NCBI GenBank assembly: GCA_007280275.1
Contig: QYQB01000036.1
Span: forward strand, 1 to 37,567
Direction of reading: 5' to 3'
Source: a bacterium
Lineage (GTDB): Bacteria > Bacteroidota > Ignavibacteria > UBA10030
DNA length: 37,567 nucleotides
Shown here: one piece after another, positions 1 through 37,567 of the stretch
Layout: each line of letters starts with the position of its first letter
Numbering within the stretch: position 1 is the stretch's first letter
Translations under genes and position numbers: made by a program
Notes under the pieces: model-generated
Databases searched by the model: none
The model's input: the letters and a program-made list of their open reading frames with translations, nothing else
Told to the model about the DNA's origin: nothing

Positions 1-1
1 G

Positions 2-631
2 CATCAAAGCGACACCGGCGTGAATTTTAACGAGGCACTCGTCTGCAACAACATCGTGGAAGCAGCAATGGCCGCCTCAAGTGGAGTTGTCAAAACCTAC
101 AAGGTGTGGAGCTACAACGTCGAAGGACTCCATCACGCGCGACAAGGAAGCAACACGAAAGTCGATCACACCGTCGCAGTCGATTCCCTGGGAAGAATTT
201 CCGGGTATACGCACGAAATCAGAGAAGCAAATAAATTACACCCCGACGTCTTCATCGCAGTTCACAACAACGGTGCATCAAATCGCAATGCGTGTTGGGG
301 ATACGTGCACGAGGGAGATGAGGGTGAACAGGGCAACAGGGATCTGGCAAAAGAATTTGTAGAAGAGATCTGTCGGGTGTCCGGTCTTGAAAACCGGGGT
401 GTGCTTGGGGACAGCTCACCAAACCGCAATGACTACCGGTGCAAGAACACGGGCAAACTTTCGTTCTACAGCGTGGACGAAAACGTGAATGCGTCTCCGG
501 TGCGCGTACTGCTGGAGATCGGAGACAACAAAGTCAGTTACGACCTGTTGATGGATCCCGCGAAGCAGAAACTGATTGGTCGGGCCATTCAGGCGGTCGT
601 TGAGCGGAGATTTGGCAAGGCGGGAAACTAG
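2..631 (+). CDS. N-acetylmuramoyl-L-alanine amidase family (Amidase_3-like), 5' truncated
   Basis: The reading frame is open from base 2, so the gene begins before the window and the GTG at 20 is not its start. Amidase_3 enzymes are zinc enzymes that cut the bond between N-acetylmuramic acid and the L-Ala of the stem peptide in the periplasm. Seen: HQSDTG at the very edge (first zinc His), FNEAL shortly after (zinc Glu), FIAVHNNGA (corresponding to the family SIHxN zinc His), and LLEIGD near the end (position of the catalytic Glu). The C-terminus then ends in a helix typical of the fold. The TAG stop is followed 43 nt later by the next gene on the same strand, so the two may be co-transcribed. 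Any signal peptide or SPOR/AMIN domain would be upstream and out of sight. The family call is fairly firm; the exact substrate is not shown. Confidence 0.7.
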   Translation, partial: HQSDTGVNFNEALVCNNIVEAAMAASSGVVKTYKVWSYNVEGLHHARQGSNTKVDHTVAVDSLGRISGYTHEIREANKLHPDVFIAVHNNGASNRNACWGYVHEGDEGEQGNRDLAKEFVEEICRVSGLENRGVLGDSSPNRNDYRCKNTGKLSFYSVDENVNASPVRVLLEIGDNKVSYDLLMDPAKQKLIGRAIQAVVERRFGKAGN

Positions 632-674
632 ACTTTCTTGAGCGGGGGCACTTCACCGCAAGACAGGAAGAATC

Positions 675-1457
675 ATGCAACTTGCAATTGTTCAGACAAG
701 CCCGGTGTTCGGCAAGGTTCAGGAAAACGTCCAAGCTGCACTGGAGCTCATGGAGAGTATGCCCGCAGACCTTTATGTGCTGCCAGAGCTCTTCAACGCG
801 GGCTACAATTTCATTGAAATCCTCGAGGTGGAAAGGGTTGCCGAGCAAGCGGATGGCCTAACATTTCAAGCACTTCTGGCCTTCGCACAAAAGCGGATCT
901 GCTACATCGCGTATGGGTTTGCCGAGAAAGCCGACCACCTTTACAATTCTGCCGCGCTCATTGGACCGTCGGGGCTCGTCGGGTTATACCGAAAAGTCCA
1001 CCTCTTTGACCGGGAAAACCTATTTTTCCAACCAGGAAACCATGGATTCCCGGTATTCAATCTTCCGTTTGGCAGAATTGGAATGATGATCTGTTTCGAC
1101 TGGATTTATCCGGAAGCAGCCCGCACGCTGGCTATCAAGGGTGCGCAGTTGATAGTCCATCCATCAAACCTGGTTTTGCCGTATTGCCCGGATGCGATGG
1201 TCACCCGCTGCCTTGAGAACCGGATCTTTGCTGCGACAGCCGACAGGGTGGGGAGAGAAAATCGTGGTTCGTTTGATCTCCAGTTTATTGGTACAAGTGA
1301 AATTGTGTCACCGAGCGGAGAGATCCTGGCCCGATTAGATAAGGATACGCCTGGTATCGTCGCGGTCAACGTTGATCTTCAGCAGGCTGACAAGAAAAGG
1401 ATCAATCACTATAACGACCTGATCATAGATCGAAAACCGGATCAGTACAGCCGGTAG
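675..1457 (+). CDS. Carbon-nitrogen hydrolase (nitrilase superfamily)
   Basis: A 260-residue cytoplasmic enzyme of the nitrilase/omega-amidase superfamily, which hydrolyses amides or carbamoyl compounds. The catalytic triad is visible: Glu38 in LPELFNAGY, Lys107 in YRKVHLF, and Cys140 in MICFDWIYPE. The length is that of a single-domain member with no fused partner. The ATG at 675 is preceded by an AGGAAG ribosome-binding site. It follows the amidase gene by 43 nt and probably shares its transcript. The substrate cannot be read from sequence; omega-amidase, carbamoylputrescine-type amidase or another small-amide hydrolase are all possible. Confidence 0.85.
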   Translation: MQLAIVQTSPVFGKVQENVQAALELMESMPADLYVLPELFNAGYNFIEILEVERVAEQADGLTFQALLAFAQKRICYIAYGFAEKADHLYNSAALIGPSGLVGLYRKVHLFDRENLFFQPGNHGFPVFNLPFGRIGMMICFDWIYPEAARTLAIKGAQLIVHPSNLVLPYCPDAMVTRCLENRIFAATADRVGRENRGSFDLQFIGTSEIVSPSGEILARLDKDTPGIVAVNVDLQQADKKRINHYNDLIIDRKPDQYSR

Positions 1458-1463
1458 AAATAG

Positions 1464-1490
1464 AAAAAGCCCGGCAGGAAGATGCCGGGC
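1464..1490 (-). terminator. Intrinsic terminator of the dodecin transcript
   Basis: A perfect 8-bp stem, GCCCGGCA (1469-1476) with TGCCGGGC (1483-1490), encloses a 6-nt loop. On the minus strand it is followed directly by a run of five T (complement of A 1464-1468), so it fits termination of the minus-strand dodecin gene. On the plus strand there is no T run, but the hairpin lies just after the nitrilase stop and may act weakly in both directions. Confidence 0.75.
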
Positions 1491-1525
1491 GTCGCTGAGC
1501 CAGAGTTCCCGTCCTTGCGAGTCGG

Positions 1526-1735
1526 TCAATCCTCTAGCGTGAACCCCGCCTTCAATGTAACCTGCCACTGAACAACCTTTCCGCCATCAACCTGACCGCG
1601 GGTCTCGGTGATCTGCATCCATCGAATATTTCGCACGGTCTTTGATGCCCGCGCAAGCGCGCCCTGCACCGCATCCTCGATCGAAACGCTCGAAGTTCCC
1701 GTCAACTCAATGTGTTTGTAGATGTTATTCGGCAT
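1526..1735 (-). CDS. Dodecin family flavin-binding protein
   Basis: A 69-residue protein with the full dodecin pattern: an N-terminal strand (YKHIELTGTSS), one helix beginning SIEDAVQGALARAS, then the strand RNIRWMQITE with the flavin-stacking Trp, and VVQWQVTLKAGF at the end. Dodecins form hollow dodecamers that bind and buffer flavins such as riboflavin or FMN in the cytoplasm. A clear AAAGGAG ribosome-binding site lies about 7 nt before the ATG. The gene starts 13 nt after the stop of the upstream cysteine-containing protein, so they form a two-gene operon closed by the terminator at 1464-1490. Confidence 0.92.
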   Translation of the reverse strand: MPNNIYKHIELTGTSSVSIEDAVQGALARASKTVRNIRWMQITETRGQVDGGKVVQWQVTLKAGFTLED

Positions 1736-1748
1736 AAGGTTGCTCCTT

Positions 1749-2063
1749 TCAAGTGTCCTCTTTTATCTTCAAGATCCAATCATCCGGGTGAAAGCTCTTG
1801 ATTTCCAAGTCGGGCACAACGGTTCGCGGGTTTGAATCAACGTCTTTGATGATTCTAACATGAGTAGCCTGCACATCCTCGGCACATGTGTCGCAGTGTA
1901 TAGGAAGGGGCTGGACGGCTCCGTTTGCGGCAAGATCATGTGACCACGCGAACAAATCTTGTTTTGTCACGACACGAAAGTCTGTACGCTCGATGGATTG
2001 ACCGCATCGCTGGTGGTGAGCCGAGTAGAGAACAAAGAAGGACGGATCGTGAGTCTTATCCAT
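1749..2063 (-). CDS. Small hypothetical protein with a CxxC-type pair
   Basis: I do not recognise this 104-residue protein. An ATG at 2108 is also open, but the ATG at 2063 has a good AAAGGA site 5-6 nt upstream and gives a compact protein starting MDKTHDPSFFVLYSAHH. There is no signal peptide or membrane segment. Three cysteines lie in RCGQS and HCDTCAED, with several nearby histidines, which could bind a metal, but this is a guess from composition. It precedes dodecin by 13 nt on the same strand, so a link with flavin handling or redox stress is possible but unproved. Confidence 0.65.
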   Translation of the reverse strand: MDKTHDPSFFVLYSAHHQRCGQSIERTDFRVVTKQDLFAWSHDLAANGAVQPLPIHCDTCAEDVQATHVRIIKDVDSNPRTVVPDLEIKSFHPDDWILKIKEDT

Positions 2064-2197
2064 GAGTTCCTTTCTAAGGACATTGAAGCAGCCCCCAGCG
2101 TCGCACATCGACGCCAGAAAGGCAGACTGAGGTTAAGGGATTTTGTCAATAAAATCAACAGAATCCGCGCTCTGAGTAACGATCCCAACGCGTCGGC
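2064..2197. other. Non-coding half of the divergent intergenic region
   Basis: This is the left part of the 328-bp gap between the divergent minus-strand gene (start 2063) and the plus-strand barrel gene (start 2392). On the minus strand it contains TTGATT and TTGACA boxes near 2144-2160, but no convincing -10 element at the right distance, so the promoter of the dodecin operon is not resolved. Short open frames here have no start context or family resemblance. Confidence 0.4.
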
Positions 2198-2227
2198 TTG
2201 ACAATCTGCGCGATTTTCTGTTATCTT
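2198..2227 (+). promoter_or_regulatory. Sigma-70-like promoter
   Basis: A perfect TTGACA (2198-2203) is followed after 18 nt by TATCTT (2222-2227), which matches four of six -10 positions. The predicted start of transcription is near 2234. It would drive the structured leader at 2234-2357 and, by read-through, the PorV/PorQ-like gene. Confidence 0.6.
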
Positions 2228-2233
2228 GATGCC

Positions 2234-2357
2234 AGAGGGGCACGAGAATATCGACAATTGTTAGAGGCCGAAGTACCGCGAGAGAAGTTGCAGCGTGAGT
2301 CACTCTAACAATGCGTGTTGGCCGAATTCATTGCGTTAGGGTGAATTCGGTTTTTTT
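2234..2357 (+). ncRNA. Candidate structured small RNA or attenuator leader
   Basis: Between a strong promoter and the barrel gene lies a roughly 124-nt segment that contains no plausible gene. It can form a perfect 10-bp stem, ATTGTTAGAG (2257-2266) with CTCTAACAAT (2303-2312), around a 36-nt purine-rich loop, and CACG (2241-2244) can extend it by pairing with CGTG (2314-2317) across an asymmetric internal loop. It ends in a textbook terminator. I do not recognise a known riboswitch or RNA family. It may be a free small RNA, or a leader controlling the downstream outer-membrane gene. Confidence 0.45.
2322..2357 (+). terminator. Strong intrinsic terminator upstream of the barrel gene
   Basis: A perfect 9-bp stem, CCGAATTCA (2322-2330) with TGAATTCGG (2342-2350), has an 11-nt loop and is followed at once by seven T (2351-2357). 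It lies 34 nt before the ATG of the next gene, so it either ends a small RNA or acts as an attenuator. Confidence 0.85.
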
Positions 2358-2391
2358 GTTTCATGTCCTTTCATTGCAAAGGGAAATAGCC

Positions 2392-3414
2392 ATGCGAATG
2401 TTCAGGAACGGTGTATTGCTTGTGTTCCTGCTGTGTTCTGTCTCTGGTGCTCAAACGGTCGCGAAGTTTGCCGGAGAGTTTATGGCAATCGGTGTTGGTG
2501 GCCGCGCTCTTGGACTTGGCGGTGCGCACGTCGCGTTGGTCAGCGATGCGACAGCCGGCTACTGGAACCCGGCCGCGCTTGCGCGCATCGGTTACCCCGA
2601 AGGCATAGTCATGCACGACGAGCGCTTTGGAAGCCTCATCAGTTTTGACTTTGCCAGCGTGGCTGTTCCGTATGGTTTGGATCAGAGCCTGGGATTGAGC
2701 CTTCTGCGGCTTGGAGTGGACGGAATTCCAGACACCCGGAAGGCCTGGGTTGACAACAACAGCAATGGCATTTTCGACGATGTCGATCGTCTTGATTACG
2801 ACAAGGTCACCTATTTCAACGCAGCGGACTGGGCGCTATATTTCACATACGCAAAACGGTCGTCATCCAACTTCATGTACGGAGCCAACGTCAAGATAAT
2901 CCGACGCAATCTCGCCGATCAATCTGCCATCGGGATTGGATTTGATGTCGGCGCGCTCTACTCGCCGATGGCGGACCTCTACCTTGGCATCAACGCCCAG
3001 GATGTTACGACAACGCTCGTGGCATGGAGTACGGGACGAAATGAGCTGGTTTCTCCGACGTTGAAAATTGGAGCGGCCTATAGTATCGAAGCTCTTGGAG
3101 GACGGTTCACTCCGGTGGTCGATGCCGATGTACGCTTTGAGAACAGGCGTTTTTCTTCTGTGGCCAATTTGGGTGCGGTGAGCTTCGATCCTCACGCGGG
3201 ATTGGAATTTGATTACAAGAAAACAGTGGCATTACGTGTGGGATACAACGACGTCAAGCAACTCACGCTCGGAGCCGGGGTCCATCTTCGAATGCTCGAT
3301 GTCGATTACTCTTTTGCCAAATTCACGGCGGACGAAACCCTGGGAAATACACACCGCATCTCATTGCGGTTTGTTCTGCAGGATGACAGATTCGGGAGGG
3401 CGCCTACGCAATAA
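2392..3414 (+). CDS. PorV/PorQ-family outer-membrane beta-barrel protein
   Basis: A 340-residue exported protein. An upstream ATG at 2311 lies in frame but would put the terminator hairpin inside the gene; the ATG at 2392 has an AAGGGA site 7 nt upstream and starts a clear signal peptide (MRMFRNGVLLVFLLCSVSGAQ). The mature start carries the family hallmark GVGGRALGLGGAHVAL followed by SDATAGYWNPAALA. The rest alternates amphipathic strands (GYNDVKQLTLGAGVHL, HRISLRFVLQ) as expected of a barrel. Members of this family include PorV and PorQ of the type IX secretion system, but many paralogues have unknown jobs, and no other type IX gene is visible here. It stands alone on its strand. Confidence 0.82.
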   Translation: MRMFRNGVLLVFLLCSVSGAQTVAKFAGEFMAIGVGGRALGLGGAHVALVSDATAGYWNPAALARIGYPEGIVMHDERFGSLISFDFASVAVPYGLDQSLGLSLLRLGVDGIPDTRKAWVDNNSNGIFDDVDRLDYDKVTYFNAADWALYFTYAKRSSSNFMYGANVKIIRRNLADQSAIGIGFDVGALYSPMADLYLGINAQDVTTTLVAWSTGRNELVSPTLKIGAAYSIEALGGRFTPVVDADVRFENRRFSSVANLGAVSFDPHAGLEFDYKKTVALRVGYNDVKQLTLGAGVHLRMLDVDYSFAKFTADETLGNTHRISLRFVLQDDRFGRAPTQ

Positions 3415-3712
3415 CAGAGCCAGAGACACCTTCCTTTGTGCGTTACAACCAACCCGAGGCCGAGTAAACCACCATTGAGACGCTGAAAACATCAATTCAA
3501 TTGATGTACGGCCTTCGCCGAACCTCTATCACAGAACCGGCCGCCGCAATTCGCCGGGTTCCCCTCGAACAACATTAAGCCGCAGCCCCCCCCACGCAAA
3601 CAGCCTCTCGGAATCGTCGTGCCAGGAGCTTGTTAAGTATATCATAGAAACGGCGAAGCCGGAAAGTGCTTCTTTCCGGCTTCACTTCTTAAAGAGTTCT
3701 GTTTGGATTGGG
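3415..3712. other. Convergent intergenic region with no gene
   Basis: This 298-bp gap lies between the convergent barrel gene and the adenylate cyclase gene. It holds a C8 run near 3586-3593 and the hairpin at 3655-3683. I see no gene, repeat or RNA in the rest. Confidence 0.6.
3655..3683. terminator. Long perfect hairpin between convergent genes
   Basis: GAAGCCGGAAAG (3655-3666) and CTTTCCGGCTTC (3672-3683) form a perfect 12-bp stem with a 5-nt loop. It lies 30 nt past the cyclase stop and about 240 nt past the barrel gene stop. The T-rich tail is weak on both sides, so it may end transcripts in both directions or stabilise their 3' ends. Confidence 0.6.
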
Positions 3713-5914
3713 TTACTTTGTTGTCATCACAAAGACCCCGGTCCAATCGGGTGGCGGCGGATTCAACTGGTACAGGCTCGCACGCTGTTCGTAAATTTCC
3801 GACACACGGCAGGTAGGATCCAACTGTCTCGCTTGCTGGAAGTATGCGATCGCCTCCTGCCAGTTTCGCTCGCGATAAAGTCGCAGGCCTTCGTGATAGA
3901 TCTCGAGTGATTGTTTCTGGTTGTCGGTCATCTGCATGTCTGCTGTTCCGAGAAGCTCCCACACCTTCACCGGTTCCGTCTTTCCTTTCACCTGGATGAG
4001 GTCGAGCTCCCGGACTGCGACCCGTCCCTTGACCTGCTGGAAGGTAAAGTCGCTGATCATGATGTTGGATCCGTACTGCTTGTTTGCCCCCTCGAGACGC
4101 GAAGCAAGGTTTACACTGTCACCAATAACAGTGTAATCGAAGCGGTCACGTCCACCCATGTTGCCGACAATCATCGTGCCGGAATTAATACCGATTCGCA
4201 CTTCCAAACCAGGCTTTCCCTCTTTCTTCCACTTTGGTCGCAATATAGCCAATCGCTTCTGCATGTCGAGTGAAGCGAGACAGGTACGCAGAGCATGATC
4301 CTTCTGAGCAATCGGCGCGCCCCAGAATGCCATGATGGCATCCCCTTCGTACTTGTCAAGGGTTCCTTCGTGCTTAAGAACGATGGTGGTCATCTCGTCC
4401 AGGTACTCATTGAGCAATTCGACCAAGCCTTCCGGTCTGGTATAAAACTGTTCTGATATTGTGGTGAAGCCCGCAATATCGGAGAAGAACACGGTCAGCT
4501 CACGCCGGTCGCCGCCGAGCTTCGCTTTTTCCGGGTTTGCCACCAGTTCGTTCACAACCGCGGCGCTGATGTACTTGCTGAAAACATTTTTGATGAGCGC
4601 TTTTTGCTGCCGTTCACCGAGGTACTGGTAGATGGCAGCGCTGAGATATGCGAGGACCACGGCAAGGCTCGGGTAGACGAAGTTCACGAGCGTCCCGTTG
4701 TTCATGAAAGAACGAACGGCAATCTCGAAGACAGCAAAGATCAGGAGCGCCACAATCGCAACGGAGGCAAATTCAAGAAGAACGACATATCGAATCTTCA
4801 ATTGTCTCACCCGGAGAATGCCGAGGAACGAAACAAGGGCAAGAAAAATCGCAAGCCCTAGCTCCAGGTTCGAATCAGCTTTGCGGATGTACTTCTGGTC
4901 AAGAACGTTCTGAATTGCCGTCGCGTGGATTTCCACCCCGTTCATAGTCTGTTGTCCCTGCAGAAGATCGGCAACGGGGATCTGATGGAAGTCGCGCTCT
5001 TCCGGCATTACCGACCCGATCAGCACGACCTTGTCTTTTACAAGCGCTTGGGTAGTTTCGTCAAACGCGTTGATATCAGATTCGTACGTTAGCTCATCCT
5101 TCGTCTTGAAGGAGGAATCATCCACGACCTCCTGGAACTTGAGATGCCGGAAGGAGCCACTCGGGCCATAGTAGTTGATCAGGAAGGAGCTGCCATCAAC
5201 GGCAGGAATGACGTGATCGCCAAGGATGAGGGATTCACCATCCACGTCGGCAACAACAGTGTCGTTGAGCTGGAAAGCAATATTCAACGCGGCAAACCCG
5301 AGTGTGGGTGTCAGGAAGTTTCCGACAGTCATCTCGGGATAGTATCGTCGGACGATATCGTCGCGATCTTTCCCGGCAATATTGGTTATACCGACGCGTC
5401 TTCCCGGCGCATAAAAAACGTTACCGTACGATCGCTCGATTGTGCTCAACCGATACCGGTCTCCACCCGTGGACTCATCAATCTTTGCGCCGAGAACAAC
5501 ATTGTTGTACTTGGCCAAGACAGCATCGAGCATTCCGTCAGACACGCTGTCGCGCTTCTCGTCAAAGGTAATATCGAGCACGATGGCGCGCGCACCAGCC
5601 CGCTCAAGATTCTCAATCACATGAGCGTAGTACGATCGCGGAAACGGAAAGGTTTCGGGAAGAGCCTTCGTATCCTCGGCTGTAATCGCGACAATGACGA
5701 CGCCGGCCTGCTCCTTCGGATTCCACCAATCGCCCGCTGCCAGTTGACGTTCATACCGCTGCTGGTATCGGTAGTCGGTTGAGAGGTGGTCTACGTTCTG
5801 TATGAAGCCGGGGTCCAAAACGCGGATAAGGGCGACAAGAATACCAATCCCTAACCCGATTCCGGTCTTAATCAGAAGTGGAAGTATGTTCTTCTTGAAG
5901 GAGTACGAGGCCAT
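3713..5914 (-). CDS. CHASE2-domain class III adenylate cyclase with C-terminal TPR
   Basis: A 733-residue membrane sensor predicted to make cAMP. In order: an N-terminal membrane segment (about 11-32); a CHASE2 extracytoplasmic domain (about 40-345, with the family pieces VVIVAITAEDT, RAGARAIVLDITF and VVLIGSV); a cluster of membrane helices (about 351-432); a class III cyclase domain (about 470-650); and a TPR-like tail (about 669-712). Active-site residues are present: metal Asp479 (FFSDIAGF) and Asp525 (YEGDAIMAF), adenine-selecting Lys521 and Asp593 (RFDYTVIGDS), and transition-state Asn602 and Arg606 (VNLASRLEG). The Lys/Asp pair favours ATP over GTP. It is the last gene of a four-gene operon, 21 nt after the beta-barrel gene. 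CHASE2 often occurs beside FecR domains, as here. The enzyme call is firm; the signal sensed is unknown. Confidence 0.93.
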   Translation of the reverse strand: MASYSFKKNILPLLIKTGIGLGIGILVALIRVLDPGFIQNVDHLSTDYRYQQRYERQLAAGDWWNPKEQAGVVIVAITAEDTKALPETFPFPRSYYAHVIENLERAGARAIVLDITFDEKRDSVSDGMLDAVLAKYNNVVLGAKIDESTGGDRYRLSTIERSYGNVFYAPGRRVGITNIAGKDRDDIVRRYYPEMTVGNFLTPTLGFAALNIAFQLNDTVVADVDGESLILGDHVIPAVDGSSFLINYYGPSGSFRHLKFQEVVDDSSFKTKDELTYESDINAFDETTQALVKDKVVLIGSVMPEERDFHQIPVADLLQGQQTMNGVEIHATAIQNVLDQKYIRKADSNLELGLAIFLALVSFLGILRVRQLKIRYVVLLEFASVAIVALLIFAVFEIAVRSFMNNGTLVNFVYPSLAVVLAYLSAAIYQYLGERQQKALIKNVFSKYISAAVVNELVANPEKAKLGGDRRELTVFFSDIAGFTTISEQFYTRPEGLVELLNEYLDEMTTIVLKHEGTLDKYEGDAIMAFWGAPIAQKDHALRTCLASLDMQKRLAILRPKWKKEGKPGLEVRIGINSGTMIVGNMGGRDRFDYTVIGDSVNLASRLEGANKQYGSNIMISDFTFQQVKGRVAVRELDLIQVKGKTEPVKVWELLGTADMQMTDNQKQSLEIYHEGLRLYRERNWQEAIAYFQQARQLDPTCRVSEIYEQRASLYQLNPPPPDWTGVFVMTTK

Positions 5915-5935
5915 AGAGCCCTTTCAGCAATCGAC

Positions 5936-8470
5936 TCAGAAGTTGAAGCGATAAATGAGGCTCATGATGTTGTCGTTCTTGAACTTCTCGCCGGTCAGGA
6001 GGTTTGTCCCGCTGTTCAGGATGAGATCGTACTGAAACATCAGGGCATGATTTTCTGTGACCGAATAATCGAGGCCCCCCTGGAGCAGCGTGCGTTTCAG
6101 GTCGCCGAACGTCGAGTTGTAACTCGCGGCGAGTCGCAACTTGTCATTGATGAGTCGATATTGAAGGTTGGCCGAGAGCGATGAAATTTTGAGAAGGGTT
6201 TCAAGTATTTGAGATTTTGCATTATCCGGTATCAGAAGCTGCTGGCTCTTGGTTTCCCCCGTGCTGAAGGTGATCGTCGTTTGCAGGGGGAAGGAAAACA
6301 CGCTCGTTAACGCGCCGAAGTACATGTTATTTGTCTGGTCACGTTTGTTGAGAGTGTTGTCTTTCTTGTTTGCGATGTTGGCTCCCATCGAGAGGTTGTG
6401 TCGTGCACCGGCGACGAAGTCATAGTTGACCTGAGCCGAGATCCTGGCTAGAGCGTCGTCTGCTATATTCAACTCTGTGTTGTTGGGTTTGGTGAGATCC
6501 TTCTTTGCATCGTTTTTGCGGTTGTTGCTTCCATAGCCGAGCGTGAATGACGGCCAGTCGTTGGCCGGGTACAGCGTGAGCGAGGAGTTGAGATAATCGT
6601 ACGTGGTGGTGTAGACCTTTGTCTGGGCGGTATTGTCTTTGCGTTGTTCGTAGGAGACGCTGAGAAGCACCCGGTTCGAAAACATTCGGATTCTGTCAGA
6701 AACCGCAAGGCCCTGGACGTCGGCCTGCAGGAACTCATTGCCGAACGACGTATACGTTGCACCGCGCTGATAGTACTGTGCCCTGATAAAGTTGTTGAAG
6801 TAATTCATCGTCAGCGTGCCTTCGTAGGCCAGGGCTGGCAAGCCCGTACCCACAGGGTTGAGGGGGGTAAGATATTCGTTGATCGTGATAATCTTCGATG
6901 CAATATCGGCGATCTTTCTGATATCATCTGACTGCTTCTGCCGATCAGCTTTCTCCGACGGGGTGAGAGTTGGATCGAATTTCCCGGCCAACAGGTCATA
7001 GTCATAATCTGAAAAATTCCCCCGGGCGATGTTGTTGTTCATCAGGCTCAGCGAAGCTTGAGCGTCGATCCGGAATTTCTGGTTGTCGAACGCAATCATC
7101 ATGTCTGCTCCGCCAACGAAATTCTCCTGTGGGCGGATTCCGTACCGGATGGATCCAGCGTCATCTTTAGACTTCATGTACGTGAACCCCAACTGGAAAT
7201 TCTCGCCGGCACCAAAACTGGGCCGGATGGCAAGGAAGTTGCGAGTGAATGTTCCGGAGTTAAATACGACGTACTTGCCGGGTGTCGTTTGGAGAGAATT
7301 TTCCGGGCGGGTGTTGAGCGCCGACGAGTCAACCTTCCCACCTACCAGATAGTTCAGCGACGAATCAGCCTTTCCGGTGTAGTTCAGCAGGGGAGAACCG
7401 TCGAGGTTGCGTGTGATGTCGCCGTAGGAAACATCGACGTTGAAGAATTTCAGAGACAAGGTTGCGCTGACGCCGCGGACACGCTTACCGCTGACGATAT
7501 AGCTTGGAAATTTTGGATAGGCATCGCCGTACTGAACCTTCAGAAAGTCAAGATCTGCGTACGCGAGCAGTCGGTTCTGGGGCTGGCGGTCGGGTTTTTC
7601 CTCGTTGGTCATCAGCATGTTGGCGCCGAAATTCAACGATCGGTAGTTGCCATTGAAGCGGAGTTGGCCGCGCGTAAAGGTGCTTACCGTGGTGCCGATA
7701 TCTTCCCGTCGATATTCGGCCTGTCCGTCGATGCCCAGCCGGAAGCGCTCTTCTGTGGCCTCGATCGCCGATGCTGTTGAGAGGTTAAAATTTGATTCGA
7801 GCGTGTGATACAGTGCCCCCTTCTTGTCGTACAACTGAACGCGTATGAATTGCACACCAAGAGAGAGGGGGCGGGAGAAGTTCGCGGGGCTGAAAAGAAT
7901 GACATCGTCGCTGAAAATCGCCATTGACGTAACATCGATGCCGTTGAGAAACAACTTGGTTGCCTTCGTCTCGACGTTGTCTGAAGCATAGAACAAGGAT
8001 ACGGCAATCACAAGGTCTTCCGAGGCGACAGTCTCACCCTGCTCGGGGCTGAGCATGCGCGCTTCCAGGTTCTTGGGATCGATGGGTTTGATTGTTGCTT
8101 TCAGAGGATTCACCTGTGGATTTTCAAGCGGGTACGTTTCTGTCCGTCCGCCAGAAAGTTCGGCTTGGATATAGTACTCGATATACGGAGGGTTGACAAA
8201 TTCAGCACCAAGCGTCGTTGTTGCGCTGTTGCCGGCGAGGAGCATGTCCAGTTGTTTGAACTCGCTCTCGCCGAAACCGCGGTACTTGAGAACAACACGC
8301 TCAACACCCCCACTCGGGGAGAATTCAACGCTGATGGGTAGCGGTTGATTCTGGTTGACAACAGGTACATTGGCGCGCACGATGACGGACGTGCCTTGTG
8401 CCTGTACAGAAACGAAAGCGAAGGTCAATAGACCGAGAACGAAACCGCAGACCAGAAGTGTGCGCTTCAT
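5936..8470 (-). CDS. Large outer-membrane beta-barrel protein with N-terminal Ig-like domains
   Basis: An 844-residue exported protein of no family I can name. The frame is open to 8602, but the ATG at 8470 starts an obvious signal peptide (MKRTLLVCGFVLGLLTFAF, cleavage after QAQ) with a GAGGA site upstream. Residues about 26-130 look like an Ig-like domain related to the C-terminal domain of the FecR protein encoded next door; about 135-235 is a second beta-sandwich with an SPEQGETV opening; from about 240 to the end there are many alternating strands with tyrosine-rich turns. The protein ends in LIYRFNF, an aromatic C-terminal strand typical of substrates of the Bam assembly machine. It lies between FecR and the CHASE2 cyclase, so it may be the outer-membrane part of the same system. 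Barrel topology is inferred; no ligand can be named. Confidence 0.72.
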   Translation of the reverse strand: MKRTLLVCGFVLGLLTFAFVSVQAQGTSVIVRANVPVVNQNQPLPISVEFSPSGGVERVVLKYRGFGESEFKQLDMLLAGNSATTTLGAEFVNPPYIEYYIQAELSGGRTETYPLENPQVNPLKATIKPIDPKNLEARMLSPEQGETVASEDLVIAVSLFYASDNVETKATKLFLNGIDVTSMAIFSDDVILFSPANFSRPLSLGVQFIRVQLYDKKGALYHTLESNFNLSTASAIEATEERFRLGIDGQAEYRREDIGTTVSTFTRGQLRFNGNYRSLNFGANMLMTNEEKPDRQPQNRLLAYADLDFLKVQYGDAYPKFPSYIVSGKRVRGVSATLSLKFFNVDVSYGDITRNLDGSPLLNYTGKADSSLNYLVGGKVDSSALNTRPENSLQTTPGKYVVFNSGTFTRNFLAIRPSFGAGENFQLGFTYMKSKDDAGSIRYGIRPQENFVGGADMMIAFDNQKFRIDAQASLSLMNNNIARGNFSDYDYDLLAGKFDPTLTPSEKADRQKQSDDIRKIADIASKIITINEYLTPLNPVGTGLPALAYEGTLTMNYFNNFIRAQYYQRGATYTSFGNEFLQADVQGLAVSDRIRMFSNRVLLSVSYEQRKDNTAQTKVYTTTYDYLNSSLTLYPANDWPSFTLGYGSNNRKNDAKKDLTKPNNTELNIADDALARISAQVNYDFVAGARHNLSMGANIANKKDNTLNKRDQTNNMYFGALTSVFSFPLQTTITFSTGETKSQQLLIPDNAKSQILETLLKISSLSANLQYRLINDKLRLAASYNSTFGDLKRTLLQGGLDYSVTENHALMFQYDLILNSGTNLLTGEKFKNDNIMSLIYRFNF

Positions 8471-8661
8471 GGGGAATCCTCTATCTGAAGATGAATGGTT
8501 GGAGAGGGTCAAATCCTGTTCGGATCGTCGGGAACAATCGGTGTACGAAAGAACAGCAGATTCCAACACGGCAGTGTTGAAACCTGCTGTCCAATTTATC
8601 AAACACAGCGTCGAGAAGCAATCAACCCGATCATTAAATGAGCCATCGAAGAGAGTGACCG
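8471..8661. other. Spacer within the envelope operon
   Basis: A 191-bp gap separates the FecR and beta-barrel genes, much longer than the other spacings of this operon (21-24 nt). I see no clear promoter, terminator or gene in it. It could hold an internal promoter or RNA-processing site, but nothing in the sequence decides this. Confidence 0.35.
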
Positions 8662-9792
8662 CTACTCTATATAGGAGATCTTAATGTACTTCAGCGTGCC
8701 ACCGGGGTCATTGACAGGTACGAGTATTTCAACCGTCCTCGGCTTGACCGGCAATGTATAAGGGTTCGATTCCGGGCTGTCTTCCGGGAACGTGTATGAT
8801 TTGCCGTCTGCGCCGAGCATGGTAATATAGTACTCAAAGGTCTTCGTCGCACCAGCCCGCACTTCACCGCCTGGAACGTCAACCGTTGCGTTGTCTGCAG
8901 AGACATTCAGGGTGGCCTGCTTGAATGTGGGGTCTCCCTGGATTCTGTAACGGAGTGCTCCTTGCGTTATCTCTGTTGGTTTGTTGACAAGGCTGATCTG
9001 GAATCGGACGCCCTGGCCCGAAGTAAGCATCACGCTCGGCAACGAAAGTGTGAACTTGGCGGCAGCCGGTTGTCCGCCCCCCGTGCCGGTCGTATCGCGT
9101 CGCGTGCCCGTGCTGTCGGTGCCGCCACCGGTTCCGCCTGTGCCGCCACCACCTCCACCCTGATTGAGGTTCGAGTTGGGATCGTTGTTGTTGAGATCGT
9201 TTTGGTTGGCCCTACCCTTACCGACATTTCCGCTGGTGTCTGCTCTTCCCGTCTCTCCTGCTCCTACAGTCGTAGACTGGTTGGACCTTGTACTCCGGAA
9301 CTCGGCGCTTCCGACAATGATCGTAATGTCAGCTTCACCGACAGCGGGATCGAATCCCGTTCCGCCTTCCGTTCCGCGAATGGAAGCCACAGAAATGGGG
9401 GAGGTAAAGCGAAATTGCTCGGTTTGCTGTTTTTTTACACCGAACGACACGCGGCCTCTCTCGATGTACACATCACGGTCTACGATTTGCCTTCCCTGCA
9501 TTTGTCCGGTGATCGTGATGATCGATTTTTCACGCACGGCGACCTTCGACTGATCGGCAAAAAGAATCATTGCGAAGGATTTTTCACCGGTGCGCACCTC
9601 TTGTCCCGACTTCAATTGGTCTGTCGTGACAGCTTTTGACCAACCGGTTGTCGATTTGCGCTCGACATCTCGTACAACCTTAATAATATGAGCCGAGATA
9701 TCGCGCTTGTCCTGCTGAAAATTCCATGCCGGAGCCGCGAGAAGCGCAGCAACGGCAATAATGACAACGAGAACAAATGATCGCTTATTCAT
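8662..9792 (-). CDS. Secreted FecR-domain protein with Gly-rich linker and C-terminal Ig-like domain
   Basis: A 376-residue exported protein. Order: signal peptide or anchor (about 1-24, SFVLVVIIAVAALLAAPAW); FecR domain (about 60-160) with SGQEVRTGEKSFAMI, the ADQSKVAVREKS strand and the hallmark SPISVASIRGTEGG; a low-complexity linker rich in Gly, Thr and Asn (about 185-245); then an Ig-like domain (about 250-376). Classical FecR is a membrane anti-sigma factor that relays a signal from a TonB receptor, but this protein has no cytoplasmic anti-sigma region and no sigma-factor gene is nearby, so it is better seen as a periplasmic FecR-type ligand or scaffold protein. Its C-terminal domain resembles the first domain of the barrel protein next door. 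The gene follows the secreted unknown by 24 nt. Confidence 0.82.
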   Translation of the reverse strand: MNKRSFVLVVIIAVAALLAAPAWNFQQDKRDISAHIIKVVRDVERKSTTGWSKAVTTDQLKSGQEVRTGEKSFAMILFADQSKVAVREKSIITITGQMQGRQIVDRDVYIERGRVSFGVKKQQTEQFRFTSPISVASIRGTEGGTGFDPAVGEADITIIVGSAEFRSTRSNQSTTVGAGETGRADTSGNVGKGRANQNDLNNNDPNSNLNQGGGGGGTGGTGGGTDSTGTRRDTTGTGGGQPAAAKFTLSLPSVMLTSGQGVRFQISLVNKPTEITQGALRYRIQGDPTFKQATLNVSADNATVDVPGGEVRAGATKTFEYYITMLGADGKSYTFPEDSPESNPYTLPVKPRTVEILVPVNDPGGTLKYIKISYIE

Positions 9793-9816
9793 AAGAGCGT
9801 TCCTCTATACGAAAAG

Positions 9817-10965
9817 TTATTCGGTTCCAACGGAGACGGTGACCTGTGTTCCTTTCTGAGTCAACTCAGCAAGCTTCTGAAGCAAATCGGAGATTTCAAG
9901 ACGAGTGCTCGAAGTTCCGGCCTTCAGCTTGATGTAGTTGGAAGTTGAATAAGCAAGTGTATATCCACTTGAGAGCAAATTCGAGACAGTTGAACCGATC
10001 GGATCAGGGGCGTTCGTGAGAGCGTCCAGAAGGCGGGTGTAGTTCGGGTCGTTCGAAGAAACCGTGAATGAGTAGACCGCGCTTGTGCGCGTTTCTGACT
10101 GACCGCCGCCGGTTGCCAGCGAAGCCTCGATGAACCATGAATATTTCTTGCCGATCTGGAGAGGGCGACCCGCGTTGCCGGGATACAGATAGGTTACCTG
10201 GTTTATTCCTTTGAGGTTGTAGGCAAGCTCAAGACACTTCAAGCCACCCGGCTGGACAGCATCCTCAGAAGACTGCCCTGAATTCGAGTGTTCGTACACA
10301 TAAATCTTTCCTTCCTTCTGAGCGTCAAATTCGAAGATTGGATTTGACGAGGAGATCTGCCCTCCGTTTTCGGGCTTTATGAGGTTGAGGTTGACCTCCC
10401 GAGCCGACGCCGCGATGATTTCAATGCGTTTCTCGGCCGGAGATTTCAATCCCAGTCCTCTGCCGTTGCTGTCAAAGAGCCGGAGCGTCAGGATATAGGT
10501 GCCCGGAGGAGCCGATCCAACACCCTCAGTAACCTTCTTCGCAAGATCATCAACACAACCGCTTTGCCTCGAGAGATCGATGCCGATGCCACCGCCGGTA
10601 AAATCGTTTGCACCAAGGGTCTTCTGCCCTGTCACCAGGAATTTCTTGGTCTTCGCCCAGGCGATCTCACCGCTGCAACTGGCGAGATCTTTGATGTTTA
10701 CACCCGTAACCGTCGCTTCCAGGTACACTTCGGTGGGTGTGGCGTTGGGAGCAATAATGGTGAGGCTTTGGCCCGCAACCGGCTTGAGTTTTCTGTCAAC
10801 GCCGACATAGTTCGAAAGCATCAACACATCCGTATCCGGCATGTTGAGAACGACTTCCCACTGCGCATGCGATGCCGATGGGGTGAATACGGTGAGTAAC
10901 GAAGCTAACGCGAGGGGAATGATGAAACATGATAATACTGTTCCCCCCCCCAAGAATTTTTTCAT
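9817..10965 (-). CDS. Secreted protein of unknown function, first gene of the FecR/CHASE2 operon
   Basis: I do not recognise this 382-residue protein. It has a signal peptide (hydrophobic to about residue 34, ending SASHAQ), then several beta-rich stretches, including a segment ending TYILTLRLFDSNGRG and an Fn3-like or Ig-like piece around KYSWFIEASLATGG and YSFTVSS. The C-terminal 80 residues are helical, with LLDALTNAPDPIGS and LEISDLLQKLAELTQKG. Four cysteines (two in ASCSG and SGCVDD) could form disulfides outside the cytoplasm. A strong GGAGGG site precedes the ATG. Codons 5-8 (TTG GGG GGG GGA) hold a run of nine G, which could make expression prone to slippage. It heads the operon, downstream of a CRP-like site. 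Confidence 0.7.
   Translation of the reverse strand: MKKFLGGGTVLSCFIIPLALASLLTVFTPSASHAQWEVVLNMPDTDVLMLSNYVGVDRKLKPVAGQSLTIIAPNATPTEVYLEATVTGVNIKDLASCSGEIAWAKTKKFLVTGQKTLGANDFTGGGIGIDLSRQSGCVDDLAKKVTEGVGSAPPGTYILTLRLFDSNGRGLGLKSPAEKRIEIIAASAREVNLNLIKPENGGQISSSNPIFEFDAQKEGKIYVYEHSNSGQSSEDAVQPGGLKCLELAYNLKGINQVTYLYPGNAGRPLQIGKKYSWFIEASLATGGGQSETRTSAVYSFTVSSNDPNYTRLLDALTNAPDPIGSTVSNLLSSGYTLAYSTSNYIKLKAGTSSTRLEISDLLQKLAELTQKGTQVTVSVGTE
10943..10951 (-). repeat. Nine-base G homopolymer inside the signal-peptide codons
   Basis: The plus strand reads nine C in a row; in the minus-strand gene this is G9 spanning codons 5-8. One-base gain or loss would shift the frame after residue 5 to 8 and abolish the protein. 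Runs of seven G or C occur elsewhere in this window, but none as long as this and none so close to a start codon. Confidence 0.6.
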
Positions 10966-10996
10966 TGGACGTCCCTCCTGATGTGGGTGTGTACAA

Positions 10997-11039
10997 AATC
11001 TATGTTCTGCGAGGTTGAACGTGGGTGACCTTGGTCACA
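10997..11039 (-). promoter_or_regulatory. CRP-like operator and class-II promoter of the FecR/CHASE2 operon
   Basis: On the minus strand TGTGA-CCAAGG-TCACC (11039-11024) matches nine of ten positions of the CRP consensus TGTGA-N6-TCACA and has a 14-bp perfect palindromic core, GTGACC-AA-GGTCAC. A -10-like TAGATT lies at 11002-10997, placing the start of transcription near 10990. The operator centre is then at -41.5, the exact class-II activator position where it replaces a -35 box. The gene start is at 10965. Binding and cAMP dependence are inference. Confidence 0.6.
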
Positions 11040-11051
11040 CGGGATGACTGA

Positions 11052-12365
11052 TTAGAACTTGATGATGTCATTATACAGAACGAAGGCCATAAAAACAAGC
11101 AAAAGCACGAATCCCACCTGTTGGAGTGCAATCTTCACTCTCGAGGGAATCTCCCTGCGAAAGATAGCCTCGTACACAAGAAACACTGCGTGACCGCCAT
11201 CCAGCGCGGGAAAAGGAAGAAGGTTAAGAATCGCGAGATTCATGCTTAACAAAGCCATAAACCCGAGGAAATTAATGACACCCATTTCCGCGGACCGGGT
11301 CGCCATCTTGGCAATCATGATGGGTCCGGCTACCGACTTGGAGAGCGAAACACGTCCTGCGAAGATCTGGTAAATGCTCTTCAGGTTCATCCAGCTCATG
11401 TTCCATGCATCCTTGATTCCCTCGGGAAGGGCAGCCAACAGCGAGTAGCGGACGTTCTCAAGCGGGCCGTTATACATTGGCAGAAACCCGACGCCAATCT
11501 TTCCTTCAGCACTTGGTGTAAGACGAGCCTCGTTGGTTTCCCCCTCTCGTTTCCACCTGAATGTTACCTCTTTTCCGGCGTAACGTTTGACAGACTGCTG
11601 CAACGAGTGAAACGAGACGTCTTGCCCGTTGAGGTCAAGAAGAACGTCTCCCGGTTTCAGACCGGCCTGGTCGGCAGGTTTGCCGGTCTCGACGTTCGTT
11701 ACCAGGGCAACAAGTCCCGCGGGCTGCAAACCCAAACCACTCTCGAGAATCTCGGACGTCAACGGTTGTACAATATTTACGACGGTCGACTTACCATCAC
11801 GCCGGATAGTAACCACGAGATTGCCTGAAAGAGCATCTGAGTAAACCGAGTTCTCGATTTCTTCCCAGTGTGTCGCGCGTTTCCCGTTGACGTCAATAAT
11901 CACATCTCCCGTCAGGAAGCCCGCTTTCGCTGCAGGGCTCTCCGGGACTACATACCCGATCTCGGTGACCGGTTTGACGGTCTTGCCCTGATAGAAAATG
12001 ATTCCCCAGAAGATGAAAATTGCCAGGAAGATGTTCATGACGACACCGGCACAAATCACAATCATCCTCTGCCAGATCGGCTTTGAACGAAATTCCCACG
12101 GCTTTGGCTCTTCGTTCACAAAATCCGTGTCAAGGCTCTCATCCACCATGCCGGCGATCTTCACATAGCCGCCGATGGGAACCCATGAGACGCAGTAGTC
12201 GGTGTCTCCGATTTTCTTGCCGAAAGCCCGGGGTGGAAATCCAATGCTAAAACGATCCACCCGCATACCGAAGAACTTGGCGGCAAGAAAATGGCCCAGT
12301 TCGTGGACGAGCACGAGGATACCGATGACGACGAGGAAATAGAAAACCGTTGGTAAAGCTTCCAT
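11052..12365 (-). CDS. rseP: RIP metalloprotease RseP (site-2 protease)
   Basis: A 437-residue inner-membrane zinc protease that cuts membrane-bound anti-sigma factors and signal-peptide remnants within the membrane. The zinc site HELGH (residues 21-25) lies in the first membrane helix, followed by FFGMRVDRFSIGFPP. Two PDZ domains follow (about 115-275; pieces SPAAKAGFLTGDVIIDVNG and KPADQAGLKPGDVLLDLNG), then helices with NLLPFPALDGGH, whose Asp is the third zinc ligand. Length and order match the family. It lies 65 nt after dxr on the same strand, a common pairing in bacteria, and ends 86 nt before the FecR/CHASE2 operon start, so all may be read in series although that operon has its own promoter. 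Confidence 0.96.
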   Translation of the reverse strand: MEALPTVFYFLVVIGILVLVHELGHFLAAKFFGMRVDRFSIGFPPRAFGKKIGDTDYCVSWVPIGGYVKIAGMVDESLDTDFVNEEPKPWEFRSKPIWQRMIVICAGVVMNIFLAIFIFWGIIFYQGKTVKPVTEIGYVVPESPAAKAGFLTGDVIIDVNGKRATHWEEIENSVYSDALSGNLVVTIRRDGKSTVVNIVQPLTSEILESGLGLQPAGLVALVTNVETGKPADQAGLKPGDVLLDLNGQDVSFHSLQQSVKRYAGKEVTFRWKREGETNEARLTPSAEGKIGVGFLPMYNGPLENVRYSLLAALPEGIKDAWNMSWMNLKSIYQIFAGRVSLSKSVAGPIMIAKMATRSAEMGVINFLGFMALLSMNLAILNLLPFPALDGGHAVFLVYEAIFRREIPSRVKIALQQVGFVLLLVFMAFVLYNDIIKF

Positions 12366-12430
12366 GCATATCTCGATTGTTAGGGTTCCGGGACAGAATC
12401 CGGCGTCTATGTCCTACTGTAATACCGGAA

Positions 12431-13585
12431 TTACTGCAAAAGAGTTCCTACAAACTCGCGAGTTTGGTGATCAGCCTCTATAATATCCTGCAGATCCGGG
12501 TTGGACGAGGTCTTATGCAGTGTTAGCGCGCGTTCAATGACGGTCGGGATTTTGTCAAAAGAGATCTTTCGATCCAGGAACGAGTTCACTGCGACCTCAT
12601 TTGCCGCATTGAGAACGGCTGGAGCGGTACCGCCAAGCGAAAGCGCGTCGTAGGCAAGTCCCAAGCAGCGGAACTTGTGCCGGTCTGGTTCAAAGAAAGT
12701 CAAGGACCGGAGTGCAGGAAAGTCAACCCTGGCACCGTTCATCGGCCATCGCTCGGGGTAGGAGAGTGCGTACTGGATCGGCAGCTTCATGTCGGGCAAG
12801 CCAAGTTGAGCTTTCACAGAGCCGTCAACAAATTCAACCATCGAATGAATCACTGATTGAGGGTGTATGACCACCTGGATCCGGTCACCGGGCAAGCCGA
12901 ACAACCAGTGCGCCTCAATGACTTCCAGCCCCTTGTTCATGAGGGTTGCCGAATCGATGGTGATCTTGTTCCCCATCTTCCATTTTGGGTGGTTGAGCGC
13001 CTCCTCAACCGTCAGCGACGAAAAATCACCGGCAGGGATGTTCAAAAATGGTCCACCTGATGCCGTCAGGATCAGTTTTGTCACGCGAGAACGATCTTCC
13101 CCAACGAGGCATTGAAAAATCGCACTGTGCTCACTGTCTACAGGAAGAAGATCGACCCCATACTCGCGGACAAGTGAAGTTATGAGACTTCCGGCGACAA
13201 CAAGCGTTTCCTTGTTGGCAAGAGCAATCCGCTTCCGGTGCCGGATTGCCGCGACGGTAGGTTTCAGCCCGGCAAATCCCACAAGGGAACTGATAACAAC
13301 ATCAACGTCGTCGCGCGTGACCACCTGCTCGAGGCTGGCCTCTCCGGAGAGGACTTCGACAGAGCCGTCAAGACGTTTTCGCAATTCGGAAGCTTTGCCT
13401 TCATCCAACACCACTACGCCCTTCGGACGAAACCGACCGATCTGTTCTTGCAGCAGATCAATGTTCTTGTTGGTCGTCAGATATGTTGCCCGAAAGCGAT
13501 CCGGAAAACCTCCGATCACTTCCAGGCTGTTCATTCCGATCGATCCCGTGGATCCGAGGATGACGATATTTTTTTGCGCGCCCAT
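12431..13585 (-). CDS. dxr: 1-deoxy-D-xylulose 5-phosphate reductoisomerase
   Basis: A 384-residue cytoplasmic enzyme that converts 1-deoxy-D-xylulose 5-phosphate to 2-C-methyl-D-erythritol 4-phosphate with NADPH, the committed step of the MEP isoprenoid pathway. Seen: NADPH-binding GSTGSIG (11-17), VDSEHSAIFQCL with metal and substrate residues, the TASGGPF loop, HPKWKMGNKITIDSATLMNK with the active-site Lys/Asn/Ser set, and EVIEAHWLFG. Length matches the family. The MEP pathway is thus used for isoprenoids such as undecaprenyl phosphate. It is divergent from the TPR gene and followed by rseP. Confidence 0.97.
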   Translation of the reverse strand: MGAQKNIVILGSTGSIGMNSLEVIGGFPDRFRATYLTTNKNIDLLQEQIGRFRPKGVVVLDEGKASELRKRLDGSVEVLSGEASLEQVVTRDDVDVVISSLVGFAGLKPTVAAIRHRKRIALANKETLVVAGSLITSLVREYGVDLLPVDSEHSAIFQCLVGEDRSRVTKLILTASGGPFLNIPAGDFSSLTVEEALNHPKWKMGNKITIDSATLMNKGLEVIEAHWLFGLPGDRIQVVIHPQSVIHSMVEFVDGSVKAQLGLPDMKLPIQYALSYPERWPMNGARVDFPALRSLTFFEPDRHKFRCLGLAYDALSLGGTAPAVLNAANEVAVNSFLDRKISFDKIPTVIERALTLHKTSSNPDLQDIIEADHQTREFVGTLLQ

Positions 13586-13703
13586 ACTCTTGAGAAAAGG
13601 TAAGCAAATTCACATGGCAAAGCAAACGAGCGCATGCACGGAAGGGCAGACGAGGAACGCAATGCATCGGCGCGGGTGTTAAGGGAGGAGAAGAGAGTAC
13701 GAT

Positions 13704-13732
13704 TTGATTAAGGCGGCGTTTTTTGATAAGTT
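13704..13732 (+). promoter_or_regulatory. Possible promoter of the TPR gene
   Basis: TTGATT (13704-13709), a 17-nt spacer and TAAGTT (13727-13732) lie 28 nt before the ATG of the TPR gene. Spacing is ideal but box matches are modest (four and three of six). Confidence 0.35.
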
Positions 13733-13759
13733 GTTGAGAGTCACAACCCTACGATCACC

Positions 13760-15658
13760 ATGCAATGTCTCTATGCCAAGCTCGCCCAAGCTGTAAGGCG
13801 ACTTCTTCAGATCATTCTGAGTCTTTGCGCTATTGCTGTTTTCGCGGGAGCGCAGCAAGTCGATATCGTCGCCAAGCTTCGATTAGCTCAGAGCTTTGAA
13901 CAATCAGGTGCGTGGGACCGCGCAGTCACAATCTATGAGTCTTTGCTTGAAAGCAACCCGCAGAACTTCGTCATTCTCGAAGGCCTGCGTCGATCGTACA
14001 TGGAACTGAAGCAATACGACAAGGCGACGGAGCTTGTTCGACAACAACTCCGGGGCAACCCAACGGACGAAAACCTTCTCTCGATTCTTGGAGGTCTCTA
14101 TGACCTGGCCGGTCGGCCGCAGACAGCCGATTCCATCTGGCACGTTGTGATCAAGAAAAACCCTACGAATACGAACTTGTACCGCCTGATCGCTGCGCAG
14201 CTTGTCGATCACCGGCAGTACGACAAGGCAATTGAGATTTACGTGGAAGGCCGCGAAGCCACGAAAAATCACGGTCTCTTCGTCGAAGAGCTCGCGTCAC
14301 TCTACGGAGCGCTGCACCAGTACGAATCAGCAACGCGCGAGTATATCAAGATTGTACGCACAAATCCTCAGCAAGCGACGTACGTTCAATCCCGGTTATC
14401 ATCGTTCACGGGCCGCGAGGAGGGGCGTCGCGCCGCGTTGGGCGTCATCAGGGACGAAGTTGCGAGGAACACAGAAGAGGTTCCGTTGTATTCAATTCTT
14501 GCCTGGCTTTTCATGGAGGGGAAGCAATATGAGGCGGCCCTGGAGCAGTATCGCATCATTGACCGCCTTACAAAGGCGAATGGATCTGAACTCTTCCAGT
14601 TTGGGCAACGAGCTGCACAGGAACACGCATATCTGGCGTCTGCAAAAGCGTTCCGGGAAGTCGTCGACGGAAAAGCTGCCGCCACCATTGTGCCCTTCGC
14701 CCGATTCGGTTATGCTCGCGCGATTGAAGAGCTCAGCGTGGAGAACGACACCATGGCACGGGCTCCGGATCAGCGTTCATCTCGTGTTGGACGAGGGTCG
14801 ACCGTCTCGGAAACCCAGCCAACGTTTCAGGGAGCTTTGGCACTGTACGAGTCGTTGATTATGGACCATCCAAATACGGAAACAGCAATGCAGGCGCTGT
14901 TTCGCATCGGCACGATACGCTTCACCCGCTTCTTTGATCTCAGCGGGGCGGCTGCAGCGTTCGACAAAGTCAGAACCATGCCGTTCGGTTCGAACCTGAT
15001 GTATGAAGCCGCACTGAGCCTGGCTGAAGTCCAGACGGCAAGGAATGACCTCGGACGGACGCGTGCGGAATACGACCGCCTTTTGAAGGGCTCGCCGGAA
15101 CAATTCCGGGATCGGGTTCTCTTTCGCCTGGCGGAACTCAATTATTTCGAAGCAAGGTTTGACTCTGCGAGCGCCGTGCTGCAAGGCATCAGTGGCAATG
15201 CAAGCAACGATCTGACAAACGACGCCCTCCAGCTTCTCTATTTCATCCAGGAAAACAAAGCCGCAGGACAAGCTGCGCTGACCGAATTTGCCCTGGCGGA
15301 CCTCATGGTGCGGCAGCGAAAGTACTCCGAAGCAATCGTACGCTTTCAATCCGTGCTAACCCAATATCCAACCACAGCACTCGTGGATGATGCGACAATG
15401 CGAATCGGGGAGCTGCAGCTGCTCCTCAACCGCGTTGATGATGCGCTTGCGCTCTTCCGGACAGTGACAAACGATATGCCGGCCAGCATTCTGCGCGATC
15501 ACGCACAGATGCGCATCGGCGAAATCTACGAAAATCGGTTGAAGAACAAGCAGAAAGCTATCGAAGCGTACGAACATGTGCTGGCAAACTATCCTACGTC
15601 CCTTTTTGTCGAAGAAGCGCGAAAACGGATTCGACTCTTGCGGGGAGATTCTCTGTAA
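13760..15658 (+). CDS. Exported tetratricopeptide-repeat protein
   Basis: A 632-residue protein with an N-terminal signal peptide (hydrophobic RLLQIILSLCAIAVFAGAQ) followed by TPR units along its whole length. Clear repeats are KLRLAQSFEQSGAWDRAVTI, LRRSYMELKQYDKATEL, LAWLFMEGKQYEAALEQ and, in the C-terminal half, BamD/YbgF-like units such as ALADLMVRQRKYSEAIVRF and MRIGEIYENRLKNKQKAIEA. Such proteins act as periplasmic scaffolds; no enzyme motif is visible. Its TAA stop shares one base with the ATG of the next gene (TAATG), so the two are translationally coupled. It is not specifically BamD, which is much shorter. Confidence 0.85.
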   Translation: MQCLYAKLAQAVRRLLQIILSLCAIAVFAGAQQVDIVAKLRLAQSFEQSGAWDRAVTIYESLLESNPQNFVILEGLRRSYMELKQYDKATELVRQQLRGNPTDENLLSILGGLYDLAGRPQTADSIWHVVIKKNPTNTNLYRLIAAQLVDHRQYDKAIEIYVEGREATKNHGLFVEELASLYGALHQYESATREYIKIVRTNPQQATYVQSRLSSFTGREEGRRAALGVIRDEVARNTEEVPLYSILAWLFMEGKQYEAALEQYRIIDRLTKANGSELFQFGQRAAQEHAYLASAKAFREVVDGKAAATIVPFARFGYARAIEELSVENDTMARAPDQRSSRVGRGSTVSETQPTFQGALALYESLIMDHPNTETAMQALFRIGTIRFTRFFDLSGAAAAFDKVRTMPFGSNLMYEAALSLAEVQTARNDLGRTRAEYDRLLKGSPEQFRDRVLFRLAELNYFEARFDSASAVLQGISGNASNDLTNDALQLLYFIQENKAAGQAALTEFALADLMVRQRKYSEAIVRFQSVLTQYPTTALVDDATMRIGELQLLLNRVDDALALFRTVTNDMPASILRDHAQMRIGEIYENRLKNKQKAIEAYEHVLANYPTSLFVEEARKRIRLLRGDSL

Positions 15659-16974
15659 TGCAGGTACAGACAAAGTCGATGCGAAAAACGAAATTAGCAG
15701 GTGGATTGTGGACGGTACTGCTTTTGCTGGTGGTGGCAGGAGTCTGGAGCGTGGCGGTCGGGCAGTCGAAGCTGCTGATACCGATGGATCTGAAACAGAC
15801 CGATCATCTGAAGGCGTACGGAATTGCGTTCTGGGTGCTTCAGCGCAACGGTGAAGTCGACTGGCTCCTCAACTACAGAGGTGGAGCGTTCATGGTAGAT
15901 TACAGCGATGTGCTAGCGCGAGAGTGCAGAATCCGGGGTGTTCTCTTCGAGCCGGCAAGCGTTGCCGATGCATCGTCTATCTATGCAGAGGTGCAACGCG
16001 AGGACAACAACAAGGACGTTGTGCGTCTCGAGAAAGCACCAAGGATCGCCGTCTATGCACCGCCGAATTTCAAGCCGTGGGATGATGCCGTAACGCTAGC
16101 CCTAGAATACGCGGAGATACCCTACACAAAAGTTTGGGATGAGGAAGTTCTCTCGGGGAAGCTGGCTGAGTACGATTGGCTTCATCTGCATCACGAGGAC
16201 TTCACCGGGCAATACGGAAAGTTCTACGCGAACTACCGGTTCGCGCAATGGTATGTTGATCAGCAGATTCTGTACGAAAAGGAAGCGAAACGACTGGGTT
16301 TCAAGAAGGTCTCTGACGAGAAAAAAGCGATCGCCCGCAGTATCAAGGACTTTGTTGGAAATGGCGGCTTCATGTTCGCCATGTGCTCTGCAACGGACAG
16401 CTATGACATCGCTCTTGCTTCAGAGAGGGTTGACATCTGCGATGTGATGTTTGATGGCGACCCACCGGATCCTGACGCACAGAAGAAATTGGACTTCAGC
16501 AGAACGCTGGCGTTCGAGAATTTCAGACTGGACATGAATCCGATGCGGTACGAATATTCAGATATCGATATTCCAACCAGCGAGCCGCCGCCGATTCGCG
16601 ATCCAAATACGGATTATTTCACGCTGTTTGAGTTTTCCGCTAAGTACGACCCGGTTCCAACCATGCTGACCCAGAACCATGTCTCCATCGTCAAAGGATT
16701 CATGGGACAGACAACGGGATTTAAGAAAGACCTGATCAAGCGCTCGGTGACCCTTCTTGCTCAGCGTGAAGGAACGGAAGAAGTGAAGTACATTCATGGA
16801 AACTTCGGCCGCGGTACCTTCACCTGGTTCGCGGGGCACGACCCCGAAGATTACCAGCATGCAGTGGGCGATCCTCCGACCGATCTCTCGCTCCACAAGA
16901 ATTCCCCCGGATACCGGCTCATCCTCAACAACGTGTTGTTCCCTGCGGCAAAGAAGAAACAGCAGAAGACATAG
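15658..16974 (+). CDS. Secreted GATase-like protein (family often mislabelled asparagine synthetase B)
   Basis: A 438-residue protein with an N-terminal signal or anchor segment (about 15-35). The ATG at 15658 overlaps the TPR stop and has a GGGGAG site; Met8 is an alternative. The mature part begins with a conserved block, MDLKQTDHLKAYG followed by LLNYRGGAFM, that I recall from Bacteroidota proteins carrying the name asparagine synthetase B. It has none of the asparagine-synthetase features: no N-terminal catalytic Cys and no SGGxDS ATP motif. The fold instead looks like a class I glutamine amidotransferase-like domain, with Cys243 in GGFMFAMCSATDS and a late HGNFGRGTFTWFAGHDPE block. Function is unknown. 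Coupling to the TPR gene suggests a shared envelope role. Confidence 0.65.
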   Translation: MQVQTKSMRKTKLAGGLWTVLLLLVVAGVWSVAVGQSKLLIPMDLKQTDHLKAYGIAFWVLQRNGEVDWLLNYRGGAFMVDYSDVLARECRIRGVLFEPASVADASSIYAEVQREDNNKDVVRLEKAPRIAVYAPPNFKPWDDAVTLALEYAEIPYTKVWDEEVLSGKLAEYDWLHLHHEDFTGQYGKFYANYRFAQWYVDQQILYEKEAKRLGFKKVSDEKKAIARSIKDFVGNGGFMFAMCSATDSYDIALASERVDICDVMFDGDPPDPDAQKKLDFSRTLAFENFRLDMNPMRYEYSDIDIPTSEPPPIRDPNTDYFTLFEFSAKYDPVPTMLTQNHVSIVKGFMGQTTGFKKDLIKRSVTLLAQREGTEEVKYIHGNFGRGTFTWFAGHDPEDYQHAVGDPPTDLSLHKNSPGYRLILNNVLFPAAKKKQQKT

Positions 16975-17020
16975 GCGTTTTGGAAAAATTCATCCAGGTT
17001 GATGTGAACGCACAACCACA

Positions 17021-18556
17021 CTATACGCGCCCCGCTCCTCCACCGAAAACAGCCACTCCCACATCGCACTCGGCACATCGCTCTTCACGGCAATAGAATT
17101 TATAGAGTTGGATCACCCCCTGCTGTGCGCTGACTGACGAGAGGTGGAATCTCTCCTTCAAGAGTTGTCTCTGCATCGCCAGCGTGATAGAGTTATCCGC
17201 TGCCGGAGGCATTGATTCAAAGAGGCGGAGCGCCCCCTCTCGAACGATCCTGTCCTTGAAGATCCGTGCGTAAAGAAGGGTAAGCGGAATGATGGCGTTT
17301 GCAATAACGGCGTCCGTTCGTTCCGGACCGAGAGAATGCACGGGTTTCGACGATGCATGCTCAAACCGATAGTGACTGGTCCAAAAAGCGAGAGGTCTGA
17401 CAGCAAGCAAGGTACGGAGAGATTGAATTTCAGAGGTTCCGTCTCCCGAACCCTTCGTGACCTCGATGATCCTTCGGAACAGATCATCGCAGAGTATTGT
17501 CCGAACAAGAGAGGTGGCGGCTGCAATTCTAAGTGTGGGGAAGTTAACGGGTCGGGTCGGAAAGAATTGCCAATCAGCGGGGTGAAGTATGGCAGAATGG
17601 TACAAGCTTTTTCGGATTCTCCATTCGTTGGTAAGGTGACGAACAAAGACTCTGGATTCCTTGTCCTTCACCGTCTTTAGTTTTGGGAGTAAACCCGCGG
17701 CCCCCAGGAGCAGAGCCTGTAAAGCCTCTTCATTGCTTTCAATTTTCTGTACCCGAACTTCTTGCAGTGTTACCGCACGTGCGAGCCGAAGAAAAGGCTC
17801 CTGGTTCTTGCTGTATCCGAGACATTCCATCACGCCTTCGTACAACAACTGATCCCAGAATTCGCGATTCACCAGGTTCTTGAGCAGGAGCTCCGCATGG
17901 GGGGGCGGTATATCGTCCGGGTTTCCCTGAACGCGCCATCGGCTCCGACGGCCACGCTGGTCATGGACAGCAAGGAGTCGAACCTGGGCAAGCTCTCTTA
18001 AGCGCTCATCAAATCGTCGCAGCTTCAGCTCGAGCCGTTCGACACCAAGATGTCGAATCCAATCCTTCAGAAGCTCTGGACTCACAGATTGGTTTTGATC
18101 GGAACAACGGATGCGATTTCTCTGCAAGGCACGATCGTCAAGGATGGTCTTTTGCCAAAGGGAACGGATAGACTCACTAAGAAACCGCTCCAGAACGAGC
18201 ACCGGAACGTTGCGACCGCTTGAGACAAGCGTGGGTGCCTGATTGGATCCGCGCTCGAGGACTACATGAAGAATAACCTTGTTGTACCGTGGATCATTGA
18301 AGTGCTGATGATTGCGCCAACCGGCAACCGTCCGGTGAATCTCAACCTCACCATGATACGTGGCCTGGCCAATGCGAATCACCGCATTTCGAAAATCCGG
18401 ACCGCTGTCAGTATTGAGCTTCCCCACATCAAGGACATGCACCGCCTGATTCTCGGTTGTCTTGAGCGCCATCTGCTCGACGTACTGCCGGTTCCAGATG
18501 TGACGGAGAAATCGCTCGTGAATATTGAGTGTGTGCTTGCCCACGGGGAGTCGCAC
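17021..18556 (-). CDS. DUF2851 family protein
   Basis: A 511-residue cytoplasmic protein of a family of unknown function common in the Bacteroidota group. Seen: the N-terminal block ERFLRHIW, GKLNTDSGPDFRNAVIRIG, the YHGEVEIHRTVAGW strand with DPRYNKVILHVVL, and a C-terminal cysteine signature FYCREERCAECDVG typical of the family. The start is a GTG at 18556; an in-frame stop lies four codons upstream, so this or the GTG five codons later must be used. No good ribosome-binding site is visible. It is convergent with the GATase-like gene (46-nt gap). The cysteine tail may bind a metal; nothing else can be said of its job. Confidence 0.85.
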   Translation of the reverse strand: MRLPVGKHTLNIHERFLRHIWNRQYVEQMALKTTENQAVHVLDVGKLNTDSGPDFRNAVIRIGQATYHGEVEIHRTVAGWRNHQHFNDPRYNKVILHVVLERGSNQAPTLVSSGRNVPVLVLERFLSESIRSLWQKTILDDRALQRNRIRCSDQNQSVSPELLKDWIRHLGVERLELKLRRFDERLRELAQVRLLAVHDQRGRRSRWRVQGNPDDIPPPHAELLLKNLVNREFWDQLLYEGVMECLGYSKNQEPFLRLARAVTLQEVRVQKIESNEEALQALLLGAAGLLPKLKTVKDKESRVFVRHLTNEWRIRKSLYHSAILHPADWQFFPTRPVNFPTLRIAAATSLVRTILCDDLFRRIIEVTKGSGDGTSEIQSLRTLLAVRPLAFWTSHYRFEHASSKPVHSLGPERTDAVIANAIIPLTLLYARIFKDRIVREGALRLFESMPPAADNSITLAMQRQLLKERFHLSSVSAQQGVIQLYKFYCREERCAECDVGVAVFGGGAGRV

Positions 18557-18614
18557 GAAGCTGGTTATGTCTTGCAGTCAAGAGATGTTTGACCGCGGGG
18601 GTTAGCGGGATGCT

Positions 18615-18649
18615 GAAAAAGAAAACCGCCCGCCTTTCGGGGTGGGGTT
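18615..18649 (-). terminator. Likely terminator after pyrF
   Basis: On the minus strand an imperfect GC-rich hairpin (18649-18624, with small bulges) around a CGAAA loop is followed by TTTTCTTTTT. It begins 13 nt after the pyrF stop. Confidence 0.5.
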
Positions 18650-18662
18650 CTTCAACAACCCT

Positions 18663-19484
18663 CTAGGAAAAGAATTGAGTGCGGAGTTCTTGAATTTGAT
18701 TGCGGAGATGTTGAGCCTCGGCCCTTGCTGCGTTTGCGAAGTCTTTGCCGGACGAGGCATAGAGAACACTGCGGCTGGCGTTGATGACGGCAAGCAGCCC
18801 GTTCTTGTCACAGCCATAACGCACGGCGGACTCAAGATCGCCCCCCTGTTTACCAATCCCCGGGATAAGAATTGGCATCGATGGCGCGATGTCGCGGATT
18901 GGCTGCAGCTCGGCCGGATGGGTTGCCCCAACGACAAGTCCAATATTCTGTTTGGTGTTCCACTTCACTGTTGTCTGGATGACCTTCTCGTACAGCGGCC
19001 GTCCATGGATTGTGAGTCGTTGAAAATCATTGGAACCCTCGTTGGACGTCAGGGCCAGGACAAACGCACAGTGACGATCGCTCCGGATGAAAGGCTCAAC
19101 GGAGTCGTATCCCAGGTACGGGTTTACCGTGGCCGCATCGAAGGCGAGCTCTTCGTACAATGCGCTCGCGTACCGCTCTGCAGTATTTCCAATGTCTCCG
19201 CGCTTACCATCTCCAATCGTTACGATATGGCATGGAATCACGGCAAGCGTTTCCTGGAGAACGTGCCAGCCCCGCTCACCCAGGGCCTCGTAGAATGCAA
19301 GATTCAGCTTGTAAGCGCAGACAAGATCGCTGGTGGCTTCGATGATTTGTCGATTGAACCGCAGCACGGCATTCCTAGACACGCCAAGGTGGCGCGGCAG
19401 TTTTGCCGGATCGGTGTCAAGACCCACGCAGAGAAGAGACCGGTTCTTGCGTTGAACCTTCAACAACTTATCGATGAATTTCAT
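18663..19484 (-). CDS. pyrF: Orotidine 5'-phosphate decarboxylase, type 2
   Basis: A 273-residue cytoplasmic enzyme that converts orotidine 5'-phosphate to UMP, the last step of de novo pyrimidine synthesis. Seen: LCVGLDTDP near the start, AYKLNLAFYEALG, and the catalytic Asp-Lys-Asp set in GDGKRGDIGNTA (Asp92, Lys94, Asp97), then TVNPYLGYDSVEPF. Length and the GDGKRGDI form belong to subfamily 2, found in Bacteroidota and Actinobacteria, rather than the shorter E. coli type. It follows dcd by 56 nt, grouping two pyrimidine genes. Confidence 0.96.
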   Translation of the reverse strand: MKFIDKLLKVQRKNRSLLCVGLDTDPAKLPRHLGVSRNAVLRFNRQIIEATSDLVCAYKLNLAFYEALGERGWHVLQETLAVIPCHIVTIGDGKRGDIGNTAERYASALYEELAFDAATVNPYLGYDSVEPFIRSDRHCAFVLALTSNEGSNDFQRLTIHGRPLYEKVIQTTVKWNTKQNIGLVVGATHPAELQPIRDIAPSMPILIPGIGKQGGDLESAVRYGCDKNGLLAVINASRSVLYASSGKDFANAARAEAQHLRNQIQELRTQFFS

Positions 19485-19540
19485 TTGTAGAGTCTTTCAG
19501 CCTATGATGAACGCTCAACGGTACAGGCGATGGTCGCTTT

Positions 19541-20077
19541 CTATTTGAAATTTTTCCACATCATTGACTCAACAGGTTTCACGGTCCGCTTGTTGTACTT
19601 CGCACCCGGCTTCTTGTTGTAGGCAACGTCTACATCGCCTGAGATTTCAAAGTAGATCAACTGCCCGATGGGCATGCCGGTATAGATTCGAACCGGATGC
19701 CGAACTGAGATCTCGAGCGTCCATGTATTGCAGAACCCAACATCTCCTTTTCCGGCGGTTGCGTGGATGTCGATGCCGAGCCGGCCGATGCTGCTCTTTC
19801 CTTCAAGAAACGGAACGTGGGCGTGGGTCTCTGTGTATTCTTGCGTCACGCCGAGATACAATCTGCCTGGGACGAGGAGCATCCCCTCGTCTGGGATTTT
19901 GAAGTGCTGAACCTTGTTATGTTTTCTGCAGTCCAGAATCTCGTCTTTGTACATCGCAAGCCACTCGCCAAGGTGTACGTCGTAGCTGTTCGAGCCAAGG
20001 TGTTTTCGATGAAACGGCTTGATCACAATTGTACCGTGGTTCACCTCCTCGAGAATTCTCTTGTCGGAAAGAATCAT
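19541..20077 (-). CDS. dcd: dCTP deaminase
   Basis: A 178-residue enzyme that deaminates dCTP to dUTP and so feeds dTMP synthesis. The frame is open to 20185, but the ATG at 20077 has an AAGGAA site and starts the family N-terminus MILSDKRILEEV. Seen: HLGSNSYDVHLG, FLEGKSSIGRLGI (triphosphate and active-site loop), the NTWTLEIS segment with catalytic Glu122, and the C-terminal TGMPIGQLIYF. It is slightly shorter than the E. coli enzyme (193). Whether it also has dUTPase activity, as some family members do, cannot be told here. It follows DUF1634 by 46 nt. Confidence 0.95.
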   Translation of the reverse strand: MILSDKRILEEVNHGTIVIKPFHRKHLGSNSYDVHLGEWLAMYKDEILDCRKHNKVQHFKIPDEGMLLVPGRLYLGVTQEYTETHAHVPFLEGKSSIGRLGIDIHATAGKGDVGFCNTWTLEISVRHPVRIYTGMPIGQLIYFEISGDVDVAYNKKPGAKYNKRTVKPVESMMWKNFK

Positions 20078-20123
20078 TGTTTCCTTTTGAATTGAGAGTA
20101 GATAAGGACCTCCCGGTAATAGA

Positions 20124-20510
20124 TTACCGGAGTGAGAACACAAGCTCACCGAGCAGCATGGCGAAGACAACGAGCGCAACGACAACGAAACGCCGATCTT
20201 TTTCCGCCGCGAATCCCGCCGCTGCCGTCAAGACCCGAAGGAAGGGGGTCAACATCAAGAGCAATAACCCTGCAAACATCAGCGTAACGGGGTCGAGAGA
20301 ACCGGCCAACAAGCTCCGGAAGACTTCGCCGGGAGGCGGATTCTCACTTGGCAGGCGAAGAGAGCCGGCAGAAAGCCATGCGAGCAAGAGTCCGGCGACC
20401 ATAAGACCGGCGCTGGTCCAGACGCCGAACCGAAGTGTCCGTCCAACCCAGCGCTCGACAAGATGGTGCGCGCCTGAATCTTTCCCGGTTGTCAACCCAT
20501 CGGTGTTCAA
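20124..20510 (-). CDS. DUF1634 membrane protein, TTG start coupled to the exporter gene
   Basis: A 128-residue protein with three hydrophobic helices (TLRFGVWTSAGLMVAGLLLA, SLDPVTLMFAGLLLLMLTPF, and VVVALVVFAMLLGELVF), the DUF1634 pattern with TPFLRVLTAAAGF in the middle. An ATG at 20567 is in frame but would lie 60 nt inside the exporter gene with no ribosome-binding site. A TTG at 20510 has GGAG upstream and overlaps the exporter TGA as TTGA, so it is preferred. DUF1634 commonly follows TauE/SafE exporters, as here, and may be a partner subunit. Confidence 0.8.
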   Translation of the reverse strand: MNTDGLTTGKDSGAHHLVERWVGRTLRFGVWTSAGLMVAGLLLAWLSAGSLRLPSENPPPGEVFRSLLAGSLDPVTLMFAGLLLLMLTPFLRVLTAAAGFAAEKDRRFVVVALVVFAMLLGELVFSLR

Positions 20511-21325
20511 AGCGTTCTCCAAAACATCCAGATTGATACAAGAACCAGAACAACAGCAAAAATCCATGGAAGAAACGATCCCTTGATGCGGCGATTCACA
20601 CTGACACCAAGAAACGAACCCCCCAGAACGCCGAGCACAGCAGGGGAAACGATCATGGGATTCAGATGACCGTGCGCAAAGTAGATGAATGCGCTGGCAG
20701 CCGCTGTGACGCCGATCATGAAATTGCTCGTTGCAGTTGCGGCTTTCATGGGCATTCCCGCCACCATGTGCATCGCCGGGACCTTAAAGATGCCACCGCC
20801 GACGCCGAGCAATCCGGAGATGTTCCCCGCAATGAATGAGATCACGAGAACTACCGGCACGCGCTTAACGGAGTACGTCACAACCGTATCGGTTGCCTCA
20901 TCCCTGTAACTGGAGGAGAAAGAGCCGTTGATGACAGGGGCGGCCGCGTCGATGTCAGACCTCGTTCTCCAAATCATCATGAAAGAGACAAAGAGGAGAA
21001 GGGCGGCAAAGATGCGCGACAACACTTCACCGCTGAGAATGTTTGCCGTCACGCCGCCAAAGATTGCTCCAATGACTGTCGCGATTTCCAGAACCATTCC
21101 AAGTCGCAGGTTAACCGTCTGTCGTTCCACGTTCATCGCTGCTCCCGCGCTCGATGTCGCGATGACAGCAAGAATGCTGGTGGCAATCGCTTGGTGCATC
21201 GGAAGTCCGAAGACAAGTGCAAGGAAGGGGATAAGGAAGACGCCGCCCCCCAGGCCAAGCATTGCCCCCATCGTTCCCGCCACACCACCGCCAAGGACCA
21301 GAAGAAGAAAAGAAACTGTCGACAT
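20507..21325 (-). CDS. TauE/SafE family sulfite/anion exporter-like permease
   Basis: A 272-residue inner-membrane protein with about eight hydrophobic helices in two related halves. The repeated glycine-rich motif is visible in both: GAMLGLGGGVFLIPFLAL near the start and GLLGVGGGIFKVPAMHM in the second half. Members move sulfite, sulfoacetate or other organosulfur anions outward; the substrate here is unknown, and no sulfur gene lies nearby. A hydrophilic loop (about 125-150) separates the halves. It has its own predicted promoter and is followed by DUF1634 with overlapping codons. Confidence 0.88.
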   Translation of the reverse strand: MSTVSFLLLVLGGGVAGTMGAMLGLGGGVFLIPFLALVFGLPMHQAIATSILAVIATSSAGAAMNVERQTVNLRLGMVLEIATVIGAIFGGVTANILSGEVLSRIFAALLLFVSFMMIWRTRSDIDAAAPVINGSFSSSYRDEATDTVVTYSVKRVPVVLVISFIAGNISGLLGVGGGIFKVPAMHMVAGMPMKAATATSNFMIGVTAAASAFIYFAHGHLNPMIVSPAVLGVLGGSFLGVSVNRRIKGSFLPWIFAVVLVLVSIWMFWRTL

Positions 21326-21357
21326 TTCTATGAAATCTCTTGTTGAAGAATTGAATC

Positions 21358-21386
21358 AGGATAACAAAAAGAGCGGAGAGTTTCAA
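21358..21386 (-). promoter_or_regulatory. Sigma-70-like promoter of the exporter-dcd-pyrF operon
   Basis: On the minus strand TTGAAA (21386-21381), a 17-nt spacer and TATCCT (21363-21358) lie 32 nt before the ATG of the TauE-like gene. The -10 box is close to TATCTT of the promoter at 2198-2227. Confidence 0.6.
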
Positions 21387-21457
21387 TGAGAGGAGCTTGG
21401 CAAAAAGGAGCCGCGCATGAAGCAAATCCTCGAGATGGTCCCGGCATGAGCAACTGG

Positions 21458-22693
21458 CTAGTGCTCTTTTCGATTGGCATAGAAATTCATTAACAGGCCA
21501 ACCATCGACATATTGGCGACGAGGGCAGAACCCCCGTAACTGAGGAATGGAAGAGGAATACCAATGACAGGGAGCAATCCCATGGACATTCCGATATTCA
21601 CGAGAACGTGAAAACCAAAGATTCCCGTGATTCCGATTGACGCGGCACTGGCGAACTTGTTTTTCGAAAGTCCGGCTACATTAACCCCGTGGAGCAAGAG
21701 TCCCGTGAAAAGACCAATCACCAGTGAAGCACCAACAAACCCAAACTCTTCACCGGGCACGCAAAAGATGAAATCGGTCCATTGTTCAGGGATAAAGTTC
21801 AATTGTGTTTGTGTTCCCTGCAGGTAGCCTTTTCCGAAAAATCCTCCCGATCCGATGGCGACTTTCGATTGATATACATTGTACCCCGCCCCCTTTTGTT
21901 CAGACCCCGGGTTTATGAAGGTCGAAATACGCTTTTGTTGGTACGCCGGCATTCGCTCGTAGACCGCCTGAACAGACAATCCCACAGCAAGCGTCAGACC
22001 AAAGGCGACCGCCACGGCGAATCTGTTCTGGCGAGTGAGATACAACAGCGTTCCGCTGACGAGCAACGAGACGAGAAAGACGAGCGTTCCGAACAGCGCA
22101 CCGGCCGCAGCGACGATGGGGGCGACGATAGCGGCGAGAACAAAATTGGAAGCCCCCGCCCAATAAAGAACGGGCAACACCATTGCGAAAAAGACCACAG
22201 CGGTTCCCAGGTCGGGTTGGGCAAGGATCAGCACCATCGGTACGATGACAATACCGATGGCAAGCATGAGATGCTTCGCGTTGGATAATGTGATGGATGT
22301 CCGCGCGAGGAACGACGATAACGCAAGCACGGTGGCCACCTTCGCAAATTCGGATGGTTGACCGCCGAAGGAAGCCAGACCACCCGAGCCGCCCAGTCCG
22401 AACCAACTCTTTGATCCCGAAACCCGTTCTCCAACAACGAGGACGACAAGAAGCAATCCAAGGTTCAAGATGTAAAGAGGAAACGAAATCCGTTGCAGGG
22501 TCTTGAGGGGAAAAAAAGCCATGATGAAAAGTGCGACGAGGCCGATGGCAGCCCAGACGACTTGTTTCTTGAACGCGGCAGCTGCACCGACATCGAATGT
22601 TGCGCTGTAAACCGAGAACAATCCGAGGATAACGAGACCAAGACAGATCAGCAGAGCCTTGGCGTCGAAATACTCTTTAAGGTAATCGAACAT
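21458..22693 (-). CDS. rodA: Rod-shape peptidoglycan polymerase RodA (SEDS family)
   Basis: A 411-residue inner-membrane glycosyltransferase that polymerises lipid II during side-wall elongation, working with PBP2. About ten hydrophobic helices, the early GLVILGLFSVYSAT, the SKSWFGLGG loop, the ARPD-like LAQPDLGTAVVF, the WTDFIFCVPGEEFGFVG segment bearing the catalytic Asp of SEDS proteins, and the late LPFLSYGGSALVANM signature are all present. A strong AAGGAGG site precedes the ATG. It follows mrdA by 43 nt. RodA rather than FtsW is favoured by the neighbouring mrdA and mre genes. Confidence 0.95.
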   Translation of the reverse strand: MFDYLKEYFDAKALLICLGLVILGLFSVYSATFDVGAAAAFKKQVVWAAIGLVALFIMAFFPLKTLQRISFPLYILNLGLLLVVLVVGERVSGSKSWFGLGGSGGLASFGGQPSEFAKVATVLALSSFLARTSITLSNAKHLMLAIGIVIVPMVLILAQPDLGTAVVFFAMVLPVLYWAGASNFVLAAIVAPIVAAAGALFGTLVFLVSLLVSGTLLYLTRQNRFAVAVAFGLTLAVGLSVQAVYERMPAYQQKRISTFINPGSEQKGAGYNVYQSKVAIGSGGFFGKGYLQGTQTQLNFIPEQWTDFIFCVPGEEFGFVGASLVIGLFTGLLLHGVNVAGLSKNKFASAASIGITGIFGFHVLVNIGMSMGLLPVIGIPLPFLSYGGSALVANMSMVGLLMNFYANRKEH

Positions 22694-22736
22694 AAACCTC
22701 CTTGCGTCAGATCCTCAATGCTCGCACGTCGATCAT

Positions 22737-24569
22737 CTAATGGGTTGCCGGGGTCATTGTCCTTGCCACGGTTTTCTGCGCCGGGGCGGGTTTCGGCTTG
22801 TTTCGTATCAACTCGCCATACAAGTACTTTTCCATAATCATGCCCGCGAGTGGCGCCGCCTTCGCGCCGCCAAACCCGGAGTTCTCAAGCATCACGGCAA
22901 CTGCAATTTTTGGGTTGTCGAAGGGGGCGAAGCCGACATACCAAGCGTGGTCTTTTCCGTGCGGGTTCTCTGCCGTACCGGTCTTACCGGCCGAAAGAAT
23001 TCCCGGAATGCGCGCAAGAGCCCCGGTTCCGCCGGGGGATTGGACGACACGCAGCATACCCTCCCGGATTAATTCCATCACGTGCGGAGACAAACCGACG
23101 AGACTGGAATCGCGCGGGATGGGCTCGATCTTTTTCGTTTCTTTGTTTCGAACAAGCTCCACAGCGTGAGGCCGGTATACCGTTCCTCCGTTGGCCAGCG
23201 CCGCGGCGTAGCGTACCATCTGTAATGGCGAAACACCGACTTCCCCCTGACCGATCGCAAGGCTGATGAGAAAACCCTGCGTCCACTTGCCTTTGCCATA
23301 CCGTGAATCGTAGTACTCGGTCGAAGGCAAGAGACCTGTTGTTTCTTCTCCTGTGTCGGTATTGCTTGTTTGTCCGAAACCGAAACGGCGGCCGTATTCG
23401 GTCCATGTATCAAATCCAACTTTCAGCATCAGCTGGTAGAAGAAAACGTTGCATGATTTCTGAATTGCCTCAACGACATTCACAGAACCATGGACGTGAA
23501 GGTCCTTAAACACCCTGTTGCCGAAACGGAATCCACCGGTGCAGTTAATTCGATAGTTCTCGTCAATAATTCCTTCCTGTAACGCCGCTGCAGCAAGAAC
23601 CATCTTAAACGTTGAGCCCGGGGGGTACCGGGTGAGTGTGGCACGGTTGTAGAGCGGTTTGGCCGGATTGGACTGGAGCTCGGACCAGAGATCAGCCGGC
23701 GTCACACCGCTCATGATTGATGGATCGTAGTCGGGCTTGCTGACGAGGGCGAGAAGGCCGCCGCCGTTTGGATCCATGGCTACGATCGCCCCGCTGTAGG
23801 TAGTCATCAACGACTCAGCGAGCGCCTGCAAACCGACATCAATGCTGAGAAGGAGGTCGGAACCCTCTTTCGCAGAGACGTTCCGCTTGCCGTCCTCGAA
23901 ACTTCCTATGATTTGTCCTTTTGAGTTGACCGAGACATATTCAAATCCTTTTGTTCCTCTGAGTAAAGGCTCGTAACGGGCTTCCAGCCCTGCGACGCCA
24001 ACGAGGTCCCCGGGTCTGTAGTACTCGTCTGTTTCCGAAAGCTGAGCGTCAGCGATTTCACGACGATAGCCGAGAAGGTGCGATGCATGCGCCTTCGTTG
24101 GGTACACGCGCTTCGACTCAACCTGGAACGAGACTCCGCGAAAGGTGGTAAAGTTCTCCTCGATGGCTGCGAGCGTTCTCATGTCAACATCGCGCTTGAT
24201 GCGGGCAGGCAGAAATGGAGAATAGGCTCGCGCCCGCGCGACGCGCTCTTCAAGCATCTGAGGTTCCATCTGCAGGATAGACGAGAGGAGTGCAATATTG
24301 CGTTTTTCAAACTCTGCCGGAACGAGGGTGACGGAGTACGATGGTCCAACGTCAACGAAGAGCTTCCCATAACGGTCATACAGGTACCCGCGGACCGGGT
24401 CCTTGACCAGGGCGCGGACGCTGTTCTCTTCCGACTTCTTGTCAAGCTCCACATGGTACAACAGCTGAAGCTGATACAATCTCAGCATTAGGACGGCAAA
24501 CATCACGAAGACAACAATGATGAGGGTTCTGCGCCGCTCCGGGGAGCCAAAGTGTTCGTCGTGAATCAT
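22737..24569 (-). CDS. mrdA: Penicillin-binding protein 2 (elongasome transpeptidase)
   Basis: A 610-residue class B penicillin-binding protein that cross-links peptidoglycan during cell elongation. It has one membrane segment (about 15-38), a pedestal domain with DPVRGYLYDRYGK and LVGVAGLEARYE, and a transpeptidase domain with the three catalytic motifs: STFK (Ser319, Lys322), SCN (372-374, in place of the common SxN), and KTGT (from Lys529). The ATG overlaps the mreD stop as ATGA. A proline/alanine-rich tail of about 30 residues follows the catalytic domain. Its partner RodA is next in the operon. Confidence 0.95.
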   Translation of the reverse strand: MIHDEHFGSPERRRTLIIVVFVMFAVLMLRLYQLQLLYHVELDKKSEENSVRALVKDPVRGYLYDRYGKLFVDVGPSYSVTLVPAEFEKRNIALLSSILQMEPQMLEERVARARAYSPFLPARIKRDVDMRTLAAIEENFTTFRGVSFQVESKRVYPTKAHASHLLGYRREIADAQLSETDEYYRPGDLVGVAGLEARYEPLLRGTKGFEYVSVNSKGQIIGSFEDGKRNVSAKEGSDLLLSIDVGLQALAESLMTTYSGAIVAMDPNGGGLLALVSKPDYDPSIMSGVTPADLWSELQSNPAKPLYNRATLTRYPPGSTFKMVLAAAALQEGIIDENYRINCTGGFRFGNRVFKDLHVHGSVNVVEAIQKSCNVFFYQLMLKVGFDTWTEYGRRFGFGQTSNTDTGEETTGLLPSTEYYDSRYGKGKWTQGFLISLAIGQGEVGVSPLQMVRYAAALANGGTVYRPHAVELVRNKETKKIEPIPRDSSLVGLSPHVMELIREGMLRVVQSPGGTGALARIPGILSAGKTGTAENPHGKDHAWYVGFAPFDNPKIAVAVMLENSGFGGAKAAPLAGMIMEKYLYGELIRNKPKPAPAQKTVARTMTPATH

Positions 24570-25063
24570 AATGATTGTGAAAGACGGTACTTGCGAACAA
24601 ACGTGAACATCGGAAACACACCCACCACCACCGTGTAAAGGCTCGTGACGACGCTGAACTCAATCATCGTCGAAAAGACGGAATCCTGAATACCCTGCAG
24701 GAAGATCCCATAGTAGACGATGTTGTGGACAAAGGAGGATAGAAAGAGAATCGTCAGAAATCGGTACGATCCCAGGGTCTGTTCGGTGCTGTTATCATTG
24801 AAGAAGTACCCCGCGACAAATCCAGCGATGGTTTTCGTCAGTGCACTCAACCCGAAGAACTGCATAGACACTGCGTCTTGCAGCAACCCAACGAGGAACC
24901 CCGTGATGGTCGCCTCCATGTGGCCCCGCCTGATGGCAACATACACGACCCATAGAAGAAGAGGATCGGGGAGGAATCCGCCAATGGAGAGAAATGGCAC
25001 AAAAGTGGTTTGCAGCAGCAACAAGGCCAAAACAGCGAGGGCCGACCGGGTGTAATGTTCCAT
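24566..25063 (-). CDS. mreD: Rod shape-determining protein MreD
   Basis: A 165-residue inner-membrane protein of the elongasome that links MreC to the other parts. It has five to six hydrophobic helices, the MreD-typical GFLPDPLLLWVVYVAI and the GFLVGLLQDAV motif. The frame is open to a GTG at 25144 and an ATG at 25141 that overlaps the thrC stop (TGATG), so translation coupled to thrC is possible; the ATG at 25063 is preferred because the protein then starts with the usual short tail and first helix and has normal family length, with a weak GAAG site. The stop overlaps the mrdA start. Confidence 0.85.
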   Translation of the reverse strand: MEHYTRSALAVLALLLLQTTFVPFLSIGGFLPDPLLLWVVYVAIRRGHMEATITGFLVGLLQDAVSMQFFGLSALTKTIAGFVAGYFFNDNSTEQTLGSYRFLTILFLSSFVHNIVYYGIFLQGIQDSVFSTMIEFSVVTSLYTVVVGVFPMFTFVRKYRLSQSL

Positions 25064-25140
25064 GTGAAAGCTTTCTTCGAATCTTCTGACAAAACGTATT
25101 GAGAAATCAAGCGAGAAGCAATTTCTTGAGGCAGAACTCA

Positions 25141-26457
25141 TCACGAGAGCAAAAGTTCTCTCATGCGCATGTAGTCTGCAGGAATCTGAATGCTGTGCTT
25201 CGGGCGTCGCAATGCATCTTCGAGTTGATGGGGAAGTGGTATGGTCGTATTCAGGGCTCTGGCTACGACCTCGGGAAACTTCGCGGGGTGGGCCGTTGCC
25301 ATGACAACCGTTGGTTCGGAGGGAGATCCCGATGATTGGGACTTGCGTGAGGCAGCCACTCCGACCGCCGTATGTGGATCGAGCACACAGCCGCTCTGTT
25401 CGTACGTGCGACGCATCTCGTCGAGCGTCTCACCATCTGTGACACTGACCGCAGCGATCTCTTGCTGCATCTCGTGAAGATTGTCTCCATAGAGTGCCTG
25501 AAGGCGCGCGAAGTTACTCGGGTTCCCAACATCCATCGCGTTGGAAAACGTTTGAAGGGAAGGGCGCGGTCGGAATATTCCGGTCTTGAAATACTCCGGC
25601 ACTACTTCATTTGCATTACTTGCGGAAATCAATCGTGTGATGGGCGCACCCATGTGTTTGGAGTAAACCGCGGCCGTCAGGTTCCCGAAATTTCCGCTCG
25701 GCACAGTGATGACAGATCGCGTGCCGGGTTGACCGGCACTCCCAAGGGCTTGCTGGAGAAGATGCGTAGCCCAGAAATAGTACGTTACCTGTGGAAGGAG
25801 CCTGCCAAGATTGATCGAGTTTGCCGTCGTGAGATTCCGGGCCAGCACCAGGTCCCTATCTCCCAACGCGCGCTTCACGAGGTGCTGACAGTCATCAAAG
25901 GTTCCTTCTACCTCGACAGCGTGAATATTCCCCCCCAGCGTGGTCATTTGCTGCTCCTGCAGGCGGCTGATCTTGCCCGACGGGTAGAAAACAAAGACGG
26001 AAATGTGGGGAACATTGAAAAAACCATGGGCCACGGCGCTCCCGGTGTCACCGGAAGTTGCGACAGCGATAGTCAGGTCCCGTTCTTCGCGTTCCAGAAA
26101 GTACGACAGTGCGCGGGCCATGAAGCGAGCCCCAATATCTTTGAAAGCGAGGGTTGGGCCATGAAACAGCTCAAGGAGAAACATATTCTGTTCCAGCTTG
26201 ACAAGCGGGATCGGGAAGTTGAACGCCCGTTCGGCGATGCTGTGGATTTCCTCCGGTGGCAGGTCGTCAATGAACGCACTCAGCACTTCTGATGCCATGT
26301 CGGGAAACCGACGCGTGGTCTCATGGTCTACAGATTGCGCTTTGAGCGATGGAATGCTTTCCGGGATGTACAGGCTCCCATCAGGTGAAAGGCCGTGAAA
26401 AAGCGCTTCGCGAAAACTTACCGGGGGGCTCTCGCCGAGAATCGAGCGAAATCTCAT
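25141..26457 (-). CDS. thrC: Threonine synthase
   Basis: A 438-residue PLP enzyme that converts O-phosphohomoserine to threonine. Seen: GLSPDGSLYIPE near the start (family N-terminus), ELFHGPTLAFKDIGARF with the PLP lysine Lys106, the ATSGDTGSAVAHGF phosphate loop, and TVPSGNFGNLTAAVYSK. The ATG overlaps the thrB stop as ATGA, so the two are coupled. Length fits the class I bacterial enzyme. Notably, the next gene downstream is mreD, not another threonine gene. Confidence 0.96.
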   Translation of the reverse strand: MRFRSILGESPPVSFREALFHGLSPDGSLYIPESIPSLKAQSVDHETTRRFPDMASEVLSAFIDDLPPEEIHSIAERAFNFPIPLVKLEQNMFLLELFHGPTLAFKDIGARFMARALSYFLEREERDLTIAVATSGDTGSAVAHGFFNVPHISVFVFYPSGKISRLQEQQMTTLGGNIHAVEVEGTFDDCQHLVKRALGDRDLVLARNLTTANSINLGRLLPQVTYYFWATHLLQQALGSAGQPGTRSVITVPSGNFGNLTAAVYSKHMGAPITRLISASNANEVVPEYFKTGIFRPRPSLQTFSNAMDVGNPSNFARLQALYGDNLHEMQQEIAAVSVTDGETLDEMRRTYEQSGCVLDPHTAVGVAASRKSQSSGSPSEPTVVMATAHPAKFPEVVARALNTTIPLPHQLEDALRRPKHSIQIPADYMRMRELLLS

Positions 26458-27401
26458 GCGTCTTTTCTCCAGACAACACTCGCGCCGCAGAGGTTGGTGC
26501 GGGAGATGAAGATGTCACTGCTCACACCTGCTGCCCGACGGAACGACGTTGTCATTGCCGTGCTGATAATCCGCGCCGCCCGCATGGAAGGTGCGATCGA
26601 AAAAACAGAAGGACCGGATCCGGAGATCGAACATCCCAGCGCTCCCGCCTTCAAGGCTGCCCGCTTCACGTCGTCAAATCCAGGAATGAGCCGGGCGCGC
26701 GCGGGCTCCATAATTACATCTTCGACAGAACGCCTGATAAGATCCCGATCTCCACGCGCAAGGCCTAGGACAAGACCCGCAACATTTCCCCATTGACGAA
26801 CCGCCGAGCGCAACGGTATGCTCCGCGGCAAAATCGCCCGGGCCTTCTTGGTAAGAACAACAATGTGAGGATGAACGACGATCCAGACAAGGGAAGGATC
26901 GATCGTGATGGGAACGACATCGAGAGGATCATAACTCCGAATGAGGCACCCTCCTCCGAACAAGGATGGGGCTGCATTATCTGCGTGCAGAGAACCGCAG
27001 GTGAACAGTTCACCCTCCAGGGCAAACCTCAAGAGATCGGATTTCTTGAGCGGCTTCGGGAGCAGCTCGTTGACGGCCATCGCCGCAGCGACGCTGCTCG
27101 CAGCGGAGCTTCCAAGCCCCGACCCGATGGGCATGGATTTTTGCAGCATCATCTCGATTCCAAACGAAGGTTTCAGTTCATGAAGCATCAACTGGGCGAC
27201 GTACGCAGCAACATTTCTCTCCGGATCTTGCGGAACATGTGTCTGATCGGTCTTCACAGAGAACGAAAGACCGTGTTCGGTCTGCCTGCTTGCGACGACA
27301 AAGTCCCCCGGTGCATGTACCGCGACCCCCAGGACGTCAAATCCGGGGCCGAGGTTGGAAATTGTCGCAGGTGCAAACGTTTTGACGGACCGTGGGATCA
27401 T
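26454..27401 (-). CDS. thrB: Homoserine kinase
   Basis: A 315-residue GHMP kinase that phosphorylates homoserine. The frame is open to 27476, but the ATG at 27401 gives the family start KTFAPATISNLGPGFDVLG. The ATP-binding motif PIGSGLGSSAASSVAAAMA is at about 92-110, and the late glycine-rich GALGCSISGSGPSVFSI motif is present. Normally thrB follows thrA closely; here 303 nt separate them, mostly filled by an inverted-repeat element. The ribosome-binding site is poor. The stop overlaps the thrC start. Confidence 0.94.
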   Translation of the reverse strand: MIPRSVKTFAPATISNLGPGFDVLGVAVHAPGDFVVASRQTEHGLSFSVKTDQTHVPQDPERNVAAYVAQLMLHELKPSFGIEMMLQKSMPIGSGLGSSAASSVAAAMAVNELLPKPLKKSDLLRFALEGELFTCGSLHADNAAPSLFGGGCLIRSYDPLDVVPITIDPSLVWIVVHPHIVVLTKKARAILPRSIPLRSAVRQWGNVAGLVLGLARGDRDLIRRSVEDVIMEPARARLIPGFDDVKRAALKAGALGCSISGSGPSVFSIAPSMRAARIISTAMTTSFRRAAGVSSDIFISRTNLCGASVVWRKDA

Positions 27402-27490
27402 AACTGCTCGATGGTCGCTTTGTGAAGTTCTTTGTGCGTTCCGGCCAGTCTCTCTGGCTCTTAGACAAAAGCGCAATAGAGCGTAACTAC

Positions 27491-27669
27491 TCAGCTAATC
27501 CACCACCGATGACACACCGATCTACTCAGAAGTTGAATCATAAGATACGGCGAACCTTTTGCAGTCGCGGTACCAATGATCCTATATGTTATTTCTTCAT
27601 ACAAGAGCTCTATCTTCTTGTTTTTATCGGTGATCATCTGTGTGCCATCGGTGGTTAGAAAAAAGTCCT
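27491..27669 (-). pseudogene. Probable remnant of a GxxExxY-type gene
   Basis: On the minus strand a frame reads TTDGTQMITDKNKKIE then LLYEEITYRIIG, which resembles the N-terminus of GxxExxY proteins (typically ending YEEVTYKIIGAAxEVH). After IIG the similarity stops and the frame ends at 27491 after 48 codons from the ATG at 27637; the GxxExxY motif itself is absent. In another frame the next stretch reads CKRFAVSYD, which may be a C-terminal scrap, so the middle of the gene may be deleted. The similarity is from memory and not searched. Confidence 0.4.
27503..27654. repeat. 152-bp element bounded by 19-bp inverted repeats
   Basis: CCACCGATGACACACCGAT (27503-27521) on the plus strand and its inverted partner at 27636-27654 (minus strand CCACCGATGGCACACAGAT) agree at 17 of 19 positions and enclose 114 bp. 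The element fills half of the 303-bp gap between thrA and thrB (27402-27704); nothing else is recognisable in that gap. It looks like a small non-autonomous mobile or repeat element. No flanking direct repeat was clear. Confidence 0.6.
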
Positions 27670-27704
27670 GTTGCGTTCTTTCGTTGAGCAGATACGTATA
27701 GAAC

Positions 27705-30167
27705 TTAGTAAGGGAGATAATGAAGGAGCTTGAGAATGTCGGAGAATACCCCCATCGCCGTGACGTCAGCTCCTGCGCCGGGACCCTGAATAACAAGGGG
27801 GGTGCGTGAGTAGCGGTGCGTCGTGATAGCAATAATGTTGTCGCTCCCCCTTGTTCCCGCGAATGGATGATCCATCGGAACCTCTTTCAACTCTGCTGAA
27901 GCCTCGCGACCCTGCAGCGTCCCGACATATCGAAGAACGGTACCACGCGTTCGGGCTTTCCGAAGTCGTCGCTGAACAGCGGAGTCAAACCTGGCAAACC
28001 GTGTGAAGAAATCGTCAGAGAAAGAGCCCTTACGCAACGACGGTGGAATGAGATTATCGACCCGAATATCTTTCATATCCAGTTTCACCCCGAGATGGCG
28101 CGCGAGAATCAGCAGCTTGCGTGCAACGTCGCCGCCCGAGAGGTCCTCGCGCGGATCGGGCTCCGTAAACCCCAGCTGGTGTGCCTCACGGACAAACTCG
28201 CTGAAGGGTTTGCCTCCGTCGAAATGGTTGAAGAGATAGCTCAACGTACCCGAGAATACGCCCTCGACTTTCACAATTTGATCACCACTAGCGATGAGGT
28301 CGCTCAATGTCGATATCACGGGCAGCCCTGCACCAACATTGGCCTCATACAGGAAATGTTTCTGACGGCTTTTCATAAGATCCATCAGTGAGCTATAACG
28401 CTTCCACGGCAGGACGTTTGCCTTCTTGTTTGGCGTGACGATGTGCAGATTGGCGTTGACAAACTCAGGATATGCATCCACCACATCCGAGCTGGCGGTG
28501 CAATCAACAAGCACAGCATTGACGAACTCGAGACGGGCTATCTGGCGCGCAAATTCACCAGGAGACATTTTTCGTTGCGACCGATGGAGTTTCTCGCGCC
28601 ACGTCGCAAGATCGATTCCTCCCGCGTCCAGGATATAGCGCTTGCTGTTGGCGATACCGCAGACATGGACGTCGTATCCCTGGGACAAGAGAAAAGCTCG
28701 CTGTTGGTGAAGCTGACGGAGCAGGGCTGAGCCGATATTTCCAACGCCAACGACAACGACAGCCAGGTGTTTATTCTTCTCGAAGAATGCTTCGTGAATG
28801 ACGTTCAGAGCGCGATTCTTCTGCGCAGAATCGATGACGAACGAAATGTTCCGCTCGGAAGCCCCCTGCGCGATCGCGGAAACGTTGATGCTGTTGCGAC
28901 CAAGTGCCTGGAAGACCTTCCCCGCCACGCCGGGTGCCCCCTTCATTCCCTCTCCGACGATTGCCACAATGGTCTGGTTTGATCGTTCATCGAGCGACGT
29001 CAGCTTGCTCTGGAGTTCGTAGTGAAACTCTCCGGCGACGGCCCGTCGGGCAGCCGTAATATCCGATGTGCTCACCGCGAAACAGATCGTATGCTCGGAC
29101 GAGGCTTGCGAGATGAGGATCACATTCACACGATGAGATGCCAGGCAGCGGAACAGGCGCTCTGCCGTACCGGGAACACCCACCATGCCCATGCCGCGCA
29201 TGGTCATTAAGGCGATGTCGTCAACAGATGCGATTCCCTTTGCAACACCCTCCCAATTTTCCGCCTTTTCTGAAATGCGGGTGCCGGGTGCCGCGGGATT
29301 CAGCGTATTCTTGATGTCGATCGGGATCTTCTTCGCGACAGCTGGAGCGATTGTTGCGGGGTGGAGAACCTTCGCGCCAAAATAGGACAACTCCATGGCT
29401 TCTTCATAGGACATCTGAGAAAGCACGAATGCCGACGGGACCGCGCGAGGGTCTGCACTCAGAATGCCATCGACGTCAGTCCAGATCTCGATGAGCGATG
29501 CGTTCAGCGCCGCCCCGACGATCGCAGCAGTGTAATCCGATCCATTGCGACCGATGGTCGTTGTGCGGCCATCCTCTGTTGCGCCGACAAACCCCGTTAC
29601 GACGGGGATGACGGCCGGACTCCCTTTGCGCAGGAGCCTGCTGAAGGTGGAACGGATATTTCTGTTTGTTTGATCGAAGAGCACCGCCGCGTGCGTAAAC
29701 TGATCGTCAGTGATGATACACTGGCGTGCATCGACAAAGAGAGAAGGGTGCAACTGCTGCAGATAGGCTGCGATGATCAAAGCAGAGAGACGTTCACCGA
29801 AACTGGCGGTCAGATCGAGCGCCCGGGGGGGACAATCACGGAGAAGGGAAATTCCAAGGAGAACGTTGTGAAGTTCATCCAGAAGCTTATCAACGGCAGC
29901 CAGCGTGCTCTTGCGTCCACTTTTTTTGAGGAGAGCATCGATCGACTCTCGATGCTTGTGTGCAATCTGATCGTAGACCTGCTGATACCCGGCATCCCCC
30001 TTTTCGGCGATGCGGGCACAGTGCAACAACTGATTGGTAATTCCCTGAAAAGCGGAAACAACGACAACAACACGATCCCGTTTTGCGGCGCTCAAGACTA
30101 TTTGCGCCACCGCGCGTATGCGCCCGGGATCCGCGACTGACGAGCCGCCAAACTTGAGTACTTTCAT
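27705..30167 (-). CDS. thrA: Bifunctional aspartokinase / homoserine dehydrogenase
   Basis: An 820-residue fused enzyme catalysing the first and third steps from aspartate to threonine and methionine. The aspartokinase domain (about 1-300) starts MKVLKFGGSSVADP and has TVGRNGSDYTAAIV-like GRNGSDYTAAIVGA and EIWTDVDGILSADPR. Two ACT regulatory segments follow (about 315-460; GMVGVPGTAERLF, GEGMKGAPGVAGKVF), consistent with threonine feedback. The homoserine dehydrogenase domain starts at about 465 with VVVVGVGNIGSALLRQL and has VTPNKKAN and GVFSGTLSYLFNHF. Length and fusion match E. coli ThrA. It starts 48 nt after mreC, so the threonine genes are embedded in the cell-shape operon. Confidence 0.96.
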   Translation of the reverse strand: MKVLKFGGSSVADPGRIRAVAQIVLSAAKRDRVVVVVSAFQGITNQLLHCARIAEKGDAGYQQVYDQIAHKHRESIDALLKKSGRKSTLAAVDKLLDELHNVLLGISLLRDCPPRALDLTASFGERLSALIIAAYLQQLHPSLFVDARQCIITDDQFTHAAVLFDQTNRNIRSTFSRLLRKGSPAVIPVVTGFVGATEDGRTTTIGRNGSDYTAAIVGAALNASLIEIWTDVDGILSADPRAVPSAFVLSQMSYEEAMELSYFGAKVLHPATIAPAVAKKIPIDIKNTLNPAAPGTRISEKAENWEGVAKGIASVDDIALMTMRGMGMVGVPGTAERLFRCLASHRVNVILISQASSEHTICFAVSTSDITAARRAVAGEFHYELQSKLTSLDERSNQTIVAIVGEGMKGAPGVAGKVFQALGRNSINVSAIAQGASERNISFVIDSAQKNRALNVIHEAFFEKNKHLAVVVVGVGNIGSALLRQLHQQRAFLLSQGYDVHVCGIANSKRYILDAGGIDLATWREKLHRSQRKMSPGEFARQIARLEFVNAVLVDCTASSDVVDAYPEFVNANLHIVTPNKKANVLPWKRYSSLMDLMKSRQKHFLYEANVGAGLPVISTLSDLIASGDQIVKVEGVFSGTLSYLFNHFDGGKPFSEFVREAHQLGFTEPDPREDLSGGDVARKLLILARHLGVKLDMKDIRVDNLIPPSLRKGSFSDDFFTRFARFDSAVQRRLRKARTRGTVLRYVGTLQGREASAELKEVPMDHPFAGTRGSDNIIAITTHRYSRTPLVIQGPGAGADVTAMGVFSDILKLLHYLPY

Positions 30168-30215
30168 AGAGCAATCCAGGATCGTTGAGTGAAGCAGTGA
30201 ATTTCTTCTTGCAGG

Positions 30216-31055
30216 TTAGCGCCTTGTTTTCTGCGGCGCGGGTTGCTCCAGATCCAACCGCTCGGAGTCGGGGAGGTACAAAAGAACGAATACTTCCTCC
30301 AGTCTCACAAAATTCACGCCCGGTGAAACATAGACCCCCTTGAACAAGGATCCCTGTTGATCGCTCACTTCATGGACGACGCCAACCCGGATATTCGGGG
30401 GGTACGTGCTGCTGTAGTCTGATGTGATGACCGTATCGCCGGCCATCACATCGAGAGTCTTCGCAACATTGCCAAGGATTAAATTGTCACCGTCCCAGGC
30501 GAGGATGCCATCCACGCGGCTGCGTTCGACTTTCGCGCTGGCGCGGAAATCGGTGTTGAGCAAGATCCGCACAACGGAGTAATGATCGTTCACGCTTGAA
30601 ACAATGCCGACGAGGCCACCGTCACCGATAACGGGCATATGGGGAAGTACGCCGTTGAGCTTTCCGACGTTGAGCGTAATGGTATTGCGAAGCAGGGTCA
30701 GGTTCTTGCTGATGACCTTTCCGGCAATCACCGGGTAACGGTACGACTCCCTCAACCCGACCAGTTTCTTGAGTCGGTCATTCTCGAGCCTCGCTTCACG
30801 TAACTGGCTTGCTTCGTCGGCGAGGTCAACGTTCATGCGGCGCAGAATGTCGTTCTCGCCGCGCAATCTGAAATAGCGGGGAAGAAAGGAAAGTTGTTCC
30901 TGTACAACGCCGAATGCCACCGTCGCAACACCCCGGATATGACGAAGCTGCGTGTTGTCACCGAGCGCCATGAGGATGAGCGAGACAACGAGGAGCGCGG
31001 AGAGAACAGTGTACTCCTTGAAGACCAGCGCGAGATTATAGATGCGTTTGAACAT
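30216..31055 (-). CDS. mreC: Rod shape-determining protein MreC
   Basis: A 279-residue periplasmic scaffold of the elongasome, anchored by one N-terminal helix (about 17-33, TVLSALLVVSLILMALG). A coiled coil follows (about 62-100, with ENDILRRMNVDLADEASQL), then the two six-stranded barrels of the MreC core, with KLNGVLPHMPVIGDGGLVG and SPGVNFVRLEEVFVL. It starts 88 nt after mreB. In most bacteria mreD follows directly; here thrABC intervenes. Confidence 0.94.
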   Translation of the reverse strand: MFKRIYNLALVFKEYTVLSALLVVSLILMALGDNTQLRHIRGVATVAFGVVQEQLSFLPRYFRLRGENDILRRMNVDLADEASQLREARLENDRLKKLVGLRESYRYPVIAGKVISKNLTLLRNTITLNVGKLNGVLPHMPVIGDGGLVGIVSSVNDHYSVVRILLNTDFRASAKVERSRVDGILAWDGDNLILGNVAKTLDVMAGDTVITSDYSSTYPPNIRVGVVHEVSDQQGSLFKGVYVSPGVNFVRLEEVFVLLYLPDSERLDLEQPAPQKTRR

Positions 31056-31143
31056 GCCGCTCGTTGTACGTTCTGTCAGGGAGGAGCCATCGCAGGCGGG
31101 GGAAGGGCTCGTACTCTGTATCGACGGGCCGAGAGTGCACGGC

Positions 31144-32169
31144 TTAGTACCGTTTGCTCTTGATGAGAACTTTCGAAAAATGCCTGAGGTCCTCCAACAC
31201 CCGTCCCGTACCGCGCACGACAGCTGTCAGAGGATCTTCAGCAACATGCACGGGAAGATTCGTCTCGAGTCGGATGCGCTCATCAAGTCCTTTGAGCAAC
31301 GCGCCGCCGCCCGTCAACATGATACCACGGTCAAGAATATCAGCAGAGAGCTCTGGCGGAGTTCGCTCGAGGGTGATTTTGACCGCCTCAACGATTTGTG
31401 CAATGGGCTCGTTCAGCGCTTCGCGAATTTCCACAGAGCTTACTTCCGTTGTCTTGGGGACGCCGTTGACAAGATCGCGGCCCTTGACCTGGATCGTGAT
31501 CTCTTCTTTCAGAGGCATGGCCGATCCGACTTCACATTTGATAGCTTCAGCCGTTCGCTCGCCGATCAAAATGTTATGGTTCCGCTTAAAGAACTGGATG
31601 ATGGCATTGTTCATCTCGTCGCCCGCAATCCGGACAGATTCTTCAGTCACAATGCCGGAAAGAGCGATCACTGCGATCTCGGTTGTTCCCCCGCCGATGT
31701 CCACGACCATGTTGCCTACCGGCGCGTCGACGTCGAGTCCGATGCCGATGGCAGAGGCCATTGGTTCGGCCAGCAGATGAACCTCTTTGGCTCCGGCATG
31801 TTCGGCCGCGTCGCGGACCGCACGCTTCTCAACCTCTGTAATCCCCGATGGCACAGATACCACAATTCGCCGACTGGGTACCCACCCAACGCTGGTTTTT
31901 CGGATAAACTCACGAAGCATTCCTTCGGCGATTTCAAAGTCCGCAATGACGCCGTCCTTCATCGGGCGGATCGTGCGAATATCGCGGTGGGTTCGACCGA
32001 GCATCTCTCGCGCTTCATGACCGATGGCAATGATCTTTTTGGTGTTGCGGTCGAACGCGACAATGGATGGTTCGTTGAGGACAATACCCTTCCCCTTCAT
32101 CCAGATGACGGTGTTGGCTGTGCCGAGATCGACGGCGATATCTGCAGAAAACAAAGAAAAGAGGCCCAT
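31144..32169 (-). CDS. mreB: Actin-like rod shape-determining protein MreB
   Basis: A 341-residue actin homologue that forms membrane-bound filaments guiding wall synthesis. Upstream codons are open to 32316, but the ATG at 32169 starts the conserved MGLFSLFSADIAVDLGTANT. Nucleotide-binding motifs are all present: DLGTANTVIW (phosphate 1), MVVDIGGGTTEIAVI (phosphate 2) and GIMLTGGGALLKGLDERI (adenosine). The N-terminal MGLFSLFS can form a membrane-binding helix. No purine-rich ribosome-binding site is seen before this ATG. It lies 38 nt after purH. Confidence 0.96.
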   Translation of the reverse strand: MGLFSLFSADIAVDLGTANTVIWMKGKGIVLNEPSIVAFDRNTKKIIAIGHEAREMLGRTHRDIRTIRPMKDGVIADFEIAEGMLREFIRKTSVGWVPSRRIVVSVPSGITEVEKRAVRDAAEHAGAKEVHLLAEPMASAIGIGLDVDAPVGNMVVDIGGGTTEIAVIALSGIVTEESVRIAGDEMNNAIIQFFKRNHNILIGERTAEAIKCEVGSAMPLKEEITIQVKGRDLVNGVPKTTEVSSVEIREALNEPIAQIVEAVKITLERTPPELSADILDRGIMLTGGGALLKGLDERIRLETNLPVHVAEDPLTAVVRGTGRVLEDLRHFSKVLIKSKRY

Positions 32170-32207
32170 TGTGACCGTTGTGGATTGAGAGTGAAAGTAG
32201 AAAAGAA

Positions 32208-33746
32208 TTAGTGTCTGAAGTGTCTGATGGCCGTGAACACCATGGCAACGTTGTGTTCGTCGGCAGCTTTGATAACTTCCTCGTCGCGTACCGATCCGCC
32301 CGGCTGAATCACGCATGCAGCCCCGCCCTTGACTGCCTCCAGGAGCCCATCCGCAAACGGGAAAAAGGCATCAGAGGCGACCGCACAGCCGGTGAGATCC
32401 AAACCGGCTTCAGCAGCCTTCAAAACGGCAATTTTTGCGGAGTCAATTCGGGACATCTGTCCAGCCCCAACGCCCAGCGTGCGGTCTTTGCGCGTGTAGA
32501 CGATGGCATTCGACTTGACATGCTTGGCAACCCGCCAGGCGAAGATGAGCGCTTCGAACTCCTCTTCCGTTGGTTTTCGTGTGGTGACGACCCGAAGATT
32601 TTCTCGAGTGATCCTGTGTTGGTCCTGTTCCTGTACCAGGAGTCCCTCGGTAACACTGCGGATGTCCAACGATTTCATCGAGCGAATATCTACCAATTGT
32701 TGGATCAAACGGCGATCCCGCTTCTTCATCAGCACGTCGAGCACACCATCGGCAAAGCCCGGGGCAACCACCACCTCCGTGAAGATCTCGTTGATCGCTT
32801 CAGCCGTGCCGGCATCGAGAACCCGGTTCACTGCAACGATGCCGCCGAAAGCCGATTTCGGGTCTGTCGCAAGAGCTTTCTTGTACGCGTCGAGCAGCGT
32901 CTCGCCCGAACCAACTCCGCATGGATTATTGTGTTTGATGATGACGGCTGTCGGCTTTTCGAACTCGGCGCTCAGGAGAGCCGCGGCGTTGATATCGAGA
33001 ATATTATTGTATGAAAGTTCTTTTCCGTGGAGCTTTTTGAAACAGGTATCGAATTTCCCGTACAGCGCAGCAGCCTGATGAGGATTTTCGCCGTAGCGGA
33101 GCGTGGTAGACTTTTTCATCGAGAGCGTGACAACATCGGGAAGGCTCTGCGTCGACTGAAGTCCGCTGAAGTAAGCTGCAACAATCGAATCGTACGTTGC
33201 TGTGTGCTGAAACGCTTCGCGCGCCAGCTCAAAGCGCGTCTGGGATGAAACAGTGCCGCTGTTCTTCGTCAGTTCTTCAAGCAACGACGAATAACGGTCC
33301 GGGTTGACTACGATGATTGTGTGGCGATAGTTCTTTGCTGCTGCCCTGAGCATCGCCGGCCCGCCGATATCGATCTGCTCGATGGCTTGATCGATCGTGA
33401 CATTCTCGCGTGTGATGGTTTGCTCGAACGGATACAGGTTGACGACGACAAGATCAATCGGATCGATGTGGTGTTCTGAGAGCTGTTTCACGTGAAGCGG
33501 GTTGTCGGTGGCCGCAAGGATGCCGGCGTGGATAGCCGGATGAAGGGTCTTCACGCGGCCGTCGAGTATTTCGGGAAATCCGGTGACCTCAGAAACAGAT
33601 TTGACCTCAACACCCGCATCCTTCAATGCCTGGTGTGTACCGCCGGTTGAGATGATTTCTACGCCAAAGCGGCGAAGAGCCTTCGCCAGCTCAACAATGC
33701 CGCGTTTGTCGGAGACGCTGATCAATGCCCGTCGAACCTTAAGCAA
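32208..33746 (-). CDS. purH: Bifunctional AICAR transformylase / IMP cyclohydrolase
   Basis: A 512-residue enzyme for the last two steps of IMP synthesis. A GTG at 33818 is in frame but overlaps the purN stop; a TTG at 33746 has a perfect AAGGAGG five bases upstream and gives the usual start LKVRRALISVSDKRGI, so it is chosen. The cyclohydrolase domain (about 1-145) has STGGTHQALKDAG and GRVKTLHPAIHAGIL; the transformylase domain has LRYGENPHQAAALYG, IIKHNNPCGVG with catalytic Lys/His, and SDAFFPFADGLLEA. It lies 59 nt after purN. Rare TTG use combined with a strong site suggests controlled translation. Confidence 0.95.
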   Translation of the reverse strand: MLKVRRALISVSDKRGIVELAKALRRFGVEIISTGGTHQALKDAGVEVKSVSEVTGFPEILDGRVKTLHPAIHAGILAATDNPLHVKQLSEHHIDPIDLVVVNLYPFEQTITRENVTIDQAIEQIDIGGPAMLRAAAKNYRHTIIVVNPDRYSSLLEELTKNSGTVSSQTRFELAREAFQHTATYDSIVAAYFSGLQSTQSLPDVVTLSMKKSTTLRYGENPHQAAALYGKFDTCFKKLHGKELSYNNILDINAAALLSAEFEKPTAVIIKHNNPCGVGSGETLLDAYKKALATDPKSAFGGIVAVNRVLDAGTAEAINEIFTEVVVAPGFADGVLDVLMKKRDRRLIQQLVDIRSMKSLDIRSVTEGLLVQEQDQHRITRENLRVVTTRKPTEEEFEALIFAWRVAKHVKSNAIVYTRKDRTLGVGAGQMSRIDSAKIAVLKAAEAGLDLTGCAVASDAFFPFADGLLEAVKGGAACVIQPGGSVRDEEVIKAADEHNVAMVFTAIRHFRH

Positions 33747-33805
33747 TGATTCCTCCTTGGTTCCAGTCCATGCATCGTGTTCAAGGATTGGAACCTTAAA
33801 CAGTG

Positions 33806-34420
33806 TCAATGTATCCACGCAGACCTTTCGTTGATTGTTACCCTGTTTTCAGCGAAGGCTTTGAGCGCAAGGGGATAAATCTCATGCTCAATCTTCAGCA
33901 CTTTTTCCGCCAATGTTTCCGGGGTGTCAAGAGCCTCCACCGCAACGGCCTTTTGAAGGACGATCGGCCCGCGATCGTATTCCTCGTCCACAAGATGTAC
34001 CGTCGCCCCGCTGAGCTTCGCACCGGAGGCGATGACTGCCTCGTGCACGTAATGTCCGTACATCCCGGCTCCTCCAAAAGAGGGCAACAGTGCGGGATGG
34101 ATATTGAGGATGCGGTTTCTGTATTCCCGCACAACGCTCAACGGTATCTTCTTGAGGTATCCGGCGAGTGCAACGATCTGCACGTTGTGTTCTTTCAGCA
34201 CATGGAGCATCGCTGCAGCGAAAGAACCCTCATCCGGAAACTGTTTTTGGCTGAGGTGGACAGCGGCAAGAGAGAGCGCACGCGCAATCTCCAACGCGCC
34301 GGCATCCCCCTTGTTGCTCAAGACAAGGACTACGCGTGCAGGGAGAAGGCCCGCTTGAATAGCGTTGAGAATTGCCTGGAAATTTGACCCGCGTCCGGAA
34401 GCAAAAACGCCGATGTTCAT
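33806..34420 (-). CDS. purN: Phosphoribosylglycinamide formyltransferase (10-formyl-THF dependent)
   Basis: A 204-residue enzyme that formylates GAR in purine synthesis. The ATG at 34420 gives the family start MNIGVFASGRGSNFQAI; an ATG at 34444 is also open but would leave a leader of only about 8 nt after the predicted transcription start. Seen: LNIHPALLPSFGGAGMYG with the catalytic Asn and His, and HLVDEEYDRGPIV with the catalytic Asp. It heads a long run of same-strand genes ending with rodA. Confidence 0.93.
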   Translation of the reverse strand: MNIGVFASGRGSNFQAILNAIQAGLLPARVVLVLSNKGDAGALEIARALSLAAVHLSQKQFPDEGSFAAAMLHVLKEHNVQIVALAGYLKKIPLSVVREYRNRILNIHPALLPSFGGAGMYGHYVHEAVIASGAKLSGATVHLVDEEYDRGPIVLQKAVAVEALDTPETLAEKVLKIEHEIYPLALKAFAENRVTINERSAWIH

Positions 34421-34458
34421 CAAGCCAGAATCACACCGCGACATTCAAAGTTGAACAA

Positions 34459-34487
34459 AATGTAGCGATAAGTTGAGGGATAGTCAA
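34459..34487 (-). promoter_or_regulatory. Sigma-70-like promoter upstream of purN
   Basis: On the minus strand TTGACT (34487-34482), a 17-nt spacer and TACATT (34464-34459) give a good promoter with predicted start near 34452, 32 nt before the purN ATG. It could drive purN-purH and, by read-through, the whole mre/thr/mrd run. Confidence 0.6.
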
Positions 34488-34504
34488 TGAAGGACAATGG
34501 AGGC

Positions 34505-34524
34505 GCGGACGTTGGAACGCCCGC
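34505..34524 (-). terminator. Hairpin just after the LD-carboxypeptidase gene
   Basis: GCGGACG (34505-34511) and CGCCCGC (34518-34524) pair over seven positions, one of them G-U in the minus-strand RNA, with a 6-nt loop. It begins 4 nt after the ldcA stop. There is no T run, so intrinsic termination is uncertain. Confidence 0.35.
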
Positions 34525-34527
34525 TGG

Positions 34528-35469
34528 TTAAGAAACAGCTCCCTCGAGAATCTTCAACACGCCGTTACGTGAGTCCAGAAGCGCCTGAACGCCGAACGGC
34601 AGCGTCAGCTTCTTCGCAATGTGTCCATATTGGAGGTTCGCGAGAACGGGACGGGTGATCCGTCGCACAGCGTCCTCGATAACCTGCTCGATGGTCAAAT
34701 GCGGTTTGGAGGGATCGGATGGAACGCAGTCGGTAAACTTGCCGAGGATGAGGCCGCCAATGGACTTTGTGATGCCCGCATGATGCAGCTGCGTGAACAT
34801 GCGGTCGACGCGATGAGGCGCTTCATCGACATCCTCGAGCACGAGGAGCGCGTCACGGAGTTTTGGCAGGTAGGGAGTCCCCAACAGCGAAGCAAGAAGA
34901 GAGAAGTTGCCACCAAGAAGCGCGCCGGTGGCTTTTCCTCTATTATATGCGACCAACAACTCCCCGTCAGGATTCTGCAGATTGCCGATGCGCGACGACG
35001 ATGTGACGACACGCCAGAAATGCTCTTCCGTGAATGGGTCAATGCTGTCCCACATTTCCACGCCAACCATGGGGCCTGAAAACGTGACCAAACCGGTCTT
35101 TCTATAGAGAGCAAGCTGCAATCCGGTGAGATCGCTGTAGCCGACGAGAATCTTGGGATTGCGCCGGGCGGCCTTGTAATCCACCAGATGAAGGAGCCGG
35201 GGTGTTCCGTAGCCGCCCCGGATCGCGAAAATGGCCCTTACGCCCGGATCGCGGAGCATGTCGTTGAGATCTTCCGCTCGTTGTTCATCGGTACCGGCAA
35301 GATACCCACGCTGAGCCATGACATGCCGGCCGACCTTCACACGGTAGCCAAGACGTTCGAGATACCGCACCCCCTTATCGATCTTTTCTTGAGCTGACGG
35401 CGCGCTTGCAGGAGAGATGATCCCGATGATATCGCCCCTACGGAGGCGGGGAGGTTTCAAGGTCTTCAT
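34528..35469 (-). CDS. LD-carboxypeptidase (peptidase family S66)
   Basis: A 313-residue enzyme of the LdcA family, which removes the terminal D-Ala from tetrapeptide muropeptides during wall recycling. Seen: LRRGDIIGIISPASAP at the start, IFAIRGGYGTPRLLHLVD (nucleophile elbow), FSGPMVGVEMW, LLVLEDVDEAPHRVDRM with the triad Glu, and YGHIAKKLTLPFGVQA with the triad His. The residue right after GGYG, where the nucleophile Ser is expected, is Thr. No signal peptide, so it is probably cytoplasmic as in recycling. It is transcribed alone, just upstream of the purN promoter region. Confidence 0.88.
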   Translation of the reverse strand: MKTLKPPRLRRGDIIGIISPASAPSAQEKIDKGVRYLERLGYRVKVGRHVMAQRGYLAGTDEQRAEDLNDMLRDPGVRAIFAIRGGYGTPRLLHLVDYKAARRNPKILVGYSDLTGLQLALYRKTGLVTFSGPMVGVEMWDSIDPFTEEHFWRVVTSSSRIGNLQNPDGELLVAYNRGKATGALLGGNFSLLASLLGTPYLPKLRDALLVLEDVDEAPHRVDRMFTQLHHAGITKSIGGLILGKFTDCVPSDPSKPHLTIEQVIEDAVRRITRPVLANLQYGHIAKKLTLPFGVQALLDSRNGVLKILEGAVS

Positions 35470-35560
35470 GTGGTCTGCCTGAGAATTGTCCGGCCGGAAT
35501 AATGTCGGAAAGATACGAAGAATAACCAGGAAAGCAACGGTGAGTCGCCCGGCGGAGTAC

Positions 35561-35589
35561 TTGATTTTCTATGGAGAATTGGATAACCT
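35561..35589 (+). promoter_or_regulatory. Possible promoter of the BNR-repeat gene
   Basis: TTGATT (35561-35566), a 17-nt spacer and TAACCT (35584-35589) lie 81 nt before the GTG start of the next gene. Spacing is good but the -10 box matches only three of six positions. Confidence 0.35.
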
Positions 35590-35670
35590 GAACGCCACAC
35601 GCCAGCAGACTTCGAAGGCAACACGACTACATCATTCCTCGTACGTTCAACATTTCCCTGGAGGTTTTCG

Positions 35671-37567
35671 TGAACACCAAACCACTTCGCGCCCTGTGTT
35701 GTTTCCTTCTCCTTTGCGCCGTGAGCGTTGCGCAGGCACAGCTTGACACCGCGCTATTCTCCGGTATGAAGGCTCGCAGCATCGGACCGGCCGGCATGAG
35801 TGGACGGATCGGCGGTATCGATGCAGTCATTGCGAATCCAGAAATCATGTATGTCGGTGTATCGACCGGAGGTGTCTGGAAAACCACAAACAGCGGGACA
35901 ACGTGGAAACCACTGTTCGACACGCAGCCGGTCGCCGCCGTTGGGTCGGTCGCGATCTTTCAACCGAACCCGGCAATCGTCTGGGTGGGAACGGGGGAGG
36001 GAAACCCGCGCAACAGCGTAAGCGTCGGCAACGGCATCTACAAAAGTATCGATGGCGGTCAGACCTGGAGCCACCTGGGGTTGGATCGAACCGAACGCAT
36101 CCATCGCATTCTCCTTCACCCGGGCGATCCAAATGTGGCCTACGTAGCGGCGATGGGCCAGATGTGGGGAGAAAACCCGGAGCGGGGTGTTTACAAAACA
36201 ACCGACGGGGGCAAAACATGGAGAAAAGTGCTCTCTGTTGACGACAAGACTGGCTGCGGAGAGTTGGTGATGGATCCGGCGAATCCGAACAAACTCATCG
36301 CGGCAATGTGGGAGTACCGTCGATGGCCTTGGTTCTTTAAATCCGGCGGTCCGGGCAGCGGCCTCTATAGTACGTACGATGGCGGAGAAACCTGGAAACG
36401 GCTGGGCTCCGACGAAGGGTTGCCAAAGGGAGAACTGGGGCGAATCGGCATAGGCATCGCAAAATCGAATCCTGATGTTGTCTATGCACTTGTGGAAGCG
36501 AAGCGCAACGCGCTCTATCGATCAGAGGATGGCGGACAATCATGGAAAATGGTGAACGATTCCCGCAGCGTTAATGGCCGGCCGTTCTACTACGCCGACA
36601 TTCGCGTTGATCCTCAGAATGAAAATCGCATTTACAGTCTGCAAACAAATCTCACCGTAAGCACCGACGGTGGAAAAACGTTCAGCAATATTACGCCGGG
36701 CAATCGCGTCCATTCTGATCACCATGCACTCTGGATCAACCCGCTTGACGGGAGCCAGCTGATCGACGGAAACGACGGCGGCCTGGCGGTCAGCAACGAC
36801 AGGGGAAAAACCTGGCGTTTTGTCGAGAACCTTCCGCTCGGGCAATTCTACCACATCAATGTCGACATGGAAATCCCTTACAACATCTATGGGGGCATGC
36901 AGGATAACGGTTCGTGGCGTGGTCCCGGTGAACTATGGGAAAACGGCGGGATCCGGAATTGGCACTGGAACGAAGTTGGCTTCGGAGACGGGTTCGCAAC
37001 CATCGTTGACGCGTCCGATGCAAACTGTGGCTACGCGATGTCGCAGGCGGGGGGGCTCATTCGCTTCAACCGGAAGACCGGTGAGCGAAAAGACATCCGG
37101 CCATGGGGACCCGATGAAATCGAACTGCGCTTCAATTGGAACGCCGGAATTGCCAGCGATCCGTTTGACCCGAAGACAATCTACTACGGGAGTCAATTTG
37201 TTCACAAGAGCACAGACCGGGGCGATAGTTGGACAATCAATAGCCCCGACCTGACGACCAATGATGCATCGAAACAGAAACAGGATGAGAGCGGCGGCAT
37301 TACGAAGGATGTCACCGGCGCAGAGAACCATACGACGATTCTCACGATCGCACCAAGTCCTGTGCAACGCGGCGTCCTCTGGGTTGGAACCGATGATGGA
37401 AACCTGCAGGTCACGCAGGATGGTGGAAAGACATGGACCAACGTGATTGAGCGGATCCCGGACGTTCCGAAAAACACATGGATCCCTCACGTGGAAGCAT
37501 CCAAATTTGATGCGGGAGCAGCGTACGTAGTCTTCGACGATCATCGGCGGACCAACTGGAAAACATA
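35671..37567 (+). CDS. Secreted BNR/sortilin-like repeat protein, 3' truncated by the window
   Basis: The frame runs from a GTG at 35671, with GGAGG five bases upstream, to the window end without a stop (632 codons). The start encodes a signal peptide (about 1-24, ALCCFLLLCAVSVAQAQ). The rest is a beta-propeller with at least nine Asp-box (BNR) motifs of the form S/T-x-D-x-G-x-T-W: TTNSGTTW, SIDGGQTW, TTDGGKTW, TYDGGETW, SEDGGQSW, STDGGKTF, SNDRGKTW, STDRGDSW and TQDGGKTW. It resembles the large proteins of about 1000 residues annotated as sortilin/VPS10-like or glycosyl hydrolase BNR-repeat proteins in FCB bacteria and Acidobacteriota. Sialidase activity should not be assumed, since Asp boxes are structural. 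Any C-terminal sorting domain lies outside the window. Confidence 0.85.

Follow-up and report, generated by a model that had tools for sequence, protein, structure and literature searches.

Four minus-strand open reading frames, which we call SEC, FECR, BAR and CYC, were called between positions 10965 and 3713 of the window (the whole 37,567-nucleotide stretch analysed here), with two same-strand neighbours upstream, in the minus-strand gene order dxr, rseP, SEC, FECR, BAR, CYC (Table 1). The host assembly comprises 3.7 Mb and is 84% complete. An earlier note on this DNA had described four same-strand genes with short spacing at two of three junctions, and both points held: gaps of 24 bp (SEC-FECR) and 21 bp (BAR-CYC) compare with 191 bp between FECR and BAR, or 59 bp if BAR is read from the TTG at 8602 at which its open frame begins, upstream of the ATG that we chose for the signal peptide it gives. 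The cluster ends at 10965 and not, as had been proposed, at 11039. A PorV/PorQ-family gene (2311-3414; NF033709 over cut-off) lies convergent with CYC and is found near CYC in many relatives, a possible link to type IX secretion.

Table 1. Coordinates of the genes and predicted RNA hairpins at the locus
Feature	Position in window	Strand	Description
dxr	12431-13585	-	TIGR00243, E 2.1e-145; same-strand neighbour upstream
rseP	11052-12365	-	TIGR00054, E 1.6e-98; same-strand neighbour upstream
SEC	10965-9817	-	382 aa; secreted, no recognised family; predicted to have two Ig-like domains followed by a small C-terminal domain of alpha/beta type
FECR	9792-8662	-	376 aa; signal peptide or N-terminal anchor, FecR domain, Gly-rich linker, C-terminal Ig-like domain
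FECR-BAR spacer	8471-8661	-	near-perfect 19-bp RNA hairpin; probable intrinsic terminator or attenuator
BAR	8470-5936	-	844 aa; predicted outer-membrane beta-barrel with two N-terminal Ig-like domains
CYC	5914-3713	-	733 aa; TM helix, CHASE2, three TM helices, class III nucleotide cyclase, C-terminal TPR-like segment
Hairpin 3' of CYC	3653-3685	-	14-bp terminator-like hairpin directly 3' of CYC; the region has 12 such hairpins and shuffles predict 10.8, so weak alone

Another aspect of this layout is how it may be transcribed. The cluster had been called an operon, but a terminator-like hairpin between FECR and BAR makes this doubtful in the window's family. The spacer hairpin has a z-score of -3.44, with 0 of 200 shuffles folding as well, and when sought as a repeated element it proved to be single-copy in the genome. 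Under a strict rule (a minimum of 8 uninterrupted pairs and of 5 G-C pairs, with a T-rich tail), terminator-like hairpins were found at the FECR-BAR junction of 16 of the 25 members of the window's family as against 0.4% of dinucleotide shuffles, and the other junctions gave 0/24 (rseP-SEC), 0/23 (SEC-FECR) and 2/28 (BAR-CYC). Across the family the position of these hairpins is kept and their sequences differ; the window's own fails the strict rule, probably because of G-U pairs and a weaker T tract. In families f2, f3 and f4, where the gaps are smaller, no such hairpin was found at this junction. In the window's family, the cluster is therefore probably expressed as two transcripts or attenuated between FECR and BAR.

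Predicted architecture of the four proteins

The most readily classified of the four products is CYC, which matches CHASE2 (PF05226, E 2e-44) and Guanylate_cyc (PF00211, E 3.5e-24), with one hydrophobic helix before CHASE2 and three after it by hydropathy, and with a C-terminal TPR match that falls below the Pfam cut-off. The catalytic set D479, K521, D525, T595, N602 and R606 is complete and invariant in 30 orthologues, in agreement with the intact catalytic residues reported earlier; we take these to be the metal (D479/D525), substrate-specifying (K521/T595) and transition-state (N602, R606) residues of class III cyclases. With a CHASE2 domain bounded by transmembrane helices, a predicted cytoplasmic catalytic domain and the full residue set, CYC reads from its sequence as a CHASE2 class III nucleotide cyclase, whose product would presumably be cAMP. 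The genome holds five CHASE2 matches and encodes a Crp-type regulator that could read cAMP. At the CYC C-terminus (3713-3800), the TPR-like segment is followed by a highly conserved PPPxDWxGVFxxxxK tail in which the terminal lysine is invariant.

BAR has no Pfam match, and specifically no Plug, STN or TonB-receptor match. Its AlphaFold2 model (64 sequences; pLDDT 82.8, pTM 0.70) comprises two Ig-like domains (residues 27-131 and 137-232) and a large predicted barrel at residues 244-844 of about 26-28 strands, a count that depends on residues 366-410. The first Ig domain aligns to that of the Porphyromonas gingivalis peptidylarginine deiminase (Z 12, about 100 residues, 25% identity). A protein 94% identical to BAR is present in Bacteroidetes bacterium isolate B4_bin.17, apparently at the same locus as in our genome G005, of the same genus as the window, and a tblastn search of a plasmid collection gave no match. 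Three further loci (L218, L219, L220) encode proteins of ~690-860 aa in which weak similarity to BAR (51-60 bits) is confined to the middle of its barrel; it is possible, judging from these matches, that they and BAR belong to a wider barrel superfamily.

The two remaining proteins also have predicted Ig-like domains. FECR carries the sole PF04773 match in the genome (residues 65-160, E 2.4e-8), and its C-terminal Ig-like domain is homologous to the first Ig domain of BAR: a BAR query matches the FECR C-terminus (8734-8970) with E 7e-4, and with 44.9 bits by profile. In many relatives FECR is shorter and lacks this domain. The FECR C-terminus (8662-8740) bears a hairpin-like motif, IxI..DxxGxxKxxxIxYxE, that is seen again in the majority of FecR versions, short and long alike. 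A Pfam search with SEC gave no match; its model (pLDDT 87.9) shows two Ig-like domains and a small C-terminal domain, and residues 34-304 have Ig-type structural matches at Z about 8-9, all of them generic Ig/FnIII folds that point to no function. Hydropathy indicates a possible signal peptide on SEC, FECR and BAR, although the segment in FECR could instead be an anchor. At one locus (L237, genome G307), a single FECR gene lies between two SEC-like genes, which suggests a duplication of SEC.

Conserved order, changing flanks and joint loss

BAR was found in 54 of 61 relatives, and further relatives in a separate collection of named records are titled Ignavibacteria, Ignavibacteriales, Melioribacter and Stygiobacter. 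The earlier note had proposed a search of related genomes for the same four-gene order, and there the proposal fared well. The block SEC-FECR-BAR-CYC, in the same order and on the same strand, is intact in 41 of the 42 testable loci of the order, i.e. those with all neighbours on the contig (the exception being L060), and in 53/57 named loci of the Ignavibacteria class (exceptions L117, L123, L159 and L164), two sets that partly hold the same organisms, so that their counts are not additive. L117 has two small ORFs and then, where the contig ends, a fragment of CYC. A third set of loci, chosen to be distant, retained the block in 25 cases out of 34, and it also occurs intact outside the class, in families f32, f43, f58 and f63.

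The genes around the block, by comparison, vary. Many genomes of the window's order have dxr-rseP beside it and other genes are found elsewhere; for instance, in many Melioribacter-type genomes it is flanked by a TPR gene and a 108-aa ORF, and family f2 (L067, L068, L071, L075) carries it without dxr-rseP, BAR and CYC being called 3 bp apart. We rejected rseP and dxr as members of the system, since their linkage is lost outside some lineages while the block stays intact.

Furthermore, the genes co-occur where they are not linked. Orthologues of CYC lie on another contig than BAR in G038 (1060 bits) and away from BAR in G106, G079 and G097 (884-885 bits). Conversely, six genomes from four families that are 91-100% complete (G007, G034, G053, G060, G281, G293) are without BAR, FECR, SEC and the CYC orthologue alike, and their cyclases score 142-495 bits only; in G007 the absence may be an assembly gap, as G022, of the same genus, carries the system. 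In families f35, f50 and f62, SEC and FECR are adjacent, apart from BAR and without a neighbouring cyclase; at several loci (L237, L238, L241) the pair lies between ORFs that resemble ftsX and queG. A divergent BAR (L184-L186, L190-L193) lies beside HIT and a short TPR protein, often with a ClpB-like gene, these neighbours having been identified by eye from N-termini. As these three families keep SEC and FECR side by side and BAR elsewhere, this shows that SEC and FECR are a pair and that the trio co-occurs without linkage; SEC adjoins FECR in all classes examined. Taken as a whole, SEC, FECR, BAR and CYC very likely form one functional system.

What the cluster may do

We lean towards reading the cluster as a trans-envelope cAMP signalling system that works like NsrA-CyaK of Sinorhizobium meliloti, with its parts on separate polypeptides. 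BAR, in the outer membrane, would sense either an external cue or the condition of the outer membrane itself, and its two periplasmic Ig domains would make contact with FECR and SEC, whose own Ig folds are related. FECR and SEC could thus bridge the periplasm and change the CHASE2 domain of CYC in the inner membrane, and this change would alter cytoplasmic cAMP, with whichever sign the response may take, for Crp-family regulators to read. The strongest guide to such a relay, by analogy, is the functional precedent with the same kind of parts, NsrA-CyaK (PMC7529298). A more specific proposal, which we put forward tentatively, is that SEC, FECR and the Ig-barrel make up an undescribed three-protein sensory complex that is built on related Ig domains, gates a CHASE2 cyclase, is found in several classes of the phylum and arose in parallel to NsrA rather than by descent from it.

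This leads us to the points against the relay. One is the hairpin lying between FECR and BAR in the window's family, and another is that no similarity was detected between BAR and the one NsrA sequence compared. A third is that the parts are not always linked: in f35, f50 and f62, SEC-FECR and BAR persist without an adjacent cyclase. It is here that another account finds room, in which BAR is a transporter or a structural porin, FECR and SEC help in the periplasm to assemble it or to dock it to the cell wall, and the cyclase only adjusts physiology to the same conditions, without being signalled to directly by BAR. The structures in the PDB that match BAR, which are barrels of a general kind (MtrB, TonB-dependent transporters, LptD), would suit such a role. 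We nonetheless regard it as unlikely, given that the CYC orthologue co-occurs with the trio also where it is not linked to it and is missing from genomes that lack the trio, and that the same kind of parts signal to cAMP in S. meliloti (PMC7529298).

The genes could also monitor stress of the outer membrane or envelope in connection with dxr-rseP, rather than sense an external ligand. In many genomes of the order those two genes immediately precede the block on its own strand and, on the assumption that the BAR N-terminus faces the periplasm, several of the long loops on the predicted outward side of the barrel are conserved, at 0.67-0.71 for 289-299, 318-330 and 570-584 (the first two at 0.71), as would befit an invariant endogenous ligand; loops 654-670, 746-754 and 820-832, on the same predicted side, are not conserved. 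The loss of the rseP-dxr linkage in f2 and several other families in which the block stays intact speaks against this account, and we find it less credible still. Finally, an MtrB-like sheath for extracellular electron transfer is a highly improbable role for BAR and was rejected: MtrB is among its best structural matches (6r2q_B, Z 14.2 over 475 residues, rmsd 5.2 A), but BtuB and other plugged, TonB-dependent barrels score equally, no CXXCH protein was found among the ORFs called in the window, and BAR is conserved together with FecR and Ig proteins and not with cytochromes.

Comparison with known envelope signalling systems

The relay that we favour rests on a principle, from FecR and barrel to a CHASE2 cyclase, that is already known. 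In the literature searched, we found no description of the split architecture with Ig domains, of the extra SEC protein or of their breadth in the phylum. The ligands of CHASE2 receptors are still called unknown (PMC10581220) and the control of these receptors is largely unknown; among the papers found, NsrA is the only outer-membrane partner with genetics, and it comes from one symbiont. A split, modular and deeply conserved version could therefore offer many natural variants for the modelling of complexes, as well as separate small proteins for reconstitution in vitro. Such a version further suggests that, in the Ignavibacteria class, input from the outer membrane to cAMP is a core trait and not an oddity of symbiosis.

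Among the known systems, FecIRA likewise combines a FecR-family periplasmic domain with an outer-membrane barrel. The cluster differs in that no anti-sigma N-domain, sigma factor or TonB receptor was found: by Pfam and hydropathy, FECR has only a hydrophobic N-terminal segment before its FecR domain and no anti-sigma N-domain, no ECF sigma gene was present among the genes scanned (675-30167), and BAR, without a plug or STN by Pfam, has an N-terminus modelled as Ig-like. The earlier view that this is not the classical FecIR circuit can thus be maintained. A further comparison is with the BiofilmReg operon of Burkholderia and with pairs of FecR proteins and CHASE2 histidine kinases (PMC5192318); here, too, a periplasmic FecR-domain protein stands beside a CHASE2 receptor, but the output is a histidine kinase and a barrel gene is absent from the operon.

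Other systems share the cyclase. In Campylobacterota, a CHASE2 adenylate cyclase shares a cluster with a FecR-domain protein that is described as lying in the outer membrane; unlike ours, this cluster also includes a cAMP phosphodiesterase and a TPR protein, and it is described from genomics only (PMC9239204). In magnetotactic bacteria, MtxA resembles the proteins of the window in having an Ig domain and in that its gene immediately precedes that of a CHASE2 cyclase; it differs in that its Ig domain is accompanied by TPRs, and the accessible part of its description mentions no barrel partner (PMC4439547). The FECR profile touches the N-terminus of MtxA weakly (E 0.26).

The nearest counterpart is NsrA-CyaK. 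In S. meliloti, perception of signal 1 requires NsrA and CyaK (PMC7529298), and sensing through NsrA raises the cAMP made by CHASE2 cyclases (PMC13001267). In the pSymB record, nsrA lies directly upstream of cyaK and ends at the base where cyaK begins; NsrA is a single chain of 1200 aa in which a FecR domain (E 2.3e-15) and TPRs are joined to a barrel region at the C-terminus, and CyaK consists of CHASE2 and a cyclase domain. No sequence similarity between BAR and NsrA was detected in an hhalign profile comparison with a single NsrA sequence, a result that speaks against direct descent of BAR from NsrA. Both loci encode a FecR domain and a barrel beside a CHASE2 class III cyclase gene on the same strand. 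However, NsrA unites FecR, TPR and barrel in one polypeptide, whereas in the window FECR and BAR have a gene each, Ig domains are found where NsrA has TPRs (no TPR was found by Pfam in FECR, BAR or SEC) and a secreted Ig protein, SEC, is added. If the analogy holds, BAR, FECR and SEC would do in three chains what NsrA does in one.
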